This document shows, in pieces, positions 1 to 64,000 of a stretch of DNA of 64,000 bases (its first letter is position 1; every line of letters begins with the position of its first letter). The notes beneath the pieces are model-generated. The model was not told where the DNA came from and did not search any database. It was given only the letters and a program-made list of their open reading frames with translations. The position numbers and the translations under genes are program-made. This DNA comes from Saccharopolyspora sp. NFXS83 (GTDB taxonomy: Bacteria > Actinomycetota > Actinomycetes > Mycobacteriales > Pseudonocardiaceae). The DNA lies in contig NZ_JAPFGB010000017.1 in NCBI RefSeq assembly GCF_026241095.1, forward strand, positions 1 through 64,000. The letters run 5' to 3'.

Positions 1-175
1 TCCGCCACGAGGGAAAAAGCCGTCCTCGCGAGAGACCGGCTGAGAACCCGCGGGTGGTCGGCTTTTCGACGTGGGCTATGCGCTTCGCGCATCCAGGCAC
101 GGCTTCGCCGCAAGGCAGGCGTGGCTTCGCCGCCCACTGCACGGCTTCGCTGGGAGGACTCGGCTTCGTCGGTGG
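1..175 (-). repeat. Interspersed palindromic element, copy 1 (cut by window start)
   Basis: Non-coding DNA sharing blocks with four other intergenic sites in this window: a GGGAAAAAGC run beside half of a small hairpin, GAGAACCCGC, CGACGTGGGCTATGCGC and CAGGCACGGC, followed by short CGGCTTCGCCG-type repeats. It lies in the same orientation as the copy near 10.3 kb and opposite to those near 15.6, 48.2 and 50.9 kb. The window edge removes its outer palindrome arm. Short reading frames through it are by-products of the repeat. Confidence 0.7.
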
Positions 176-232
176 CGGCGGATTCATCGCTCGCCCGGGA
201 GGACTCCTTGCACCAGGGGTTCCCCCGTTCGG

Positions 233-754
233 ATGAGAATCGGCAGAATGGTGGCCGTGGCCGAGACGGAAGAGCAATTGCGGCAGTGGTTGGTGAGCAC
301 CGCGGAGCGGCAAGGGGCCGCCGTGGTGCACGTGGCGGCGGACGACGCCGGCGCCGCCTACGCGTTCTCCGTCGGGGCGTGGAGACGCTTCGGCAAGCCC
401 GAGGTCGTGGTGATCGGCCTGCCCCGCGACGTGGCGCAGGCCGTGGTGGACACCTACGTCGCCCGCGCGTCCGCGGGGGAGCGCTTCGCCCCGGGGCAGC
501 TCTACGCCGGATTCCTGGAAGGCTGTCCGGTCACCTTCGAACGGGTGGCCACACGGCACTACCCGGAGTTCCTGGGCAGCGCGTTCGCCGTCTACCAGGG
601 GGCGAACTTCCCGGCCCTGCAGCTGATCGTGTCCGCGCCGGACGGCACGTTCCCGTGGCAGCAGGACGCGCCCGGCGGCTTCGCCGAGTACCAGCCGGTG
701 CTCACCGACAGCGGAGCTCCCGAGCGCTGGACGCCCGGCGTCGACGGCCCCTGA
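233..754 (+). CDS. DUF4262 domain protein
   Basis: About 173 residues. The pattern 'AYAFSVGAWRRFGKPEVVVIGLP' (split around residues 40-60), followed by a helix and 'ARHYPEFLGSAFAVYQ'-like segment with a conserved proline-rich C-terminal end (FPWQ near residue 140), is that of the DUF4262 family, small soluble bacterial proteins of unknown function. The frame stays open upstream, but that part runs through the repeat element. I therefore place the start at ATG 233; ATG 248 and GTG 251 are alternatives, and no clear Shine-Dalgarno decides among them. It reads alone, 211 bases ahead of ruvC. Confidence 0.75.
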   Translation: MRIGRMVAVAETEEQLRQWLVSTAERQGAAVVHVAADDAGAAYAFSVGAWRRFGKPEVVVIGLPRDVAQAVVDTYVARASAGERFAPGQLYAGFLEGCPVTFERVATRHYPEFLGSAFAVYQGANFPALQLIVSAPDGTFPWQQDAPGGFAEYQPVLTDSGAPERWTPGVDGP

Positions 755-965
755 GCGCCCGGAGGGGGCGGTGCGGCGCGGACCGCGCGGACGGGTGATC
801 ATCGGGTGTGTCGTACGGGGGAGCGGCGTGGTCGGCGCGTAAGGTGTCGAACGGGTGTTCCCGCCTCGTCGAGGCGGGGGAGGCCCGCCGCGCGGACGAC
901 TCCGAACGCGGATGATCGATCCTGATGATCCCGAGCCCGATGATCGAAGTGCCGAGGAGGAAGTC

Positions 966-1553
966 GTGCGTGTGCTGGGAGTCGACCCGGGGCTGACCCG
1001 CTGCGGGATCGGCGTGGTCGACGGCGGGCGGAACCGGCACATCTCCTGCGTGGCGGTCGGTGTCGTGCGCACCCCGCCCGGCGACGAACTCCCGATGCGG
1101 CTCAAAGCCGTCGCCGACGCCGTCGAGCAGTGGATGGACGCCCACCAGCCCGAGGTGGTGGCCATCGAACGCGTCTTCAGCCAGCACAACGTGCGTTCCG
1201 TGATGGGAACCGCGCAGGCGTCAGGCGTGGTGGCGCTCGCCGCCGCCCGCCGCGGGCTGCCGGTCGCGTTCCACACGCCCAGCGAGGTCAAGGCCGCCAT
1301 CAGCGGTTCGGGCCGGGCCGACAAGCGGCAGGTGACGCTCATGGTCACCAAGGTCCTCGGGCTCAGCGAGGCGCCGCGGCCGGCCGACGCCGCCGACGCG
1401 CTCGCGCTGGCCGTCTGCCACCTGTGGCGGGCGCCGATGACCTCCCGGCTGGCCGCGGCGGAGGCCAAGGCCGCCGAACTCGCCAAGGCGCACCGTCAAC
1501 GGCTGCGGGACGCGCGGCGTTCCTCGGCAGGCAGAGGAGACCCCACACGATGA
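966..1553 (+). CDS. ruvC: Crossover junction endodeoxyribonuclease RuvC
   Basis: Holliday-junction resolvase that cuts four-way junctions symmetrically as a dimer, working with RuvAB in recombinational repair. The RNase H-like fold is visible: first acidic residue in [10 protein letters not shown] (residues 5-14), a glutamate in AIERVF, and the paired aspartates of [14 protein letters not shown]. About 195 residues, a little longer than usual because of a basic tail. GTG 966 is chosen because GAGGAGGAA (954-962) precedes it. The stop overlaps the ruvA start (ATGA), so the ruvCAB genes are translationally coupled. Confidence 0.95.
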
Positions 1554-2152
1554 TCGCTTCGGTACGCGGCCCGGTGCTCTCGATAGGGCTGGATCACGCC
1601 GTGGTCGACGTCGGAGGCCTCGGCTACGCCGTCCACGCCACCCCGGCCACGCTCGCCGGACTGCGTCGCGGCGAGGAAGCGCTGCTCGCGACGACGCTGA
1701 TCGTCCGGGAGGACTCGCTCACCCTCTACGGCTTCGCCGACGCCGAGGCGCGCGACCTGTTCGTCCTGCTGCAGACCGCCTCCGGCGTCGGGCCCAGGCT
1801 GGCGCTGGCGACGCTGGCGGTGCTCTCGCCGGACCAGCTCTGCCACGCGCTCGCCGAGGGGAACCTGACGACGCTCACCCAGGTGCCGGGCATCGGGAAG
1901 AAGAGCGCGGAGCGGCTGATCCTGGAACTGCGCGACAAGGTCGGCACGCTCGCCGGGGCCGGCACCGGCGGCCAGGTCGGCGCGCCCGACCGCGGGCGGG
2001 TCCGCTCCGAGGTCGCCGAAGCGCTGGTGGGCCTCGGCTTCTCCGCGAAGCAGGCCGATCAGAGCGTGGAAACGGTGCTGGCCGCCGACGGCGCCCCCGC
2101 CGACACCTCGGCGGTGCTGCGCAAGGCGCTCGCCACGCTGGGGCCGCGATGA
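1550..2152 (+). CDS. ruvA: Holliday junction branch migration protein RuvA
   Basis: Tetrameric junction-binding partner that loads the RuvB motor. About 200 residues with the family order: N-terminal OB fold ([13 protein letters not shown] start, [15 protein letters not shown]), tandem helix-hairpin-helix region ([13 protein letters not shown] and [16 protein letters not shown]), and a C-terminal RuvB-binding domain ([12 protein letters not shown]). The start overlaps the ruvC stop by four bases and its own stop overlaps ruvB, so the three genes form one translational unit. Confidence 0.96.
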
Positions 2153-3228
2153 GCGACGCGCCCTTCGACGACGAACCCCTCCCCGGCGCCGTGCCGGGCG
2201 AGGGGCCGCTGGATCCGCAGCAGGAACCGGCCGAGCAGGACGTGGAGAGCACGCTGCGCCCGCGCAGGCTCGCCGAGTTCGTCGGCCAGCCCCGGGTGCG
2301 CGAGCAGCTGCAACTGGTGCTGCACGGCGCGCTCAACCGCCGGGAACAGCCCGACCACGTCCTGTTCTCCGGCCCGCCCGGCCTGGGCAAGACCAGCCTC
2401 GCGATGATCATGGCGGCGGAGCTCGGCGCGGCGATCCGGGTGACCTCGGGCCCGGCGCTGGAGCGGCCCGGCGACCTCGCGGCGATGCTGTCCAACCTCG
2501 CCGAGGGCGACGTGCTGTTCATCGACGAGATCCACCGCATCGCCCGGCCCGCCGAGGAGATGCTGTACCTGGCGATGGAGGACTACCGCGTCGACGTCGT
2601 CGTCGGCAAAGGTCCCGGCGCCACCAGCATCCCGCTGGAGATCGCCCCGTTCACGCTGGTCGGAGCCACCACCCGCTCTGGGACGCTCACCGGCCCGCTG
2701 CGGGACCGGTTCGGCTTCACCGCGCACATGGAGTTCTACACGCCGGACGAGCTGGAGCTGGTGGTGCGCCGTTCCGCCGGGATCCTCGGAGTGGACCTGC
2801 GCCCGGACGGCGCCACCGAGATCGCCCGCCGCTCGCGCGGCACCCCCCGGATCGTCAACCGCCTGCTGCGCCGAGTCCGCGACTACGCGGAGGTGCGCGC
2901 CGACGGAGCGGTGACCCTGGAGGTGGCGCGGGCCGCGCTGGAGGTCTACGACGTGGACGAGTTCGGCCTGGACCGGCTCGACCGCGCCGTGCTCTCCGCC
3001 CTGGTCCGGTCCTTCCACGGCGGTCCGGTGGGCGTCACCACCCTCGCCGTGGCCGTCGGGGAGGAATCGACCACGGTCGAGGAGGTCTGCGAGCCGTACC
3101 TGGTGCGCGCGGGAATGCTCGCCCGCACCTCCCGCGGACGCGTCGCGACCGTCGCCGCCTGGCACCACGTCGGCCTCACCCCGCCCCCGCACGCCCCCGG
3201 CGAATCCCAAGCGGCCTTGTTCGAGTAG
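2149..3228 (+). CDS. ruvB: Holliday junction branch migration ATPase RuvB
   Basis: Hexameric AAA+ motor that drives branch migration on RuvA-bound junctions. 359 residues. Walker A is [10 protein letters not shown] (around residue 75), Walker B LFIDEIHR, sensor-1 VGATTRSG, arginine finger region GPLRDRFG, and a C-terminal winged helix ([24 protein letters not shown]). An acidic 35-residue N-terminal extension precedes the core, as in other actinobacteria. Last gene of ruvCAB; 222 bases separate it from yajC. Confidence 0.97.
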
Positions 3229-3360
3229 TCCCGTCGGGGCTTGTGAGGCCGGGCACTCCGCTAGCGATAGGCTGCGCCGCGTTGACGGCCCCGGTGGCCT
3301 CGCCGGAGATCGGTTCGGCCCCTCGCGGTCGGCGGGCGGCGCAGGGCCCATCGACATGGC

Positions 3361-3383
3361 TGGCACACTGGAAGCGCTATATC
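3361..3383 (+). promoter_or_regulatory. Promoter-like element shared by yajC and secD
   Basis: TGGCACACTGGAAGCG (3361-3376) is repeated with one mismatch at 4247-4262 ahead of secD; each is followed shortly by an AT-richer hexamer (TATATC at 3378 here, TAGATC at 4271 there). A shared 16-mer upstream of two functionally linked genes suggests a common promoter or regulator site. The distances to the hexamers differ, so the exact promoter geometry is unclear. Confidence 0.35.
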
Positions 3384-3450
3384 CGAACAATTCGGGCGCC
3401 CCCGGCTGGTGGCCAGGGCCGTCCCCACGGCATCCGCCGAACGGAGCATT

Positions 3451-3876
3451 ATGTCTTTGGAATCCTTGTTCCTGCCCCTGCTGATCGTGCTGCTCGCCGT
3501 GCCGATGTTCCTGCAGGCGCGCAAGCAGAAGCGGGCCATGCAGGAGCAGCAGAAGCTGCAGAACTCGCTCGAAGCGGGTGACCGGGTGATGACGACCTCC
3601 GGCCTGTTCGGCACCGTCGTGTCGAGCACGGACGACAGCATCGACCTGGAGATCGCACCGGGCGTCGTCACCACCTGGGTGCGCGCCGCGGTCCGCGAGA
3701 AGGTCGTCACCGACGCCGAGGACACCGCGATCGCCGAGGACGCCGAGACCGAGCAGGACGCGGCTCCGGCGGCAGCGGAGACCGAGGTCAAGGACGAGAA
3801 GGACACCACCGAGGTGCCCACCTCCCAGTCCACCGCCGAGGTCGCCGAGCCGATCGAGAAGCAGAAGACCAGCTGA
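3451..3876 (+). CDS. yajC: Preprotein translocase subunit YajC
   Basis: Small single-pass membrane subunit of the SecDF-YajC complex that assists SecYEG export. About 141 residues: an N-terminal membrane helix (residues 5-20, FLPLLIVLLAVPMFLQ), a basic stretch, and the family core LEAGDRVMTTSGLFGTVVS. The last 50 residues are a strongly acidic, low-complexity tail, common in actinobacterial YajC. ATG 3451 is chosen because ACGGAG lies just upstream and the membrane helix starts immediately; the frame is open further upstream without family resemblance. Confidence 0.93.
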   Translation: MSLESLFLPLLIVLLAVPMFLQARKQKRAMQEQQKLQNSLEAGDRVMTTSGLFGTVVSSTDDSIDLEIAPGVVTTWVRAAVREKVVTDAEDTAIAEDAETEQDAAPAAAETEVKDEKDTTEVPTSQSTAEVAEPIEKQKTS

Positions 3877-3883
3877 ACCGGAA

Positions 3884-3905
3884 CGGCCGGTGATCGCACC
3901 GGCCG
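3884..3905 (+). terminator. Hairpin after yajC
   Basis: Perfect 9-bp stem CGGCCGGTG / CACCGGCCG with an ATCG loop, eight bases after the yajC stop. There is no T-run, which is usual for actinomycete terminators. It suggests yajC and secD are separately transcribed. Confidence 0.5.
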
Positions 3906-4435
3906 CCCGCCGCGCTCCCGGTGACCGACAGGTGCCGGGTACCGGCCGGAGCCGTCGAGTCGCCGCCGTGGTGGCGGCGACTCCGGCTCCCGCCTGTTCC
4001 GGCGCCGATTCGCCGAATTCACGCGGGCGATGTCGAGTCGCCGGAAAATCGAGATCCCATCGATGCGGACTTTCGGCGTCGCGCACGAATTCGCGCCGTC
4101 CCGCTCTTCGAGACGTGGCGGGTTTACGAACCCGACGCGCCCGGCCCGGCCCGCTCGCGTTCTTCGTCCGCTCTGCCCGTTGCGGGCGGTATTCGCAGAT
4201 CGCAGCCTTGCGCGCCCGCCCCTCGCGACCCCGGCCAGGCCTCACCTGGCAGACTGGAAGCGGGCTTTCCTAGATCGTCCGGCGTGCTCGTGCTGTTCGG
4301 GCGCGTACTGTGATCAACGGTCGTTCCGGCCTTCCGGCGTGACCGATCATCCGGGGCATCAGATCGCGGGCGCTTCGCCCTGCGCGTCCGGTGTCCCGAC
4401 CGATTCGTAGACCGTGGACAGGAGACCGACGCACC
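3906..4435. other. Intergenic region upstream of secD
   Basis: About 530 bases with no convincing gene; the open frames crossing it change composition and have no family resemblance. The notable content is TGGCAGACTGGAAGCG at 4247-4262, nearly identical to a sequence ahead of yajC, then TAGATC at 4271-4276. A long secD leader may therefore begin near 4280. Confidence 0.5.
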
Positions 4436-6028
4436 GTGGCACCTCCGGCCGGGCAGATCCGCCCAGGGCGTTACCTCGCGATCTTCGCGCTGGTCGTCGT
4501 GGCGCTGTATGGACTGGTGTTCCTCACCGGCGATCAGAAGCCCACTCCCAAGCTGGGCATCGACCTGCAGGGCGGCACCCGGGTGACGCTCACCGCGCGC
4601 ACCCCGAACGGGGAGCCACCGCCGCAGGAATCGTTGAACCAGGCGCGGCAGATCATCGAGACCCGCGTCAACGGCATGGGCATCAGCGGTTCCGAGGTCA
4701 ACCTCGACGGCTCCAACCTGGTGATCACCGTGCCCGGCGAGGGCGGCGACCAGGCCAAGCAGCTCGGTCAGACCGCGGAACTGGAGTTCCGCAAGGTCGT
4801 GCCGAACATGGTGGCGCCCGTGCAGGCGCCGCCTCCGCCGGGACAGCCGTCCGGGACGACGCCGCAGGGCGCTCACGCGCAGCAGCCGCCGTCGCAGGCG
4901 GACCCGGAGGCGCAGCGGGCGGCGATCGAAGAGGCGAAGAAGACCCGCCAGAGCACCGACCCGAACGTGCAGATCCAGGCCTTGCAGGCTTTGGACTGCA
5001 ACGCGGAGGACCCGCTGCGCGGCAACGCCGACCCGAAGCTGCCGCTGGTCGCCTGTGACCAGGAGAAGACGCAGAAGTACGTGCTGGAGCCGGTGTTCAT
5101 GCCTGGCACCGACATCGCCAACGCCGCGGCCATGCCGCCGAACGAGCAGAGCCCCGGCTGGACGGTGAACCTGGAGTTCACCGGTGAGGGCGGCAAGCGC
5201 TGGGCGGACTTCACCGCGGCGAACGTCGGACAGCAGGCTGCGTTCGTGCTTGACGGCGAGGTCGTGTCCGCGCCCAGGATCAACGAACCGCTCCTCGGCG
5301 GCAGCGCCAACATCAACGGCGATTTCAACCAGCAGTCCGCCACCGACTTGGCGGACGTGCTCAAGTACGGCTCGCTGCCGCTGGCGTTCGACCAGTCCGA
5401 GGCCGAGACGGTCTCCGCGACGGCGGGCGTCGCTTCGATGGAAGCGGGCCTCATCGCGGGCGGCATCGGCCTGATCCTGGTCGCGGTGTACTGCCTGGCC
5501 TACTACCGGCTGCTCGGCGTGCTCACCGTGCTCTCGCTGGTGCTCTCCGGCGGCGTGGTCTACGGCGTGCTGGTGCTGCTCGGCAGGTGGATCGGCTTCA
5601 CCCTCGACCTCGCGGGCATCGCCGGTTTCATCGTCGCCATCGGCATCACCGCCGACTCGTTCATCGTGTTCTTCGAACGCCTCAAGGACGAGATACGGGA
5701 GGGCCGAACCTTCCGGTCCGCGGTGCCCAGGGCGTGGATCCGGGCGCGGCGCACCATCCTGTCCGCCGACGCGGTGAGCTTCCTGGCCGCCGCCGTGCTC
5801 TACGTGCTCGCGGTGGGCCAGGTGAAGGGCTTCGCGTTCACCCTCGGCATGTCCACGGTGCTCGACCTCGTCGTGGTGTTCCTGGTGACGCACCCGCTGG
5901 TGGCACTGGCATCGAAGAACAAGTTCTTGTCTAAGCCCTCGGTGTCCGGGCTCGGCTCGGTGCAGCGCCTCGCCGCTGATCAGCGGTCCGCGCGCCGCCG
6001 GGGTGCTTCCACGGCGAAGGAGGCCTGA
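4436..6028 (+). CDS. secD: Protein translocase subunit SecD
   Basis: Membrane component that, with SecF, uses the proton gradient to complete Sec-dependent export. About 530 residues: membrane helix 1 (residues 14-33), periplasmic P1 domain starting LGIDLQGGTRVTLTA, a low-complexity Pro/Gln-rich insertion (about residues 125-160), and a C-terminal bundle of five helices from GLIAGGIGLILVAVYCLAYY with the signature GIAGFIVAIGITADSFIVFFER. GTG 4436 is preferred over an earlier in-frame ATG because GGACAGGAG lies 12-20 bases before it and homologues begin near the first helix. Confidence 0.95.
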   Translation: MAPPAGQIRPGRYLAIFALVVVALYGLVFLTGDQKPTPKLGIDLQGGTRVTLTARTPNGEPPPQESLNQARQIIETRVNGMGISGSEVNLDGSNLVITVPGEGGDQAKQLGQTAELEFRKVVPNMVAPVQAPPPPGQPSGTTPQGAHAQQPPSQADPEAQRAAIEEAKKTRQSTDPNVQIQALQALDCNAEDPLRGNADPKLPLVACDQEKTQKYVLEPVFMPGTDIANAAAMPPNEQSPGWTVNLEFTGEGGKRWADFTAANVGQQAAFVLDGEVVSAPRINEPLLGGSANINGDFNQQSATDLADVLKYGSLPLAFDQSEAETVSATAGVASMEAGLIAGGIGLILVAVYCLAYYRLLGVLTVLSLVLSGGVVYGVLVLLGRWIGFTLDLAGIAGFIVAIGITADSFIVFFERLKDEIREGRTFRSAVPRAWIRARRTILSADAVSFLAAAVLYVLAVGQVKGFAFTLGMSTVLDLVVVFLVTHPLVALASKNKFLSKPSVSGLGSVQRLAADQRSARRRGASTAKEA

Positions 6029-6030
6029 CG

Positions 6031-7257
6031 GTGGCCACGCAGAGCACCGCCGGTGACGGCGGCACCCGGCGCACGAGCGTCTTCGAACGCCTCTACATCG
6101 GCAACGGCGCGTTCGACATCGTCGGCAAGCGCCTCCGCTGGTACGTCTCGCTGGGCCTGCTGGTCCTGGTGTGCCTCGCCGCGATGGGCATCAAGGGCTT
6201 CAACCTGGGCATCGACTTCGAAGGCGGCACGAAGCTCCAGGTGCCCGCGGTCGGAGCGCAGGGGCCGATCAGCACGGATCAGGTCCAGGACGCGTTCCAG
6301 GACGCGCTCGGGCACCGCGCCGAGACGGCGCAGCTCGTGGGCACCGCGGGCAACCAGACCATCCAGATCCGGACCGAGTCGCTGACTCCGGCGCAGGTCT
6401 CCGAGGTCAAGGAGACCCTGTTCGACCAGCTCAAGCCGCTGGGCGCCGCCGGGCAGCCCAGCCCGGCCGCGGTCAGCGACAGCGCGGTCAGCGGTACCTG
6501 GGGCGGCGAGATCACCCAGCAGGCCCTGCTGGCGCTGGGCGTGTTCCTCGTGCTGGTGACGGTGTTCCTCGCCTTCTACTTCGAAAAGTGGATGGCGGTC
6601 GCCGCGCTCATCGCGCTCCTGCACGACGTGATCGTCACGGCCGGGCTGTACGCGCTGATCGGGTTCGAGGTCACGCCGAGCACGGTGATCGGCCTGCTCA
6701 CGATCCTCGGGTTCTCGCTCTACGACACGGTCGTGGTGTTCGACAAGGTCAAGGAGAACACCCGCGGCCTGCTCGGCCTGACCAGGCGCAGCTATCCGGA
6801 GGCCGCGAACCTCGCGGTGAACCAGACGCTGATGCGCTCCATCAACACCTCGGTGATCGCGCTGCTGCCGGTGGTCGGTCTGCTCGTGGTGGGTGCGTGG
6901 CTGCTCGGCGTGGGCGTGCTGCGGGACCTCGCCCTGGTGCAGCTGATCGGCATGATCGCCGGTGTCGTGTCGTCGATCTTCCTGGCCACGCCGCTGCTGG
7001 TGGACTTCAAGATGCGCGACCGCAAGTACCAGCAGCAGGCGGCGAAGGTGCGCCAGCGCCGGGCGAAGGCCGCGGCGAAGGAGGCGGGCGAGCCCGTCCC
7101 CGACGAGCCGCAGCAGGACGCTCCGGAGCGGGAACTGGCCGGCGCGTCCTCGGTGACGAGCGTTCCGGTCGGCAAGAAGTCCGACGAGCCGGGGCCGCAA
7201 TCCCGCCGCCGCCCTGCGGGCAAGTCGAGCCGTCCTACCGGGAAGAAGCGTCGCTGA
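6031..7257 (+). CDS. secF: Protein translocase subunit SecF
   Basis: Partner of SecD in the export-assisting complex. 408 residues: N-terminal helix 1, LGIDFEGGTKLQVP (the counterpart of the SecD LGIDLQGGT motif), periplasmic domain, then five helices including GFSLYDTVVVFDKVKEN and NQTLMRSINTSVIALLPV. The C-terminal 65 residues are charged and cytoplasmic. The GTG start lies two bases after the secD stop and the stop overlaps the apt start (TGATG), so secD-secF-apt is an operon. Confidence 0.96.
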   Translation: MATQSTAGDGGTRRTSVFERLYIGNGAFDIVGKRLRWYVSLGLLVLVCLAAMGIKGFNLGIDFEGGTKLQVPAVGAQGPISTDQVQDAFQDALGHRAETAQLVGTAGNQTIQIRTESLTPAQVSEVKETLFDQLKPLGAAGQPSPAAVSDSAVSGTWGGEITQQALLALGVFLVLVTVFLAFYFEKWMAVAALIALLHDVIVTAGLYALIGFEVTPSTVIGLLTILGFSLYDTVVVFDKVKENTRGLLGLTRRSYPEAANLAVNQTLMRSINTSVIALLPVVGLLVVGAWLLGVGVLRDLALVQLIGMIAGVVSSIFLATPLLVDFKMRDRKYQQQAAKVRQRRAKAAAKEAGEPVPDEPQQDAPERELAGASSVTSVPVGKKSDEPGPQSRRRPAGKSSRPTGKKRR

Positions 7258-7802
7258 TGGCCGATTCCGACGTGGTGCGGGTGATTCATCCCACCTTGAG
7301 CAAGGCGGCGCGGTTGATCCGGGAGGTCCCGGACTTCCCGGAACCGGGCGTGCTGTTCCGCGACATCAGCCCGCTGCTGGCCGATGGCGAGGCGCTCTCG
7401 ACGGTCGTCACCGCGCTCGGTGACGGCCACGAGTTCGACGTCGTCGCCGGGGTGGAAGCACGCGGTTTCCTCGTCGGCGCGGCCGTCGCGCAGGCCTACG
7501 GCACTGGTGTGGTGGGCCTGCGCAAACCGGGCAAACTGCCGGAGGTCGCCGACCGCATCGACTACGCGCTGGAGTACGGAACGGCGAGCCTCGAACTCGC
7601 TGCCGACACCATCAGTGCTGGTCAGCGCGTTCTGGTCGTCGACGACGTGTTGGCCACCGGCGGCACCCTCAACGCCGCGTGCGAACTGCTCGGGAGAGCG
7701 GGCGCGAAGGTCTCGGCCGCGGCGGTGGTGCTGGAGCTGACGGCGCTGGGCGGCCGGGATCGGGTGCTCGGTGCGGACGTGCACGCGCTGCTGGCGGTGT
7801 GA
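7257..7802 (+). CDS. apt: Adenine phosphoribosyltransferase
   Basis: Converts adenine and PRPP to AMP in purine salvage. 181 residues. The PRPP-binding loop is VLVVDDVLATGGT (around residue 123), preceded by the family segment VAGVEARGFLVGAAVAQ and LRKPGKLP. It shares one base with the secF stop, and secF-apt-rel adjacency is conserved in actinobacteria, linking purine nucleotide supply to (p)ppGpp synthesis. Confidence 0.95.
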   Translation: MADSDVVRVIHPTLSKAARLIREVPDFPEPGVLFRDISPLLADGEALSTVVTALGDGHEFDVVAGVEARGFLVGAAVAQAYGTGVVGLRKPGKLPEVADRIDYALEYGTASLELAADTISAGQRVLVVDDVLATGGTLNAACELLGRAGAKVSAAAVVLELTALGGRDRVLGADVHALLAV

Positions 7803-7989
7803 CGATCTTCAGCGAAGCTGATCGGTCCCGGTGAAGTGTTGGCGTCGCCTCAAAGCTGAGAGTGACCGTTCAACGTTTCGGGGGACGGCCGGGGAGGGGC
7901 GGTAGCCCGAACGGCGTTATTCTCGATGCCCGGGTCGTGACCACCTCAGGACCCGGGTGCAACGTCCCCTCCAGGCCCGGGAGCGAGCG

Positions 7990-10299
7990 GTGAGCCAAGA
8001 CGTCGAGTCTCCTGTCTCAGCAACCGAGCAGGTGCGTCCCGCCTCGGCTACCAGGCGGGTACGTGCCCGCTTGGCCAGACGGATCACGGCGCAGCGCGCC
8101 GCGGAGGTCAAGCAAGTGCTGGAGCCGCTGGCAGCGGTGCACCGCGAACTGCATCCGCACGCCGATCTGGCACTGCTGCAGCACGCCTACGACGTCGCCG
8201 AGGACAAGCACAGCCATCAGCGCCGCAAATCGGGTGACCCCTACATCACCCATCCGTTGGCGGTCGCCACCATCCTGGGTGAGCTGGGGATGGACACCAC
8301 GACGCTGGTGGCGGCGCTGCTGCACGACACGGTCGAGGACACCGACTACTCGGTGGAGCGGCTCAGCGCGGACTTCGGCGACGAGATCTCGCACCTGGTC
8401 GACGGCGTCACCAAGCTCGACAAGGTGAAGCTGGGCGCGGCGGCCGAGGCCGAGACCATCCGCAAGATGATCATCGCGATGGCGCGCGACCCGCGCGTCC
8501 TGGTGATCAAGCTGGCCGACCGGCTGCACAACATGCGCACGATGCGCTTCCTGCCGCCGGAGAAGCAGGCCCGCAAGGCCCGCGAAACCCTCGAAGTGCT
8601 GGCCCCGCTGGCGCACCGGCTGGGCATGGCCACCATCAAGTGGGAGCTGGAGGACCTGGCGTTCGCCATCCTGCAGCCCAAGAAGTACGACGAGATCGTG
8701 CGCCTGGTCGCCAACCGAGCCCCTTCCAGGGACACCTACCTGCGCACCGTCACCGACGAGCTCGCCGCCCAGCTCGGCACCGCGCGGCTCGCCGCGAAGG
8801 TCGAAGGACGACCCAAGCACTACTACTCGATCCACCAGAAGATGATCGTCCGAGGCCGCGACTTCGACGACATCCACGACCTGGTGGGCGTGCGGATCCT
8901 CGTCGACGAGGTGCGCGACTGCTACGCCGCGATGGGCGTGGTGCACGCGCTGTGGCAGCCGATGCCGGGCCGGTTCAAGGACTACATCGCCCAGCCCCGC
9001 TTCGGCGTGTACCAGTCGCTGCACACCACGGTGATCGGCCCCGAGGGCAAGCCCCTGGAAGTGCAGATCCGCACCAGCGAGATGCACCGCACCGCCGAGT
9101 ACGGCATCGCCGCGCACTGGCGCTACAAGGAGACCAAGGGCCGCAACGGCAGCGGCGGCCAATCGGCCGTCGAGGTCGACGACATGGCCTGGATGCGCCA
9201 GCTGCTGGACTGGCAGCGGGAAGCCGCCGACCCGGGCGAATTCCTGGAGTCGCTGCGCTACGACCTGGCCACCCGCGAGATCTTCGTGTTCACCCCTAAG
9301 GGCGACGTGATCACGCTGCCGTCCGGGTCGACGCCGGTGGACTTCGCCTACGCGGTGCACACCGAGGTCGGGCACCGCTGCATCGGCTCCCGCGTCAACG
9401 GCCGCCTGGTGGCCCTGGAGCGGAAGCTGGAGAACGGCGAGGTCGTCGAGATCTTCACCTCCAAGGCGGAGGGCTCCGGGCCGAGCCGGGACTGGCTGTC
9501 GTTCGTCGCCTCCCCGCGGGCCAAGGCGAAGATCAAGCAGTGGTTCGCGAAGGAACGCCGCGAAGAGGCCATCGACAGCGGCAAGGAAGCCATCACCAAG
9601 GAGATCCGCAGGCTCGGCCTCCCGGTGCAGCGCCTGGTCACCGCGGACTCCATCGCGGCCGTCGCCCGCGAACTGCACTACGTCGACGTCACCGCGCTGT
9701 ACGCGGCGGTGGGGGAGCGGCAGGTCTCCGCGCACCACCTGGTGCAGCGGCTCGTCGCGCTCATCGGCGGCGTGGAGCAGGCCGAGGACGAGATCGCGGA
9801 GCGCTCCACCCCGTCCACCGTGCAGCAGCGGCGCCGCAGCACCGGTGACTCCGGCGTGGTCGTCAAGGACGCCGGCGACGTGTGGTCGAAGCTCGCCCGC
9901 TGCTGCACCCCGGTGCCGGGCGACGAGATCCTCGGGTTCGTCACCCGCGGCGGCGGCGTCAGCGTGCACCGCACCGACTGCACCAACGCCGACGACCTGC
10001 GCAAATCTCCGGAGCGGCTGGTCGAGGTGTACTGGGCGCCGTCGGCGTCCTCGGTGTTCCTGGTCGCCATCCAGGTGGAGGCGCTGGACCGGCACCGGCT
10101 GCTCTCGGACGTCACGAAGGTGCTCGCGGACGAGCGGGTGAACATCCTGTCGGCCTCGGTGACCACGTCGAAGGACCGGGTGGCGGTGAGCCGGTTCTCC
10201 TTCGAGATGGGCGATCCGAAGCACCTCGGCCACGTGCTCAAGGCGGTGCGCAACATCGAAGGCGTCTACGACGTGTACCGGGTGACTTCTGCTGCTTGA
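7990..10299 (+). CDS. rel: Bifunctional (p)ppGpp synthetase/hydrolase Rel
   Basis: Central stringent-response enzyme. About 769 residues with the full domain order: HD hydrolase (HDTVEDT, residues 112-118), synthetase ([13 protein letters not shown] and [10 protein letters not shown]), TGS domain ([20 protein letters not shown]), helical and zinc-finger region ([12 protein letters not shown]), and a C-terminal ACT domain. The RFKD motif ([11 protein letters not shown]) and intact HD box indicate both activities. I prefer GTG 7990 with GGGAGCGAGC upstream; GTG 7957 is also in frame. TATTCT at 7918-7923 is a possible -10 box. Confidence 0.95.
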
Positions 10300-10317
10300 G
10301 CGGTCCCGGTCGTTTCG

Positions 10318-10530
10318 CTCTGGGGTCGGGTGGCGGAATCTCAGCGTTCCTCTCGCCGCGGGATCTTTCTCCCTCGTGGCTCCGCCACGGGAAAAAGCTG
10401 TCCGCGCGAGCGACCGGCTGGGAACCCGCGCGTGGTCGGGTTATCGACGTGGGCTGTGCGCTGACGCGCATCCAGGCACGGCTTCGCCGCGAGGCACGGC
10501 CTGCGGCCACGAGGATTCGGCTTCGCCCGC
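10318..10530 (-). repeat. Interspersed palindromic element, copy 2
   Basis: Between rel and the P450 gene. Reading left to right it has GCGGAATCTCAGCG, a hairpin (GTGGC-TCC-GCCAC, 10376-10388) flanked by CTTTCTCCC and GGGAAAAAGC, then GGGAACCCGCG, CGACGTGGGCTGTGCGC, GCGCATCCAGGCACGGC and degenerate CGGCTTCGCCG units. This is the reverse complement of the order in the copies at 48.2 and 50.9 kb. No gene is visible in it. Confidence 0.75.
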
Positions 10531-10580
10531 GTGGGGTCTGGGTGCGGAGCGGTCGGGCGGGCTGGAGCGCCGGGTGCTGC

Positions 10581-11801
10581 TCAGGCTGTGATGTCGATGC
10601 GGTCGTACCCGCGGATCGCGAAGGCCGGGCCGTGTGGGGGAGGCGTGGGCAGCGAGTGGTTCGGGAGCCGTGCGGCCAGCGCGGCGAGCACGATGCCGAT
10701 CTCCAGCCGGGCCAGCGGGGCGCCGAGGCAGTAGTGCGCGCCGACGCCGAGCGCCAAGTGCGGATTGGGGGCGCGGGTCAGGTCGAGGTCGTCCGGCGAG
10801 GTGAACGCCGCCGGGTCGCGGTTGGCCGCGCCGAGCAGTACCACGACCTTCTCGCCTGCCTCGATGCGGTGCCCGCCCAGTTCCAGTCCCCGCACGGCAG
10901 TCCGCTCGAACAGCTGGTTCGGGGTGTCGTGGCGCAGCAGCTCGTCGACCGCGGTGAGCAGCGCCGGGTCGTCGTCGCGCAGCCGCCGCAGGTATCGCCA
11001 CTGCTCGGGGTGCTCGTGCAGCGCCACCACGGCGTTGCCGATGCCGTTGACGCTCGCCTCGTGCCCGGCCATCAGCAGCAGCACGTAGTTCGCGATGAGC
11101 TCGTCCCCGCTCAGCTCCCGCGCACCGCCGGGATCGGCGGCCAGGGCGCTCAGCAGGTCGTCGCCGGGGCGGCGGCGCCGGTGGTCGGAGAGCTCGGCGA
11201 CGTAGCCGCGGAACTCGCCCGCGGCCTGTTCGGCGTCCCTGCGGGCGGACTCGTCGAGCTCGGGTTCGTACATCCGCACGATCCGGTTCGACCAGGACCG
11301 CAGCAGCGGACCGTCCCGGAGCGGGAAGCCGAGCAGCGTCGCGATCACGTCCACCGGCAGCGGGCGGGCGAGCCCCGCCATCAGGTCGGCATCGCCGTGC
11401 GCCTCGATCCGGTCGCACAGCTCGGTGAGGCGGACGTCGACCAGGCGGGTGATCACTTCGCGCATCGACTCGACGTGCCTGCGGTGGAACAGCGGGGCCA
11501 CTGCGGCGCGGAGCCGGTCGTGGTGCTGCTCGTTCTCCAGCATGCTCAGCCGGTGCAGCGCGTTGAACGACTCGAAGTCGGCGGCGGGCTCCCGGTCGGT
11601 CCACACCCGCCGCAGATCGCGGTGGCGCAGCGCGGCCGAGCACAGCTCGTGGGACAGGGCGACGTGCGCGCCCCAATCCGGGTTCCAGCGCAGGGCCGCG
11701 CGGGAGCGGAGCGCGTGGAAGACGGGGTACGGGTCGGCGACGAAGCCGGGATCGGCGGGGTCGAGACCGCCGGGCACCTCGGGGAGAACCACCCTGCGCA
11801 C
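10581..11801 (-). CDS. Cytochrome P450
   Basis: Soluble bacterial P450 monooxygenase, 406 residues. Visible features: I-helix LLLMAGHEAS (241-250), ExxR (Glu287-Arg290), and heme loop LGVGAHYCLG (351-360) with Cys358 as thiolate ligand. Two residues depart from the family. The I-helix threonine that normally follows the acidic residue is Ala249, and the heme-loop phenylalanine (F-G-x-G-x-H-x-C) is Leu351. An alanine at the first site is also known in P450eryF of Saccharopolyspora erythraea, where substrate hydroxyl groups help deliver protons. Substrate unknown; no ferredoxin or biosynthetic genes are adjacent. Start chosen at the first ATG matching P450 length. Confidence 0.93.
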   Translation of the reverse strand: MRRVVLPEVPGGLDPADPGFVADPYPVFHALRSRAALRWNPDWGAHVALSHELCSAALRHRDLRRVWTDREPAADFESFNALHRLSMLENEQHHDRLRAAVAPLFHRRHVESMREVITRLVDVRLTELCDRIEAHGDADLMAGLARPLPVDVIATLLGFPLRDGPLLRSWSNRIVRMYEPELDESARRDAEQAAGEFRGYVAELSDHRRRRPGDDLLSALAADPGGARELSGDELIANYVLLLMAGHEASVNGIGNAVVALHEHPEQWRYLRRLRDDDPALLTAVDELLRHDTPNQLFERTAVRGLELGGHRIEAGEKVVVLLGAANRDPAAFTSPDDLDLTRAPNPHLALGVGAHYCLGAPLARLEIGIVLAALAARLPNHSLPTPPPHGPAFAIRGYDRIDITA

Positions 11802-11827
11802 CTCCCGCGCTGGTCATGAGCGGTGCT

Positions 11828-11860
11828 GGTGCGCCCGCGCCGACCGGGCGCGGGCGCACC
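11828..11860 (-). terminator. Strong hairpin between the cyclophilin and P450 genes
   Basis: Perfect 14-bp GC-only-type stem (arms 11828-11841 and 11847-11860, GGTGCGCCCGCGCC and its complement) with a 5-base loop. It lies just after the cyclophilin stop on the same strand, so it likely ends that transcript before the P450 gene. Confidence 0.65.
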
Positions 11861-11867
11861 TCGCGGA

Positions 11868-12707
11868 TCACGCGTCGGCGGTGACCTTCTCGAAGGTGAC
11901 CTGCTTGTTCGGGTGACCGCCACCGGCCTGGCTGTCGAACGCGCCGTCGTGACCGGCGCGCGCGACGTCGTCGATGACCTTCAGCCCGTCCTCGGAGATC
12001 GTGCCGAACACGGTGTAGTCCGGCGAGAGCTGGGCGTCGCCGAAGACCATGAAGAACTGGCTGCCGTTGGTGTTCGGCCCCGAGTTCGCCATCGCCAGGT
12101 AGCCCCGGCCGTACTTGAGCTCCGGGAACGTCTCGTCGTCGAAGGCGTAGCCGGGACCGCCGCTGCCGGAGCCCGAGGGGTCGCCGCACTGCAGCATCTG
12201 CAGGCCCTCGGTGCTGATCCGGTGGCAGGAGGTGCCGTCGAAGTAGCCCTGCTCGATCAGGTTCGTGAAGCTGTTCACCGTGCACGGCGCCAGCGACCGG
12301 TCCAGCGTCAACGGAATGTCACCGACCGAGCTGGCGATCTTCGCCTGCACCGTCCCGGTCGACGGGACCTCGCCGTCGGCGGGCGGCTGCACCGGCTTGG
12401 CCGGCTGGCCGTCCGGCTTGTACGTGCAGGACACCGGGTCCGGCAGCGCGGCCGGGCGGGCCGGCGGCGGTGCGAGCTCGGTGGGGATGTCCACCTGCTG
12501 GGCGGGCGGCGGCTGTTCCTGCGGGGCGGCGGTCGACTCGTCGCCGCTGTTGGTGAAGTAGACGACGCCCGCGACGGCCAGGATGACCACGGCCACCGTG
12601 GCGCCGATGGTGATCATCCGGCGACGCTTGGCCTGCTCGGCTCGACGCTCCAACTGGCGTTCGAGCTTGCGTTTGGCGGCCTGGCGACGTTGTTCGTTGC
12701 TCGGCAC
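11868..12707 (-). CDS. Membrane-anchored cyclophilin-type peptidyl-prolyl isomerase
   Basis: Likely catalyses proline isomerisation on the outer face of the membrane. About 279 residues: a Lys/Arg-rich cytoplasmic start (RRQAAKRKLERQLERRAEQ), one membrane helix (ITIGATVAVVILAVAGVVYF), a Pro/Gln-rich linker, and a cyclophilin domain with CHRIS (catalytic arginine), ANSGPNTNGSQFFMVFGD and DYTVFGTI. GTG 12707 is chosen because GGGGAGGGAG sits just upstream and homologues begin at this basic stretch; an in-frame ATG at 12734 is less likely. It occupies the position of Rv2582 between rel and the MBL gene. Confidence 0.9.
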   Translation of the reverse strand: MPSNEQRRQAAKRKLERQLERRAEQAKRRRMITIGATVAVVILAVAGVVYFTNSGDESTAAPQEQPPPAQQVDIPTELAPPPARPAALPDPVSCTYKPDGQPAKPVQPPADGEVPSTGTVQAKIASSVGDIPLTLDRSLAPCTVNSFTNLIEQGYFDGTSCHRISTEGLQMLQCGDPSGSGSGGPGYAFDDETFPELKYGRGYLAMANSGPNTNGSQFFMVFGDAQLSPDYTVFGTISEDGLKVIDDVARAGHDGAFDSQAGGGHPNKQVTFEKVTADA

Positions 12708-12803
12708 CTGCTCCCTCCCCGGGGGCTCCGACACGATCAGGACGCTTCGAGTTTATGGGCCGCCCTGTGCACCGGATCGACCAGACCATGCGGGACGATG
12801 TTC

Positions 12804-12809
12804 TAGGCT
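12804..12809 (+). promoter_or_regulatory. Candidate -10 box for the MBL-hisS operon
   Basis: TAGGCT inside a short inverted repeat TGTTCTAGGCTGAACA (12800-12815), between the divergent cyclophilin and MBL genes. It matches the actinobacterial TAnnnT -10 pattern. No good -35 is visible. The surrounding inverted repeat could also be a repressor site. Confidence 0.4.
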
Positions 12810-12893
12810 GAACAGGCCAAGGCCCCTGCCTGCCCGCGTGCTCGGCGCGCGGGCGGCGGTGGAGATCGTGTTCGACGACGAAAGGCGCGTTGC

Positions 12894-13583
12894 GTGCTGG
12901 TGCTCGGGTTCCCGGCCGGACCTCTGCAGGCGAACTGCTATCTGCTCGCCGCGGGCGAGGGCGCGGACTGCGTGATCATCGACCCGGGCCAGGAGGCCGC
13001 GGCGGCGCTCGACGAGCAGGTGCGCGACAACGGCCTGAACCCGGTGGCGGTGCTGCTCACGCACGGGCACTTCGACCACGTCTTCTCCGCGGGAGACGTG
13101 TGCCGCGCCTACGACGTGCCCGCGTGGATCCACCCGGCCGACCGGTACATGCTCACCGACCCGGCCGCGTCGATGGGACCGCAGGGCGCGGAGCTGTTCG
13201 CGGCGCTGCCGCCGCTGACCGCACCCGCCGAGATCCGCGAAGTCGCCGACGGCGAAGCGCTGGAGCTCGCCGGGCTGAGCCTGAGCGTCACGCACAGCCC
13301 CGGCCATACCGGCGGGTCGGTGCTGTTCGGCGTCGGCACGGACGAGGGCGGCCGGCTGCTGCTGGCCGGGGACACCTTGTTCGCCGGAGCCATCGGACGC
13401 ACCGACCTGCCCGGCGGCGACCACCCGACGATGCTGCGCACGCTGCGCACCCGGGTGCTGCCGTTGGAGGACGACACGGTCGTCCTGCCGGGCCACGGAC
13501 CCACGACCACGATCGGCCGCGAGCGCGCGAGCAACCCGTTCCTGCAGGACCTGGTTCCCGCGAGCGACGAAGCCGGCCGGTGA
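12894..13583 (+). CDS. MBL-fold metallo-hydrolase (glyoxalase II-like)
   Basis: 229 residues. The metal-binding motif THGHFDHVFSAGD (around residue 60), HSPGHTGGSVLF, LAGDTLFAGAIGRTD and a final GHGPTTTI give the dinuclear-metal metallo-beta-lactamase fold of hydroxyacylglutathione-hydrolase-like proteins. The substrate cannot be fixed from sequence; actinomycetes use mycothiol rather than glutathione, so a mycothiol thioester is possible. GTG 12894 follows AAAGG. It precedes hisS by 33 bases, an arrangement conserved in actinobacteria (Rv2581c-Rv2580c). Confidence 0.88.
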   Translation: MLVLGFPAGPLQANCYLLAAGEGADCVIIDPGQEAAAALDEQVRDNGLNPVAVLLTHGHFDHVFSAGDVCRAYDVPAWIHPADRYMLTDPAASMGPQGAELFAALPPLTAPAEIREVADGEALELAGLSLSVTHSPGHTGGSVLFGVGTDEGGRLLLAGDTLFAGAIGRTDLPGGDHPTMLRTLRTRVLPLEDDTVVLPGHGPTTTIGRERASNPFLQDLVPASDEAGR

Positions 13584-13616
13584 CACCCCCAGCTTGAGGA
13601 CAGCGAAGCACCCCTG

Positions 13617-14888
13617 ATGAGCACCTTCACCGCCCCCAAGGGCATTCCCGAGTACTACCCGCCGGAGTCCGCCGGGTTCCTTGCCGTGCGCGAGACGCTC
13701 GCGGACGCCGCGCGTCGCGCCGGTTACGGCTACATCGAACTGCCGCTGTTCGAGGACACCTCGCTGTTCGCGCGCGGCGTTGGCGAGTCCACCGACGTGG
13801 TCAGCAAGGAGATGTACACCTTCGCCGACCGCGGCGGCCGTTCCGTGACGCTGCGGCCCGAGGGCACCGCCGGTGTGATCCGGTCGGCCATCGAGCACGG
13901 CCTCGACCGCGGCCAGCTGCCGGTGAAGCTGCACTACAGCGGCGCGTTCTTCCGCTACGAGCGCCCGCAGGCCGGGCGCTACCGGCAGCTGCAGCAGGTC
14001 GGCGTGGAGGCGATCGGGGTGGACGACCCGGCGCTGGACGCCGAGGTCATCGCCATCGCCGACGAGGGCTACAAGCGGCTCGGCCTCACCGGATACCGCA
14101 TCGAGCTGACCTCCCTGGGCGATGACACCTGCCGACCCGAGTACCGGGCGAAGCTGCAGGAGTTCCTCAACGGCCTGCCGCTGGACGAGGCGACCCGGCA
14201 GCGCGCCGAGCTCAACCCGCTGCGGGTGCTCGACGACAAGCGCCCCGAGGTGCGGGAACTGGTCGCCGAGGCGCCGCTGATGGTCGACCACCTCTCGGTC
14301 GCGGCCAAGGAGCACTACGAGCAGGTCAAGCAGCACCTGACCGACTTGGGCGTCGCGTTCGTCGAGAACCCGCGGCTGGTGCGCGGCCTCGACTACTACA
14401 CGAAGACGACGTTCGAGTTCGTCCACGACGGGCTCGGCGCGCAGTCCGGCATCGGCGGCGGCGGTCGCTACGACGGGTTGATGGCGCAGCTCGGCGGCGC
14501 AGAGCTGTCCGGTGTCGGGTTCGGGCTGGGCGTGGACCGCACGCTGCTGGCCTGCCAGGCGGAGGGCATCGCGGTCGGCGACCAGGCGCGCTGCGACGTG
14601 TACTGCGTGCCGCTGGGCGAGTCGGCGAAGCGGCGACTGGTGGCGACGGCGGGCGGGCTGCGGGCCGCCGGGGTGCGCGCCGACGTGGCCTACGGCGGCA
14701 AGGGCCTCAAGGGCGCCATGAAGGCCGCGGACCGCTCCGGCGCCCGGTTCGCGCTGGTGCTGGGCGAGCGCGACGTCGAAGCGGGCAGCGCGCAGCTCAA
14801 GGACCTCGAAAGCGGGGAGCAGCGCTCGGTGCCGTTGGACGCGCTCGTCGACCAGGTGAGCGCGGCCGTCGCGGAGACCACCCGATGA
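13617..14888 (+). CDS. hisS: Histidyl-tRNA synthetase
   Basis: Class II synthetase that charges tRNA-His. 423 residues, the usual length. Motif 2 is visible in [19 protein letters not shown], the histidine-specific motifs in [13 protein letters not shown] and [15 protein letters not shown], and motif 3 in [15 protein letters not shown]-terminal anticodon-binding domain follows ([14 protein letters not shown] onward). It overlaps the next membrane-protein gene by four bases (ATGA). Confidence 0.96.
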
Positions 14889-15535
14889 CCGAACCCGCGG
14901 GCAAGCCCGTCGAGACGGTCGACCTGGACCTGCTGGACCAGGCCACGGTGCGCAAGCGCGCCCGCAACGTGGTGATCGCCGCGCTGATCGTGGCCGCCGC
15001 GTTCGGCGGCATCGTCGGCCTCGTCGCGGGCCCGCTCGGGTTCGCGGTGGGCGCGGCGGCCGTGGGGATGCCGCTGCTGCTGCTGGCCTACGGCGAATCC
15101 CGCAAGACCTCGTGGCTGACCGGCAGCGAGGTCTCGGTGCGGGCGCTGGGCACCCGCATGGTCGACCTGCGCACCGCGGACCGGCTCGACGTGGTCATCA
15201 CCGACGTGCGCGGGATGCGGACCGTGGGGCTGCTGGTCGCGGGCCCGCCGAAGGGCAAGGCGGTGACCATCTCGCTGGCGATGTACGCGGGCACCGGCGG
15301 TCGCGAGCTCGGCGTCCTCGCGCTGCGGCGCATCGCGGACGCGCTGGCCTCGGTCGGCAGCACGCACGCGCTGGTGCTCTCCGAGCTCGTGGTCGCCCAG
15401 CTGCGCGCCGAGGCGCGCGGTGACGGCGCCGCGGCCCGCCCGCTCTACCGGCTGGCGTCCGCGGCCCCGCAGGGGCGGATGGCGCAGAAGCTGCACCCGC
15501 AGGCGGTGGCGGGCTTCGTCACGACCCTCGAGTGA
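14885..15535 (+). CDS. Conserved membrane protein downstream of hisS
   Basis: 216 residues. Two adjacent hydrophobic segments (about residues 28-43 and 46-66) are followed by a soluble region resembling a membrane-bound PH-like fold ([20 protein letters not shown], then [14 protein letters not shown]). No enzymatic motif is seen. It overlaps hisS by four bases, so it is co-translated, but the function is unknown; a similarly placed membrane protein occurs in related actinobacteria. Confidence 0.8.
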
Positions 15536-15619
15536 GGGAGCCTCGCGGAGTGCTCTTCGGGCTGCGCCTCGTCGGCCGCGCGGTCGCTGAGCAGTGATCA
15601 CCTGAGCAGGATGACCACC

Positions 15620-15705
15620 GGCGGCTTCCTCGCCGCGGGTCCTGCCGCACGCTCATGCGCGGCGGAATCGCCGTCCTCGCGAGGAAGCCGCCGAGGTTCC
15701 GCGAC
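15620..15705 (+). repeat. Interspersed palindromic element, copy 3 (short)
   Basis: Inverted arms GGCGGCTTCCTCG (15620-15632) and CGAGGAAGCCGCC (15680-15692) followed by GAGGTTCCGC. The right arm and tail match the copy at 50.9 kb almost base for base, but the centre differs and the CGACGTGGGC block is missing. It lies between two convergent genes. Confidence 0.6.
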
Positions 15706-15732
15706 AGGCCCGCTGCGCGAGCCGCCTCCCGC

Positions 15733-17349
15733 TCACGCCGTCGGCGGCCGGGGCGGTCGGGGGCGCCGGGCGGCGACGCGGGTCGTGGCGCTCTCGGCCG
15801 CCGCAGAGCCGACCCGCTCGGCGGCGGTGCTGCGGGCGGTGCCGCCGGTTTCGCGGGCCGCGACGAGCGCGGCGATCAGCGTGGTGATCGGCACCGCGGC
15901 CACCAGGCCGATGCTGCCGACCAAGGTGCGCACCACCTCCTGCGCGACCGCCTGGGTGCTGATGATCTCGCCGAAGCTGCGCCCGGACAGCGAGTAGGCC
16001 AGCAGCAGCGGCAGCGAAGCGCCCGCGTACGCGAGCACCAGCGTGTTCACCGCGGACGCCACGTGGTCCCGGCCGATCCGCAGCCCGGCGCTGTAGAGCT
16101 TGCGCCAGCCGAGCGTCGGGTTGGCCCGCCGCAACTCCCACACCGCGCTGGTCTGGGTGACGGTCACGTCGTCGAGCACGCCGAGCGCGCCGATCACGAT
16201 CCCGGCCAGCAGCAGCCCGCGCGCGTCGATCGGGGTGCCCAGTGCGGCGATGAGGCTGGAGGTGTCGTCGTCGAGCCCGGTGAGCCGGGTCGTGGCGGAG
16301 AACAGCGCGCTGAGCCCGCCGATCAGCGCCAGGCTCAGCAACGTGCCGAGCACGGCCGTGGACGTGCGCGCCGAGAACCCGTGCGTCAGGTACAGCACCA
16401 CGAACATGATCAGCCCGGAACCGACCACCGAGACGAGCAGCGGATTTTCCCCAGCGAGGATCGCGGGCAGCACGAAGCCGATCAGCACCACGAAGCTCAA
16501 CACCAGCGCTCCCAGCGCGGCGAGCCCCTGCCACCGCCCGAGCAGCAGCACGGCGACGGCGAACACCAGGCCGAGCACGATCAGCGGGTTGCCCCGCTGG
16601 AAGTCCACGACCTGGTAGGAGGACTCCTCCTCCGGGTTGGCGCCCGCGTAGGAGAGCACCACCTGGTCGCCGACGGCGAAGCGAGGAGTTCCGGGTTCGG
16701 TCGGCATCACCTGGGCGATGGTGCGTCCGGGGTTCGGGCCGTCGGCCATCCGGACCTGCAGGGTGACGCAGCCACTGGAGTCGCCGCAGCCGCCCGCTTC
16801 GGCGGCGATGACCTCGCCGTTCACCGGGTACTGGCCGAGGCCGAGGTCCGCGCCGGTGCGCTGCTGGTGGCCGAAGGGGTAGAGCAGGGCGGTGCCGATG
16901 ATCGCGGCCAGCGCGAACGGCACCAGGGCGATCGCCAGCAGGCGCTTGACGGTGCGGGAAGCAGGGGGACCGTCGTGTCCGTGTCCGTGTCCGTGTCCGT
17001 GTCCGTGCCCGATGGCCGTGGAGCCGGAGCCGGGCTTGGCGCTCGGTTCGGGAGCGGCGGCCTCCTCGTCGGCGGCCCGGTGCGCGGCCCCGCCGCGGCG
17101 CTCGCCGGCTTCGGGGGCGGCAGGGCGTCGTCGCGAGCGCGGCCCGTTCGCAGCGGGTCCGCCCGGCTGCGAGCCGGATTGAGGGCCGGACTGGGGCCCG
17201 GTGCGCGGACCGCCGCCCGGTCCGGACGCGGAACCCGCCGGGGGTCCGCCGGAGTCCGGTCCGGGCCGTCGTGGCGGTTGCGGTCGGCCAGGCCGGGGTC
17301 GGCGATGCTCTCCGCCGCCGGGAGGCCCTGCTGGAGGCACGTCGGTCAC
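15733..17349 (-). CDS. YibE/F family membrane protein
   Basis: About 538 residues. A long Pro/Gly/Arg-rich cytoplasmic N-terminus with a (Gly-His)6 run is followed by one membrane helix, a soluble segment with a paired-cysteine patch (GGCGDSSGCVTLQV), and about seven more helices with the YibE/F signature region LAGIVIGALGVLDDVTVTQTS. Family members are multi-pass proteins of unclear function, possibly transport. The start is uncertain: GTG 17349 (VTDVPPAGPP) is chosen because homologues begin there; GTG 17397 and ATG 17418 are alternatives and none has a clear ribosome site. Confidence 0.85.
   Translation of the reverse strand: MTDVPPAGPPGGGEHRRPRPGRPQPPRRPGPDSGGPPAGSASGPGGGPRTGPQSGPQSGSQPGGPAANGPRSRRRPAAPEAGERRGGAAHRAADEEAAAPEPSAKPGSGSTAIGHGHGHGHGHGHDGPPASRTVKRLLAIALVPFALAAIIGTALLYPFGHQQRTGADLGLGQYPVNGEVIAAEAGGCGDSSGCVTLQVRMADGPNPGRTIAQVMPTEPGTPRFAVGDQVVLSYAGANPEEESSYQVVDFQRGNPLIVLGLVFAVAVLLLGRWQGLAALGALVLSFVVLIGFVLPAILAGENPLLVSVVGSGLIMFVVLYLTHGFSARTSTAVLGTLLSLALIGGLSALFSATTRLTGLDDDTSSLIAALGTPIDARGLLLAGIVIGALGVLDDVTVTQTSAVWELRRANPTLGWRKLYSAGLRIGRDHVASAVNTLVLAYAGASLPLLLAYSLSGRSFGEIISTQAVAQEVVRTLVGSIGLVAAVPITTLIAALVAARETGGTARSTAAERVGSAAAESATTRVAARRPRPPRPPTA
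16975..17010 (-). repeat. Hexanucleotide repeat encoding a Gly-His run
   Basis: Five perfect GTGTCC units (16975-17004) plus one GTGCCC, inside the YibE/F gene. On the coding strand they give alternating glycine and histidine. The 6-base unit keeps the frame, so slippage would change only the length of the run. Confidence 0.85.
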
Positions 17350-17493
17350 CGGCCAATCGTATGGGGTGCTCGCGTTCGCGCACCGCCGCTCCGTCACCGC
17401 GCGATCACCGCAGCGCACCGCACCGGCACGGCGCCCCCATCGGGCGAGGTGAACACCCTGGACAGTTCATCGAAAATGTGTTCGACTCGAAGT

Positions 17494-18555
17494 ATGCGAT
17501 GGGAGAGCCAGCGGGTTTCGGACGAGCGGGAGCAGCCGCTTCCACTGGTGGTCGACACCGGCGCGTCCGCGCGCGGCACCGGCAGGGCGGGGCTGGCCGA
17601 GCCGGGTCCGGGGCCGGTGGCGGCGGGCACCGAGGACGCGCTGGCCATCGAGGTTCGGGCCAGATCGATCATCAACCGGGTGCCCGGCGGCTCCGGCGTG
17701 CCGTTCCGGTGGACGATCAACCCCTACCGCGGCTGCTCCCACGCGTGCCGGTACTGCTTCGCGCGCAGCACGCACACGTATCTGGACTTCGACTCCGGGC
17801 ACGACTTCGACAGCAAGATCGTGGTCAAGGTGAACGCCGGAGCGCTGGTCCGGCGGGAACTGGCGCATCCGCGCTGGACGGGCGAGGCGGTCGCCATGGG
17901 TACCAACACCGACCCGTACCAGCGCGCGGAGGGCAAGTACCGGCTGATGAGGGAGATCATCGCCGCGCTGCGGGACCGGGCGAACCCCTTCTCGGTGCTG
18001 ACCAAGGGCACGTTGATCCTGCGCGACCTGGACCTGCTGCGGCAGGCGGCCGAGGTCGCCCCGGTGTCCGTGGCGGTGTCCCTCGGTTCGCTGCAGGAGC
18101 AGGTGTGGCGGGCGGTGGAGCCGGGTGCGCCGTCGCCGCTGCGGAGGCTGGACGTGGTGCGCCGGCTGGCGGACGCGGGCGTGGGGTGCTCGGTGATGAT
18201 GGCGCCGATCCTGCCGGGGCTCAGCGACACGCCGGAGCAGTTGGACGAGACCGTCGCGGCGCTGGTGGGCGCGGGTGCCACGAGCATCACTCCGCTGGTG
18301 CTGCACCTGCGACCGGGTGCGCGGGAGTGGTATCACGCCTGGCTGAGCCGGGAGCGGCCGGAGCTGCTGCCGTTGTACGAGCGGCTCTACCGCAACGGCG
18401 CCTACGCGCCGAAGTCGTACCAGGACGGTGTGGTGGAGCGGGTGCGCGCCGCGCAACGACGGCACGGGATGTGCGCGCGGCGGGGGGAGGCGAGCTTCCG
18501 GATCGCTGGGGGCGAGCGGGCGCCGGACGGCTCCGGTCAGCTCACGCTGCTGTGA
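17494..18555 (+). CDS. Radical SAM protein, Rv2578c family
   Basis: About 353 residues. The 4Fe-4S cluster motif is CX3CX2C in GCSHACRYCFAR (around residue 84), preceded by NPYRGC, as in the Rv2578c and spore-photoproduct-lyase-like radical SAM group. Later segments (GTNTDPYQRAEGKYRLMR, VLTKGTLILRDLDLL, VAVSLGS, SVMMAPILPGLSD) complete the barrel. ATG 17494 (MRWESQRV) is chosen because Rv2578c-type proteins begin MRW; the frame is open far upstream through the antisense of the YibE/F gene. The reaction is unknown. Confidence 0.9.
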   Translation: MRWESQRVSDEREQPLPLVVDTGASARGTGRAGLAEPGPGPVAAGTEDALAIEVRARSIINRVPGGSGVPFRWTINPYRGCSHACRYCFARSTHTYLDFDSGHDFDSKIVVKVNAGALVRRELAHPRWTGEAVAMGTNTDPYQRAEGKYRLMREIIAALRDRANPFSVLTKGTLILRDLDLLRQAAEVAPVSVAVSLGSLQEQVWRAVEPGAPSPLRRLDVVRRLADAGVGCSVMMAPILPGLSDTPEQLDETVAALVGAGATSITPLVLHLRPGAREWYHAWLSRERPELLPLYERLYRNGAYAPKSYQDGVVERVRAAQRRHGMCARRGEASFRIAGGERAPDGSGQLTLL

Positions 18556-18891
18556 CGGCGGGAGGTCCAGTCCAGCGGGTGGCGGAATCGGCAGGGCGAG
18601 CGATTCGAGCTCGGCCGGGACTCGCGGAATCCGGAGTGGTGAAGGCGTTTTCGAACGCGCGGAATCAGTATTGAAAACCGTTGTCGAAATACCGACCAAA
18701 GTAGTATTGGGTCGCTGATTTCTTTCGCGTGAACTATTCGTGTCGGCGATCGAATCCGCAGGTCGCGAGGTTCGTTCCCGGGCGGTGACGGCTACTCTGA
18801 GTGTTGGATCGACTTCCTCTAATGGAGCAGTGGCGCGGGTCGAGGCGTCAGGCGACCGGGGCGGCGACGCGCGCCGCCCGTCCTCGGTCGA
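18556..18891. other. Intergenic region with an AT-rich island
   Basis: 336 bases between convergent genes. I see no gene or strong terminator. Positions about 18655-18750 are clearly AT-richer than the surroundings, with two GTATTG copies and an imperfect palindrome CCAAAGTAGTATTGG. It may be a remnant of foreign DNA or a regulatory patch. Confidence 0.5.
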
Positions 18892-19911
18892 TCAGTGCCC
18901 GTCGAGCAGCGCGCGGCGCGACGGCTGCCAGCGGACGCCGAACACGCCCATGCCGAAGTCGAGCGTGACCGCGTGCGTGCGCGCGTGCCGGTCCAGCGAC
19001 AACGGCTTCGGCTGCGCGGTCTCGTTCGCCGCCGAATCGCCGACGAAGCTCTCCACGTGCTCCGGCGGGCAGGACGGGTCGAACTCGAGCTCCACCACGT
19101 ACTGGCGCACCGGTAGCCGGAACAGTCGGCAGAAGGTGTGCTCCGGCTCGTTCGCGCCGGTGGGCATGTCGGAGATCTCGTACTCCAGCAGCATCGTCTC
19201 GCCGCGCTCCAGCGGGCGGTCGAACAGCAGCTCCGCGACGATCACGTCCCGCGCGTGGTCGGTGAGGACCTGGCCGATCCGGCACGACCGCAGCGGCCGG
19301 ATCGTCGGCGACACCGGGCTGGTCGAGGCGCCGTCGAACATCACGACCCAGCGGTCGGCTCCGTTGGCCTCCGCGCGCACCAGCTTGCTCGCGCGCACCA
19401 TCCGCTGATCGCCGTAGGCGTCGATGTGCACCACGTCGTGCTGCGAGAGCCGGGTCAGCTTGCTGTCGTGGCTGGTGTCGATCCGGGTGAGCAGTTCCAC
19501 CGCCGACTCGTTCTCCGACCACAGCTCGCTCAGCGGCGGCGCGTCGTGCGCGGCCTGCCTGGTCCGGCCGCGCGGACGTGGCGGTCCGAGCAGCGCCGAC
19601 AGTGCGCAGTCGGGCACGCCGAGCACGTTCTCCAGCTGCTGCAGGGCCAGCAGCGAGTCGGGGCGTTCCGGGCGCCGGCGGCCGGACTGCCAGTAGCTCA
19701 GCGCCGTGATGCTCACCGGTGTTCCGCGGGATTGCAGGCGGTGCTGGATCCGTTCCAGGCTCAACCGGCTGGAGCGGATCGCCGCCCGCAGCGCCACCTC
19801 GAACGGTCCGGTTCGCAGAAGTTCGGCGAGCTCGGGTGAGACCTGCGGCGCCGGGTCGCTTCGGACGGCAGTGCGCGACATGGAACGGATGTCGGTCTTC
19901 GGACCGGTCAT
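18892..19911 (-). CDS. XRE-type helix-turn-helix regulator
   Basis: About 339 residues. The HTH lies at about residues 48-100 (LSLERIQHRLQSRG, ITALSYWQSGRRRPERPDSL), followed by a short linker and a roughly 220-residue C-terminal domain without a family I recognise. The C-terminal part is rich in beta-strand-like segments and ends GVFGVRWQPSRRALLDGH. ATG 19911 is chosen because GAGGAGTAACC precedes it; an upstream ATG at 19974 lacks such a site. It is transcribed away from aspS. The target and ligand are unknown; the C-terminal domain could be a sensor. Confidence 0.8.
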   Translation of the reverse strand: MTGPKTDIRSMSRTAVRSDPAPQVSPELAELLRTGPFEVALRAAIRSSRLSLERIQHRLQSRGTPVSITALSYWQSGRRRPERPDSLLALQQLENVLGVPDCALSALLGPPRPRGRTRQAAHDAPPLSELWSENESAVELLTRIDTSHDSKLTRLSQHDVVHIDAYGDQRMVRASKLVRAEANGADRWVVMFDGASTSPVSPTIRPLRSCRIGQVLTDHARDVIVAELLFDRPLERGETMLLEYEISDMPTGANEPEHTFCRLFRLPVRQYVVELEFDPSCPPEHVESFVGDSAANETAQPKPLSLDRHARTHAVTLDFGMGVFGVRWQPSRRALLDGH

Positions 19912-20355
19912 GGTTACTCCTCGTGTCCGCCGAACTCGGGGCCTTACGCTAATGAGTGAGACTCGGTGGCGCAACGATCAAGTTTCGGTTCCCGCCACCT
20001 ACTAAAGTGTGAGGCGAATTCGCGGACTTTCTGCAGGAGGCCGTTATTTGCTCCAGCGGCCCTCTTGACATCACGAAGCGGGCCACTGCGAAACGACCGC
20101 GTCCAGTGCGCTCTCCAACGGTCCCGAGGGGCACCGGACTCGGGCGGTGAATCGGCGGGCCGCCGAACCCCGACCGCCGTCACCGCGAACAACACGCCGC
20201 GCGGAAACCTGCTGGACGGCCTCCCCGCCCCGTTGGATAACCTTGACCTCCCATTGCGTCCGCGCAGGACGGGCACCTCTAGTCGTGTGCACCCTGGCGG
20301 ACGCCTCGCTCAGTCGTCGCCAGCCGACTCGAACTCGAAGAGGAGCTCAGTACCC
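19912..20355. other. Divergent intergenic region between the XRE regulator and aspS
   Basis: 444 bases without a supported gene. The aspS reading frame is open through most of it, but nothing resembles AspRS before 20356. TTGACC (20243) and TTGCGT (20254) are possible -35 elements, without a -10 at a good distance. I see no T-box. Confidence 0.4.
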
Positions 20356-22164
20356 GTGATGCGCACGCACGAGGCCGGATCGCTTCGCGCCGGTCATGCC
20401 GGGCAGTCCGTCACCTTGGCAGGCTGGGTGGCGCGCCGTCGCGATCACGGTGGAGTGATCTTCATTGATCTCCGTGACGCTTCCGGTGTCGCCCAGGTGG
20501 TCTTCCGCGAAGGCGAGATGGCCGAGCGCGCCCACCGGCTGCGGGCGGAGTTCTGCGTCCGCATCACCGGTGACGTCGTGCGCCGCCCCGAGGGCAACGA
20601 GAACGCCGAGATCGGGACCGGCGAGATCGAGGTCTACGCCACCGAGCTCGAAGTCCTCTCCGAGGCCGCGCCGCTGCCGTTCCCGCTGGACGAGCACCTC
20701 GAGGTCGGCGAGGAGATCCGGCTCAAGCACCGCTACCTGGACCTGCGCCGCGCCGGACCGGCCAAGATCATGCGGCTGCGCAGCGACGTCAACCGGGTCG
20801 CCCGCGAGGTGCTGCACGAGCGGGACTTCGTCGAGATCGAGACGCCGACGATGACCCGCTCCACTCCGGAAGGCGCCCGCGACTTCCTGGTCCCGGCGCG
20901 GTTGCAGCCGGGCAGCTGGTACGCGCTGCCGCAGTCGCCGCAGCTGTTCAAGCAGCTGCTCATGGTCGGCGGCATGGAGCGCTACTTCCAGATCGCGCGC
21001 TGCTACCGGGACGAGGACTTCCGGGCCGACCGGCAGCCGGAGTTCACCCAGCTCGACGTCGAGATGAGCTTCGTCGAGCAGGACGACGTGATCGAGCTCG
21101 GCGAGCAGATCATCGCCGGGCTGTGGAAGCTGATCGGGCACGAGATCACCACCCCGATCCCGCGGATCACCTACGCCGACGCGATGGCCCGCTACGGCAG
21201 CGACAAGCCCGACCTGCGCTTCGGGCTGGAGCTCACCGAGCTCACCGAGTACTTCGCCGACACCCCGTTCCGGGTGTTCCGCGCGCCCTACGTCGGCGCG
21301 GTCGTCATGCCCGGCGGCGCGAGCCAGCCGCGGCGCCAGCTCGACGCCTGGCAGGACTGGGCGAAGCAGCGCGGCGCCAAGGGCTTGGCCTACGTGCTGG
21401 TGGGCGAGGACGGCACGCTGTCCGGCCCGGTGGCGAAGAACCTCTCCGAGCCCGAGCGCGAAGGCCTCGCCAAGGCCGTCGGCGCGGCACCGGGCGACTG
21501 CGTGTTCTTCGCCGCGGGCGAGCGCGCCCCCTCGCGAGCGCTGCTGGGTGCGGCCCGGCTGGAGATCGGCGAGCGCTGCGGCCTCATCGACCACGACGCC
21601 TGGTCGTTCGTGTGGGTGGTGGACGCGCCGATGTTCGAGTCCATCGCCGACACCGACGACGTCGCCGTCGGCACCGGTCGCTGGACCGCGGTGCACCACC
21701 CGTTCACCGCGCCTAACGCGGACTGGGCCGAGGACTTCGACCAGGACCCGGAGAACGCGCTGGCCTGGGCCTACGACATCGTCTGCAACGGCAACGAGAT
21801 CGGCGGCGGCTCCATCCGCGTGCACCGCGGCGACGTGCAGGAGCGGGTGTTCTCGGTGCTGGGCATCTCCGAGGAGCAGGCGCGGGAGAAGTTCGGCTTC
21901 CTGCTCGACGCGTTCAAATTCGGCGCGCCCCCGCACGGCGGCATCGCCTTCGGCTGGGACCGGATCTGCATGCTGCTGGCCGGGGCGGACTCGCTGCGCG
22001 AGGTCATCGCCTTCCCGAAGAGCGGCGGCGGTTTCGACCCGCTGACCAGTGCGCCCGCGCCGATCACGGACGCGCAGCGCAAGGAAGCCGGCGTGGACGC
22101 GAAGCCCGAGGTGAAGCCGAAGGACTCGGTGCCCACCGAGAAGCTGACCGAAGAGCAGAGCTGA
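20356..22164 (+). CDS. aspS: Aspartyl-tRNA synthetase (AspRS)
   Basis: Class II synthetase charging tRNA-Asp. About 602 residues: N-terminal OB anticodon domain ([23 protein letters not shown]), motif 1 region, motif 2 ([21 protein letters not shown]), a bacterial GAD insertion, and motif 3 ([14 protein letters not shown]). GTG 20356 ([10 protein letters not shown]) is chosen from homologues and GAGGAG at 20338-20343; ATG 20359 is the next codon. Most actinobacteria lack a full amidotransferase-free Asn route, so this enzyme may also mischarge tRNA-Asn, but sequence alone does not decide that. Confidence 0.95.
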
Positions 22165-22287
22165 GAAGTCCGTTCAGAATGGTCTGCGTCGTGGGTCGCT
22201 CAGCCGGACCGCAGCGGGTCCGCCGCTGACGGGACGGCGAACGAGGACCAGTCCGGAAGGACTTCCGAGGCCGAGGCGGGGTTCGTC

Positions 22288-23223
22288 GTGCTGCACCTGC
22301 GGATAGTCAGCCCACCGGAGCGGACCGAGCAGGTGCTGGCGGTGCTGCGCGAGCAGCGCGGCACCGCCCACCTGTGCCTGCTCCCGCAGGCGGCGCTCGA
22401 CCCTCCCGGCGACGTCATCGAAGCCGACGTGGCCCGGGAGGCCGCCGACGACGTCCTCGACGCCATCGCCGCCGACGAGCTCGCCCAGGTGGGCGCGGTG
22501 CAGCTCACCGACGGCGGGACGGTGCTGTCCGAGCGTGCGGAGCAGGCGGAGCGGGCGGCGCCCGGCGACCCGTCGGACGCCGTGGTCTGGGACGACCTCA
22601 TCGCCCGAACAGGTGAAGAGGCCCGGCTCAGCGGCACGTTCGTGGCGTTCCTGGCGCTGGCCTGCCTGCTGGCCGCGGTCGGGGTCATCACCGACTCCGA
22701 AGTCACCGTGGTGGGCGCGATGGTGGTCGGTCCCGAGTTCGGCCCGCTGGCCGCGGTCGTGGTCGGCATCGCCCGGCGCCGCTGGGAACTCGTTCGGCAA
22801 GCGCTGCTGGCGCTGGGCGTCGGGTTCCCGGTAGCGATGGTGATCACCGTGGGCGCGACCTTGGTGGGTGAGGCGCTGGGGTTGATCAGCCCCGGTTCGC
22901 TCGCGGACAACGACCAGGTGGCGTTCGTCTACCAGGTCGGCTGGGCCTCGCTCGTCGTGTCGTTGCTGGCCGGGGCGGCGGGAATGCTGTCGCTGACCTC
23001 CGCGAAGTCGGCGGTGCTGGTCGGCGTGTTCATCTCGGTGACCACGGTGCCCGCCGCCGGGTACGCCGCGGTGGCCGCGACGCTGGGCGCCTGGGACCGG
23101 TTCCTGGCGTCGACGGCGCAGCTCGCGGTGAACCTCACCGGGATCGTGGTCGCGGCGTCGCTGGTGCTGCTGGTGCGCTCGTCGCGCAGGCGCGCCGGGG
23201 ATTCGGCGGTGCCGATCGCTTGA
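22288..23223 (+). CDS. DUF389 membrane protein
   Basis: 311 residues. A soluble N-terminal domain of about 100 residues (MLHLRIVSPPERTEQVLAVL) precedes six or so hydrophobic segments carrying the DUF389 signature GVITDSEVTVVGAMVVGPEFGPL (split around residues 130-155) and SAKSAVLVGVFISVTTVPA. These TIGR00341-like proteins are multi-pass membrane proteins of unknown role. GTG start at 22288. It stands alone between aspS and the kinase-like gene. Confidence 0.87.
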   Translation: MLHLRIVSPPERTEQVLAVLREQRGTAHLCLLPQAALDPPGDVIEADVAREAADDVLDAIAADELAQVGAVQLTDGGTVLSERAEQAERAAPGDPSDAVVWDDLIARTGEEARLSGTFVAFLALACLLAAVGVITDSEVTVVGAMVVGPEFGPLAAVVVGIARRRWELVRQALLALGVGFPVAMVITVGATLVGEALGLISPGSLADNDQVAFVYQVGWASLVVSLLAGAAGMLSLTSAKSAVLVGVFISVTTVPAAGYAAVAATLGAWDRFLASTAQLAVNLTGIVVAASLVLLVRSSRRRAGDSAVPIA

Positions 23224-23466
23224 GCGCCGGGCCGTTCGCCCGCGGCCGTTCGAGCTTTCTTCTCACGGATGCAACGCGAGCGTCCCCCGGCTCCGTCAGG
23301 GTCAACGTGGGAGAGCCGGGCCGGTGCGCGGCGACGTCGGGTGGGCGTCCTCGCGCACTCGTCGGGGTGGCTGTGATTCAGCCGGATGAGCGCGAACGGT
23401 GCGCGCGCTACTACGAACGGTGGCGCACTTGACCGGTCTTGCCCATTCGGGTTCAGGTTGTGGGGG

Positions 23467-23472
23467 TAGTGT
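23467..23472 (+). promoter_or_regulatory. Candidate -10 box, near-leaderless start
   Basis: TAGTGT ends nine bases before ATG 23482. This spacing would place transcription start at or just before the start codon, the leaderless arrangement common in actinobacteria. No convincing -35 is seen at the right distance. Confidence 0.4.
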
Positions 23473-23481
23473 CTGGAGACG

Positions 23482-24699
23482 ATGAGCGTGGAGATCACTT
23501 CCGGCCCTCCGGAGGTCCGAGTGCCCGGCAGCACCACGGTGACCGACACCGTCGGCACCGCAGAAGCCGTGCTCAGCAAGCGCATGGGAGCTCCGGTCCG
23601 CCTAGCCGATGCCGAGGACCTGGGCGGCAGCGAGCGCTCGGTGGTGCTGCGCGTGCGGGTCGCCGAGACGCCGTACGAACTGCCGCGCACCCTGGTGCTC
23701 AAGCACTACGGCGACTGCCCGGAAGAGGCTCGCTCGGATCCGTTCGCGCACGAGGCGGCGAGCTGCCAGCTGGCGACGGCGCTGCCCCCGGAGATCCGCG
23801 TCGGCCCCGAACTCATCGCGCACGACGCCGACCGGCGGCTGCTGGTGCTGGAGGACCTGGGCCGCGGCTCGACGCTCGCGGACGTGCTGTTCGGCGAGGA
23901 CCCGCGGGCCGCTGAGCGCGCCCTGCTGGCCTGGGCTCGGGCGCTGGGCAGGCTGCACACGACGCTGGCAGGCCGCGAAGCCGACTTCGACGCGCTGATG
24001 CGCCGGGTGGGCGCGCGGTCCTGGACGGACCCGGTGGCCGACGACATCGTGCGGTCGCTGACCGATCTGCCCGGACTCATCGAGCAGTCGCTGGGCGTGA
24101 GCACGCCGCCGGAGGTGGTGTCGCGGCTGCAGACGGCCGCCGAGCTGCTGAGCCAGGGCCGCTACCGCTCCTTCAGCCCGTCGGACATCTGCCCGGACAA
24201 CAGCCTCGTGACCGGGACCGGGGTGCGGTTCCTGGACTTCGAGTGGGGTTGCGTGCGCGACGTCGCGCTGGACGCTGCCTACCTGCAGTACCCGTTCCCG
24301 TCGTCGTGGTGCTCGTACTCGCTGCCGGAGAACCTCGCGGACGGGATGCTGGCGACCTGGCGCTCCGAGATCGCCGAGGTGTGGCCGGAGCTCGACGACG
24401 ACGCGGTGCTGATGCCGCGGCTGTTCAACGCCCAGGTGCTGTGGGTGTGGGTGTCGACGTGGTGGTTCCTGCCCCGCACGGGGGAGTCGGACCGGCCGAT
24501 CGACTTGCACATGCCGTCGCCGCGCCGCAGCACGGCGCTGGTGGACCGCTGGCGCAAGCTGCGCGACGACGCGGTGGACTGCGGTGAGCCGCAGCTGGCC
24601 GGATACGCCTCGGCGATGGTCGACGCGCTGGTGGAGCGGTTCGGCGCGGGCGCGCTGCAGCTGCTGCGCTACCCGGCGTTCCGCGACGAGGAGAAGTGA
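23482..24699 (+). CDS. Aminoglycoside phosphotransferase-fold protein
   Basis: 405 residues with a kinase-like fold: lysine in LVLKHYG (Lys74), hinge LVLEDLGRGS (122-130), catalytic loop SPSDICPDN (232-240) and metal-binding LDFEWG (251-256). The usual HxD of the catalytic loop is PxD here, while Asp235, Asn240 and Asp252 are kept. It could phosphorylate a small molecule, but no substrate is evident and the lost histidine is a caution. Its stop overlaps the GNAT gene by four bases, so the two probably act together. Confidence 0.8.
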   Translation: MSVEITSGPPEVRVPGSTTVTDTVGTAEAVLSKRMGAPVRLADAEDLGGSERSVVLRVRVAETPYELPRTLVLKHYGDCPEEARSDPFAHEAASCQLATALPPEIRVGPELIAHDADRRLLVLEDLGRGSTLADVLFGEDPRAAERALLAWARALGRLHTTLAGREADFDALMRRVGARSWTDPVADDIVRSLTDLPGLIEQSLGVSTPPEVVSRLQTAAELLSQGRYRSFSPSDICPDNSLVTGTGVRFLDFEWGCVRDVALDAAYLQYPFPSSWCSYSLPENLADGMLATWRSEIAEVWPELDDDAVLMPRLFNAQVLWVWVSTWWFLPRTGESDRPIDLHMPSPRRSTALVDRWRKLRDDAVDCGEPQLAGYASAMVDALVERFGAGALQLLRYPAFRDEEK

Positions 24700-25463
24700 G
24701 CGGTTCGACCTCGTGCTCGCCGGCGATCGGCGCGGTCGATCGGATCTTCGAGGTCGAGCGGGCCGCTGCTGACACGTGGCCCGCGACGACGGTGCTGGAG
24801 TCGGAGGGCTGGCTGCTGCGGCACTGCGACCGGCTGCGCCGCGGCCGTTCCAACTCGGCGTTGCCCCCGCGCCACGTCCGCGACCTCGAATCCTCGGTCG
24901 ACGAGCTGGTGCGGTTCTACGTCGAACGTGAAGCGCCGCCGTTGGTGCAGGTCGGCCCGATGCCGTGGCACGCGGAGCTGGACGAGCACCTGGCCGCGCG
25001 CGGGTTCCGCCGGGACGGGCCGGTGCGGGTGCTGACCTCCGAGGGGGTGCTCGACACCGCGGCTCCGGACGTGCGGGTGCGCCTGGACGCGGAGCCGACG
25101 CCCGGCTGGCTGGCCGCCTCGGTGGCGGCGGGCGGACGCGCGGAGCCCGCGCTGGCCGCCATCGGCGGCCCCGTCCGCTTCGCGACCGCCGAGGTCGACG
25201 GCGTGCCCGCGGGGGTCGGCCTGTTCGCGGTGCGGGGTTCGTGGTGCGCGGTGTACTGCATGGCCACGGTCGCGGGATTCCGCAGGCGCGGGATCGCCCG
25301 TTCCGTGCTGCGCGCGGGTGCGCGGTGGGCGCGGGAGTCGGGCGCGGCGGAGCTGTTCCTCCAGGTGGCGGCGGACAACGAGCCCGCGGTGCGGCTGTAC
25401 GCGAGATGCGGTTTCGAGTTGTCGCACGAGTACCACTACCGTGTTGCGGATACGCGGATTTAG
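24696..25463 (+). CDS. GNAT family N-acetyltransferase
   Basis: 255 residues. The C-terminal half carries the acetyl-CoA-binding pattern ATVAGFRRRGIARSVLRAG and the typical final strand-helix LQVAADNEPAVRLYARCGFE. The N-terminal half (WLLRHCDRLRRGRSNSALPP) resembles the tandem-GNAT proteins whose first domain is degenerate. GTG 24696 overlaps the upstream kinase-fold stop (GTGA), so the pair is co-translated; kinase and acetyltransferase folds in one operon suggest modification of a shared small molecule, which is only an inference. Confidence 0.83.
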   Translation: MSGSTSCSPAIGAVDRIFEVERAAADTWPATTVLESEGWLLRHCDRLRRGRSNSALPPRHVRDLESSVDELVRFYVEREAPPLVQVGPMPWHAELDEHLAARGFRRDGPVRVLTSEGVLDTAAPDVRVRLDAEPTPGWLAASVAAGGRAEPALAAIGGPVRFATAEVDGVPAGVGLFAVRGSWCAVYCMATVAGFRRRGIARSVLRAGARWARESGAAELFLQVAADNEPAVRLYARCGFELSHEYHYRVADTRI

Positions 25464-25639
25464 TTCAGCGCTCACCTTTTCGCAACTTGGGCCTGTTCGG
25501 GGCCACTCGTTCGGGCGCGAAGTACCCGAGCAGGTGGAGAACATGTAGCGAAACGCGCATGTCCAGGCGGTGAACGGGTGTCCCGCTTGCGGCTAGGTGA
25601 GTGAAGCGGTTTTAGTGCATTAATCTTTCTTCATGTTTG

Positions 25640-25685
25640 GGGTGATGATCACCCTTGCATTTACACTGGGGGCATCGGATAGGTT
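25640..25685 (+). promoter_or_regulatory. Promoter with operator-like inverted repeat
   Basis: In the 406-base gap after the GNAT gene. GGGTGAT-G-ATCACCC (25640-25654) is a perfect 7-bp inverted repeat directly beside TTGCAT (25655-25660) and TAGGTT (25680-25685), a plausible -35/-10 pair with a 19-base spacer. It would drive the small secreted-protein gene at 25870. The flanking DNA (25610-25670) is unusually AT-rich. The remainder of the gap holds nothing I can name. Confidence 0.45.
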
Positions 25686-25869
25686 GTGTCGAGCAACCGG
25701 TAGCCCGTTCCCTCAAAAGCGAGGGCGGTGCGCCGGCTGCAGGCGCCGGAGTGAGTGGTCCCGCGCTGCGGCGGGACGAAACCGCCGGCATTCGGGACAC
25801 CTCGGCTGGGCATCGTCGCCCCCGTTCTCCGTCGGCCGCGGGTTCGAACAGGTTTCTCCAGGAGGCATG

Positions 25870-26235
25870 ATGCGCACCAGGATCGTGAGGGCGGGGTTGT
25901 TCCTGCTGTTCACGGTTCTGCTCGCGGTCGTGGTGCCGTTCCAGTCGACGCTGTGCGCGGAGCTGGCGGTGCGCAACACCTCGGAGATCAAGACCAACGA
26001 GATCAAGGAGCACAGCGAGAAGCTCCGCCAGCGCCCGATGTCCGCCTCCCCGTCCCGGCGGGAGGACCGGAAGCCGGAGCCGTTCGGGCCGCTGCCCAAG
26101 GTCTTCCAGCAGGACTTGGCCGCGCGGCACGCCCCTTGCGCCTCCAGCGAGGCGGTGCACCCGATCTCCCAGCCGGGTGCGAACTGCGTCCGGGAAAGAC
26201 ATGCGCCCGCCGTGCTCCAGGTCTATCGGCACTGA
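25870..26235 (+). CDS. Small secreted or membrane-anchored protein of unknown function
   Basis: About 121 residues. A hydrophobic N-terminus (RIVRAGLFLLFTVLLAVVVPF, residues 4-24, here cut to its core LFLLFTVLLAVVV) can act as signal peptide or anchor. The rest is charged and hydrophilic with four cysteines. ATG 25870 is chosen because AGGAGG (25860-25865) is four bases upstream; ATG 25867 is too close. I recognise no family. It precedes the carbonic anhydrase gene by 67 bases on the same strand. Confidence 0.6.
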   Translation: MRTRIVRAGLFLLFTVLLAVVVPFQSTLCAELAVRNTSEIKTNEIKEHSEKLRQRPMSASPSRREDRKPEPFGPLPKVFQQDLAARHAPCASSEAVHPISQPGANCVRERHAPAVLQVYRH

Positions 26236-26302
26236 GCACGTATCCGCGATGCGGATACGTCCGAACGTCCATGACCTTTCTTACGTCCAGTGAGGCGGCG
26301 CC

Positions 26303-26917
26303 ATGAATTTCGAACACCTGGTGGACCATGCCCGGCGGCACCCCCGCATGGTCTCCGAAGCACATCGCAGGGAACTCGCCACGGGTCAACAGCCGGTGGC
26401 GTTGTTCATCACCTGTTCAGATTCGCGGGTGATGCCCTCCAAGATCACCGGAGCGGAACCCGGAAAACTATTCGAATTGCGCACCGCGGGGAATGTGGTG
26501 CCGCACTACGTGCCGGATTCGGCGTCCAGCGAAATGGCGACCATCGAATACGCCGTGCTGCAGCTGAAGGTGCCGGAAATCGTGGTCTGCGGGCACTCGC
26601 ACTGCGGTGCGGTGACGGCCAAGTGCGCGGCAGGTCACGGCCTCGAGCAGCTTCCGGCGATGCGGACCTGGCTGGGCACCGGCGAACCGCCGACCACCGC
26701 GCTGAACTCCCCGGAACCGGGAGTGCGCTCGGAGAGCAAAGCGCACGTCCGCGAACAGCTGGACACCTTGTTCGAGTACCCGTTCATCCGCGACCGGGTT
26801 TCGAACGGGGACCTGCGCGTGCACGGCTGGTTCTACGAGATCGACACCGGTCTCGTCTTCCGCTCCCCGGATCGGACTCCGGACCAGACCGGAAATGTGG
26901 ACTTCCTCCCGCTGTGA
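26303..26917 (+). CDS. Beta-carbonic anhydrase
   Basis: Zinc enzyme interconverting CO2 and bicarbonate, cytosolic. 204 residues, usual for the family. Ligands and catalytic dyad are visible: CSDSR (Cys38, Asp40, Arg42) and CGHSHCG (His98, Cys101). It also has ELRTAGNVVP and the final GWFYEIDTGLV strand typical of plant-type beta enzymes. The next gene on the same strand is a SulP anion transporter, a pairing known from bicarbonate uptake systems. The 313-base gap argues for separate start signals. Confidence 0.94.
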   Translation: MNFEHLVDHARRHPRMVSEAHRRELATGQQPVALFITCSDSRVMPSKITGAEPGKLFELRTAGNVVPHYVPDSASSEMATIEYAVLQLKVPEIVVCGHSHCGAVTAKCAAGHGLEQLPAMRTWLGTGEPPTTALNSPEPGVRSESKAHVREQLDTLFEYPFIRDRVSNGDLRVHGWFYEIDTGLVFRSPDRTPDQTGNVDFLPL

Positions 26918-27230
26918 CCGGTCCGGCGCGGATCGTGACCGATCGCGCGCTATTCGAACGCCGTACGGCGTAGTTCGCTGAACCGAATACCTCAAGGCGG
27001 ATCCGACCGGGTGCGCGCTCGTCGAACGAGCGCGCACCGGCGAATCGCCGTCGATGCCTCGTGTTCGCGGGGCGTCGATTCACCGAGCGGGACGGCACGA
27101 GCCGATCGCCGGCCGCGGACCCCGCGGTGGCGCGCTCGTGCTCGGGCGTTGATCCGCCCTCCCGCCTGCCGCCGCCTCCCGCAGGTGCCGCGGCGACCTG
27201 ATCAACCAAGACATTGATGGAGAGTGCACA
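26918..27230. other. Intergenic region between carbonic anhydrase and SulP
   Basis: 313 bases. Apart from the GGAG ribosome site before GTG 27231 and an inverted pair around TCGTCGAACGAGCG near 27020, I see no gene or clear promoter. Confidence 0.4.
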
Positions 27231-28748
27231 GTGACCGCTCAACTCGACGCGTCCTCGAAGAAGGGACGCGGTGCCGGAGTTCCGCAGTGGCCGAAGGGGA
27301 CCTTCGGGGCCGATTTCGCCGCTTCGCTGGTGGTGTTCCTGGTGGCCCTGCCGCTGTGCGTCGGCGTCGCCGTCGCCTCCGGCGTGCCCGCCGAGCTCGG
27401 CATCATCACCGGTGTCATCGGCGGCATCGTGGTGGGGCTGCTCCCCGGCAGCACCATGCAGGTCAGCGGCCCCGCCGCCGGTCTGACCGTGCTGGTGGCC
27501 TCGGCGGTGTCCGACCACGGCCTCGGCACGCTGGGCGTGATCGTCCTCGGCGCCGGTGTGCTGCAGATCGTGATGGGCATCGGCCGCATCGGCACCTGGT
27601 TCCGGGCGATCTCGCCCTCGGTCGTGACGGGCATGCTCGCCGGCATCGGCCTCGTGATCATGCTCGGGCAGCTCTACCCGGTAGGCGGGTTGGAGCAGCC
27701 CGCGCACACCGCGGAGAAGTTCACCGGGCTGCCCGGCCTGGTCGCGGCGATGTTCACCACGCCGCAGGGGCAGGCGGGGCTCGGCGTCGCGGTGGTGACG
27801 CTGGTGATCCTGTTCGGCTGGCAGAAGATGCCGGAGAAGGTCCGCGGGATTCCCGCGCCGCTGGTCGCGGTCGTGCTGGTCAGCGCCGCCGCGTGGGCGC
27901 TCTCGCTGCCGTTGAAGATGACCGAGGTCGGTTCGCTGCTGGACGCGATCAACATCCCGACCGGCGATGCGTGGGCTTCGGCCGTCACGCCCGCCGTGAT
28001 CGGTTCGATGGTGACCTTCGCGCTGATCGCTTCGGCGGAGAGCCTGTTCAGCGCCGCCGCCGTGGACCGGATGCACGACGGTGCGAAGACGCAGTACAAC
28101 AAGGAGCTCCTCGCTCAGGGTGCGGGCAACGCGGCCTGCGGTCTGCTGGGCGCGCTGCCGATGACCGCGGTGATCGTCCGCTCCGGCGCCAACGTGCGCG
28201 CCGGCGCGAAGACGAAGATGTCCCGCGTCCTGCACGGCGTCTGGCTGCTGCTGTTCGTGATGGCGCTTCCGGGGCTGCTCGGGTACATCCCGACCGCGGT
28301 GCTGGCCGCCCTGCTGATCCAGGCGGGCTGGAAGCTGCTGGAGCTCAACAAGGTCGTCGAGATGATCCGGACGAACCGGCCCGAGGCGCTCATCCTCGTG
28401 CTGACCGCCGTGATGATCGTGTCGACCGACCTGCTCATCGGCACCCTGATCGGCCTCGGCGCCGCCGTGATCAAGACCGCGTTCGACGTCTCGCGCCTGT
28501 CGGTGAAGGAGGAGGAGCACGACGACGGCCACCTGCGCCTGGAGTTCGGCGGCAACGCCACCTTCCTCCGGTTGCCGCGGTTGCTGGAGCGGCTGGAGAA
28601 CGTTCCGGCGGACAAGAGCGTGCACCTCGACCTGAGCACCGTCCGGCACCTGGACCAGGCGTGCCACCAGGCGGTCGAGAACTGGGTCGCGCAACGCGAG
28701 CGGGACAACGCCCGCACCGAGGTGGCGATGCCCGCGGGCGTCAGCTGA
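27231..28748 (+). CDS. SulP family anion transporter, probable bicarbonate importer
   Basis: 505 residues: 10-12 hydrophobic segments beginning [20 protein letters not shown], with SulP hallmarks [33 protein letters not shown] and a degenerate C-terminal STAS-like domain ([30 protein letters not shown]). SulP proteins move sulfate, bicarbonate or other anions. The carbonic anhydrase directly upstream suggests bicarbonate, as in BicA-type systems; this is inference from context. GTG start with GGAG upstream. Confidence 0.9.
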
Positions 28749-28823
28749 CCTCGATGAACCGCACGCCGCGCCGGAGGTGCTCCACGGGAGGACCTCTGGC
28801 GCGGTCGTGTCGGGGGCGGCGGG

Positions 28824-28829
28824 TAGCGT
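28824..28829 (+). promoter_or_regulatory. Candidate leaderless promoter of rarA (-10 TAGCGT)
   Basis: TAGCGT ends seven bases before GTG 28837, so transcription would begin at the start codon. There is no Shine-Dalgarno before this GTG, which fits a leaderless mRNA. Confidence 0.5.
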
Positions 28830-28836
28830 CGGCGAC

Positions 28837-30189
28837 GTGAGTGACGGCCTGTTCGACGAGGGGTTGTTCGGCGCCGAGACCGAAGATCGCGCCGGGGAGC
28901 GGCTGGCCGAGAACGCGCCGTTGGCGGTTCGGATGCGCCCGCGTTCGCTGGACGAGGTGCTCGGCCAGGACCACCTGCTGGGCGCCGGTGCGCCGCTGCG
29001 CAGGTTGGTGGAGGGCGCGGCCCCGGCGTCGATCCTGCTCTACGGCCCGCCCGGCACCGGCAAGACGACGCTGGCGAACCTGGTGTCCCGCGCGACGGGA
29101 CGGCGGTTCGTGGCGCTGTCCGCGCTGTCGTCCGGGGTCAAGGAGGTTCGCGCCGTCATCGAGGAGGCCCGCCGCCGCCTCGGCCGCTCCGGTGAGGCGA
29201 CGGTGCTGTTCATCGACGAGGTGCACCGGTTCTCCAAGACCCAGCAGGACGCGCTGCTCGGCGCCGTCGAGGACCGCACGGTGCTGCTGGTGGCCGCGAC
29301 GACCGAGAACCCGTACTTCTCCGTGGTGGCTCCGCTGCTGTCGCGGTCGCTGGTGCTGCAGCTGCGCAGCCTGGAGGAGGACGACGTCCGGGAACTCGTG
29401 CGGCGCGCGGTCGCCGAGGAACGCGGCTTGGCCGGGGCGCTCGAACTCGACGAGGACGCGCTGGAGCACCTGGTGGCGCTGGCGGGTGGCGACGCGCGCC
29501 GGGCGCTGACCGCGTTGGAGGCCGCCGCCGAGTCCGCGGGCTCCACCGGTTCCGGCCGGATCGACCTGGGCACCGTGGAGGCGACGGTGAACCGGGCCGC
29601 CGTGCTCTACGACAGAGGCGGCGACCAGCACTACGACGTGGTCAGCGCGTTCATCAAATCGATCCGCGGCTCCGACGTGGACGCCGCGCTGCACTACCTG
29701 GCCCGCATGGTGGAGGCGGGGGAGGACCCGCGGTTCATCGCGCGCCGCCTGGTGGTGCACGCCAGCGAGGACGTCGGCATGGCCGACCCGACCGCGTTGC
29801 AGGCCGCCGTCGCCGCCTCGCAGGCCGTGCAGTTCATCGGCATGCCGGAGGGGCGCCTCGCGCTCGCGCAGGCCACGATCCACCTGGCCACGGCGCCCAA
29901 GTCGAACGCGGTGATCATGGCGATCGACGCGGCGATGGGCGACGTGCGGGCGGGCAAGTCCGGCACGGTGCCCCCGCACCTGCGCGACGGGCACTACGCC
30001 GGGGCGAAGAAGCTCGGCAACGCGAAGGGCTACCAGTACCCGCACGACCGCTCGGAGGGCGTGCTGGAACAGCAGTACCCGCCGGACGAGCTGGTCGGCA
30101 CCGACTACTACGAGCCGACCGGGCGCGGCGCGGAACGAGTGCTGGGCGAGCGCGTGCCCAAGCTGCGCGGCATCGTCCGCGGCGGGTGA
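28837..30189 (+). CDS. rarA: Replication-associated recombination protein A (RarA/MgsA)
   Basis: AAA+ ATPase acting at stalled replication forks, related to RuvB and clamp-loader subunits. About 450 residues: [21 protein letters not shown] near the N-terminus, Walker [12 protein letters not shown], Walker [20 protein letters not shown], sensor-1 [10 protein letters not shown], and the MgsA-type tetramerisation C-terminus ([32 protein letters not shown]). GTG 28837 is chosen from homologues and the -10 box just upstream. Equivalent in position to Rv2559c. Confidence 0.94.
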
Positions 30190-30233
30190 GCCCGTCGCGA
30201 GAGCAACCCGAAGCAGTCAACCGAGGAGTCGCC

Positions 30234-31193
30234 GTGCGCATCGTGGTCACCCGCAACGTTCCCGAGGCAGCTCAGGAGTTGCTTCGCGGCGCCGGTCAGG
30301 TGCACGTGTGCGAGCGGGACCAGGCGTTGGAGCCGGGGGAGCTGCGCGAGGTCGTGGCTGGCGCCGACGGGCTCGTGACGATGCTCGGCGACCGCGTGGA
30401 CGGCGCCGTAGCCGACGCGGCGGGCCCGCAGCTGAAGGTCGTCGCGAACGTGGCCGTGGGCTACGACAACCTCGACGTGCCCGCGCTGGCCGCGCGAGGC
30501 GTCACCGTGACGAACACGCCCGGCGTGCTCACCGACGCCACCGCCGACCTCGCGTTCGGGCTGCTGCTGATGGCGACCCGCAGGCTCGGCGAGGGCGAGC
30601 GGTTGATCCGCTCCGGGCAGCCGTGGTTCTTCCACCTCGGATTCATGCTGGGCACCGGCCTGCAGGGCAAGACGCTCGGCATCATCGGCCTCGGTGAGAT
30701 CGGGCAGGCCGTGGCGCGCCGGGCCCGCGCGTTCGGCATGCGGATCGCCTACGCGGGACGCCGCCGGGCGGCGGCCGACGTCGAGGCCGAACTCGACGCC
30801 CGGTACCTGACCCGGGAGGAGCTGCTGCGCGAAGCGGACGTGCTGTCGCTGCACTGCCCGCTCACCGAGCAGACCCGGCACCTGATCGACGCGGCGGCGC
30901 TGGCGACCATGAAACCGTCCGCGGTGCTCGTCAACACCAGCCGCGGCCCGGTCGTGGACGAGGCGGCGCTGGCCGAGGCGCTGCGCGAAGGCCGGATCGC
31001 CGCGGCCGGACTGGACGTGTTCGAGCAAGAGCCGGCGGTGCACCCCGGACTGCTGGAGTCGGAGAACGCGGTGCTCATCCCCCACCTGGGGTCCGCGACA
31101 GTGGAGACGCGCACGGCGATGGCGGAACTCGCGGCACGCAACGTGGTCGGCGTCCTCACGGGGAACGGCCCGGTCACCCCGGTGGAGGCTTGA
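30234..31193 (+). CDS. D-2-hydroxyacid dehydrogenase (glyoxylate/hydroxypyruvate reductase-like)
   Basis: About 319 residues, NAD(P)H-dependent. Rossmann motif GIIGLGEIGQAVARRA (around residue 148); catalytic Arg in VNTSRGPVVDE, Glu in LDVFEQEP and His in IPHLGSAT form the D-2-hydroxyacid triad. The pattern ANVAVGYDNLDVPAL fits D-glycerate dehydrogenase or glyoxylate reductase. GTG 30234 follows GAGGAG (30223-30228); the frame is open to 30186 but without a ribosome site. Cofactor preference: an arginine-rich stretch AGRRRAAADVE after the second strand hints at NADPH. Confidence 0.9.
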   Translation: MRIVVTRNVPEAAQELLRGAGQVHVCERDQALEPGELREVVAGADGLVTMLGDRVDGAVADAAGPQLKVVANVAVGYDNLDVPALAARGVTVTNTPGVLTDATADLAFGLLLMATRRLGEGERLIRSGQPWFFHLGFMLGTGLQGKTLGIIGLGEIGQAVARRARAFGMRIAYAGRRRAAADVEAELDARYLTREELLREADVLSLHCPLTEQTRHLIDAAALATMKPSAVLVNTSRGPVVDEAALAEALREGRIAAAGLDVFEQEPAVHPGLLESENAVLIPHLGSATVETRTAMAELAARNVVGVLTGNGPVTPVEA

Positions 31194-31242
31194 CCGCCGG
31201 ACGCGCCGACGCACCGGAAGCGCCCGCCGCGGGGTGGCACGG

Positions 31243-31248
31243 TAACCT
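31243..31248 (+). promoter_or_regulatory. Candidate -10 box upstream of the DUF948 gene
   Basis: TAACCT within GGTAACCTGG, 70 bases before GTG 31318. It matches TAnnnT and would begin the DUF948-alaS-ruvX transcript. The -35 is unclear. Confidence 0.3.
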
Positions 31249-31317
31249 GGCGCGCGATCAAGACACCGGTGAATCCTTGCCGGTGGCAGGAAAACCACGT
31301 GGAAACCGGGAGGGCAC

Positions 31318-31719
31318 GTGACGCCCACGCAGATCGCCGCGCTGATCGTCGCGGGCGCGTTCGTGCTGCTGGTCGTGCTGCTGGCGATCCCGCTGGTCAA
31401 GCTCGGCCGAACGCTGGACGAGGCGACCGTCGCGATCCGCAAGGCGCACGAGAACACCGACCCGATCTTCACCGGGGCCAACTCGACGCTGACGCACGTC
31501 AACACCCAGCTGGAACGGGTGGACGGCATCACCGCCAACGCCAAGACGGTCAGCGGCAACGTCTCGGCGTTGTCGTCGCTGTTCACGGCTACACTGGGTG
31601 GCCCACTGGTGAAGACCGCGGCCTTCTCGTACGGGGTGAGCAAGGCTCTGCGAGCTCGCCGCAAGCGCAAGGAAGAGCCGTGGGGCAAGCACTCCCGCCG
31701 CAAGGGAGGACGCAAGTGA
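31318..31719 (+). CDS. DUF948 membrane protein
   Basis: 133 residues: one N-terminal membrane helix (IAALIVAGAFVLLVVLLAIPL) then an amphipathic, coiled-coil-like region (LDEATVAIRKAHENTD) and a very basic C-terminus. This matches the DUF948 family, found just before alaS in many actinobacteria. The role is unknown. The stop overlaps the following gene by four bases (GTGA). Confidence 0.85.
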   Translation: MTPTQIAALIVAGAFVLLVVLLAIPLVKLGRTLDEATVAIRKAHENTDPIFTGANSTLTHVNTQLERVDGITANAKTVSGNVSALSSLFTATLGGPLVKTAAFSYGVSKALRARRKRKEEPWGKHSRRKGGRK

Positions 31720-32057
31720 GGCGGATGTTCTGGTTCGGGGCCGGTATCGCGGCCGGTATCGCGTTGACCCGCAAGGTCAACGAGACCGCCCGCAAGGCGA
31801 CCCCGAGCGGCGCTGCCGAGCAGCTCGGCGGCGCGATGCGCGAGCTCGCGGGTGCCGTGGGCTCGTTCGGCGCGGACGTGCGCGCCGGGATGAGCGAACG
31901 TGAGCAGGAGTTGCAGGACGTCGTCGACGGCACCGCGATGCCGCGGCGGCGGTTCGACACCGACGCGATCGACGCTCGCCCGGCGGAAGGCCGGGGGCGC
32001 CCGGCCGGTGATGGTGTGCGCGCACCGGCTCGGCGAGCTCGCCGGGCGGAACGCTGA
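31716..32057 (+). CDS. Small actinobacterial protein upstream of alaS
   Basis: About 113 residues. A short hydrophobic start ([18 protein letters not shown]) is followed by a helical region ([25 protein letters not shown] cut here as [16 protein letters not shown]) and a basic tail. Gene order DUF948 - this protein - alaS is conserved in actinobacteria, suggesting a membrane partner for the DUF948 protein. GTG 31716 overlaps the previous stop. Confidence 0.75.
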
Positions 32058-32196
32058 ACGGCGGGCGTTCCGGGGAACCGGTCCGGTCCGCACCGGCCCG
32101 CCGGTGGCGAACTCCTCCGGTTCCCCGAACGCCCCGCCTGCCACGTCCCGCCGCAGCCCCGCCCCCGACTCCGCAGCACCCTTCGAAGGAACCACC

Positions 32197-34872
32197 GTGC
32201 AGACCCACGAGATCCACAGCCGCTTCCTGGAGCACTTCCGCAGCACCGGCCACACCGTGGTGCCCAGTGCCTCGCTGATCCTCGACGACCCCACCCTGCT
32301 GTTCGTGAACGCGGGGATGGTCCAGTTCAAGCCGTACTTCCTCGGTGACGCCCCGGCGCCGTACCCGCGCGCGACGAGCATCCAGAAATGTGTGCGCACC
32401 GGCGACATCGACGAGGTCGGCAAGACGACCCGGCACAACACGTTCTTCCAGATGGCGGGCAACTTCTCCTTCGGCGATTACTTCAAAGAAGGCGCCATGG
32501 AGCACGCGTGGAAGCTGCTGACCTCCTCGGTCGCCGACGGCGGCTACGGCATCGACCCCGAGCGCCTGTGGGTCACCGTCTACGAGCACGACACCGAGTC
32601 GGCCGCGTTGTGGCGCAACACCACCGGCATCGACCCGGCCCGCATCCAGGTGCGCGGCGCGGAGGACAACTACTGGGACATGGGCGTGCCCGGTCCCGGC
32701 GGTCCCTGCTCGGAGATCTACTACGACCGCGGCCCGGCCTACGGCGTCGAGGGCGGTCCGAACGTCGACGAGGACCGCTACATCGAGATCTGGAACCTGG
32801 TGTTCATGCAGGACATCCGGGGGGAGGAGAGCCCCAAGAAGGGCGCTCCGCTGCTCGGTGAACTGCCCACCAAGAACATCGACACCGGCATGGGCGTCGA
32901 GCGGGTGGCGTGCCTGCTGCAGGGCGTGGAGAACGTCTACGAGACCGACCTGGTGCGCCCGGTGATCGCGAAGGCCGAGGAGCTCTCCGGGCGCAGCTAC
33001 GGCGCGAACCACGAGGACGACGTGCGGTTCCGCGTGATCGCCGACCACGCCCGCTCCGGCGTGATGCTCGTCGGCGACGGCGTCACCCCCGGCAACGAGG
33101 CGCGCGGCTACGTGCTGCGCCGCCTGCTGCGCCGCATCGTGCGCTCCACCCGGCTGCTCGGCGTGCAGGAACCGGTGCTGGGCGAGTTCACCCAGGTCGT
33201 GCGGGACGCGATGTCCCCGGCCTACCCGGAGCTGCGCACTGATTTCGAGCGCATCGACTCGGTGATCCGCAACGAGGAAGAAGCGTTCCTGACTACGCTC
33301 ACCGCCGGTTCGAAGATCTTCGACGTGGCCGTCGCCGACACCAAGAAGTCCGGCGCGTCCCAGCTGCCGGGCGCGAAGGCGTTCCAGCTGCACGACACCT
33401 ACGGCTTCCCCATCGACCTCACCTTGGAGATGGCCTCCGAGCAGGGCCTGTCGGTCGACGAGCACGGCTTCCGCGAGCTGATGGGCGAGCAGCGCCGCCG
33501 CGCCAAGGAGGACGCGAAGGCGCGCAAGACCGGCCACGGGGACCTCTCGACGTACCGGACGCTGCTCGACCAGCACGGCACCACCGAGTTCATCGGCTAC
33601 ACCGACCTGGAGTCGCAGAGCCGGGTGCTGGGCCTGCTCGTCGACGGCGCTCCGGCGAAGTCGGCCGCCGCGGGCACCGAGGTGGAGCTGGTGCTCGACC
33701 GCACCCCGTTCTACGCGGAGGGCGGTGGCCAGATCGCCGACACCGGCACCCTGGTCGGCCCCGGCGTCGAGGTGCGCGTCTCGGACGTGCAGCGGTCGGT
33801 GCCCGGCCTGTTCGTGCACCGCGCGAAGGTCGTCTCCGGTGAGCTGGGCGTGGACACCATGCTGGAGGCCGGTGTGGACCGCGATCGCCGCCGCGCCATC
33901 GAGCGCTCCCACTCCGCGACGCACCTGGTGCACGCCGCGGTGCGCGGTGCCTACGGCAAGCGCGCGGCGCAGGCGGGTTCGCTGAACTCGCCGGGCCGGA
34001 TGCGGTTCGACTTCACCGCGCCCAGCTCGGTGTCGGCCTCGGTGCTGGGCGGCGTGGAGGAAGAGGTCAACGCCTACCTGCAGAACGACGTCGAGGTCTC
34101 GTCGTACACCACGACGATGGACAAGGCGATGGAGCTCGGCGCGATGGCGCTGTTCGGCGAGAAGTACGGCGACCAGGTCCGGGTGGTCGACATGGGCGAC
34201 TACTCGCGGGAGTTGTGCGGTGGCACGCACGTGAACCGCATCGGCCAGCTCGGCGTGGTCAAGCTCGTCGCGGACTCCTCGGTGGGTTCCGGCGTGCACC
34301 GGGTCGAGGCGCTGGTCGGCATGGACGCGATGCGCCACATCAGCATGGAGCACCTGCTGGTCACCCAGCTCGCCGAGCAGTTCAAGGTCCCGGCCGAGGA
34401 ACTGCCGGAACGCATCGCCGGTGTGGTCAGCAGGCTGCGCGGCGCGGAGAAGGAACTCCAGCAGCTGCGCGTGCAGCAGGTGCTGTCCTCGGCTGGCGAG
34501 CTCGCCGGCCGCGCGAGCGACGTGCACGGCGTCAGCCTGGTCGCCGAGCAGGTCCCGGACGGCGTGGACGGCGGCGGGCTGCGCGCCCTGGTGGGAGAGA
34601 TCCGCGGCAGGCTCACCGGCCGCCCGGCGGTCGTGGCGCTGTTCGCCGCGGAGCCCTCGGAAGGCAAGGTCTCCTTCGTCGTCGGCCTCAACGACGCCGC
34701 GCGGGACCTCGGCCTGGCCGCGGGCAAGCTGGTGCCCTCGTTCGCCGCGGAAGTCGACGGGCGTGGCGGCGGCAAGCCCGACATGGCCCAGGGCGGCGGC
34801 TCCAACCCGGCAGGCGTGACGGCCGCGATCGGCGCGCTGCGCCGCGAACTCGACAAGGCGGTTCAGGGGTGA
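32197..34872 (+). CDS. alaS: Alanyl-tRNA synthetase
   Basis: Class II synthetase charging tRNA-Ala and editing Ser/Gly-tRNA. About 891 residues: aminoacylation domain ([51 protein letters not shown]), tRNA-recognition helices, editing domain with zinc motif ([10 protein letters not shown] and CGGTHVNR), and a C-terminal DHHA1 dimerisation domain ([14 protein letters not shown]). GTG 32197 is chosen from homologues with GAAGGA upstream; earlier frame is compositionally different. The stop overlaps ruvX by four bases. Confidence 0.96.
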
Positions 34873-35351
34873 CGTCAGGAAATCGGGGCGTCGGCCCGGC
34901 CGCCGACGCCCCGGACCCCGGGGCGGGACGCCGGATCGGTGTGGACGTCGGCGCGGTGCGCGTCGGCATCGCGCTGACCGATCCGGCGCCGATGCTGGCC
35001 ACTCCGCTGGTGACGCTCCAGCGCGATGAGGAAGCGGGCAGCGATCTGGCGGAGTTGGCCCGCTTGATCGCGGAGCACGAGGTGGTCGAGGTCGTGATCG
35101 GCCTGCCGAAGACGCTCGCGGGGCGGCACGGCAGCGCCGCCGATTCGGCGCATTCCTACGCCGAAGCCCTGGCCACCAGGATCGCCCCGATCCCGGTGCG
35201 CTTTCACGACGAACGGTTGACCACGGTCACCGCGAGCCGCATGCTCTCCCAACGGGGGGTTCGCGGCAAGCGACAGCGCGCCGTGGTCGACCAGGCCGCC
35301 GCAGTGGAGATCTTGCAGGCATGGCTTGACGCCCGGTCGCAGACCACCTGA
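34869..35351 (+). CDS. ruvX: RuvX/YqgF Holliday-junction resolvase-like nuclease
   Basis: About 160 residues with the RNase H-like core: [17 protein letters not shown] (first acidic residue), [25 protein letters not shown], and a final helix with [15 protein letters not shown]. YqgF proteins process junctions or pre-16S rRNA ends; the role in actinobacteria is not settled. GTG 34869 overlaps the alaS stop. alaS-ruvX-mltG-aroE is a conserved actinobacterial order. Confidence 0.92.
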
Positions 35352-35362
35352 GAGGACCTTTC

Positions 35363-36580
35363 GTGAGCGACGATCTCGGCCTGTTCGCGGACGACGCGGG
35401 CGAGCCGCCCCGGCGCAGCCGCAGGGAGGCCCGCGAGCAGCGGGCTCAACTGCGCCGCCGGAAACGACGCGGTTCGGTGACCGCCCTGGCCGGACTGCTG
35501 GTCCTGCTGCTGGTGGGCGGAGGCGTGGTGTACGGCGCCATGCAGATACTGCAAATCGGGTCCTACGAGGACTACGAGGGCGCGGGGACCGGCGAAGTGG
35601 TCGTGGAGATCTCCTCCGGTGACACCGTCAGCCACATCGCGCAGACCCTGTCCAAGGCCGATGTGGTGGCGTCTTCGACGGCGTTCACCAAGGCGGCCGA
35701 GGAGAACAAGCAGATCAACAGCATCCAGCCGGGCTTCTACCTGATGAAGGCGAAGATGTCCGGTTCCGCCGCGGTCGGGCACATCCTGTCCGCGGAGGCG
35801 AAGACCGGCCGCATCGAGGTGCGCGGCGGGCAGCGGCTGGAGGACCAGCTCAGCCCCGACGGCGGCAAGACGCCGGGCATCCTCACCAAGCTGGCCGAGG
35901 CGACCTGCACCGGTGATGAGAGCCAGTGCACGACCTCGGAGCAGATGCACGCCGCGGCGGGTTCCGCGGACCTGGCCTCGCTGGGCGTGCCGGAGTGGGC
36001 CATCGAGGGCGCATCGAAGGCGGAGCCGGAGCGGCGGCTCGAAGGCCTGATCATGCCGGGCATCTACGACGTGAAGCCGGGCGAACCGCCGGAAGAGGTG
36101 CTGCGCCAGGTGGTGACGAAGTCCGCGGCGCTGCTGGAGTCGGCGGGGCTGCCGCAGGCCGCCGACGGCACCGGTCGCACTCCGTACGAGCTGCTGACCA
36201 TCGCGTCGCTGGTGCAGAGCGAAGGCATCGAGCGGGACTTCGACAAGGTCTCGCGGGTGATCTACAACCGCACCACCGATCCGCAGATGCGGTTGCAGTT
36301 CGACTCGACGATCAACTACCCGCTGGACAAGCCGACGCTGCTGACCAAGTCGGAGGACCGCCAGCGGCCGGGGCCGTACAACAGCTACCAGAACTACGGC
36401 CTGCCGCCGACGCCGATCTCGACGGTGAGCAAGGCCGCGGTGACGGCGGCGGAGAAACCGGCCGACGGCACCTGGGTGTACTTCGTGAAGTGCTATCCGG
36501 ACGGCACGTCCTGCTTCGCCACGACGATGGCCGAGCACGGCCGCTACATCACCGAGGCGCAGCAACGTGGCGCGTTCTGA
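35363..36580 (+). CDS. mltG: Endolytic murein transglycosylase MltG
   Basis: Cleaves nascent peptidoglycan strands at the membrane and so ends glycan polymerisation. 405 residues: basic cytoplasmic N-terminus (RRSRREAREQRAQLRRRKR), one membrane helix (VTALAGLLVLLLVGGGVVYG), a LysM-like region, and the YceG domain with IASLVQSEGIERDFDKVSRVIYNR, where the Glu in QSEG is the expected catalytic residue. The final QFDSTINYPL and NSYQNYGLPPTPI segments are family hallmarks. The end overlaps the aroE start by 14 bases. Confidence 0.94.
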   Translation: MSDDLGLFADDAGEPPRRSRREAREQRAQLRRRKRRGSVTALAGLLVLLLVGGGVVYGAMQILQIGSYEDYEGAGTGEVVVEISSGDTVSHIAQTLSKADVVASSTAFTKAAEENKQINSIQPGFYLMKAKMSGSAAVGHILSAEAKTGRIEVRGGQRLEDQLSPDGGKTPGILTKLAEATCTGDESQCTTSEQMHAAAGSADLASLGVPEWAIEGASKAEPERRLEGLIMPGIYDVKPGEPPEEVLRQVVTKSAALLESAGLPQAADGTGRTPYELLTIASLVQSEGIERDFDKVSRVIYNRTTDPQMRLQFDSTINYPLDKPTLLTKSEDRQRPGPYNSYQNYGLPPTPISTVSKAAVTAAEKPADGTWVYFVKCYPDGTSCFATTMAEHGRYITEAQQRGAF

Positions 36581-37427
36581 TTCAGCGGACCGCAAGGCGG
36601 CGGTGGTCGGTTCCCCGATCGGCCACTCGCTGTCCCCGGTGCTGCACGGCGCGGCGTACCGCGAACTCGGGCTGACCGGGTGGACCTACGAGCGGTTCGA
36701 CCGGGACGCCGACGGGCTCGCCGAGCTGATCGGCGAACTCGGCCCGGAGTGGGCGGGCTTGTCGGTGACGATGCCCGGCAAGCGCGCCGCGCTGGGGCTG
36801 GCGGAGGACGTCACCGAGCGGGCCGCCGCGGTGGGCGTGGCGAACACGTTGACCCGGTCGGTGTCGGGGGAGTGGTCGGCCGACTGCACCGATGTCGACG
36901 GGGTGACGGGCGCGTTGCGCGCCGCGGGCGGGTTCACCGGTGGTAGCCGGGCGTTGCTGCTCGGCGCGGGCGGTACGGCCGCGGCGGCGGTGGCGGCGTT
37001 CGCGGAGCTCGGGCTCACCGACGTGACGCTGGCCGTCCGCGAGCCGGCGCGGGCCAGGGACGTGGTGCTGACCGCGGAGCAGGTGGGCCTGCGCGTGTCG
37101 GTGCAGCGCTTGGACTCCCTCGATCTGGACACCGCGGTGTCCGAAGTGGACGTGCTGGTGTCGACGCTGCCCGCGGGCGCGGCCGATCCGCACGCGTCGG
37201 CGTTGGCGCGGGCGGCGTGCGTGCTGGACGTGATCTACCACCCGTGGCCGACGCCGCTGGCGACGGCGGTCTCCGCCGCGGGCGGCCGGCTGGCGACCGG
37301 GCTGGACATGCTGCTGCACCAGGCGTTCGGCCAGGTCGAGCTGTTCACCGGCCGCCCCGCGCCACGGGTCGCGATGCGGGACGCGTTGGCCGCCGCGACC
37401 GGCGGTGAACTGGACCTGCCGCTCTGA
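36567..37427 (+). CDS. aroE: Shikimate 5-dehydrogenase
   Basis: Reduces 3-dehydroshikimate with NADPH in aromatic amino acid synthesis. 286 residues: VVGSPIGHSLSPVLHGAAY (substrate-binding serines), GLSVTMPGKRAAL (catalytic lysine), DVDGVTGAL, and the nucleotide-binding loop LLGAGGTAAAAVAAF. The GTG start lies inside the end of mltG. Other shikimate genes lie 5 kb downstream, separated by protease, PTS and peptidase genes. Confidence 0.94.
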   Translation: MARSDSADRKAAVVGSPIGHSLSPVLHGAAYRELGLTGWTYERFDRDADGLAELIGELGPEWAGLSVTMPGKRAALGLAEDVTERAAAVGVANTLTRSVSGEWSADCTDVDGVTGALRAAGGFTGGSRALLLGAGGTAAAAVAAFAELGLTDVTLAVREPARARDVVLTAEQVGLRVSVQRLDSLDLDTAVSEVDVLVSTLPAGAADPHASALARAACVLDVIYHPWPTPLATAVSAAGGRLATGLDMLLHQAFGQVELFTGRPAPRVAMRDALAAATGGELDLPL

Positions 37428-37566
37428 CCCTCTCAACGGGTCCGTCGAGCACGGCCTGCGCGGCGGGACCTCGGCGGCTTCACCGCCATCGCGGATCGTT
37501 CCGCGGCGACCGTAAGTAGTACTCCTCGCTGGCTCATCGGCTGATCCGCCGGGCCGCGCTGATCCC

Positions 37567-37572
37567 TAGCGT
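37567..37572 (+). promoter_or_regulatory. Candidate -10 box of the serine protease gene
   Basis: TAGCGT 40 bases before ATG 37613, with GAGGAG (37601-37606) as ribosome site in between. TGATCC (37542-37547) is a weak -35 candidate. Confidence 0.35.
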
Positions 37573-37612
37573 CGTGTTCGCAAGGAGATCAGCGCGAAGC
37601 GAGGAGCACTGC

Positions 37613-38410
37613 ATGACCGAACAACGGATCAGCCGTCGAGTCCTCAAGGGACGGTCGGCGGCGGTCGGGGCGCTGGGAGCGTTGGCGCTCGCGGCGGCGC
37701 TGGCACCGACGGCGGTGGCGGCGGAGGCCGGCCCGATGGTGGTCGGCGGCCACGACGCCACGGAGGAGTACCCGTTCATGGTGTCCCTGCAGCAGCAGGG
37801 CGAGCACTTCTGCGGCGGATCGCTGATCCGGCCGGACTGGGTGGTCACCGCGGCGCACTGCGCCGCCGCCGTGACCCCCGAGGACGTGACCACCCGCATC
37901 GGCAGTGGGGACCGCACGACAGGTGGGGCGGAGACGGGTGTCGCCGAGCTCGTCGTGCACCCCGGCTACGACCCGGCCACCCCTGGTGACGACGTGGCGC
38001 TGGTGCGGCTGGACCGGCCCGTCGAGCAGCAGCCGATCTCGCTGGCGGCGGACTCCGGCGCCCCCGGTGATCCGACCAGGATCATCGGGTGGGGCGTCAC
38101 GTGCGACGACCGGGAGCAGTGCCCGGAGCTGCCGACGCGGCTGCAGGAGCTGGACACCGAGCTCGTCGCCGACGACCGGTGCGCCGACTTCGACGGGGCC
38201 ACCGAGCTGTGCACGGACAGCCCCACCGAGAACGCGCAGGGCTGCAACGGCGACTCCGGTGGCCCGCAGCTCAAGGGCGAACCGGGACGTTGGGAACTGA
38301 TCGGCGCGACCAGCCGCGACGGCGACGAGAGCCCGCTCTGCGGCACCGGTCCCGGAGTCTGGACCGACCTCACGGCCTACGCGGACTGGATCGACCGCAC
38401 GACGGCCTGA
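37613..38410 (+). CDS. Secreted S1 family serine protease
   Basis: 265 residues. Signal peptide with SRRVLK near the N-terminus (a loose twin-arginine look) and hydrophobic core to about residue 37 (AVAA). Mature start VVGGHDATEEYPF matches the activated N-terminus of chymotrypsin-fold enzymes. Triad: His82 (TAAHC), Asp127 (GDDVALVRL), Ser215 (CNGDSGGP); six cysteines. The specificity residue six before the serine, aspartate in trypsin, is Gln209, so cleavage after Lys/Arg is not expected. ATG 37613 has GAGGAG upstream. It is isolated by a strong terminator and probably extracellular. Confidence 0.93.
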   Translation: MTEQRISRRVLKGRSAAVGALGALALAAALAPTAVAAEAGPMVVGGHDATEEYPFMVSLQQQGEHFCGGSLIRPDWVVTAAHCAAAVTPEDVTTRIGSGDRTTGGAETGVAELVVHPGYDPATPGDDVALVRLDRPVEQQPISLAADSGAPGDPTRIIGWGVTCDDREQCPELPTRLQELDTELVADDRCADFDGATELCTDSPTENAQGCNGDSGGPQLKGEPGRWELIGATSRDGDESPLCGTGPGVWTDLTAYADWIDRTTA

Positions 38411-38415
38411 GCGAC

Positions 38416-38450
38416 GTGCGGTGCGGGACCTGCCTGGTCCCGCACCGCAC
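38416..38450. terminator. Bidirectional terminator between protease and HPr genes
   Basis: Perfect 15-bp stem (38416-38430 and 38436-38450, GTGCGGTGCGGGACC and its complement) with loop TGCCT, lying between two convergent genes. It can end transcription from either side. Confidence 0.75.
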
Positions 38451-38465
38451 GCTCCGGGTGGCTCG

Positions 38466-38732
38466 TCAGCCGTCCAGGTCCGATCCGACGAGTTCCGCGA
38501 GCTGGTCCAGCGCCGCGTCCGCGCCATCGCCCTCGGCGGCGAGCACGACCTCGTCGCCGTGACCGGCGCCCAGCGTCATCAGGCCGAGGATGCTGCCTGC
38601 CTGCACCGGTTCGGTGTCGGACTTGCGGATGGTGATCTGCACTGACTGCGCGGCGGCTGCTTTGGCGACCAGCGCCGCGGGGCGCGCGTGCAGGCCGACC
38701 TTGCTGGCCACGGTGACCCGTCGCTCGGGCAT
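38466..38732 (-). CDS. ptsH: Phosphocarrier protein HPr
   Basis: Soluble phosphate carrier of the PTS, passing phosphate from enzyme I to EIIA. About 88 residues. The active histidine is His15 in KVGLHARPAA; the Ser46-type region SILGLMTLGAG is also present, although actinobacteria usually lack HPr kinase. ATG 38732 is chosen because AAAGGGAG precedes it; an ATG six codons earlier would lengthen the N-terminus. It follows the EIIC gene on the same strand by 45 bases. No enzyme I gene is in the window. Confidence 0.93.
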   Translation of the reverse strand: MPERRVTVASKVGLHARPAALVAKAAAAQSVQITIRKSDTEPVQAGSILGLMTLGAGHGDEVVLAAEGDGADAALDQLAELVGSDLDG

Positions 38733-38777
38733 GGGACTCCCTTTCCTCAAGGAACTGCGGTGGTGTGGGTTCGGACG

Positions 38778-40094
38778 TCAGGCCTTGCCCGAGTCCTTGC
38801 CGTCGTCGTCTCCTCCGCCGGTTTCGGGCGGAGCGTCCTGGGGCATCGTCGCCTTGGTGGCACTGGACGATTCCCCTGTTCCGCCGCTGCTCTGACCTTC
38901 GTCGAGCAGGGCGGAACCTTCTCCGGCCTCTTCGCGGCCCGGCGTGCGCAGGTTCCACTTGGTGATCACGAAGCGGAACACGAAGTAGTAGATGACCGCG
39001 TAGACCAGCCCGATCGGGATGAGCCACAGCGACTTCTGCGAGATGCCGAAGTTGAGCACGTAGTCGATGGCACCGGCGGAGAACCCGAACCCGGAGTGGA
39101 TGTCCAGGAAGTTCACCAGCGCGTGCGAGGTGCCGGTGAGCACCGCGTGGATCAGCAGCAGCGGCCACGCGACGAAGATGAACGAGAACTCCAGCGGCTC
39201 GGTGATGCCGGTGAGGAACGAGGTGAGACCGACCGAGAGCATCACGCCGCCGACGACGGTGCGCTGCGCGGGTGGCGCGCTGCGCCAGATCGCCAGGGCG
39301 GCGGCGGGCAGCGCGAACATGAAGATCGGGAAGAAGCCGGTCTGGAAGGTGCCCGCGGTCGGGTCACCGGCGAAGAAGCGGGCGATGTCGCCCTTCTCGC
39401 CGTTGTAGTCGCCGAACAGGAACCACACGACGTTGTTCGGAATGTGGTGCAGGCCGAACGGCAGCAGCAGCCGGTTGATCAGGCCGTAGAGGCCGCCGCC
39501 GAGGACGGCGTTGGCGGTGACCAGGTCGCTGAAGCCGGTCAGCGCCGCGTCGAACAGCGGGAACAGCAGCCCGAGCACGACGCCGATCACCAGCATCGCC
39601 ACGGCGGTGACGATCGGCACGAAGCGGCGCCCGCCGAAGAACCCGAGGTAGTCGGGGAGCTTGATCCGGTGGTAGCGCTGCCACAGCCAGGCGGCGACGA
39701 GACCGGCGATGATGCCGCCGAGCACCCCGTACGGGCCTTTGTTGAAGGTGGTCCCGTCCTCCTGCCCGGTGATCTGCCACATCACCCCGGACAGCACCAG
39801 GTAGCCGACCGCGCCCGCGAGCGCGGTGGTGCCGTCGGCCTTGCGCGCGAAACCGATCGCGACACCGATGGCGAACAGCAGCGGCAGGTTGTCGAACAGG
39901 GCACCGCCGGCGGCGCCGATCACGCCGGCGATGGTCTGCAGACCCCCGACGCTGCCCAGCAGGTCATCCTGGCCGAGCCGCTGCAGCAGCGCGGCGGCCG
40001 GGAGCACCGCGATGGGCAGCATGAGGCTCCGGCCGAGCCGTTGCAGCAGCGCGAAGCCCTTGCTCGCGCCGCCGCTCGCTGAGCCGACGGTCAT
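38778..40094 (-). CDS. PTS EIIC permease, GlcNAc/glucose family
   Basis: Membrane channel of a sugar PTS. 438 residues, about ten hydrophobic segments, starting LGRSLMLPIAVLPAAALLQRLG, with the family motifs LPLLFAIGVAIGFARK, GLHHIPNNV and GITEPLEFSFIF. The glucose/GlcNAc subfamily is indicated, and GlcNAc fits the DasR-like regulator. EIIB is not fused; it and EIIA are encoded divergently. The last 55 residues are an acidic, Gly/Ser-rich tail. ATG follows GAGGAGGTAG and overlaps the regulator's stop (ATGA). Confidence 0.92.
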   Translation of the reverse strand: MTVGSASGGASKGFALLQRLGRSLMLPIAVLPAAALLQRLGQDDLLGSVGGLQTIAGVIGAAGGALFDNLPLLFAIGVAIGFARKADGTTALAGAVGYLVLSGVMWQITGQEDGTTFNKGPYGVLGGIIAGLVAAWLWQRYHRIKLPDYLGFFGGRRFVPIVTAVAMLVIGVVLGLLFPLFDAALTGFSDLVTANAVLGGGLYGLINRLLLPFGLHHIPNNVVWFLFGDYNGEKGDIARFFAGDPTAGTFQTGFFPIFMFALPAAALAIWRSAPPAQRTVVGGVMLSVGLTSFLTGITEPLEFSFIFVAWPLLLIHAVLTGTSHALVNFLDIHSGFGFSAGAIDYVLNFGISQKSLWLIPIGLVYAVIYYFVFRFVITKWNLRTPGREEAGEGSALLDEGQSSGGTGESSSATKATMPQDAPPETGGGDDDGKDSGKA

Positions 40095-40867
40095 GGGGCT
40101 ACCTCCTCGGATGGGCGGCCGGACTCTCCGGCCTCGGTTCGCAGTGGCATCGTCACTTGGTACGCGTCGCCCCGATACCAGGACCGCATGTCCTCGACGG
40201 GGACGTCGCGAGCGGTGGAGATCCGGCGGAACACCAGCAACGGGCTTCCCGGATCGACTTCTAGCAGGCGCGCGGTCTCCGCGTCCGCGCTTTCGGCGAG
40301 CACGGTCTGCGTGGCGTGCTCCAGCCGGACGCCGTAGTGGCGGTGCAGCAGCGAGTACAGCGATTCGGTGAGGTCGTGGCCGAGCAGTCCGGGCGCCGCG
40401 GCCGGGTGGAACCAGCCGCGCTCCACCGCGAGCGGCGCCCCGTCGGCCTTGCGCAGCCGGGTCAGCCAGTACGCGGGGTCGCCGGGCGCGAGCCGCAGCG
40501 CCTCGGCGGTGTCCGGCGGCGGGGGCAGTTCGGCGTGGCCGAGCACCGTCGTCTCCGGGTGCAGGCCGCGCTGGCGCATGTCCTCGGTGAAGGAGGCCAG
40601 GTGCAGCCGGACGTCGACGCGGGGGCGGCCGGTGAAGGTGCCCTTGCCGCGGACCCGCACGAGCAGTCCTTCGGCGACGAGCTGCCCGATGGCTTCGCGC
40701 ACGGTCAGCCGGGAGACGCCGTAGCGCAGCGTGAGGTCTCGCTCGGAGGGCATCGCGGAGCCGGGCGGCAGTTCCCTGGTGGCGATCTCGCGGAGGATCT
40801 CCCGCAACTGGGCGTGCTTCGGCGTGGGGCCGTCGAGCAGCGTGTCCGCTGTGCTGCGCTTGGCCAC
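40091..40867 (-). CDS. GntR/HutC family regulator, DasR-like
   Basis: About 258 residues. N-terminal winged helix (HAQLREILREIA, GSAMPSERDLTLRYGVSRLTVREAI, GKGTF) and a C-terminal UTRA ligand domain (RLHLASFTEDMRQRG to SWYRGDAYQV). In Streptomyces the related DasR binds glucosamine-6-phosphate and represses GlcNAc uptake genes. GTG 40867 is chosen for the GGGAGAG just upstream; the frame is open to 41104 through the divergent promoter. It heads an operon with EIIC and HPr, and a dre-like site lies about 100 bases upstream. Confidence 0.9.
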   Translation of the reverse strand: MAKRSTADTLLDGPTPKHAQLREILREIATRELPPGSAMPSERDLTLRYGVSRLTVREAIGQLVAEGLLVRVRGKGTFTGRPRVDVRLHLASFTEDMRQRGLHPETTVLGHAELPPPPDTAEALRLAPGDPAYWLTRLRKADGAPLAVERGWFHPAAAPGLLGHDLTESLYSLLHRHYGVRLEHATQTVLAESADAETARLLEVDPGSPLLVFRRISTARDVPVEDMRSWYRGDAYQVTMPLRTEAGESGRPSEEVAP

Positions 40868-40968
40868 GACGCTCTCCCTGATCAGGGCCGGTTCCGGCCG
40901 TCCGTGCGGTGTCGGCCGGGATGGTTCCGCTCGTGCGGTCGGATGCGTTCCACCGTGATGCGGATCAT

Positions 40969-40992
40969 TGGTACTGTCCGGTCTATACCAGT
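40969..40992. promoter_or_regulatory. dre-like operator between gntR and EIIB
   Basis: GGTCTATACCA (40980-40990) differs at one base from the GGTCTAGACCA core of the DasR operator consensus. It is joined to TGGTACTGTCC (40969-40979), which matches its inverse at 8 of 11 bases, so the whole is a 22-bp imperfect palindrome. Its place in the 288-base divergent promoter region fits control of both PTS transcripts. Confidence 0.6.
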
Positions 40993-41155
40993 TGATGCGG
41001 AACAATGCTTCCTCACACGGATGGGTGTCAAGGCAGCGATGGTTTTGTTGCCGCTTCGACACTCGGTGACGCAAGATCGACCAACTGCGGGACCCTTCCG
41101 GCACCGCTAACGATCACCGACGGGCGAAGACCGCCGGAGTACGAAGGGAGCACGG

Positions 41156-41392
41156 GTGGCTCAGAACAAGGCCGCCGCGATCCTGGCCGCGCTGGGCGGC
41201 GGGGACAACGTGGTGGAGATCGAACCGTGCATCACGCGCCTGCGCTGCGAGGTCCACGACGACTCGCGCGTGGACGAGGCCGGGCTGAAGGCGGCGGGCG
41301 CGCACGGGGTGCTGAGGCAGGGCTCGGTCGTGCAGGTCGTCGTCGGCCCGGAGGCCGACACGCTGGCGGGCGACATCGAGGACCTGTTGTGA
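41156..41392 (+). CDS. PTS EIIB component, glucose/GlcNAc type
   Basis: 78 residues, a stand-alone EIIB domain. The phosphorylated cysteine is Cys25 in EIEPCITRLRCEV, the family motif. It takes phosphate from EIIA and gives it to the sugar bound by EIIC. GTG 41156 follows GAAGGGAG. It overlaps EIIA by four bases and is divergent from the gntR-EIIC-HPr operon. Confidence 0.92.
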   Translation: MAQNKAAAILAALGGGDNVVEIEPCITRLRCEVHDDSRVDEAGLKAAGAHGVLRQGSVVQVVVGPEADTLAGDIEDLL

Positions 41393-41847
41393 GCGTCGAG
41401 GTCCGCAGCCCCGTGACCGGTCTGGCCGCGTCGCTGACCGACGTGCCCGACCCGGTGTTCTCGCAGTCCATGGTGGGTCCCGGCGTGGCGGTGACACCGG
41501 CGGCCGGGCCCGCCGACGCGGTCGCGCCGATCGCCGGGACGGTCGCCACGCTGCACCCGCACGCGTTCGTCGTCGCCTCCGCGGGCGGCACCGCGGTCCT
41601 GGTGCACTTGGGCATCGACACGGTGCAGCTCAAGGGCGAGGGGTTCACCTTGCACGTCGCCAAGGGCGACACCGTCGAGGCGGGCCAGCCGATCGTGTCC
41701 TGGGACCCGTCGGCGGTGGAGGGCCACGGCTACTCCTCGATCTGCCCGGTGGTCGCGCTGGACCTGACCCCCGAGTCCCTGGGCGACCTGCGCGAGGACG
41801 GCCAGGTCGCGGCGGGAGATCCGTTGTTCACCGTCGAGGGCGGCTGA
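41389..41847 (+). CDS. PTS EIIA component (Crr type)
   Basis: About 152 residues. Both conserved histidines are visible: HPHAFVVAS (His58) and VLVHLGIDTVQL (His73, the phosphoryl carrier). The pattern SPVTGLAASLTDVPDPVFSQ and IAGTVATLHPHAF is that of the glucose-type EIIA. GTG 41389 overlaps the EIIB stop (GTGA). A terminator follows directly. With HPr and EIIC it completes a split EIIABC system. Confidence 0.93.
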   Translation: MSVEVRSPVTGLAASLTDVPDPVFSQSMVGPGVAVTPAAGPADAVAPIAGTVATLHPHAFVVASAGGTAVLVHLGIDTVQLKGEGFTLHVAKGDTVEAGQPIVSWDPSAVEGHGYSSICPVVALDLTPESLGDLREDGQVAAGDPLFTVEGG

Positions 41848-41866
41848 ACCGGAAGTCGATCGGAAG

Positions 41867-41900
41867 GCGGTCCACCGGGCTTCGGTGGGCCGCTCTTTCG
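41867..41900 (+). terminator. Intrinsic terminator after EIIA
   Basis: 11-bp stem with one G-T pair (GCGGTCCACCG / CGGTGGGCCGC, 41867-41877 and 41883-41893), a 5-base loop, then TCTTTCGT. Stem plus T-rich tail is the classic form. Confidence 0.75.
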
Positions 41901-41978
41901 TGTCCGCCGCCGCGGCGGTCAGACACGCCGACGCATGTCGGCACCTCGCTTTCCGTGCTCGTCCGTGACGCTGGGCGC

Positions 41979-42617
41979 ATGGATGAGTTGAGCGTGTTCG
42001 CGATGTTCTCCGCCGGTGCCCTGGGAGCGGTGGCAGGCCGAGCAGGCCGGTCGCTGCTGGCGTCCCGGCTGGTCGGAGTGCGGTCTCCCCGGTGGTGCTG
42101 CGAAGCCGGGGTCGGGGCGCTGTGGGCGCTGGTCGCCGCCAGGACGGCGACCGGGGCCTTACCGGTGTGGTGGGCGCCGGTGCCGCTGCTGCTGGGCTTG
42201 GCCGGGGTGCTGCTCGCGGTCTGCGACTTGATCGCCGCCCGATTGCCGGACGTGCTGACGCTGCCCGCCTACCCGGTCGTCCTCGCGGCCATCGGAGGCG
42301 CGGCCGTGGCCGTCGGCGAGCCCGCGCCGCTGGTCGCGGCGTTGCTGGGCGCGCTGCTGTTCGCGAGCTGCTACGCGCTGGTGCGCATGCTCTCCCCGCC
42401 CGCGCTGGGGCCGGGCGATCTGAAGCTGTCGGGGTCGCTCGGCGCGGCCGTGGGCGCCGTTTCGGTGCCCGCGGTGCCGGGGTGCGTGCTCACGAGCGCG
42501 GTGCTCACCGTGCTGCACGCCTGCTGCGCGCGGAAGCGGGCCGTGGCGCACGGTCCGGCGATGCTGCTGCCCGCCTGGCTGGTCACGGCGTTCGGCCCGA
42601 TTCCGGGAGGTGGTTGA
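41979..42617 (+). CDS. Prepilin peptidase (A24 family)
   Basis: About 212 residues, seven or eight hydrophobic segments. The two catalytic aspartates are in VCDLIAARLPDVLT and GPGDLKLSGSLG, the motifs of type IV prepilin peptidases. The cytoplasmic methyltransferase domain of full-length enzymes is missing, as in actinobacterial tad/flp peptidases. ATG 41979 (MDELSVF) is preferred over 41955. No pilus genes are near; a peptidase gene before aroC is conserved (Rv2551c). Confidence 0.85.
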   Translation: MDELSVFAMFSAGALGAVAGRAGRSLLASRLVGVRSPRWCCEAGVGALWALVAARTATGALPVWWAPVPLLLGLAGVLLAVCDLIAARLPDVLTLPAYPVVLAAIGGAAVAVGEPAPLVAALLGALLFASCYALVRMLSPPALGPGDLKLSGSLGAAVGAVSVPAVPGCVLTSAVLTVLHACCARKRAVAHGPAMLLPAWLVTAFGPIPGGG

Positions 42618-42671
42618 CCGATCCGCACCCGGATCGGCCGTGCACAGGTGCTGCGTGGCAGGATTTCCGAT

Positions 42672-43877
42672 GTGTTGCGTTGGATGACAGCCGGAGAATC
42701 GCACGGTCCCGCCCTGGTGGCGGTGCTGGAAGGCATGGTCGCCGGAGTGGAGGTGACCACCGCTGACATCGCGACCCAGCTGGAGCGCCGCAAGCTCGGC
42801 TTCGGCCGCAGCCCGCGGATGAACTTCGAATCCGACGAGTTGGAGATCATCGGCGGGGTGCGCCACGGCCGCACCCAAGGTGGCCCGATCGCCGTCCGCA
42901 TCGGCAACACCGAATGGCCCAAGTGGGAACAGGTCATGTCCGCCGACCCGGTGGACGAGGACGTGCTGGCCGGCCTGGCCCGCAACGAGCCGCTGACCCG
43001 GCCGCGGCCCGGCCACGCCGACCTGCCCGGCATGCAGAAGTACGGCTTCGAGGAATCCCGCCCGGTGCTGGAACGCGCCAGCGCCCGCGAGACCGCCGCC
43101 CGCGTGGCGGCGGGCACCGTCGCGCGCCGCTTCCTGCACCAGCTGCTGGGCGTCGAGATCGTCAGCCACGTGGTGAGCCTCGGCTCCGTCAGCGTGGCCG
43201 GCGAGGCGCTGCCCGGACCGGACGACCTCGCGGCGATCGACGAGAACCCCGTGCGGGCCTTCGGCGGCGACGCGACCGAGCGGATGATGGCGGAGGTCGA
43301 CGCGGCCAAGGCCGACGGCGACACGCTCGGCGGCGTCGTCGAGGTCATCGCCTACGGCCTGCCCGCGGGCATCGGCTCGCACGTGCACTGGGACCGCAAG
43401 CTCGACGCCCGGCTCGCCGGTGCGCTGATGAGCATCCAGGCGGTCAAGGGCGTGGAGATCGGCGAGGCGTTCGCGAACGCCGCCCGGCGGGGCAGCGCCG
43501 CGCACGACGAGATCTACCCGGCCGAGGGCGCCAAGTGGGTCAGCCGCGGCAGCAACCGCGCGGGCGGGCTCGAAGGCGGCATCACCAACGGCGAGCCGCT
43601 GATCCTGCGCGCCGCGAAGAAGCCGATCTCCAGCCTGCCGCGCGCGCTCGCGACCGTGGACACCGTGACCGGTGAGCCGGCGCAGGCGATGCACCAGCGC
43701 TCCGACATCACCGCCGTGCCCAGGGCCGCCGTCGTCGCCGAGACCATGGTCGCGCTGGTGCTGGCCGAGGCCGTGCTGGAGAAGTTCGGCGGCGACTCGC
43801 TGCCGGAAACCCGCCGCAACGTCGAGGGCTACCTCGCGGCGCTGGCCGAGCGCGCCGAGAAGCGGCAGGTGCGCTGA
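42672..43877 (+). CDS. aroC: Chorismate synthase
   Basis: Last step of the shikimate pathway, FMN-dependent elimination giving chorismate. About 401 residues, the length of the mycobacterial enzyme. Motifs: [49 protein letters not shown] and [20 protein letters not shown] 42672 ([12 protein letters not shown]) matches homologues; the upstream in-frame start at 42648 does not. The stop overlaps aroK by one base. Confidence 0.96.
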
Positions 43878-44422
43878 TGTCACCGCGCGCCGTGGTGATC
43901 GGCCCGCCGGGCTCCGGGAAGACGACGGTGGGCCGGCTGCTCGCCGAGCACCTGGGGGTGGAGTTCCGCGACACCGACGACGACGTGGTGCGGCTGGCCG
44001 GCAAGCCGATCCCGGAGATCTTCACCGTCGACGGCGAACCCGCGTTCCGGGAGCTGGAGGAGCAGGCGGTGGCCACCGCCCTCGCCGAGCACTCCGGCGT
44101 GCTGTCGCTCGGCGGCGGCGCGGTGATCTCCGAGAGCACCCGCACGCTGCTCGCCGACCATCCGGTGGTGTTCCTGATGGTCGGTCTCGCCGAAGGCGCC
44201 CGGCGCACCGGGTTGGCGCAGACCGCCCGCCCGCTGCTGGCCGGGGTGAATCCCCGCGCGACGTTCAAGGCGTTGCTGGACGCGCGCCTCCCGCTGTACC
44301 GGGAGGCTGCTGACGTGGAACAACCCACCGACGGCCTGGAGCCGTGGCGCCTGGTGGAGCTGGTGGCGGGCAAACTCGACGAGATTCGTCCGGGCGGCGC
44401 CGCCCGCGACGGCGAAGTGTGA
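43877..44422 (+). CDS. aroK: Shikimate kinase
   Basis: Phosphorylates shikimate at the 3-hydroxyl with ATP. 181 residues. Walker A IGPPGSGKTTVGRLL (residues 8-22), shikimate-binding FRDTDDDVV and LSLGGGAV, lid region RPLLAG and VEQPTDG. It follows aroC directly (TGATG) and is 78 bases ahead of aroB. Confidence 0.95.
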   Translation: MSPRAVVIGPPGSGKTTVGRLLAEHLGVEFRDTDDDVVRLAGKPIPEIFTVDGEPAFRELEEQAVATALAEHSGVLSLGGGAVISESTRTLLADHPVVFLMVGLAEGARRTGLAQTARPLLAGVNPRATFKALLDARLPLYREAADVEQPTDGLEPWRLVELVAGKLDEIRPGGAARDGEV

Positions 44423-46050
<1,628 letters not shown>

Positions 46051-46234
46051 CGATCGGGTGTCCGGGTGGCGGAGGTTCGGCGGCCTGGCTCGTCGAGGCA
46101 TCGGCCTCCGCCATGCGACCTCGCCCGCACGCCAAGACCAGTGCGGACTTCGCCGGGCGGGCCCGTTGCCGAGATCACTGCTCATCGGCTTCGCACCGGC
46201 GGAAAAAGGCCCCGAGCGTGCCGCGATGACCGCC

Positions 46235-46240
46235 TAGACT
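46235..46240 (+). promoter_or_regulatory. Candidate -10 box of the lipoprotein gene
   Basis: TAGACT 72 bases before ATG 46313. It matches the actinobacterial -10 pattern; no clear -35 is seen. Confidence 0.35.
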
Positions 46241-46312
46241 GAGGTCCGCCCGGCGGTGGCCGGGTTTCCCGCGGGTGGCGGGTGATCGCACGGGGGAAGG
46301 CTCTTTCCGCAC

Positions 46313-47800
46313 ATGGTCGAACGGTCCCGCCCGTCCTGCTGGGTGCGCAGGGCGGTGCCGCTCGGCGTGGTGTTCGTGCTGAGCGCGGCCTGCGCGCCGG
46401 GAGCCCCGCCGCTGCGGCTGGAGCGGCCCGTGGAGCGCAGCCTGACCACCACGACCCTGAGCACCGCGAACGAGCGGTCGAGCGAGTCGGTGGTGGCCTC
46501 CGGTGGGAACCCGGCCCCGTACAACTACGGGCCGACGGTGCTGGCCGAGCCGGACGGCGAGGGCATGCGGTACCGGGCGTGGTGGTGCAGCCAGCTTCCC
46601 GCGGTCGGCCCGCCCGGCGACGACGTCCTGCTCGCCGAATCCGGGGATCCGCAAGGCGATTTCGGCTTCTCCGGTGCTCCGGCCGTGCCGGTGTTCACGG
46701 GTGAGCCCGGCGCGTTCGACGGCAAGCACACCTGCGATCCGTCGGTGCTGCGAACCGGCGGCCGGTTCCACCTGTACTACACGGGGGCGGCCGGGGAGCA
46801 CGCGCACGGCAACGCGATCGGCGTCGCGACCAGCGGTGACGGCCGGTCCTGGCGGCGGGAGGCGGCCGGTGGGCCGATCGTGCGCCCGTCCGGCGAGGTG
46901 CGCCGGGACAACGACTACGGCGCGGGCCAGCCGTCCGCGCTGTTCCTCGACGGCTGGTTCTACCTGATGTTCACCGACACCACCGCCTCCGGTGCGGGCT
47001 GGAACGGGGCCGGTCAGTTCGTGCTGCGGGCCAGGGACGCGGAGTTCTCCGATCGGGTGCAGGCATTGGCGGAGTCGGGTTTCGAGCCCGCGGGCACCAC
47101 GACGGTGCCGCGGCGCCGATCGGTGGTGGACGCGTTCAGCGCGGACTGGATGTGGAGCGACGCGCTGGGGGCGTTCGCGATCGCGCACCAGACGGAGCGG
47201 GGAACGACGATCACCTTCTGGGACCGCGATTTCACCGGCCACCCGTACGAACCGCTGCTGCTGCCGGGCCCGTGGCGGGAGGGGCCCGGTCTGGTCCGGG
47301 CCGACGACGGCCATGCCCCGACGTCCACTGCGGACCCGTGCGGCACGGTGCCGGTGGACCTGCTGCGAGCGACCGAGCCGGATCCGGCGCCCACCGCGCT
47401 GCGGTCGTTCGGCCTGGACGTGGCGGGAGTGGACGGGTGCGCGGATCCGGGGCGGGCGCGCGCGGTGCTGGAGGCGTTCGGCGTCCCCTCGCCGCAGCGG
47501 ACGGTGGACGTGGTGCGCGGCGGCCGGAAGGTGCGCGTGGAGCGGCGTTCGGTGGCCGAGACGATGGTCCGCCGGGTCCTCGACGAGCGGGTCCCGGCCC
47601 TGGAGGACGTGCCGACCGACGGCACCATCCGCGCCGGCGCACCGGTCCTGCGCTCCCCGGCGGGCGAACTGGCCGTCGTCGACGACCACGGCCGGACGTG
47701 GACGATTGGCCCGGACACGGTCGAAGCCAACAATTCACCGGTCTCCGACACCGATCAGCGAACGTGGGACACCACCCCGAGGGGCGGCGACCTCCGCTGA
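46313..47800 (+). CDS. Lipoprotein with glycosidase-like beta-propeller
   Basis: 495 residues. Signal sequence with lipobox LSAAC (Cys27), so membrane-anchored on the outside. Repeated blocks of the type CDPSVLRTGGRFHLYYTG and GQPSALFLDGWFYLMFTD resemble the five-bladed propeller of GH43/GH32/GH130 glycosidases, each with an Asp or Glu near the strand start. I cannot assign catalytic residues or substrate, and the C-terminal third looks unrelated. ATG 46313 has GGGGAAGG rather far upstream. The interspersed repeat follows at its 3' side. Confidence 0.75.
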   Translation: MVERSRPSCWVRRAVPLGVVFVLSAACAPGAPPLRLERPVERSLTTTTLSTANERSSESVVASGGNPAPYNYGPTVLAEPDGEGMRYRAWWCSQLPAVGPPGDDVLLAESGDPQGDFGFSGAPAVPVFTGEPGAFDGKHTCDPSVLRTGGRFHLYYTGAAGEHAHGNAIGVATSGDGRSWRREAAGGPIVRPSGEVRRDNDYGAGQPSALFLDGWFYLMFTDTTASGAGWNGAGQFVLRARDAEFSDRVQALAESGFEPAGTTTVPRRRSVVDAFSADWMWSDALGAFAIAHQTERGTTITFWDRDFTGHPYEPLLLPGPWREGPGLVRADDGHAPTSTADPCGTVPVDLLRATEPDPAPTALRSFGLDVAGVDGCADPGRARAVLEAFGVPSPQRTVDVVRGGRKVRVERRSVAETMVRRVLDERVPALEDVPTDGTIRAGAPVLRSPAGELAVVDDHGRTWTIGPDTVEANNSPVSDTDQRTWDTTPRGGDLR

Positions 47801-47876
47801 CCACCCCGGGACAGCGGTCGAAGAAGTCACACTCACCTCACGGCCGAGCCCCGTGCTTCACGTCGAAGCCGAAGGG

Positions 47877-48255
47877 CGAGCGAAGCCACACCTGCCTCAC
47901 GGCCGAAGGCCGTGCCTTTGCGGCGAAGCCGTGCTTTGGGCGAGCGAAGCGATGCTTGCTTTGCGGCCGAAGGCCGTGCCTTTGCGGCGAAGCCGTGCTT
48001 TGGGCGAGCGAAGCGATGCCTGCCTTGCGGCCGAAGGCCGTGCCTTGCGGCGAAGCCGTGCTTTGGGCAAGCGAAGCGATGCTTGCTTTGCTGCCGAAGG
48101 CCGTGCCTGTATGCGCGTCAGCGCATAGCCCACGTCGAGAAGCCGCTCACCGGCGGGTTCTCAGCGTCCTTCTCGCGAGGACGGCTTTTTCCCTCGTGGC
48201 GGAGCCACTTGGGAAAAAGATCCCGCAGCGAGAAGGACGCTGAGGTTCCGCTGAA
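47877..48255 (+). repeat. Interspersed palindromic element, copy 4 (largest)
   Basis: Begins with a 64-bp tandem array, then GTATGCGCGTCAGCGCATAG, CCCACGTCGAGAAGCCGCTC, and a nested palindrome: outer arms CTCAGCGTCCTTCTCG (48160-48175) and CGAGAAGGACGCTGAG (48229-48244), inner arms CTTTTTCCC (48185-48193) and GGGAAAAAG (48211-48219) with a GTGGC-GGA-GCCAC tip. It ends GAGGTTCCGC. It lies between two genes on the same strand and holds no supported gene. Confidence 0.8.
47913..48103 (+). repeat. 64-bp tandem repeat, three units
   Basis: Units at 47913-47976, 47977-48040 (64 bases each) and 48041-48103 (63 bases) differ at only a few positions; a degraded partial unit precedes them. Each contains GGCGAAGCCGTGCTTTGGGC and the palindrome CGGCCGAAGGCCG. 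Units are contiguous with no spacers. Confidence 0.9.
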
Positions 48256-48322
48256 TGACCACCCAAGCAGAACGAGCCCTGGCGCCTTCCCGCTACGAAA
48301 GCAACAGCGCGATCCTCGTCGT

Positions 48323-48328
48323 TAGGCT
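48323..48328 (+). promoter_or_regulatory. Candidate leaderless promoter of pepQ (-10 TAGGCT)
   Basis: TAGGCT ends seven bases before ATG 48336. No ribosome-binding site precedes that ATG, which fits a leaderless transcript and supports this start over the upstream in-frame ATG. Confidence 0.55.
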
Positions 48329-48335
48329 GGTGCGC

Positions 48336-49445
48336 ATGCCCGAGACCCACTCCCGCCGCCGCCATGCCCTGCGCGAACTGCTCCGCGAAGCGGACCTCGA
48401 CGCCATCTTGGTGACCGATCTGCTCAACATCCGCTACCTCACCGGGTTCACCGGTTCGCAGGCTGCGGTGGTGGTGCACGCCGCCGACGAGCCGGGAGCC
48501 GAACGGGCCACCGCGTTCAGCACCGACGGGCGCTACCTGACCCAGGCGGCCGAGCAGGTCCCGGACCTGGAGCGGATCATCGAGCGGCCCAGCGAGGTCG
48601 TGCTGGCCGAACACGTCGCCAAAGCGCCTGATCGGTACCGGCGAACGGGTTTCGAGAGCCAGCACGTCACGGTCGACGGCCGCGACGCGCTGGCCGAGGC
48701 CGCGCCGGGCATCGAGCTCGTCCGCGCCCCCGGCCTGGTCGAACGCCTCCGGCTGGTCAAGGACGCCGCCGAGGTGGACGCGATCCGGATGGCCTGCGCC
48801 GCCGCCGACCGGGCGCTGGCCGACCTCATCGAGCACGGTGGCCTGCGTCCCGGCCGCACCGAGCTGGAGGTGGCCCGCGAGCTGGAGGCGCGGATGCTGG
48901 AGCACGGTGCCGCCGGCCCCGCGTTCGACACGATCGTCGCCGCGGGCGCGCATTCCGCGATCCCGCACCACCGGCCGACGACGGCGGCCTTGGCCGCGGG
49001 GGACTTCGTGAAGATGGACTTCGGCGCCCTCGTCGACGGCTACCACTCGGACATGACCCGCACCGTGGTGCTGGGTGCCCCGGCCGAGTGGCAGCGCGAG
49101 ATCTACGAGCTGGTGCACGCCGCGCAGGCAGCCGGGCGAGGGGCGGTCCGGGTGGGCACCGACGTGCGCGATGTGGACGGCGCGGCCCGCGAGGTGATCG
49201 ACGACGCGGGGTACGGCGAGCGGTACCCGCACAGCGTCGGACACGGCGTGGGGCTCGAGATCCATGAGGCACCGGCGTTGTCGCAGCGGGGGGACGGTAG
49301 GATCGAAGAGGGGATGGTGGTCACCGTCGAACCCGGCGTGTACTTGCCGGAGCGTGGCGGGGTCCGCATCGAGGACACCCTGGCCGTGCGCGAGAGCACG
49401 CCGGAACTCCTCACCTTGACGACCAAGGAGCTCGTCGCCGTCTGA
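48336..49445 (+). CDS. pepQ: Xaa-Pro aminopeptidase/dipeptidase (M24B)
   Basis: Removes residues next to proline; cytosolic metallopeptidase. About 369 residues: N-terminal creatinase-like domain ([14 protein letters not shown]) and C-terminal pita-bread domain with metal ligands in [18 protein letters not shown] (two Asp), [11 protein letters not shown] (His), VVTVEPGVY (Glu) and VRIEDTLAV (Glu). Start at ATG 48336 from homologues and the -10 box; ATG 48255 would add 27 residues encoded partly by repeat DNA. Position before efp matches Rv2535c. Confidence 0.93.
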
Positions 49446-49537
49446 GCGCGGTGCGCGTGCGGCCGACATGCAGCGGCGGCGCCGCATTCGCCTCAGCGAG
49501 TCAACCGCAGCCCGCATCACATGGAGAGACCGGACAC

Positions 49538-50104
49538 GTGGCATCCACGAACGACCTCAAGAACGGACTCGTGCTCAAGATCGACGGCCAGCTCTGGTCC
49601 GTCGTGAACTTCCAGCACGTCAAGCCGGGCAAGGGCGGCGCCTTCGTGCGCACCACGCTGAAGAACGTGCTCTCCGGCAAGACCGTGGACAAGACCTTCA
49701 ACGCCGGTGTGAAGGTCGAGACCGCGAACGTGGACCGCCGCGAGATGACGTACCTCTACGACGACGGCACCGACTTCGTGTTCATGGACCAGGACACCTA
49801 CGACCAGCTCAACGTCTCGCGCGGCGTGGTCGGGGACGCGGCGGACTACATGCTGGAGAACAGCAACGTGGTCATCGCCCGCCACGACGACGAGCCGCTG
49901 TACGTGGAGCTGCCCGCCTCGGTGGAGCTCCTCGTCGCGCACACCGACCCCGGTGTGCAGGGCGACCGCTCGACCGGCGGCACCAAGCCGGCGAGCTTGG
50001 AGACCGGCGCGGAGATCCAGGTGCCGCTGTTCCTGAACACCGGCGACAAGGTCAAGGTCGACCCGCGCGACGGTCGTTACCTGGGTCGCGTCAACACCAA
50101 GTGA
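49538..50104 (+). CDS. efp: Elongation factor P
   Basis: Binds stalled ribosomes and promotes peptide bonds at polyproline. About 188 residues, three beta-barrel domains. The tip loop of domain I is VKPGKGGAF with Lys32 at the position modified in other bacteria. Domain III ends [20 protein letters not shown] 49538 has GGAGAGA upstream. It lies 92 bases after pepQ. Confidence 0.96.
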
Positions 50105-50120
50105 TTCGTTCCCGCCGCAC

Positions 50121-50155
50121 CCGCGGCCCCGCCGGTTCCTCCGGCAGGGCCGCGG
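50121..50155 (+). terminator. Hairpin between efp and nusB
   Basis: Outer arms CCGCGGCCC / GGGCCGCGG (50121-50129, 50147-50155) enclose GCCGG / CCGGC. It is followed by TTCGTG. It could end part of the efp transcript before nusB. Confidence 0.5.
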
Positions 50156-50195
50156 TTCGTGCCGGGCGGGGGGACAGCGGAAAGAGAGATGTGAG

Positions 50196-50675
50196 TTGGG
50201 CTCACGGAGCAAGGCCCGCAAGCGGGCGGTGGACGTGCTGTACGAGGCCGACCTGCGCGGTCTCGACGCGGTGACGTTGCTGTCCGAGCGGCTCGCCGCG
50301 CCCGAGGCCGCGCCGGTCGGGGACTACACGGTCACCCTCGTCGAGGGCGTCGCCGGCAACCGGCAGCGCATCGACGACGTGCTCGTCGAGCACGCCGAGG
50401 GCTGGACGCTGGCCCGGATGCCCGCGGTGGACCGGGCCGTGCTGCGGCTGGGGCTCTACGAGCTGCTGTGGAGCGAGGACGTGCCGCCCGCGGTCGCCAT
50501 CGACGAGGCCGTGGAGCTGGTGAAGGCGCTGTCCACGGACGACTCGCCGCGGTTCGTCAACGGGGTGCTCGGCCGCATCGCGGGCATCAGCGAACGGCTG
50601 CGCACGTCGATCCGCAACCTGGAGGCCGCCGAGGCGGCGGCGAAGGAACGCGCGGACTCCGAAGCCCAGAGCTGA
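50196..50675 (+). CDS. nusB: Transcription antitermination factor NusB
   Basis: RNA-binding partner of NusE/S10 in rRNA antitermination. 159 residues: RSKARKRAVDVLYEADLRG at the start, LVEGVAGNRQRID, RMPAVDRAVLRLGLYELLW, and VNGVLGRI near the end. The start is TTG 50196: conserved sequence begins immediately after it, AAAGAGAGA lies upstream, and there is no ATG or GTG in a suitable place. bldD converges from the right. Confidence 0.93.
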   Translation: MGSRSKARKRAVDVLYEADLRGLDAVTLLSERLAAPEAAPVGDYTVTLVEGVAGNRQRIDDVLVEHAEGWTLARMPAVDRAVLRLGLYELLWSEDVPPAVAIDEAVELVKALSTDDSPRFVNGVLGRIAGISERLRTSIRNLEAAEAAAKERADSEAQS

Positions 50676-50783
50676 CCCGCGTCCCATCGCGGGGTTCGCC
50701 CCCCGGCGTCCCCGCGATACCGCGCGGCCTGCCAGGTAATCGGTTTCTCGCAGCGCCGATCCCGCCACCAGGCTTTCGAATCT

Positions 50784-50950
50784 CGTCTCCCCAGCGGCGA
50801 AAGCCGCAAGGGGCGGGCGAAGCCACGCTTGCCTGGCGGCCGAAGGCCGTGCCCGTATGCGCGAAGCGCACAGCCCACGTCGAGAAGCCGCTCACCCACG
50901 GGTTCTCAGCGGCTTCCTCGCGAGGAAGCCGCTGAGGTTCCGCTACCCGG
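50784..50950 (+). repeat. Interspersed palindromic element, copy 5
   Basis: GCGGCCGAAGGCCGTGCC, GTATGCGCGAAGCGCACAG, CCCACGTCGAGAAGCCGCTC, GGGTTCTCAGCG, then a perfect 32-base palindrome (50905-50936, arms CTCAGCGGCTTCCTCG) and GAGGTTCCGC. It matches copy 4 closely but lacks both the inner hairpin and the 64-bp array. Intergenic, between convergent nusB and bldD. Confidence 0.8.
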
Positions 50951-50991
50951 ACACCCGAGCGAAAAGACCCGTGAAACCCCGAGAAACGACG

Positions 50992-51029
50992 GCTGCGGCC
51001 CCGGCCCCGGGGTAGGGCGGGGCCGCAGC
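50992..51029 (-). terminator. bldD terminator
   Basis: Perfect 12-bp stem GCTGCGGCCCCG / CGGGGCCGCAGC (50992-51003, 51018-51029) with a 14-base loop. Read on the minus strand it is followed by CGTCGTTTCTC, a T-rich tail, and lies 18 bases past the bldD stop. Confidence 0.7.
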
Positions 51030-51046
51030 AGCCGTTGTTCCGCGGT

Positions 51047-51535
51047 TCACTCCTCCCGAGCGGGTCGTGCCTCGGGCGGCAGGACGCCCCAGTCGATGAG
51101 CTGTTCGGTCAGCTCGCCGGGGGTCATGTCGTAGATGATGGCGAGGGATCGCAGGTCCTCGGTCCGGATGGACAGCACCTTGCCGTTGTAGTCACCGCGC
51201 TGGCTCTGGATGGTCGCCGCGTACCGGGCGAGAGGCCCGACCTTCTCGGCAGGTAGCTGCTGCAACCGTTCCAGGTTGATCACGACCTTGGTGGCCGGTT
51301 CGGCGCCGGAGGGCACCCGTCCCTCCGGGAGTAGCTCCGCGACCGGAACACCGTAGAAGTCGGCCAGTTCGGCGAGTTTCTGGACGGTGACCGCTCGGTC
51401 GCCACGTTCATAGGACCCGACGACCACGGCCTTCCACCGCCCGCCTGACTTCTGCTCGACGCCGTGCAGCGAGAGACCCTGCTGCTGGCGGATAGCGCGG
51501 AGCTTGCCGCCCAGCGCCTTGGCGTAGTCGCCCAT
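51047..51535 (-). CDS. bldD: Developmental regulator BldD (c-di-GMP-binding)
   Basis: Master repressor of actinomycete development. 162 residues: N-terminal HTH (residues 4-68: YAKALGGKLRAIRQQQGLSL, VGSYERGDRAVTVQKL) and a C-terminal domain with the c-di-GMP signature RxD-X8-RxxD intact as RGD (113-115) and RTED (124-127). In Streptomyces a c-di-GMP tetramer bridges two BldD C-terminal domains so that DNA binding occurs. ATG with CGGAGAAA upstream. A TAGGCT -10 box lies 31 bases before the start. Confidence 0.95.
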   Translation of the reverse strand: MGDYAKALGGKLRAIRQQQGLSLHGVEQKSGGRWKAVVVGSYERGDRAVTVQKLAELADFYGVPVAELLPEGRVPSGAEPATKVVINLERLQQLPAEKVGPLARYAATIQSQRGDYNGKVLSIRTEDLRSLAIIYDMTPGELTEQLIDWGVLPPEARPAREE

Positions 51536-51565
51536 GTGGCGTTTCTCCGTTTCATTCGCCCCGTC

Positions 51566-51636
51566 AGCCTAAATCGGATGCCGGGGAGGAAAGCTCAGAT
51601 TGATACGGAGAGTAATGTTCGCTCGCAAGTGTCACT
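51566..51636 (-). promoter_or_regulatory. bldD promoter and possible BldD box
   Basis: On the minus strand TAGGCT (51571-51566) is a good -10 for bldD. Further upstream, AGTGTCACT (51628-51636) is a short palindrome resembling the AGTGA-n-TCAC BldD box; bldD is autoregulated in Streptomyces, so it may be the same here. The box call is weak. Confidence 0.4.
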
Positions 51637-51693
51637 AGGTCAAGTTGGTCTTCGTGTGGCGGCAGGGCGAGTACTCCCACACCACCCGGACGA

Positions 51694-51717
51694 TTGACCT
51701 CGGGACGCTGATAGCGT
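51694..51717 (+). promoter_or_regulatory. Possible pyr operon promoter
   Basis: TTGACC (51694-51699) and TAGCGT (51712-51717) lie in the 317-base bldD-pyrR gap, about 140 bases before pyrR. The 12-base spacing is too short for a standard promoter, so only one of the two may be used. Confidence 0.3.
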
Positions 51718-51819
51718 ACAAGCCGAAGTCGGTGGTCGCCTGGTGGCCTGCCGATGTTCGCACCGGAGGGCGGGTGCAGGCGCATCCGGTCCACTGGGGA
51801 ATCAACCATCCTTTAAGGA

Positions 51820-51845
51820 CCCGTCCAGTGAGGCGGGGAAGGAGG
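51820..51845 (+). promoter_or_regulatory. PyrR-binding hairpin over the pyrR ribosome site
   Basis: CCCG and CGGG arms (51820-51823, 51834-51837) enclose TCCAGTGAGG. The run TCCAGTGAGGC fits the PyrR-binding loop consensus UCCnGnGAGGY. The stem ends beside the Shine-Dalgarno AAGGAGG (51839-51845) of pyrR (GTG 51853). PyrR bound to this loop would block translation when UMP is high, as described for mycobacteria, rather than control an attenuator. Confidence 0.7.
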
Positions 51846-51852
51846 CTCACCC

Positions 51853-52461
51853 GTGGCGTCACGCCGGCAGGCGGGCGCGACGGACCCGGCCGGGCAGCGG
51901 GAGCTGCTTTCGGCCGGTGACGTTGCGCGCACGATCGCCCGCATCGCTCATCAGATCATCGAGAAGACGGCACTGGACACGGCGTCGCACGACGCGGCGG
52001 GCGGCCCACGAGTGGTGCTGCTGGGTGTTCCGACCCGGGGTGTGCCGCTGGCGCGGCGGCTGGCGGACCGGATCGCCGAGTTCAGCGGTGTGGAGGTGCC
52101 CACGGGCACCCTGGACATCACGCTGTATCGCGATGACCTGCGAAAACGACCCAATCGGCCGTTGGAGCCGAGTAGTCTTCCGCCGTCCGGGATCGACGAC
52201 GCGCTGGTCGTCCTCGTGGACGACGTGCTGTTCTCCGGCCGCACGGTGCGCGCCGCTCTGGACTCCTTGCGGGACCAGGGCAGGCCCAGTGCGGTGCAGC
52301 TCGCGGTCCTGGTGGACCGGGGCCACCGGGAGCTGCCGATCCGCGCGGACTACGTCGGCAAGAACGTGCCGACGTCCCGCAGCGAGGACGTCGCGGTTCG
52401 GCTGGCCGAGGTCGACGACACCGACTCGGTGATCATCCGACGCGGCGAGGAGGTGCGGTGA
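51853..52461 (+). CDS. pyrR: Pyrimidine operon regulator PyrR
   Basis: RNA-binding regulator that also has uracil phosphoribosyltransferase activity in many species. 202 residues. PRPP motif [32 protein letters not shown] and [11 protein letters not shown] are family features. First gene of the pyr operon, with its own binding hairpin over the start. The GTG start has AAGGAGG upstream. It ends within one base of the pyrB ATG. Confidence 0.94.
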
Positions 52462-53393
52462 TGCGGCATCTGCTCTCCACCGAAGGTTTGGACGCGGCGA
52501 CCGCGACGGCGGTGCTCGACACCGCGGACACCCTCAAGCAGACCTTGCTGGGCCGCGAGGTGCGCAAGCTGCCGACGTTGCGCGGGCGCACCGTGATGAC
52601 GATGTTCTACGAGAACTCCACCCGGACCAGGGTGTCGTTCGAGGTCGCCGGCAAGTGGATGAGCGCCGACGTGATCAACGTGTCGGCCTCGGCGTCCTCG
52701 GTAGGCAAGGGCGAGTCGCTGCGCGACACCGCGCTGACCCTGTCGGCCGCGGGCGCGGACTGCGTGATCGTGCGGCACCCGGCTTCGGGTGCGGCGCACC
52801 GGCTGGCGGGCTGGCTGGACGAGGCCGGGACGCAGGTCGTGAACGCGGGCGACGGGATGCACGAGCACCCGACGCAGGCGCTGCTGGACGCGGCGACGCT
52901 GCGGGAACGCCTCGGCGAGCTCGCGGGCCGCCGGGTCGCGATCGTCGGCGACCTGCTGCACAGCCGGGTCGCCCGCTCCAACGTGCACCTGCTGCGCACC
53001 CTCGGCGTCGACGTGGTGCTGGTGGCGCCGCCGACGCTGGTCCCGCAGGGCATCGAGCACTGGGGTGCCGAGGTCGTGCACGAGCTGGACCCGGTGCTGC
53101 CGGGCCTGGACGCGGTGATGCTGCTGCGGGTGCAGGCGGAGCGGATGCACGGCGGGTTCTTCCCGTCGGCCCGCGAGTACTCCATCGCCTACGGCCTCAA
53201 CGAGAAGCGGCTGGCGCTGCTGCCGGAGCACGCCGTGGTGCTGCACCCCGGTCCGATGCTGCGCGGCATGGAGATCGCTCCCGCGGTGGCGGATTCGCCG
53301 CGCGCCGCCATCACCGAACAGGTCCGCAACGGGGTCCACGTGCGCATGGCGGTGCTCTACCACCTGCTCGCCGGAGAGGAGATCGCGGCATGA
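52461..53393 (+). CDS. pyrB: Aspartate carbamoyltransferase catalytic subunit
   Basis: Makes N-carbamoyl-aspartate. 310 residues. Carbamoyl-phosphate motif [28 protein letters not shown] and [13 protein letters not shown] 52461 is seven bases after AGGAGG; a GTG directly before it is in frame. No PyrI regulatory subunit is present, as usual in actinobacteria. Overlaps pyrC by four bases. Confidence 0.95.
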
Positions 53394-54691
53394 GCCGGGT
53401 GCTGATCAAGGAAGTCCGTCCCTACGGCGACGGCGAAGCGGTGGACGTGCTGGTCGACGGCGAGCTGATCGCCGAGATCGGCGCGGACCTGGACGTCGAG
53501 GCCGACGAGGTCGTGCACGGCGGGGGCGGTGTGCTGCTGCCCGGTTTCGTGGACCTGCACACGCACCTGCGCGAGCCCGGCCGCGAGGACACCGAGACGG
53601 TGGAGACCGGTTCGGTGGCGGCGGCGCTCGGCGGCTACACGGCCGTGTTCGCGATGGCCAACACCGATCCGGTCGCGGACAACGCGGTGATCGTGGAGCA
53701 CGTGTGGCGCCGCGGCCTGGAGATCGGCCTGGTCGACGTGCACCCGGTGGGTGCGGTCACGGTCGGGCTGGCCGGCGAGCAGCTCGCGGAGCTGGGCACG
53801 ATGGCGCGTTCGGCGGCCGGGGTGCGGGTGTTCTCCGACGACGGCAAGTGCGTGCACGACCCGCTGGTGATGCGCCGGGCGCTGGAGTACGCGAAGGCGC
53901 TGGGCGTCGTCGTGGCCCAGCACGCGGAGGAGCCGCGGCTCACGGTCGGCGCGCAGGCCCACGAGGGAGCGAACGCCGCCCGGCTGGGCTTGGCGGGGTG
54001 GCCCGCTCCGGCGGAGGAGTCGATCGTGGCGCGGGACTGCCTGCTGGCGGGTCACACCGGCGGCACGCTGCACGTCTGCCACGTTTCGACGGCGGGCACC
54101 GCGGAGATCCTGCGCTGGTGGAAGTCGCGCGGCGGGTCGGCGGGCACGGTCTCCGCGGAGGTCACGCCGCACCACCTGCTGCTGACCGACGAGCTGCTGT
54201 CGACCTACGACCCGGTGAACAAGGTCAACCCGCCGCTGCGCACCGATGCGGACGTGCGGGCGCTGCGGGAGGCGCTGGCCGACGGCACGGTCGACTGCGT
54301 GGCCACCGACCACGCGCCGCACGCTTCGCAGGACAAGGACTGCGAGTGGTCGGCGGCGAAGCCGGGCATGCTCGGCCTGCAGACGGCGCTGGGCGTGGTC
54401 ACGCGCACGATGGTTGAGCCGGGCCTGCTGGACTGGCGCGGCGTGGCGCGGGTGCTCAGCGAGCGGCCCGCCGAGATCGCCGGGCTGGCCGATCAGGGCC
54501 GCCCGATCGCGGTGGGCGAACCCGCGAACCTGGCCGTGGTGGACCCCGATGTCCGCTGGACGGTGCGCGGTGCTGAGCTGGCGAGCATCTCGGCGAACAC
54601 GCCGTTCGAGGGCATGGAGCTGCCGGGCCGGGTGCTGGCGACGGTGTTGCGCGGCCGGATCACCGCGCACGAGGGCGAGGTGCGGCGCTGA
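53390..54691 (+). CDS. pyrC: Dihydroorotase (class I)
   Basis: Cyclises carbamoyl-aspartate to dihydroorotate. About 433 residues. Zinc motifs: [10 protein letters not shown] (53-62 region), [18 protein letters not shown] and ATDHAPHAS; substrate-binding NTDP is also present. Overlaps pyrB and the following small membrane gene by a few bases, so it is tightly coupled in the operon. Confidence 0.95.
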
Positions 54692-55217
54692 TGGAACGGA
54701 TGTTGTGGGTGCTGGCGCTGCTGGTGCTGCTGGCGCTGGTGTACGTCGGGATGCGCCGCGGCTGGCTCAACCGCAAGCGGCGGCAGACGGCGGAGCTCGC
54801 GGAGTTCCCGGTGGCGCCCGACGGCGTGGCCGAGCAGCCCGCGCTGCTGGCCGACGCGAGCGGGTTCTACGTGGGCAGCACGCGGGCCGGCGATTGGCAG
54901 GACCGCATCGCGGTCGGCGACATCGGGCACCGCGCGAACGCGGTGGCGCGGTTGCGCGGTTCGGGCCTGCTGCTGGAGCGGACGGGCGCGAGCGCGATGT
55001 GGATTCCCGCGGAGTCCGTGGTGGACGCCCGGGTGGATCACAAGCTGGCGAACAAGGTCGTTCCCGGTGCGGGGATGCTGGTGGTGACCTGGCGCTTGGG
55101 GGACCAGGACATCGACACCGGCTTCCGCGCGGATGACAAGTCCGCTCAGGACGAGTGGACGGGTGCGGTGCGGGCATTGGCGCCTGCCGCAGGACGTGAC
55201 GACATGGAGGGACAGGC

Positions 55218-55221
<4 letters not shown>
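54691..55221 (+). CDS. Membrane-anchored PH-like protein of the pyr operon
   Basis: 176 residues: one N-terminal membrane helix (MLWVLALLVLLALVYVGM) and a soluble region with strand-rich repeats (FYVGSTRAGDWQDRIAVGDI, SAMWIPAESVVDARVDHK, LVVTWRLGDQDIDTGF). A membrane protein at this place between pyrC and carA is conserved in actinobacteria (Rv1382). Its function is unknown. It overlaps pyrC by one base and carA by four. Confidence 0.82.
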
Positions 55222-59652
<4,431 letters not shown>

Positions 59653-59656
<4 letters not shown>

Positions 59657-60495
59657 CGGTCCGGGCCGGTTTCGGTCGGCGGCTCGCCGAGTCGATCGCC
59701 GCGCGCGGCGCGCTGTGCGTGGGCATCGACCCGCATCCGGCGCTGCTCAACGCGTGGGGCCTGGAGGAGAGCCCCGCCGCGTTGGAGCGGTTCGCGATGA
59801 CGGCGGTGGAAGCGCTGGCCGGTGAGGTCGCGGTGCTCAAACCGCAGTCGGCGTTCTTCGAGGTCTACGGTTCGGCGGGCGTGGCGGTGCTGGAGAAGGT
59901 CGTCGCCGCGTCCCGCGAAGCCGGGGCGCTGGTGCTGCTGGACGTGAAGCGCGGCGACATCGGCTCGACGATGACGGCCTACGCGAACGCCTACCTCGAC
60001 GAGCACTCGCCGCTGGCGGCGGACGCGCTGACGGTGTCGCCGTACCTCGGTTTCGGTTCGCTGGCACCGGCGCTGGGCATCGCGGAGCAGACCGGCCGCG
60101 GCGTGTTCGTCCTGGCGCGCACCTCGAACCCGGAGGGCGCGGCGTTGCAGCGCTCGAAGGCGGAGGACGGCCGCACCGTCGGCCAGTCCATCGTGGACGC
60201 GGCGGCGGAGAACAACGCGGGCGCGGATCCCTACGGCTACGTGGGCGTGGTCGCCGGGGCGACGATCAAGCCGGGCGAGCTGGACTTCTCCCGCTTGAAC
60301 GGCCCGATCCTGGCCCCGGGCCTGGGTGCCCAGGGCGCGACCGTGCAGAGCCTCCGCGCCACGTTCGGCGCGGCCCTGCCCTCGGTCCTGCCCGCCACGG
60401 CCCGCGACGTCCTCCGCCACGGCCCGTCGGTCGCGGACCTTCGCTCCGCGGCCCGCCGGGTGCGCGACGAACTGGGTGTGCTGCTGGAGGCCTGA
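59653..60495 (+). CDS. pyrF: Orotidine 5'-phosphate decarboxylase (type 2)
   Basis: Final step to UMP. 280 residues. The catalytic Lys-Asp pattern is [15 protein letters not shown], preceded by [23 protein letters not shown] and APGLGAQGA are also typical of the longer actinobacterial/type 2 group. Last gene of the pyr operon, overlapping carB by four bases; a 13-bp terminator follows. No pyrD is in the window. Confidence 0.95.
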
Positions 60496-60503
60496 CCCGG
60501 GTG

Positions 60504-60538
60504 GTGCGGCCCGCTCTCGTTCAGGGAGCGGGCCGCAC
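60504..60538 (+). terminator. pyr operon terminator
   Basis: Perfect 13-bp stem GTGCGGCCCGCTC and complement (60504-60516, 60526-60538) with a 9-base loop, eight bases past the pyrF stop. It also faces the converging effector-like gene. Confidence 0.75.
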
Positions 60539-60820
60539 GGCCTCGTCGCACGGATGCGATCCGGTCAGCCCCGTGCCTTGTCCTCGAGCTCCTCGGTGGC
60601 AGCCACGAACTTGTCGTGTGCCTGGCCGCTCATGTCGTAGAAGTGGAACGGGCCAACCGGATTGGTCTTCGCAAAGCGCGTGACGTGGTCGTTCCCCATC
60701 CCCACGTAGCGGTAGGCGGAACTCGCCGCCCGTATCGCGTTCGCCTGCAAATGCTGCTCCCGCTGCTTCTCGAGTCGCTTCGCCTTGGTGTACTCGGCGT
60801 CGGGTGCAGCCGCGACGGGT

Positions 60821-61620
60821 TCATTCCCCCCCGGCCGCCCAGATGTCGTTGATGAAGGCCTTGATGTAGGCCATGAGCGCCTCTCGATGCTCGGCGAGGC
60901 CCTTCGCGTCGGCGATGCTGCGGCCGTCCTTGAGGCCTTTGACGAACTTCTCCAGGCCCTTCTCGTCCTGGTGCACAGCGATGAACCGCTTCCGCTCCGG
61001 CGCCATGTCGGAGCCGGGCTCCTGGCCGAGGTCCTTGCCGTACTTCCAAGCCAGCTTCAGGGAGCGTTGCAGTATTTCCCCCATGCGGTCGTCGAGGATC
61101 CCGACGTTCCGCTCTTCCAGGCGCGTGTACAGGATGTTCAGGGCCTGCGCCAGCTTGGGGAAGATCGATTCGCCGCCGTGCTTGCTCAGGTCCTGCTTGG
61201 GCACGCCGAACTTCTTCCGCATCGGCTCGGCGGACTTCTCGTACGCCTTGTTCATGCTGGGGAACGCGCTGAGGTCGTCCGAAGCGAACGCTTCGTAGAC
61301 GAAGCTGCTGGAGCCGACCGCTGTGATGACGTGGTCGAACGTGACCTCCGCGTGGTTCTCGCCGAGCACGTTCGTTCCGGTGGGGGAGAACCGGACCCAG
61401 GTCCCCTCGCCGGGCTTGGGCAAGGTTCCCAAGTAATCGGTCTTCCCGTCCGCGTGCCCCGTGAACTCCGCGTCGTCCTCGTACTGGCGCACGGTGCGGT
61501 CGCGTGCGAACTTCTCCTGCGCCTTGCTCAGGCCCGGTCGATCCGGCTCGACCTTCTCCTCGCCGACGAAGGCGAGCGCTGGACCGCGGTGCGCGGCTCG
61601 GATCGCGGCCCCGATGAGGC
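60821..61620 (-). CDS. Main open segment of the broken effector-like gene
   Basis: About 260 residues of well-behaved coding sequence from roughly AFVGEEKVEPDRPGLSKAQ to AYIKAFINDIWAAGGE. It is mostly helical and charged, with FPSMNKAYEKSAEPMRKKFG and LNILYTRLEERNVGILDDRM. No catalytic motif is recognised. The frame stays open upstream to 61891, but that part reads antisense-like (Arg/Ala-rich); the real N-terminus is in the neighbouring frame. The right boundary given here is approximate. Confidence 0.55.
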
Positions 61621-61815
61621 GGGTCGCGGGCTCTTCGGCGGCGACTCGACGGGGGCGTGCTCCGCCGAGTTCCGGGCGCGCGCGACCAGCTGAGCCACCA
61701 CCGCGTTCCCCACCGATCGTTGCAGTTCCTGCAGAAATCCGTGCTCCGGCACCGGTGGTGGCCGATGGGTGGCGTGCCGTGACTCGGGCTCGGCGCAATG
61801 ATGGCGCGCGCGCAT
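61528..61815 (-). CDS. N-terminal leader segment of the broken effector-like gene
   Basis: 95 residues from ATG 61815, which has GGGGAGG five bases upstream. It holds the LQRSVGN leader (residues 31-46) and then becomes Arg/Ser-rich and stops, consistent with leaving the true frame near 61570-61600. Confidence 0.55.
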   Translation of the reverse strand: MRARHHCAEPESRHATHRPPPVPEHGFLQELQRSVGNAVVAQLVARARNSAEHAPVESPPKSPRPASSGPRSEPRTAVQRSPSSARRRSSRIDRA

Positions 61816-62059
61816 GGATACCTCCCCTCGGCGGCACGCCCCACCGGTCGAGAAGTGTGAGACGCAGCCGCGTCATCGGTTTCCCGCGCACCTCCGCCCG
61901 TCACCAGCACCTCCGCGCGGCGCCGGAGGCAGACCCGCTGCCCTGGCAGGCAAGGAGCGGTTCCCCGGGCGCCGCGCGCACGAGCGTGCGGCGATCTTCT
62001 GGCGAACGGTCTTGTCAGGCCGGCGCGGCCTGCCGTTCACTCCCGTCGGGAGCTCGACG

Positions 62060-63343
62060 TCACTTCGGGATGTGCTCTTCGGCGGTGGGGATGGTGCCGG
62101 AGAGGCGGTGCGAGGTGTCGTAGTAGTTCGTTCCGTTGTCCTCGTCGTAGGTCTGCTCGTGGTACTGCTCCGAGCCGAACGCGCCGCGCGCGATCTGGCT
62201 TTCCGCCTTGCGCACGTCGGACACGGTCTCCGCCGTTTCACGGGCGGCGGCGTTGTTGATGCCGCCGCCTTCCCGCCACAGCGTGGCGTCGTCGACGAAG
62301 GACTTGGTGGCGTTCTGCGCCGACCGGCCCAGGTCGTCGGCGTTGCCCATCATCCCGACGCCGCGTCCGCCCAGTTGTTCGGCGCTCTTGCCCAGTCCTG
62401 CCGCCGCGTCGGCGCCGCGCGTCCCGGCGCTGCCGAGCGCTTCGCCGCCCTTGCCGACGGCGCTCGCGGTGGAGCCCAACGCGTCCGAAGCGCGGGAGGT
62501 GGCCTGCCCGGCTGCGGTCGCGGCCCCGCCCAGCGTCGGCGAGGCCGGGAACGCCTTCGCGCCACCGGTGGTGAGCTTGGCGCCGACCTTCGCGCCCGCC
62601 TCGGCCATGTCGTCGAGGGCCTTGGCCAGGTGCGTTCCGGCTTTGCCGAGCTTGCCGAGCAGCTGGCTGATCTTCGTGGCGATCTTGGACAGGGTCATCC
62701 CGATCCGCCCGGCCGCGTAGCCGAGGTAGCCCGCGACGGTCGCGCCGAAGCTGATGACGGAGCCCGCGAGCGCGGCCAGCGCGCCCTTGATGAGTTCGGC
62801 GACGATGGCGGCGATGATGTCCCGGATCAGGCCGCGGCAGGTGGCGACCATGGTGCCCGCGGTCGCCATCGCGCCCGAGGCGGTGCCCGCGCTGACCGAC
62901 ATGGCTTCGACGCCTTCGGCGAGTTCCGCGGACCGCTGCCGGTAGGCGTCGCAGGCCTGGCCTTGCCACTCGGCGCAGTCCGACTGGACCTGACCGGGGA
63001 TCTCCGCGGCCAGCTTCTCCAGGTCCGCCTTCACCTGCTGCCAGGTGTCCGCGCCCGCTTTGATCGCGTTCGGGTCGCCCGCGAGGAAGTCGAGCACTTC
63101 GCGCAGCGGCGCGAAGTGCTCCATGAGCCAGCCGACTCCGGCGGCCAGCGCGGAACCGATCGGGTCGATGGCGGTGATCAGCCCGTCCAGCGCGAGCACT
63201 CCGGCGCTGGCGGCGAATTCGCCCCAGTCCTCGTTGTTGAACGCGGTCCAGGTCGCCCGAGCGGAATCGACGATCCCGGCGCCCGCGGTCACCGCACCGG
63301 ATTGGACCGCCGCGCTGTCGGTATCGGTGAACATCCCGGTCAT
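62060..63343 (-). CDS. Large WXG-type ESX secretion substrate
   Basis: 427 residues, almost wholly helical and Ala/Gly-rich. Residues 95-150 (WQQVKADLEKLAAEIPGQVQ then EWQGQACDAYRQR) hold the WxG turn (WQG 126-128) of the type VII secretion helical hairpin. A hydrophobic stretch follows (171-212), then a repetitive Gly/Ala region, and a distinct polar C-terminus (SEQYHEQTYDEDNGTNYYD). Long ESX substrates of this form can carry C-terminal toxins, but I see no known toxin motif. Its start overlaps the EspC-like gene (ATGA). Confidence 0.72.
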   Translation of the reverse strand: MTGMFTDTDSAAVQSGAVTAGAGIVDSARATWTAFNNEDWGEFAASAGVLALDGLITAIDPIGSALAAGVGWLMEHFAPLREVLDFLAGDPNAIKAGADTWQQVKADLEKLAAEIPGQVQSDCAEWQGQACDAYRQRSAELAEGVEAMSVSAGTASGAMATAGTMVATCRGLIRDIIAAIVAELIKGALAALAGSVISFGATVAGYLGYAAGRIGMTLSKIATKISQLLGKLGKAGTHLAKALDDMAEAGAKVGAKLTTGGAKAFPASPTLGGAATAAGQATSRASDALGSTASAVGKGGEALGSAGTRGADAAAGLGKSAEQLGGRGVGMMGNADDLGRSAQNATKSFVDDATLWREGGGINNAAARETAETVSDVRKAESQIARGAFGSEQYHEQTYDEDNGTNYYDTSHRLSGTIPTAEEHIPK

Positions 63344-63639
63344 ATCTGCACCTGCCCGAGATCGTCGGAGTTCTTGTCGTCGATGTCCTGGTAGTCCGCC
63401 GCGGTCGCGCTCACCCGATCACCGAGGTCCGCGGTCAGCTCGGAGAACTTCTGGATCTCGGCGGCGGCCTGCTGCGAGGTCTGCCGGGCCTGATCGGCGA
63501 ACAGCTGGCCCACCAGGCCGAAGCTGTCGGCGCCGAACGAGACTCCCGCGCCCTGCTGGCCCGCCGCGGCGATGTCGCCGGCGAGTCCGGCGAGCCACTG
63601 CGAATGCGTGGTCAGCCGCGATGGCATGACGTTGAACAT
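63340..63639 (-). CDS. EspC-like type VII secretion protein (DUF2580)
   Basis: 99 residues: LTTHSQWLAGLAGDIAAAGQQ, GLVGQLFADQA, and a C-terminal helix with YQDIDDKNSDDL. This matches the small ESX-1 EspC/DUF2580 partner proteins. ATG has GGGGAG seven bases upstream. It sits between the YbaB-type gene and the WXG protein on one strand, the usual order of these secretion trios. Confidence 0.75.
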   Translation of the reverse strand: MFNVMPSRLTTHSQWLAGLAGDIAAAGQQGAGVSFGADSFGLVGQLFADQARQTSQQAAAEIQKFSELTADLGDRVSATAADYQDIDDKNSDDLGQVQI

Positions 63640-63658
63640 GGTTGCTGCTCCCCAGTGA

Positions 63659-64000
63659 TCAGCGAAGGTAGCTTCGCGGCGGCTCGTCGTCGAAGTCCGG
63701 ATCGTCGTTCCGACTCGCGGCGCCCTCGTCTGGTTCCGCCGGGAGCTGAGTTCGCAGGAATTCCATCGCGGAGGCGCCCGCGAACGGCTCCACGGTCTGC
63801 GCGACCTTGTGCGCGACCGCGCCCTGCGCTTGCGCGGACAGCCGCAGGATCGCGGCGCGCAGCTCGGACGGGCCGCGCTGCATCGAGCTCCGGTCGAACT
63901 GCACGTCCTGGAGCGCGCCGTTGGAGCCGACGGTGACCGAGACGCCGTCCTCGGTGGCGGTCTCGGCGAGGGAACCGAGCTGTTCCTGGATCTGCTGGGA
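63659..64000 (-). CDS. YbaB/EbfC family protein (partial, N-terminus outside window)
   Basis: The frame is open to the window edge, giving at least 113 C-terminal residues. VSVTVGSNGALQDVQFDRSS and LRAAILRLSAQAQGAV fit the YbaB/EbfC DNA-binding fold, followed by an acidic tail. Such proteins head ESX secretion gene clusters in actinobacteria (EspL-like). Its start lies beyond position 64000. The stop is 19 bases before the EspC-like ATG. Confidence 0.75.
   Translation of the reverse strand, partial: SQQIQEQLGSLAETATEDGVSVTVGSNGALQDVQFDRSSMQRGPSELRAAILRLSAQAQGAVAHKVAQTVEPFAGASAMEFLRTQLPAEPDEGAASRNDDPDFDDEPPRSYLR

Follow-up and report, generated by a model that had tools for sequence, protein, structure and literature searches.

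Bacterial miniature elements of the Correia, ERIC, RUP and SPRITE kinds are short, intergenic and of high copy number and form stable hairpins, and the relevant passages of a review of such MITEs place ERIC at gene 3' ends and describe SPRITE as terminator-like (PMC10969869); neither "stop codon" nor "Streptomyces" occurs anywhere in that review. High-copy intergenic palindromes are also represented by the REP/BIME repeats with RAYT, as described in the parts of PMC2817692 on these repeats. Hairpins shaped by template switching, as portrayed in sections of PMC8794818 and PMC8604942, display arm homogenisation and spacer inversion. Among insertion sequences (IS), the IS1031 subgroup of the IS5 family shows a TNA preference and a 3-bp repeat, according to the corresponding section of PMC12016507. 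Closer to the organism studied here, long inverted repeats, transposon clusters and intergenic ncRNAs have been described in S. erythraea (PMC3610266), and the passages of that paper on this species hold nothing matching the family reported below. A literature search returned no title describing the family among the matches listed, a search for which subscription journals lay largely outside, so that absence from the literature is unproven.

The repeats examined here occur in a window of 64,000 nucleotides from Saccharopolyspora sp. NFXS83. They resemble the MITEs named above in general character. However, unlike those elements as presented in the passages cited, their heptamer arms covary and show turnover between sister species, the sense orientation is preferred behind stop codons, and an abundant derivative lacks terminal inverted repeats (TIRs) and carries arrays of TTCG hairpins. 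Arm homogenisation and spacer inversion of the template-switching type are seen in two footprints, but here, unlike in the hairpins of the cited sections, they belong to a dispersed bacterial repeat family and are mixed with exchange between copies. The likeness to the IS1031 subgroup resides in a partner IS with an IS5-family transposase, a length of about 900 bp and a 3-bp TNA duplication, whereas the repeats themselves carry the ends only and lack the gene.

The initial annotation had singled out five intergenic sites as copies of one family. These sites are real and related, with profile matches at all five and a core common to all, and two additional members were recognised in the window:

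1..149, plus strand: type-1 copy (E 1.2e-42), cut by the window start, with the 3' half of the hairpin core at 1-51 and then the tail.
10304..10507, plus strand: type-1 copy (E 3.1e-51), hairpin core 10333-10429, arms decayed and mismatched.
15537..15723, minus strand: type-2 copy (E 2.6e-13 with the type-2 profile), hairpin core at about 15620-15705 with a different inner stem, fold z -2.96.
22165..22267, plus strand: core-less relic, additional to the five, with inverted repeats GAAGTCCGTTCAGAATGG..CCAGTCCGGAAGGACTTC and weak profile matches (E 0.004 and 0.013).
46050..46207, plus strand: decayed type-2 copy, additional to the five; 46157-46207 matched at E 5.5e-4, left part recognised by eye.
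47872..48282, minus strand: type-1 copy; 48282-48051 matched at E 1.8e-70, tail pieces down to 47872.
50806..50977, minus strand: type-1 copy; 50926-50806 matched at E 1.9e-28 and 50977-50920 at E 2.4e-9.

Four of the five original copies are type 1, and the copy at 15620 is type 2, a site at which the type-1 profile yields short weak pieces only. Of the ordered blocks that had been proposed for all five, the GTATGCGC hairpin, the CCCACGTCGA block and the CGGCCGAAGGCCG array lie outside the shared core and are features of the type-1 tail with its TTCG mini-hairpins. Under a strict rule this tail was recognised in 34 copies in the host genome (G000), 42 in G003 and 35 in G004, and was absent from all 36 full cores examined in seven other genomes. 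The family also reaches past the blocks first listed, with an additional left end of about 28-38 nt. In the copy at 47872..48282, the hairpin core (48153-48251) has perfect GCGTCCTTCTCG arms and is followed by the GTATGCGC hairpin and then by tail units of about 64 bp made of TTCG mini-hairpins. The inner stem of the copy at 50806..50977 is deleted, leaving a perfect 44-nt palindrome at 50899-50942; its counterparts at the aligned position of G003 and G004 keep the full inner stem and have another arm type. The match at 10304 starts 5 nt beyond the end of the plus-strand ORF 7957..10299, and the copy at 15537..15723 adjoins the end of the minus-strand ORF listed at 15733..17418. The relic at 22165..22267, reduced to terminal repeats, directly follows the TGA stop of the ORF ending at 22164; it is the same in G003, diverged in G004, and none was seen in G005, G001 or G002. 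The decayed copy at 46050..46207 has a recognisable counterpart at the aligned place in G004.

These sites are members of a dispersed family. Profile search recovered 26-30 copies in 451 kb of the host genome, which extrapolates to about 400 copies per 6.9-Mb genome. A single 151-bp query gave at least 58 matches at E<=0.01 in the host genome, which include at least 40 distinct places matched at full length (of 302 candidates from the first look 40 were scored, the remainder being mostly the same places on the opposite strand). Family matches were found in all six genomes of the genus and in 16 of 120 sampled family genomes; plasmids and phages gave none, nor did viral contigs searched with one degenerate core pattern, in collections that may omit near relatives. 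In unselected stretches (C34 and C9 of the host genome and 4.30-4.70 Mb of G003), type 1 makes up 21 of 51 copies at E<1e-3. Neither density nor type-1 share was derived from the stretches of G003, G004 and G005, most of which were picked for known copies, or from the first copies, which were retrieved with a type-1 query.

Some type-2 copies end in inverted repeats of about 17 bp, GGAGTCCTTTCRGAATG, that resemble the ends of an IS5-family IS of 908-911 bp. The end pattern GGAGTCCTTTCGGAATGA, with 2 mismatches allowed, has 36 matches in the genus, compared with 0 for the reversed pattern; a core was flagged by script in 19 of the 30 loci inspected, and 7 more proved decayed or core-less by eye. 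Unselected type-2-like full cores carry the left TIR in 19 of 87 cases and the right TIR in 15, against 4 and 6, respectively, in control flanks read backwards. Note that 13 of 100 type-2-like cores had been fetched by their own TIR, and that their removal lowers the rates from 29 and 25 per 100 to these values (type-2-like cores total 109 in one count and 100 in another that used looser type-1 recognition). Type 2 thus bears the terminal repeats of an IS5-family MITE in a minority of copies, about one-fifth, above control. In type 1 they are not above control (left 3 of 111 versus 9, right 15 of 111 versus 27), and this form shows no detectable terminal repeats of the kind that a MITE of an IS5-family IS would carry.

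An IS with type-2 ends is present in G004 and G017. In G004 it encodes an IS5-family transposase (NF033580, 231 bits against a cut-off of 110; DUF4096 and DDE_Tnp_1), and copies of the IS show a TAA/TTA target duplication at both ends in G004 (4 of 4) and in G017 (5 of 6 examined), or 9 of 10 together. TAA precedes the same IS end in all 4 G004 copies but in only 3 of 5 in G017. The partner IS is therefore an IS5-family element with a DDE transposase and a 3-bp TNA target duplication; its placement in the IS1031 subgroup, suggested by the target duplication, is provisional. No transposase of this IS5 kind was found at E<=1e-15 in G000, G001 or G002. Among 21 TIR-bounded copies of the family, TNA occupies 19 of 42 flanks (16 of 30 without six hand-added rows), compared with 2.4% of intergenic triplets. 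However, identical 3-mers occur at both ends in only 4 of the 21 (permuted mean 1.6, P 0.058), 2 of these among the six hand-added rows. In genome contigs, the terminal-repeat pattern was found in only three Streptomyces records, each adjoining a relative of the IS transposase (74-77% identity), with no family core within the 250 bases inspected.

Since the ends of some type-2 copies are like those of the IS5-family IS, the preferred reading is that the family derives from this IS as a non-autonomous (MITE) form. Interspersed intergenic palindromes in high copy number would also be expected from a REP-type element mobilised by a Y1 (RAYT) transposase whose recognition target is the hairpin. 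However, no Y1_Tnp (PF01797) match exists in the host genome or in G003, G004 or G005 (one occurs in G001 and two in G002), and type 2 has ends that match those of an IS5-family IS, so that we consider this origin highly improbable. The suggestion of a REP/MITE-like element consequently survives as a MITE for type 2, which shares TIRs and TNA flanks with the IS, but not for type 1, and its REP half was abandoned. On anatomical grounds only, integron attC sites and CRISPR were set aside.

The placement of the repeats relative to genes is strongly biased. The left side of the element faces a gene 3' end in 141 of 175 copies (baseline 47%), and that 3' end lies within 60 nt in 130 of the 175; with gene calls from a simple codon-score caller written for the analysis, 4 of these 130 nearby stop codons are in overlap or contact with the core. 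None of 180 copies lies inside a called gene. Convergent gaps hold 80 of 175 copies while representing 226 of 1311 gaps, and divergent gaps hold 8 of 175 while representing 300 of 1311; in tandem gaps, 61 copies are sense and 26 antisense (P 2e-4). Both orientations thus occur along the chromosome, but with reference to the neighbouring gene the copies strongly favour one of them, a preference that a TNA target alone does not predict. Both TAA and TGA are TNA, and an element inserting at a stop codon would reproduce that codon without altering the protein, which may be why copies lie directly behind genes. Among adjacent stop codons TAG is not significantly scarce (6 of 123 versus 157 of 1992, P 0.29) and stop-to-core distances spread over about 25-45 nt; exact insertion at the stop codon is consequently not established for most copies.

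The two arms of the hairpin differ between copies and yet stay complementary, as first noted from the window. In the 201 of 228 copies whose match covers profile positions 1-99, arms are perfectly complementary in 138, and the variable heptamer shows 88% Watson-Crick pairs, compared with 57% after shuffling within genome (pair tables were restricted to the 123 of 172 distinct cores that measure exactly 99 nt). Such covariation, together with sense-oriented copies directly behind stop codons and the very stable fold of the 48.1-kb core (-68.2 kcal/mol; z -8.9 on one strand and -8.3 on the other), could indicate a cis-acting 3'-UTR RNA, i.e., a terminator, an RNase III site or a stabiliser with pairing under RNA-level selection. 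However, 35 single-mismatch copies comprise 8 G-U, 19 A-C and 8 other mismatches on the sense strand (P 0.052), with no G-U excess and in the direction opposite to that expected from RNA selection. Furthermore, the window yields no Rfam match at gathering score, and the sites are not conserved, with no copy in 80 kb around the aligned window in G005, G001 or G002. We therefore regard a 3'-UTR RNA as unlikely, and the early idea of a structured RNA found no backing. Native terminators were likewise rejected, the sites being empty in relatives.

Arm pairs also appear to change in place. At shared sites, arms differ in 13 of 14 comparisons, each with a nearly full core required on both sides, three being one site in three genomes and several involving decayed copies; a one-base shift inflates the difference counts of two comparisons, the arms being different nonetheless. 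Arms at the 48.1- and 50.8-kb window sites, which lie outside the 14, also differ from those in G003. Two different known arm types are combined in 7 of 28 copies having two or more arm mismatches, and among 200 cores one has an inverted interior and one has its right end copied onto its left. These chimeric, inverted and self-copied arms indicate that recombination or template switching is at work, in which case arm pairing needs no selection: of the proposal that base pairing is selected, the maintenance of pairing stands and the need for selection does not. Taken with the differing arms at shared sites and the G-U result, the evidence favours DNA-level homogenisation over selection on an RNA.

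Presence of copies varies between relatives at aligned sites, with no empty site resolved to the base. Type-1 copies are present in G003 and absent from G000 at two aligned sites, which, together with a left motif (GGCTCGTTYTGCT) common to 94 of 111 type-1 copies, would suit an independent mobile element, equipped with a transposase and ends of its own, rather than a type-2 derivative. This reading appears doubtful, as a common right end sought by eye was not found, the core is shared with type 2, and types 1 and 2 alternate at the same site between sister genomes in two cases. At the 10304 site, the copy is type 1 in G003 and type 2 in G004 (none in G005 or G001).

Overall, comparison of the sequences makes it likely that the family is a MITE derivative of an IS5-family IS that inserted at TNA and then underwent in-place arm rewriting and type-1 spread. 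The footprints described above suggest that replication template switching or inverted-repeat recombination copies arm onto arm, and that gene conversion among dispersed copies may swap whole arm pairs and spread the TIR-less type-1 form. Transcribed behind genes, the hairpin may serve as a putative 3'-end barrier or stabiliser. More tentatively, and with somewhat less than an even chance in our estimation, type-1 repeats may no longer jump, spreading and diversifying instead as ectopic gene conversion lets them overwrite resident copies, with replication template switching renewing arm complementarity; covariation would then arise without RNA selection, in a self-correcting population of palindromes behind stop codons.

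The family thus probably represents several hundred small hairpin relics of mobile DNA behind genes in this bacterium and its relatives, whose co-changing halves may show how palindromes stay intact. If this is true, several hundred highly similar palindromes per genome would allow gene conversion and template switching to be separated from compensatory selection, and covariation in intergenic hairpins would not suffice to demonstrate a functional RNA. With TAA and TGA among its TNA targets, an IS family would likewise have a simple rule for loading the space behind genes that it leaves intact.

All five window sites that the initial annotation had proposed as one family are indeed copies of a single dispersed hairpin repeat family, which occurs in two forms (type 1 and type 2). 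Four of the five are type 1, the copy at 15620 is type 2, and the window holds two further relics:

1..149: type 1 copy
10304..10507: type 1 copy (10.3-kb site)
15537..15723: type 2 copy (15620)
22165-22267: relic
46050-46207: relic
47872..48282: type 1 copy (48.1-kb site)
50806..50977: type 1 copy (50.8-kb site)

A 151-bp query taken from the copy at 48105-48255, with 40 of 302 first-look candidates scored, matched the host genome at least 58 times at E<=0.01, and at least 40 of these matches represent separate full-length places. Two host stretches, together 451 kb, yielded 30 copies in a profile search (26 at E<1e-3), which extrapolates to a load of about 400 copies per 6.9-Mb genome. The family was matched in all six genomes of the genus; of 120 genomes sampled across the bacterial family, 16 (from 10 of 46 genera) gave matches, four of the 16 being from the genus itself. 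Beyond the genus, most of the matches listed covered the hairpin core only (query positions ~44-148) and a few just the last third of the core; among the matches listed for the related genomes G005, G001 and G002, coverage was likewise limited to the core.

On the strand that continues from the upstream gene, the core spans ~99 nt, in the order GCGGAACCTCAG, arm, CTCGCTGCGGGATC, inner stem, GCTGTCCTCGCGAG, arm and CTGAGAACCCGC. In type 2, a ~45-nt spacer and another hairpin, CAGCGGCTTCGCCGCTG, follow the core; terminal inverted repeats (TIRs), GGAGTCCTTTCRGAATG, bound the copies that are best preserved. The left end of type 1 is unlike that of type 2 (GGCTCGTTYTGCT, present in 94 of 111 copies), and its right side comprises GACGTGGGC, a small hairpin (TATGCGC..GCGCATA plus covarying forms), and TTCG mini-hairpins in a variable array. 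A strict rule places type 1 in the host genome, G003 and G004; seven other genomes contributed 36 full cores, none of them type 1. In unselected stretches of the host and G003, type 1 accounts for 21 of the 51 copies. In several copies (loci L003, L020, L009 and L025) a sequence like GTGGAAGCNNTCAGTNAAGAAGACCTTCCACCGC, which could be a further repeat family or a terminator that these copies share, directly abuts the left end. At the place aligned with the type 1 site at 47.8-48.3 kb of the window, G004 instead carries multiple copies of an intergenic palindrome, GTGAACGGNCCGTTC.., that belongs to a different repeat family.

The TIR pattern was found at 36 places in the genus, as opposed to 0 with the reversed pattern. 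Among 87 type-2-like copies, counting only those not fetched by the pattern, 19 had the left TIR (4 in a control of flanks read backwards) and 15 had the right TIR (6 in the control). Type 1 showed no TIR above control (left, 3/111 vs 9; right, 15/111 vs 27). In a set of 21 copies bounded by TIRs, of which an automatic scan supplied 15 and six were added by hand, the 3-bp target TNA occupied 19 of the 42 flanks (expectation 2.4%); identical 3-mers at both ends occurred in only 4 of these 21 (P 0.058), a sample that includes the six hand-added copies. Since four core-less elements with family TIRs exist (L107, L121, L129 and L132; matching 3-mers in two), the mobile unit is defined by its ends and not by the hairpin. 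Different outer sequences, like GAGCCTGTCTTTGATC, take the place of the IS5-type TIR in L042, L043, host stretch C34 (127298 and 218360) and G003b (122202), which suggests that more than one insertion sequence (IS) may have lent ends to the family.

A minority of copies have their ends in common with an IS, exemplified by one locus:

G004:C1, about 4833590-4834510: intact IS5-family IS of 908 bp (L137), directly adjoining a family copy and sharing its ends

Its product, an IS5-family transposase of 274 aa with the Pfam domains DUF4096 and DDE_Tnp_1, scores 231 bits against NCBIfam NF033580 (cut-off 110). Four identical copies are present in G004, each flanked at both ends by TAA or TTA. Nine full-length relatives (84-85% identity) occur in G017; of six loci examined there, five showed these ends together with TAA/TTA duplications and the sixth gave no result. 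In three Streptomyces records, the same terminal sequence follows CTAA beside transposase relatives (74-77% identity). No such transposase was detected in the host genome, G001 or G002 at E<=1e-15, and the copy in G003 is broken.

Copies are also variably present between relatives. Sites 10.3, 48.1 and 50.8 kb are occupied in the window and G003 and empty in G005 and G001, and G003 carries copies at sites aligned with window positions 30189 and 38451, where the window has none. Searching the 80 kb that surround the aligned window in G005, G001 and G002 recovered no copy. Empty sites are not placed to the exact base because intergenic divergence blurs boundaries.

None of 180 copies in large stretches lay inside genes called by a simple codon-score caller. 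For the 175 copies with both neighbors called, the left side faced a gene 3' end in 141 (baseline for intergenic sides, 47%), and a 3' end lay within 60 nt in 130, mostly 25-45 nt from the core. Convergent gaps were enriched (80/175 copies vs 226/1311) and divergent gaps avoided (8/175 vs 300/1311); in tandem gaps, 61 copies were sense and 26 antisense (P 2e-4). Because the stops TAA and TGA are themselves TNA, the target could account for part of this bias; TAG was not significantly depleted among adjacent stops (6/123 vs 157/1992, P 0.29). The orientation preference needs more than the target, either asymmetric ends or selection on transcripts. TAA precedes the same IS end in all four copies of G004 and in only three of five in G017.

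The 16-nt arms are fully complementary in 138 of 201 complete cores and carry a single mismatch in 35, with 33 different perfect forms of a variable heptamer. Arms thus differ yet stay complementary, as initially proposed: across 110 distinct arm pairs, bases pair at 88% of positions, compared to 57% when 3' arms are re-dealt within each genome. The accompanying suggestion that base pairing is selected finds no support at the RNA level on the sense strand, where single mismatches are A-C in 19 cases, G-U in 8 and other in 8. Sets of arm types differ from genome to genome. In 14 comparisons at 12 shared sites, within regions that align mostly at about 86-97%, arms were unlike in 13; where both copies were perfect, they were unlike in six of seven, at up to seven positions. 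Seven of the 28 copies that have at least two mismatches join two arm types that each form a perfect pair in that genome. Of 200 cores checked for interior and ends, 186 had the usual build and 12 unclear ends; one had its interior inverted relative to the flanks, and in another (G003, 48.1-kb site) the left end was a copy of the right. The two types have been swapped at two sites, one at 10.3 kb (G004 has type 2 where the window and G003 have type 1) and the other between C34 and G003. These inverted, self-copied, chimeric and swapped copies are traces of template switching at inverted repeats and of exchange among copies; such switching is described as making and keeping hairpins (PMC8794818, PMC8604942).

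An origin as a MITE, a non-autonomous derivative of an IS, is most exposed at type 1, which fails the TIR test; this form may have spread via conversion. The best-supported reading of the family is a MITE of an IS5-family, IS1031-like element, loaded behind genes and later homogenized in place. A TNA target is described for the IS1031 subgroup in PMC12016507. Family copies would have been mobilized in trans by the IS, and a target that includes TAA and TGA would have directed them to positions behind genes.
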